Positions 1-7,088 of a stretch of DNA of 7,088 nucleotides are shown here, one piece after another. The stretch spans positions 1-7,088 of the forward strand of contig JAUXAJ010000268.1 in NCBI GenBank assembly GCA_030620005.1, read 5' to 3'. The position numbers were made by a program, and so were the translations under genes. The DNA comes from Promethearchaeota archaeon (GTDB lineage: Archaea > Asgardarchaeota > Lokiarchaeia > Sigynarchaeales > SOKP01). Under the pieces are notes generated by a model, which saw nothing but the letters and a program-made list of their open reading frames with translations, did no database searches and was not told the origin of the DNA. The first letter of the stretch is position 1; every line of letters begins with the position of its first letter.

Positions 1-30
1 TTAATTACTTTAACACTTAAAAGAAATTGG

Positions 31-62
31 GTGAGATTTGATGTTAAGCATTGAAATTTCAC
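31..62 (+). other. Hairpin overlapping a Shine-Dalgarno-like site
   Basis: GTGAGATTT (31-39) can pair with AAATTTCAC (54-62), giving nine pairs with one G-U wobble; two more wobble pairs (bases 29-30 with 63-64) could extend it. The 14-base loop holds the ATG at 41. The left arm contains the GGTGA that would serve as ribosome binding site for that ATG, so folding would hide it. Whether this is regulation or chance in AT-rich DNA cannot be told. Confidence 0.3.
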
Positions 63-73
63 TTAGGAGATAA
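41..73 (+). CDS. Micro-ORF, 10 residues (possible leader peptide)
   Basis: ATG at 41 opens a ten-codon frame (MLSIEISLRR) ending with TAA at 71-73. GGTGA at 30-34 matches the archaeal Shine-Dalgarno with a 6-base spacer, the same spacing as the well-supported gene at 5296. A stop at 32-34 in the same frame shows this is not the tail of a longer gene. The next micro-ORF starts two bases after its stop. Nothing in the peptide indicates function, and frames this short arise easily by chance. Confidence 0.2.
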   Translation: MLSIEISLRR

Positions 74-75
74 AA

Positions 76-141
76 ATGCAATGTCTTACTAAAATTATTA
101 AAATTAACAATAATTACAAATTACAAAACTTAAGTAAATAA
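76..141 (+). CDS. Micro-ORF, 21 residues
   Basis: ATG at 76 opens a 21-codon frame beginning MQCLTKIIKINNN and ending with TAA at 139-141. AGGAG at 65-69 lies inside the preceding micro-ORF with a 6-base spacer, so the two could be translationally coupled. The composition (Ile, Asn, Lys) is what AT-rich noncoding DNA gives by chance. The support is therefore only the ribosome binding site and the tandem arrangement. Confidence 0.2.
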   Translation: MQCLTKIIKINNNYKLQNLSK

Positions 142-437
142 CATATTCTTTTTTATCTACTTTCATGTATTTTTCCTCTTTCAACTATAATTTAAAATAT
201 TTGTCCTAAATATTATAAAGAAATTTAAAAAAATAAAAATAATCACTATTGAACTGGATAAGTACTCCCGCCCTAACGCAAGATTCAGCTTACTTGGTTT
301 TAAATAAAAATTAAATTCAGAATAAAAAAACAAGTTTTATTTCTAATCTCTTAATAATTTAAAGACGAATTCGCTAAAAGAAGAATTCTACACAATACCC
401 TAAGATAAAAAAGAGACGAAAAAAAATGATTATATCT
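142..437. other. Intergenic stretch with a short GC-rich island
   Basis: No gene with a start was found. Most of it is extremely AT-rich, but bases 250-298 are close to half G+C. In the plus strand that island reads as ELDKYSRPNARFSLLGFK followed by TAA (308-310). The frame is open back to 191 but has no ATG, GTG or TTG start. It may be the eroded tail of a gene or a conserved noncoding element. Bases 407-426 hold the T-runs described separately. Confidence 0.3.
407..426 (-). terminator. Oligo-T terminator candidate for the Roadblock gene
   Basis: Read on the minus strand, 12 bases after the Roadblock stop codon there is a run of eight T (426-419), then CGTCTC, then six T (412-407). Runs of T without a required hairpin are the usual archaeal transcription termination signal. 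Confidence 0.55.
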
Positions 438-611
438 TCAATCAGGAGTAAGACTATCAAGATCAGATAAATCTAAACCGCTATCGAGCGTTTCGGGTAC
501 ATCTGATAAAAATTCGTCTAAAATCTCCTTCAACTCGTCGCCCGACCTCTTGAGAATGAGGCGTATCAGACCAATGTTTATGTCTGGGTCGGAAATCAGC
601 GTCAAGACCCC

Positions 612-648
612 TTATGATAGAAATGGAGGCTAACTCCTATCTCATATA
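612..648 (-). other. Insert 3 (37 bases) in the Roadblock gene
   Basis: It lies between codons for SSCG and GVLTL, which are adjacent in an ordinary Roadblock domain. Read through in frame it gives Y-M-R and then a TAG stop (639-637). It is strongly self-complementary: ATGAGATAGGAG on its left side pairs, with small bulges, with CTCCATTTCTATCAT on its right side. The exact edges could slide by a few bases because they are inferred from the protein. Confidence 0.6.
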
Positions 649-705
649 TCCGCAGCTTGACGCAAATATCTTTCCCCCGATAAATTCGCTCGTGACGATT
701 TCTAG

Positions 706-734
706 CATGAGGGAGCGCAGAGATCGCACATCCT
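706..734 (-). other. Insert 2 (29 bases) in the Roadblock gene
   Basis: It lies between the codons for ELGD and LEIVT. Unlike the surrounding AT-rich DNA it is GC-rich. It has ATG near its 5' side and CAT near its 3' side, with GCG and CGC between them able to pair, so a weak hairpin is possible. Read straight through, the frame reaches a TAG (704-702) just past the insert. Edges are inferred from the protein and could slide slightly. Confidence 0.55.
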
Positions 735-812
735 ATCTCCTAGTTCCAAGTTTTTGCCTTGCTCTTCCGAGGCGCAAAATACCGCACTTGCGATAGCTCC
801 TATTCCATCCAC

Positions 813-852
813 TTGCAGATATAAAGCGACACGCTTTTTATAAAAACATATT
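813..852 (-). other. Insert 1 (40 bases) in the Roadblock gene
   Basis: It lies between the codons for FPAD and VDGIG. Read in frame it gives N-M-F-L and then a TAA stop (840-838). It contains the perfect hairpin AAAGCG-TGT-CGCTTT, and ATA/TAT can extend the stem past a two-A bulge. Like the other two inserts it begins with three bases followed by ATG. Confidence 0.6.
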
Positions 853-987
853 GTCAGCTGGAAAATAGGAGAACTTGGAGACACTTGCGATGGTCAAACC
901 GGTTCGATCTACGAGGATAACTTTCTTGATACCACTTTCGGACTTAATGATTTTTGACAAGATGGTATCAAAACTTTTGGTATCCAA

Positions 988-1313
988 ACTAATCTTTACA
1001 CACCTTCTATTTTTAATTTTTAAGATTTTATTTCAGATTTTAATAAAAAAATTTGATATCTTTATTATTAATATTAATACAATCTAATCTTATAAATTTG
1101 ATCTTATCCATTTTTTCTAAAGTTGGTTCTATTTGGTTTGATTGAGCAAATTGTAAAGCAAACTGCGTTCCTTACGCGTATTCACGGGCAAGAATTAGGT
1201 CCAGAAAATAAAATCTCTTTATATATTATCTTGAATTAATTGATATATACGTGTTGAAGTCAATATTTTTTAATTGAATTATTTATTATTTCTTGAAAAA
1301 ATGTGCTAAAAGC
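988..1313. other. Divergent upstream region of the Roadblock and SDR genes
   Basis: The left part is AT-rich leader of the minus-strand Roadblock gene. Bases 1141-1203 are a more GC-rich island. In the plus strand a frame open from 1102 reads there as IEQIVKQTAFLTRIHGQELG and runs to a stop at about 1234; TTG codons at 1123 and 1138 are the only starts. It may be a gene remnant or a small protein of about 38 residues, but I do not recognise it. The right part holds the TATA candidates for the SDR gene. Confidence 0.3.
1218..1249 (+). promoter_or_regulatory. TATA-box candidates for the SDR gene
   Basis: TTTATATATT (1218-1227) is the best match to an archaeal TATA box and would place transcription start near 1248. 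GATATATAC (1242-1250) and the weaker ATTTATTATT (1281-1290) are alternatives. The last would give a nearly leaderless transcript for the ATG at 1314, which has no Shine-Dalgarno. Which one is used cannot be decided from the sequence. Confidence 0.4.
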
Positions 1314-2117
1314 ATGAATTTAGGCTTGGAAAATAAAGTTGCCTTAGTGTTAGCGTCAAGCAAGGGTTTAGGATTAGCTTGTGCTAAGGGTCTATTTGCA
1401 GAGGGCGCGAATATAGTTATTTGTAGTCGCTCAAAAGAAAATTTAAAGAAAGCAAAACAACAAATTGAAAAAATAGAATCTTTGGGCGAGAAAAACATTG
1501 TTTATTCGATTGTTGTAGATTTAAGCCGAGAAGATCAAATAAAGAATCTTGTAAAAGCGACATTAAATAAATTTGGGCGAATTGATATTTTAGTTCACAA
1601 CGCTGGTGGACCACCATCAGGCCCAATAAATAAAATGAGTAAGGCCGACTGGTCAAATTCTTTAAAGTTAAACTTACTTTCATTTATTCTGATAACAGGA
1701 TTAATTATTCCCGTGATGCAAGAGCAAAAAAACGGGAGAATCATTGCCATAACTTCTGTTTCCGTCAAGCAACCGTTAGAAAATTTGGTGCTTTCAAACA
1801 CAACCCGCCTTGGAGTTGTAGGCTTTGCTAAAACGCTAGCAAACGAGCACGCTAAGGATAATATTTTAGTAAATGTAGTTTGTCCTGGACCAACGCTTAC
1901 AGATCGAATGAAACAATTAATAAATAAGACAATAATAGATACTGGTAAGTCAGAAGAAGAAGTAACGAAATCTTGGACAAGACAAATTCCTTTAGGGCGA
2001 TTGGGAAGACCAGATGAATTGGCAAATTTAGTTGCGTTTTTAGCGTCTGAAAAAGCCAGTTATATAACAGGAACGGTCATTCAAGTGGATGGTGGCTTTG
2101 TTAAGGGACCTTTCTAG
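1314..2117 (+). CDS. Short-chain dehydrogenase/reductase-like protein lacking the YxxxK pair
   Basis: This 267-residue protein has the SDR Rossmann fold, which binds NAD(P) to reduce or oxidise carbonyl/hydroxyl groups. Residues 14-20 (ASSKGLG) stand where TGxxxGxG normally lies. CSRS (37-40) follows strand 2, D69 is in the VVDLS segment, NAGG is at 96-99, N120 is in the LNLL segment, and S148 is the usual catalytic serine. PG (191-192) and the C-terminal DGG tail are typical. The Tyr and Lys expected 13 and 17 residues after S148 are replaced by S161 and R165 in the segment LSNTTRLG. A recognised FabG-like subgroup departs from the tetrad in a similar way; I cite that from memory. The activity is therefore uncertain. 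ATG at 1314 is chosen because [12 protein letters not shown] is the normal N-terminus; an in-frame TTG at 1293 would add seven unlikely residues. Its stop lies 23 bases from that of the convergent mutarotase-like gene. Confidence 0.9.
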
Positions 2118-2140
2118 TTGAAAAGTAGAGCAAATTAAAA

Positions 2141-3208
2141 TTAAAACAGTTTTGGATTTGTAATTCCGAGATATTCTTCAATAACATGTAAAATTTCTTC
2201 TTTTGAAGAACAAATATATCCAAATAATTGATGTTTTACCTTGCTTTGAGATTTATTATCAACTGTTTTGAAAGGTGACAATTGAACTTCTATTTCTCCA
2301 AACATCAAGTCAGGCTTTTTTAAGGATTCACTATTGTACGATTGAATAACACCTATTTCTGAATCAGGATGATCTCTAGAAATATCAAAACAATCATCTT
2401 GATTTTTAGGAATATCATCCGATATTTTCACTACAAATCCGTAATCGTTAGAATCGGGAATTTTTAAGGTGTAACCAATTTTCGCTGCCCTAGAAAAATC
2501 AATATCTTCGGGCCGAACGGCTAATTTGTAAACATCGTCAACATCAATCTTAAAAGCGATGTAATTTTCTCCAACTTCTAAGCGCTCTTCCGGTATTAAT
2601 CGAATATACGACAGCGTTTCTGGATTTGGGTTTGTTGGTATCAAAACAGTTCCAGGATTTTCTACCCCTCCACTAATCACCTGGGTTAAAGACCAGCCAT
2701 TAATTTGTAGATATGGCGATGTAAACGAACATTCTTCAATAAATTGTATCCCGCAATATGGTAGTCCTGTTTTGATTGGTTCTTCGACTAAAGAAATGTG
2801 CCGTTTCAATTTCCCATCATAAGATTCTTTAATTAATTGATTTTTTAATGAGATGTCGGTTGAAAGGGTATGATCAATATCATTTGAAGACTTTATTTTA
2901 AAATTAGCAGGGTCGAGTCCAGGAGGACAAAACCAGCCAGTCCAAGTCTCAGGGTCTTTATAAAAAAAGGTCCTTTCTGGACTAATCCAGTAGCGATCGC
3001 CACCAATATTCCACACTGTTTTAAGATCCAGCTTTTGGATGTTGTGATCTACCCACAATAAATTCGTGCAACCTACCTTAGGAAAAATACCTAAAACGCG
3101 ACCACCATGTTCTGAAATTATCACTGAAGCTTCGTTTGATTTTAATTCTAAAAAATTTGTTTTATTCTTTAAAACTGACGTTAAAGAGTCTTTAGAAAAA
3201 TAATTCAT
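2141..3208 (-). CDS. Galactose-mutarotase-fold protein (DUF4380/DUF6786-like)
   Basis: This is a 355-residue protein without signal peptide or membrane helix. SEHGGRVLGIFP (32-43) and the block NIGGDRYWISPERTFFYKD (67-85) resemble the 'GGR' and 'GGExxWxxPE' motifs of uncharacterised families with the aldose-1-epimerase (mutarotase) beta-sandwich fold. The late segment FGEIEVQLSPF (303-313) resembles the 'ElE...sp' strand of the same group. Such proteins bind or epimerise sugars; no catalytic His/Glu pair can be assigned by eye, so a substrate is not proposed. A conserved-looking stretch INGWSLTQV (169-177) is rich in aromatics, as in carbohydrate-binding clefts. The gene converges on the SDR gene with 23 bases between stops, a possible but weak functional link. 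ATG at 3208-3206 is the only good start; no Shine-Dalgarno precedes it. Confidence 0.6.
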   Translation of the reverse strand: MNYFSKDSLTSVLKNKTNFLELKSNEASVIISEHGGRVLGIFPKVGCTNLLWVDHNIQKLDLKTVWNIGGDRYWISPERTFFYKDPETWTGWFCPPGLDPANFKIKSSNDIDHTLSTDISLKNQLIKESYDGKLKRHISLVEEPIKTGLPYCGIQFIEECSFTSPYLQINGWSLTQVISGGVENPGTVLIPTNPNPETLSYIRLIPEERLEVGENYIAFKIDVDDVYKLAVRPEDIDFSRAAKIGYTLKIPDSNDYGFVVKISDDIPKNQDDCFDISRDHPDSEIGVIQSYNSESLKKPDLMFGEIEVQLSPFKTVDNKSQSKVKHQLFGYICSSKEEILHVIEEYLGITNPKLF

Positions 3209-3227
3209 ATTATGTTATAATTAGGTT

Positions 3228-3356
3228 ATGAAATGTTTTAAAGATTTCACGCTTCATGAGTCATGTTCATGTGAAGAAAAGTTTTTTCATCTAAAGATAA
3301 CTAATTACATCGATTTCAGCGAAAAAGTTGGTTTTTTTTATTTTTTAATTTTTTAA
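3228..3356 (+). CDS. Possible small protein, 42 residues
   Basis: ATG at 3228 opens a 42-codon frame beginning MKCFKDFTLHESCSCEEKF and ending in a hydrophobic stretch (VGFFYFLIF) encoded by T-runs. The first 33 codons have a less AT-biased composition than the surrounding intergenic DNA and include Cys-Ser-Cys. No Shine-Dalgarno is present, and the TATA-like TTATAATTA (3215-3223) is too close to the start. The ATG is only 20 bases from the divergent mutarotase-like start. I do not recognise it; it could equally be noncoding, with the T-runs acting as a terminator for a short RNA. Confidence 0.2.
   Translation: MKCFKDFTLHESCSCEEKFFHLKITNYIDFSEKVGFFYFLIF
3252..3276. promoter_or_regulatory. Dyad in the divergent intergenic region
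   Basis: CATGAGTCATG (3255-3265) is a perfect dyad around its central base. It sits inside a wider imperfect hairpin in which CTTCATGA (3252-3259) pairs with TCA-TG-TGAAG (3267-3276), with a two-base bulge. Its location between divergent genes suits an operator, but no regulator is encoded nearby. Confidence 0.25.
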
Positions 3357-3400
3357 CCTTTTTAATATTCATTCAAAATTTTTTCTTCATTAGAGAAATA

Positions 3401-3445
3401 TTAAATATAAGTTTTTTTACTTCTTATATGTTAAATATAAGTTTT
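3401..3445 (+). promoter_or_regulatory. Tandem TATA-like repeat before the coiled-coil gene
   Basis: TTAAATATAAGTTTT occurs twice exactly, at 3401-3415 and 3431-3445, with a 30-base period. Each copy contains an AAATATAAG TATA-like core. The first copy would start transcription near 3430, making the ATG at 3428 leaderless or missed; the second would start near 3462, just before the in-frame ATG at 3473. The repeat therefore bears on which start codon is real. Confidence 0.45.
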
Positions 3446-4165
3446 GGTGATATTATCATTTCGGATCATAAGATGAAAGTTTTCGAAGATCAGATAATCG
3501 ATGCTTTCAAGGCAAAAGTAGAAAAATCAGAAAAAACAATTAGTGAACTTGAAAAAAATTTAAATGAACTGCAAGAAAAGTTAACAGTTAAAGAAGCAGA
3601 ACTGGTTTATGTAACTAAATCATTTAGCGAGCAAAATATAGGCTTCACGGTCGCACAAAAAAGTCTTGAATATAAAATCTCAACGTTAGAAGAGAAACTT
3701 AACAAGGCTAATCAAACGATCGTTGAAAAAGACACTTATATAAACGATATCGTGGCTAGCATGGAGGATTTAAGCGATAAGGAAAATTTAAAAGATGTGA
3801 TAATATCATCAAAAGACGAGCAAATTAATAAATTAACCGCTGAAATAGAAGTCTTACTCAAAAAAGATGAAAAACTGAACGATAAGATTTTAAAACAAGA
3901 TACTGAAATTTCAGAAAAGGATTTCATTATTGAAGAAATAACTATCAAATTTGAAAAAATTAACGCTGAATTAAAAGAATTTAAAATCCCGGAATTAACA
4001 GAAGTGGATTTATTAGAGGGGGACCGGCTAAGATGTCCCAAGTGTGATGCCGTTGGAAAAGACATAAAATCTGTTGAAGATAAAACGAAACCATTGAGCT
4101 ACGTAGGGAATATGCCAATGTACGCTAAAATAAATGTTTGTAAAAGATGTGGTCATGAGTTTTAA
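3428..4165 (+). CDS. Coiled-coil protein with C-terminal zinc ribbon
   Basis: This is a 245-residue protein. Residues about 17-190 are a long, highly charged heptad-rich coiled coil (for example ISELEKNLNELQEKL), with no membrane segment. A C-terminal zinc ribbon follows: C203-P-K-C206 and C238-K-R-C241-G, with 31 residues between the knuckles, ending almost at the last residue. The layout suggests a rod-like scaffold or adaptor in which the ribbon binds a protein or nucleic acid; no specific family is recognised. ATG at 3428 is the longest start. ATG at 3473 (M16, MKVFEDQIIDAF) is equally plausible, since the first 15 residues are encoded by promoter-like repeats. The membrane-anchored zinc-finger gene begins 29 bases after its stop, so the two probably form one transcription unit. 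Confidence 0.8.
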   Translation: MLNISFGDIIISDHKMKVFEDQIIDAFKAKVEKSEKTISELEKNLNELQEKLTVKEAELVYVTKSFSEQNIGFTVAQKSLEYKISTLEEKLNKANQTIVEKDTYINDIVASMEDLSDKENLKDVIISSKDEQINKLTAEIEVLLKKDEKLNDKILKQDTEISEKDFIIEEITIKFEKINAELKEFKIPELTEVDLLEGDRLRCPKCDAVGKDIKSVEDKTKPLSYVGNMPMYAKINVCKRCGHEF

Positions 4166-4194
4166 GATTTGCGATATGGACATTCCAAAATTAA

Positions 4195-4881
4195 TTGATT
4201 ATTCAATATATCCTTCTATTAGTGTTTGGTTTGGTGTTATTCAAAACAGGTATAACCCTATTTAATGGACACCTCAGAGCTCTTAATATCGCAATTTTAT
4301 TACCTCTTTCACCTCTTTTCTGTATCATGGGAGGCTTGATTTCTATATCTCCAATAATTATTAAACCAGACTTTTTTCAAAAAGCAAGGATTTTTTGGCT
4401 TGTAATAGGATCTATTTGTATTAGTATTGTTTGTGCTCTCGAAGTTTTTTTTATATGGATTTTTGTTATTCATGAAATTGCCTTAGAACTTTCAATTATA
4501 GGATTACTCCTTATTGTAGTTCTACTATTAATGTTTAACAAGGTTTTAAGTAGTATTAAAATACAAGTTTCAGAAAATAGAGAAGATAAGTTGAATCTGT
4601 TAGGAATGTTCTCAAGACCTAAAAAAGTCACGGAAGAAGAAGTGTCCGTTTCGAAAGAAAAGGGAATTTGCTTAGTGTGTAAGGGCGATATTCACAGGTT
4701 AACATACATATGTCCAAAATGTAAAACATTTTATTGCGTGAAATGTTCGAAAGCACTTAGCGACATGGAAAACATGTGCTGGGTTTGCGAATCGCCATTT
4801 GATGAGTCCAAGCCCGTAAAATTGCTTGAAAAAGAAACGGATGAAGTTGTAATTGAAGAAGAAAAACAACAAAAAAAATGA
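4195..4881 (+). CDS. Four-helix membrane protein with FYVE/RING-like zinc finger
   Basis: This is a 228-residue protein. Hydrophobic segments lie at about 5-23, 31-56, 66-93 and 97-114. A cytoplasmic-type linker and an eight-cysteine finger follow: C159-x2-C162, C173-x2-C176, C181-x2-C184, C195-x2-C198. The spacing (x2, x10, x2, x4, x2, x10, x2) is that of cross-braced treble-clef fingers and fits FYVE very closely. The basic R-x-HHCR motif that binds PI3P in FYVE domains is absent (here TYICPKC), so lipid binding is not implied. A RING-type partner-binding role is the alternative. The tail after the finger (DESKPVKLLEKE, then acidic and Lys-rich) is likely disordered. TTG at 4195 directly follows an in-frame stop and starts the first helix; no ATG fits and no Shine-Dalgarno is seen. 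Likely cotranscribed with the coiled-coil gene, 29 bases upstream. Confidence 0.8.
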   Translation: MIIQYILLLVFGLVLFKTGITLFNGHLRALNIAILLPLSPLFCIMGGLISISPIIIKPDFFQKARIFWLVIGSICISIVCALEVFFIWIFVIHEIALELSIIGLLLIVVLLLMFNKVLSSIKIQVSENREDKLNLLGMFSRPKKVTEEEVSVSKEKGICLVCKGDIHRLTYICPKCKTFYCVKCSKALSDMENMCWVCESPFDESKPVKLLEKETDEVVIEEEKQQKK

Positions 4882-4883
4882 AC

Positions 4884-4907
4884 TAATCTGCTATCAATGA
4901 TAGATTA
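4884..4907 (+). other. Hairpin after the membrane zinc-finger gene
   Basis: TAATCTGCTATC (4884-4895) pairs with GATAGATTA (4899-4907), nine pairs with a two-base GC bulge and an AAT loop, starting two bases after the stop codon. No T-run follows, so it is more likely an mRNA 3'-end structure than a classical terminator. Confidence 0.4.
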
Positions 4908-4966
4908 TGCATAAAATATAGTTAGACAAAGTTAAACATTTGATAACCATTTACTTTCAGTTTGCG

Positions 4967-5029
4967 TTATTCATACCGTTTCCGAACATGCCCGCAAGAA
5001 GTACAAACCTCAAATATATTCGGGAAGAT
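4967..5029 (-). pseudogene. Possible relic of a zinc-ribbon protein C-terminus
   Basis: On the minus strand bases 5029-4967 read IFEVCTSCGHVRKRYE after four lead residues and end with TAA, immediately preceded upstream by an in-frame TAG (5032-5030). The C-x2-C-G pattern close to a terminus is the usual second knuckle of a zinc ribbon and resembles VCKRCGHEF at the end of the 3428-4165 protein. The patch is richer in G+C than its surroundings. No first CxxC knuckle is visible upstream, so only a fragment could remain; chance is a real alternative. Confidence 0.25.
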
Positions 5030-5047
5030 CTATATTTGTCTTTATGA

Positions 5048-5070
5048 TCATTTACATAAAATGTAAATGA
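5048..5070. promoter_or_regulatory. Perfect 10-bp inverted repeat
   Basis: TCATTTACAT (5048-5057) and ATGTAAATGA (5061-5070) are exact inverted copies around AAA. It lies about 165 bases after the upstream gene and about 123 bases before the TATA box of the next one. It could be an operator for a dimeric regulator or an RNA hairpin. No T-run follows directly. Confidence 0.4.
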
Positions 5071-5192
5071 GTTAATACTATATTATTATAATAATTGATT
5101 AAAAATAGTAGTAAATTAAAAAATATCCAAATATATTTCATTCTTATATTGATTTAAAAGATATTAAGGTTTTATAAAACTTTAAATAATAA

Positions 5193-5201
5193 TTTATATA
5201 T
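5193..5201 (+). promoter_or_regulatory. TATA box of the first paralogue
   Basis: TTTATATAT matches the archaeal TATA consensus. Transcription would start near 5222, leaving a leader of about 74 bases before the TTG start at 5296. Confidence 0.5.
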
Positions 5202-5283
5202 TTTTCCTAGAAGGTTCAAATGAAAGAGATTTAACTTCTAATTTATCAAGAAACTCTCATCCTTTTTATCTCTCTTTTAATGC

Positions 5284-5289
5284 GAGGTG
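5284..5289 (+). promoter_or_regulatory. Shine-Dalgarno deciding a TTG start
   Basis: GAGGTG, a full match to the archaeal anti-Shine-Dalgarno core, lies 6 bases before TTG 5296. It is the best ribosome binding site in the window and fixes this non-ATG start. Confidence 0.75.
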
Positions 5290-5295
5290 TAAAAA

Positions 5296-5781
5296 TTGGC
5301 AAAAAGATTCCACATTGACGATAAAAACAAAACCAAACAGAGTAAAGAACTAGAAGCATTAAAAGAATTACTAGATCTAATTGAAAGGGGGACAACTGGA
5401 TTCGATTTAGCATATCATTTCGAAAAGAGCGACTCGCTTCCGCGTTTATATCATGACGGAATTTTTTTTAACATTACATTTAAAAAAGTAGGCAAGGAAC
5501 CATTTATAGACGCACCAGATAAAAAAAAAGTTGAATTTACCTCGTTCAGTACTGTTGAAGAATCAGAAAAAGCAAAATTCATGAAATGGATAAAAAAAGC
5601 TATTCAAGAAAGAGAACGTGTCGTAAACCCCCTTGATGATTACAGTAAATATAAAGAAGCAAGAGAAGTAGAGGTTCTACCATTGAAATCTGCTTATTGC
5701 GAATTTTGTGGCATAAAATTGAGAGATCCTAATCAAAACTTCTGTGAAAGTTGTGGAGCAGAAATTTCAAGAAAGGATTAA
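5296..5781 (+). CDS. Unknown-domain protein with C-terminal zinc ribbon (paralogue A)
   Basis: This is a 161-residue soluble protein of unrecognised family. Residues 18-110 form a domain shared with the protein at 6186-6752: LLDLIERGTTGFDLAYHFEK, RLYHDG, a central IDAPDKKKVEF and FSTVEESEKAKF, predicted mixed alpha/beta. A charged linker leads to a zinc ribbon, C135-x2-C138, x11, C150-x2-C153, with the shared motif DPNQNFC. By eye about half the domain residues are identical to the paralogue. The small soluble domain plus ribbon suggests an adaptor or regulator, but no function can be assigned. The TTG start is supported by GAGGTG 6 bases upstream. It has its own TATA box and a following T-run, so it is probably monocistronic. 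Confidence 0.85.
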   Translation: MAKRFHIDDKNKTKQSKELEALKELLDLIERGTTGFDLAYHFEKSDSLPRLYHDGIFFNITFKKVGKEPFIDAPDKKKVEFTSFSTVEESEKAKFMKWIKKAIQERERVVNPLDDYSKYKEAREVEVLPLKSAYCEFCGIKLRDPNQNFCESCGAEISRKD

Positions 5782-5908
5782 AAGAAAAATATATAATAGT
5801 TTCGAGAAAAATTTGGATCTAGGTAAAATTAGATCAGATCAAGTGAAAATCAATAGGATGTATTGAGTTAAAGAAGGTGATAGAGCGATTTTATCTTTCT
5901 TTATTACA

Positions 5909-5921
5909 TTTTTTTCTTTTT
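5909..5921 (+). terminator. Oligo-T terminator candidate for paralogue A
   Basis: Seven T, one C and five T occur about 130 bases after the stop codon, fitting an archaeal oligo-T terminator. Confidence 0.5.
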
Positions 5922-6073
5922 CGACTAATTTAAATCCTTATTCTCTACATAAAGTTCCTTTGTTGTTATTGCTGAATTGATTCACGAATATAATTTGCTG
6001 CTTATAGATTGTGGGAATTAGAATTTTAAAAAATCATTATTTCAGAACTTTTTTCAAATGATTCAAAAAAATA

Positions 6074-6083
6074 TTTATATAAG
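6074..6083 (+). promoter_or_regulatory. TATA box of the second paralogue
   Basis: TTTATATAAG, preceded by an A-run that suits a BRE, would start transcription near 6104 and leave a leader of about 80 bases. That is similar in length to the leader of the first paralogue. A second TATA-like ATTATATAAG (6161-6170) is too close to the ATG at 6186. Confidence 0.55.
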
Positions 6084-6185
6084 TTAAACTTAATTGTCAC
6101 TTGATTAATTTGATCTCCTTATAGAAAGAAGCACAACTTTTAGTTGTTTCTTAGAATTCAATTATATAAGAAAAGAAAAAAAACC

Positions 6186-6752
6186 ATGCCCATTGGAACC
6201 GAATTAAAAAAACTAAAAAAAAAACTCGAAAAACAAGGAAAAAACGAACCTGAACATATCCTTTTACCATCTGAAAAGCTAAAGATAAAAATTAACAGCG
6301 AAAAAGACCGCAAAAAAGCTAAAAGAAAGAAATTGGAGAGTGATTTAACACTTTTAAAAAAATTAGATATAATTATAAAAAAAGGAGCCACGGGCTTCGA
6401 ATTAGCTTACGAAATAGAAAAGAGTCAATCCATTAAAAGACTAATTCACGATGGCGTTTTATTTTATAACTCTTTTCTAGAAATTGGACTTGAGAGATTC
6501 CTCGATATTCCAGACGAAAAACGGGTTGATTTTAAAAATTTCTCTACAATAGAGAAAACAGAAAAGTATTTGTTCTTAATTTGGCTGAAAGAATCGATAA
6601 AAAACTTTGAAAAGAGGGTAGATTTAAGTAGAAAAAGGTTAAAACCTGTGGAAACACGAAAAATTCTAATAACACATTGTAAGAATTGTAAAGCCAAAAT
6701 AAAAGATCCGAATCAAAAATTTTGTGAGTTCTGTGGTATAAAGATTAATTAA
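6186..6752 (+). CDS. Unknown-domain protein with C-terminal zinc ribbon (paralogue B)
   Basis: This is a 188-residue paralogue of the protein at 5296-5781. It differs by a Lys-rich N-terminal extension of about 50 residues (ELKKLKKKLEK, DRKKAKRKK), which is strongly basic and could bind nucleic acid or acidic membrane. The shared domain occupies 53-145 (IIIKKGATGFELAYEIEKS, RLIHDG, DIPDEKRVDF, FSTIEKTEKY). The ribbon is C165-x2-C168, x11, C180-x2-C183, with DPNQKFCEFCG. ATG at 6186 is chosen over an in-frame TTG at 6144 because the latter would read through a TATA-like leader. No Shine-Dalgarno is present, unlike paralogue A. Family and function are unrecognised; the two copies most likely arose by tandem duplication. 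Confidence 0.85.
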   Translation: MPIGTELKKLKKKLEKQGKNEPEHILLPSEKLKIKINSEKDRKKAKRKKLESDLTLLKKLDIIIKKGATGFELAYEIEKSQSIKRLIHDGVLFYNSFLEIGLERFLDIPDEKRVDFKNFSTIEKTEKYLFLIWLKESIKNFEKRVDLSRKRLKPVETRKILITHCKNCKAKIKDPNQKFCEFCGIKIN

Positions 6753-6796
6753 GCCTGTTTCTCGTATTCATGACTTCTTTAATGCAGGATTAATCC
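6748..6796. other. Inverted repeats between convergent genes
   Basis: ATTAAGCCTG (6748-6757, overlapping the stop codon) and CAGGATTAAT (6785-6794) are inverted copies with one mismatch. The right arm overlaps the perfect palindrome GGATTAATCC (6787-6796). They may form an mRNA 3'-end structure for paralogue B; no long T-run is present on the plus strand. Confidence 0.3.
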
Positions 6797-6826
6797 ATGG
6801 CAAGTTAAAATAATTTTTAAAAACCT

Positions 6827-7087
6827 TTAAAGGAAGTACTTTCTTATTAAATCACTGGCCTTTCCACATTGTCTTATATCTCCATCCCATTTAAGAAGCG
6901 TTTCACCACCAAATCTATTCTCAAACGAAAGGTGGAACATTTCTAATCGATATCTGAATTCCTCAACCGCTCCATTGGTTATTAAGATGCTTGCTGTACC
7001 TATACCATGAGTGAAGTAAATTTTCTTGTCGCCATGATCTATCTCTTTTATATGTCCTTTATTTGATAAAATTTCACCAAGTAGCAT
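6827..7087 (-). CDS. Unrecognised protein, C-terminal 86 residues, runs to the window edge
   Basis: The frame is open to the edge; ATG at 7087-7085 is only one base from it, so the gene very likely continues and this is its C-terminal part. The visible part reads as beta strands (KKIYFTHGIGTASILIT), a helix (EEFRYRLEMFHLSFENRF), then LLKWDGDIRQC and a final helix LIRKYF. The pattern strand-helix-'FE..f'-'W.GD'-helix is reminiscent of longin- or Roadblock-like C-terminal modules of archaeal signalling proteins, but this is an impression from fold order and not a recognised family. On the minus strand T-rich sequence (TTTTTAAAAATTATTTT) follows the stop and may terminate it. Confidence 0.55.
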   Translation of the reverse strand: MLLGEILSNKGHIKEIDHGDKKIYFTHGIGTASILITNGAVEEFRYRLEMFHLSFENRFGGETLLKWDGDIRQCGKASDLIRKYFL

Positions 7088-7088
7088 G

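Follow-up and report, generated by a model that had tools for sequence, protein, structure and literature searches.

The whole 7,088-nt stretch of DNA analysed here, hereafter the window, carries on its minus strand an interrupted gene for a Roadblock/LC7 (MglB-like) protein (Table 1). The preliminary description had proposed that the gene lies there in four blocks, and that cutting out three stretches leaves a single open frame of 147 codons; both points were confirmed. The joined 147-residue product matches the Pfam family Robl_LC7 with an E-value of 1.1e-7, no Pfam match was obtained for any of the three unjoined ORFs of the gene, and all four blocks are conserved relative to intact Lokiarchaeal genes. 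The boundaries proposed for the first two inserts (852-813, 40 nt; 734-706, 29 nt) were retained. The third had been given as 648-612 (37 nt), and homologues had been expected to lack residues at all insert sites. At the third junction the intact homologues carry two more residues and read SSCGPKGVLTL, where the window product reads SSCGYKGVLTL, so that the insert was six bases overlong and is really 31 nt (644-614). The start codon is probably ATT, lying two codons ahead of the TTG at 987, in agreement with the alignment of relatives: in the DNA alignment their starts are TTG, ATG, ATT or ATA in roughly this position, and the starts are preceded by a GGTG that is common to most aligned relatives. 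Elsewhere in the window, the neighbouring ORFs at 5296-5781 and 6144-6752 look like diverged duplicates (TTGFDLAYHFEKS / ATGFELAYEIEKS), and their C-termini are zinc-ribbon-like.

Table 1. Features of the interrupted Roadblock/LC7 gene in the window.
Feature	Position	Strand	Details	Basis
Roadblock/LC7 (MglB-like) gene, interrupted	438..993	minus	151 residues once joined; start probably ATT (993-991); stop codon ending at 438	
exon 1	853..993	minus	MSLDTKSF...FSYFPAD	homologue alignment
intron 1 (predicted), 40 nt	813..852	minus		BHB score 23, p 0.0004, rank 1 of 121
exon 2	735..812	minus	VDGIGAIASAVFCASEEQGKNLELGD	homologue alignment
intron 2 (predicted), 29 nt	706..734	minus		BHB score 18, p 0.0026, rank 1 of 121
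exon 3	645..705	minus	LEIVTSEFIGGKIFASSCGY + first base of following codon	homologue alignment, BHB
intron 3 (predicted), 31 nt	614..644	minus		BHB score 17, p 0.0045, rank 1 of 121
exon 4	438..613	minus	KGVLTLISDPDINIGLIRL...LTPD, stop	homologue alignment

A protein database search found 452 relatives of the Roadblock protein, the best of the 120 listed being 94% identical across the full query. A contig scan yielded 51 Roadblock loci, all except two titled Lokiarchaeota or Lokiarchaeia, and 15 of them were aligned as DNA: ten intact full-length homologues, loci L049 and L050 from two other assemblies, and three partial or divergent loci. Protein identity between the joined product and the ten intact Lokiarchaeal homologues is 94-96%, and DNA identity 72-76%. 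Past the first frame break, exon 2 agrees with these ten at 25 or 26 of its 26 residues, and in six of the loci (L001-L006) all 26 residues are identical despite 13-22 base differences. The NG86 silent distance was returned as -1 for all ten intact homologues, which we read as saturation. An ortholog-level Roadblock match (at least 65% identity) occurs in about 62 of 83 same-class genomes by row count, and among these the gene is split in L049 and L050 only, where inserts of 31 and 32 nt with different sequences occupy the third site. Introns 1 and 2 were found in the window only, across the 83 genomes and the aligned loci.

These comparisons bear on two rival explanations. A pseudogene recently disabled by three insertions would account for the broken reading frame in the DNA, but the protein has been kept in four blocks at 72-76% DNA identity, even past the breaks, the third site is common to two other assemblies, and the mevalonate kinase (MVK) introns described below are maintained in 21 genomes. 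The disparity between protein and DNA identity argues that the gene is no decaying pseudogene, and the protein shows no relaxed constraint; ordinary decay, which had been argued against at the outset, is rejected here on these figures, and we regard recent disablement as very unlikely. An assembly or sequencing artefact is less probable still, to the point of being negligible, given that the L049 and L050 assemblies hold inserts of different sequence at one site and that 20 of 21 MVK copies share a length of 31 nt. Two further Roadblock copies were noted in passing. L051, a diverged second copy in genome G042, has a stop near its end without an insert, and L061 (G002:C53:50933-51037), a second copy in genome G002, matches residues 1-35 alone before continuing in other sequence and is probably a truncated duplicate.

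Archaeal tRNA and rRNA introns of the bulge-helix-bulge (BHB) type have in common a helix of 4 bp with a 3-nt bulge on either side, as described in PMC6379350, and tRNA BHB introns are reported to be abundant in some Asgard archaea (PMC11291895). We scored the insert sites for two 3-nt bulges flanking a 4-bp helix, with the cuts following the second bulge base, over all frame-keeping cut-site pairs within 9 bases (121 pairs per site). The score was devised after the first examples had been seen, and its p values give the equal-length random placements that reach the same score. The junctions at sites 1 and 2 were fixed by the protein, and the BHB helped to choose the junction at site 3. At all three window sites, L049 and L050, the top-scoring of the 121 pairs is a protein-allowed junction (p 0.0094 for L049 and 0.0062 for L050). 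Intron 1 combines the central helix GCTG//CTGC (3/4 pairs), bulges AC^A and AA^G and an inner helix with an outer exon helix formed by TCCA//TGGA and CTCCTATT//AATAGGAG. Intron 2, the weakest BHB of the three, has the central helix GGAG//CTCA (3/4 pairs), bulges AT^A and TG^C and the outer pairing CTA//TAG. Intron 3, at the site shared with the introns of L049 and L050, has the fully paired central helix GATA//TATC (4/4), bulges TA^T and AT^A, an inner helix and the exon helix GCGTCAAG//CTTGACGC.

The pairing between exons was also tested against synonymous recoding, in which synonymous codons were shuffled. The exon helix exceeds the recoded sequences at site 1 (p 0.02), site 3 (p 0.0005), L049 (p 0.0005) and L050 (p 0.0015). 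At site 2 it is no better than the shuffles (p 0.62), and it is the geometry of the junction that suggests an intron there. When the sequences are folded freely, the exon helix and the intron hairpin appear but the central BHB helix does not; at site 3 the minimum-energy fold takes a different register that lacks it. No Rfam match was found in the window at the gathering threshold. Spliceosomal introns have GT-AG ends, and group I and II introns contain a catalytic RNA of hundreds of bases; the window introns start with AA, AG and TG, measure 29-40 nt and show the hallmarks of neither class.

Inserts that are short, hairpin-bearing and frame-breaking recall the short non-coding inserts with hairpins of T4 gene 60 and the mitochondrial byps of yeast, where the ribosome hops over each insert by programmed bypassing. 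The Lokiarchaeal inserts differ in lacking matched take-off and landing codons: the triplets match at none of the seven Roadblock and Ras sites tested and at none of the 21 MVK sites. At the third window site, a 31-nt hop between codon boundaries would resume on TAA, and bypassing would leave unexplained both the BHB geometry at the junctions and the exon-exon helices kept in the codons. We therefore consider bypassing highly improbable.

A comparison of ORFs over stretches of several Loki genomes brought a second host gene to light: in G001, the same genome that carries L049, the MVK gene contains a 31-nt insert. In a class-wide MVK search, 24 genomes had a best match starting at residue 10, 15 or 16, and an exact DNA pattern read the intron in 21 of 227 Asgard genomes, all of them among those 24. 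The reversed control pattern gave no matches; the pattern was tuned to Loki sequences, so its silence in other genomes means little. All 21 introns lie between GAA and CAT of FGE|HFVVYG, and they are 31 nt long in 20 cases and 28 nt in one. The BHB at the junction ranks first in 16 and second or third in four; the intron of G001 scores poorly (rank 12 of 121, p 0.099). Across the 20 introns of equal length, five hairpin pairs have changed on both sides, and the covariation score reaches 0.161, compared with 0.106 +/- 0.009 for shuffles, none of 500 being as high. The score is lower in each of six slid structures, and 15 sequences give 0.156. The central and exon helices are nearly invariant, so that the covariation speaks for the intron hairpin only. 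The Roadblock introns are too few for the detection of compensatory change.

The outermost central-helix pair is non-standard in 14 of the 20 MVK introns, and for the exon helix AAGACCAT//ATGGTCTT 98% of cells show pairing. An RNAalifold consensus of 15 introns found the exon helix and the hairpin and paired the central bases with exon 2 instead, which counts against the exact BHB. Against synonymous recoding, the exon helix reaches p<=0.05 in 19 of 21 intron-bearing copies (0.06 and 0.07 in the other two) and in none of 16 intronless copies (lowest 0.07), counts in which related copies are not independent; in an earlier run, 15 intron-bearing copies gave values of at most 0.026 and 12 intronless copies values of at least 0.057.

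When mapped on a 31-row MVK tree, the intron requires eight changes, four of them forced by starred branches, while shuffled labels need 10.7 on average, with 32 of 500 as low as eight. At least eight changes on this tree imply that the intron has been gained, lost or passed on repeatedly. Such patchy presence, together with the observation of introns 1 and 2 in the window alone, would also suit inserts that are traces of mobile hairpins, resembling introns while being neither spliced nor bypassed. The inserts of different sites show no obvious sequence kinship by eye, and structure and protein are maintained, which makes this explanation a very slim one.

Intron-bearing MVK genes appear unspliced in existing gene calls. 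Among the 120 proteins listed of 4373 in the database, this holds for all seven that are >93% identical to an intron-bearing genome, one of which carries the name Galactokinase; no spliced MVK product was found among the same 120, where the search motif failed on 14. Several intron-bearing MVKs (P0121, P0162 and others) were entered with false N-termini such as MERPFFLAKF.... The start codon of several intron-bearing MVKs is apparently ACG.

A third host gene encodes a Ras-type GTPase. Ras matches number 75 in G001 and 65 in G002, and a single gene, in G002, is split. Its 31-nt intron (GGCGTAG^31 nt^ACTTTCATG) has the central helix GCGT//GCGC with 4/4 pairs, and the joined product reads TIGVDFHVKT, as does the intact G001 ortholog. 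A class-wide search added two genomes at the same site: G036, with a 31-nt intron and 4/4 pairs, and G075, with a 30-nt insert of different sequence that contains an in-frame stop and forms 3/4 pairs. The position corresponds to what we take, by Ras numbering, to be the switch I stretch. With a 30-base flank the exon helix gave p values of 0.47, 0.08 and 0.005, and with a 45-base flank, chosen after the helix had been seen, 0.005, 0.002 and 0.004; the pairing beats recoding in G075 with both flanks, and in G002 and G036 with 45 bases only. One of 20 intronless Ras copies fell below p 0.05 with either flank.

The search of G001 and G002 also returned two weak Ras matches that contain a stop. 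A Ras-like gene considered as an intron case (L294, G001:C72:14200-14800) was discarded, as it has a run of ten A and a frameshift instead, a site of error or slippage. The Ras profile is permuted in two open frames of 227 and 280 residues, with 41-157 before 1-55 at G001:C58:14510-15097 and 43-157 before 1-54 at G002:C63:14693-15271, each possibly a circularly permuted small GTPase.

A homology-free scan of 1.2 Mb for BHB motifs and open frames was set aside, since its 10,581 candidates were mostly due to chance, judging from the top 60. Two homology surveys, which detect only genes with a relative among the compared stretches, returned chiefly the genes already described. The first, with exons of 20 residues, recovered Roadblock and MVK in the G001 and G002 stretches, and in the remaining stretches 12 weak clusters (one in G044 and 11 in 'other') with one or two queries each. 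The second yielded 59 places on both strands, nearly all of them Roadblock or MVK, and a few weak ones with a single query. Downstream of MVK in G034, a gene at L218:3292 has a 49-nt frame-breaking insert compared with its L217 relative, with a weak BHB score. For cbf5, the TruB_N domain was matched in 80 of 83 Loki genomes, and no stop was found within it in any of these.

We put the probability at about 0.9 that the three window inserts are archaeal BHB (tRNA-type) pre-mRNA introns, cut by EndA and joined by RtcB. This reading draws on the sequence, the junction geometry and the conserved protein that removal of the inserts restores, and, in relatives, on helix covariation, codon constraint and the enzyme genes. 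In the Roadblock transcript the exon ends would pair together, and the last bases of the upstream exon would pair with the 3' end of the intron, forming a helix of 4 bp flanked by two 3-nt bulges. EndA, the tRNA-splicing endonuclease, would then cleave each bulge past its second base, after which RtcB, an RNA ligase, would join the exons and restore the Roadblock frame; transcription and translation of the gene are likewise presumed. Genes for EndA (PF01974, two in each genome) and for RtcB (PF01139) were found in six of six Loki relatives tested. The presence of two EndA genes would be consistent with an enzyme of the heteromeric type, which PMC2738675 links to the splicing of cbf5. Among the candidate explanations of the preliminary description, the removal of short RNA segments is well supported, in the specific form of BHB introns, bypassing is disfavoured by the absence of matched triplets, and mobile hairpins may have been the origin of the introns.

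The closest known system is the crenarchaeal cbf5 pre-mRNA, which has a short intron in its coding sequence and whose BHB-like structure is cleaved by EndA between bulge bases 2 and 3; as described there, presence and loss of this intron are lineage-specific (PMC2738675). The Lokiarchaeal introns resemble it as short BHB introns within coding sequence, with splicing here predicted. They differ in number and host, since cbf5 provides one intron in one gene of Thermoproteota, whereas three introns occur here in a single gene, and three host genes in Lokiarchaeia. In Haloferax volcanii, the HVO_1309 mRNA is processed by EndA at a BHB intron in its 5' UTR (PMC7714728), outside the coding sequence, unlike the Lokiarchaeal introns; the same 2020 article names one reported BHB intron in archaeal mRNA, that of cbf5, in addition to the Haloferax one. 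PMC2738675 also mentions putative introns in further protein genes of archaea, along with 12-bp ones in an archaeal virus, and calls them unconfirmed; like the present cases they are short predicted introns in protein genes. The tRNA and rRNA introns share the motif, but the Lokiarchaeal introns sit in mRNAs, where codons make up the flanking helix. Our searches of open-access journal literature turned up no description of such introns in protein genes of Asgard archaea. In the sources considered, the BHB mRNA intron is thus already known (cbf5 and one 5' UTR), and the Asgard protein-gene hosts appear new.

More such introns may be hidden, as gene callers assign false starts to intron-bearing MVKs. 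More tentatively, and with rather less than even confidence, we suggest that Lokiarchaeia harbour dispersed, still moving BHB introns of ~31 nt in mRNAs, including those of a small GTPase and a Roadblock-type GTPase regulator, that these are gained repeatedly at preferred sites, and that their splicing may time protein production. In the nearest relatives that eukaryotes are known to have, tRNA-type introns in protein genes would not have been expected. Should this reading be confirmed, archaea of the phylum closest to eukaryotes use the tRNA machinery to splice several ordinary mRNAs, in one case at three places.
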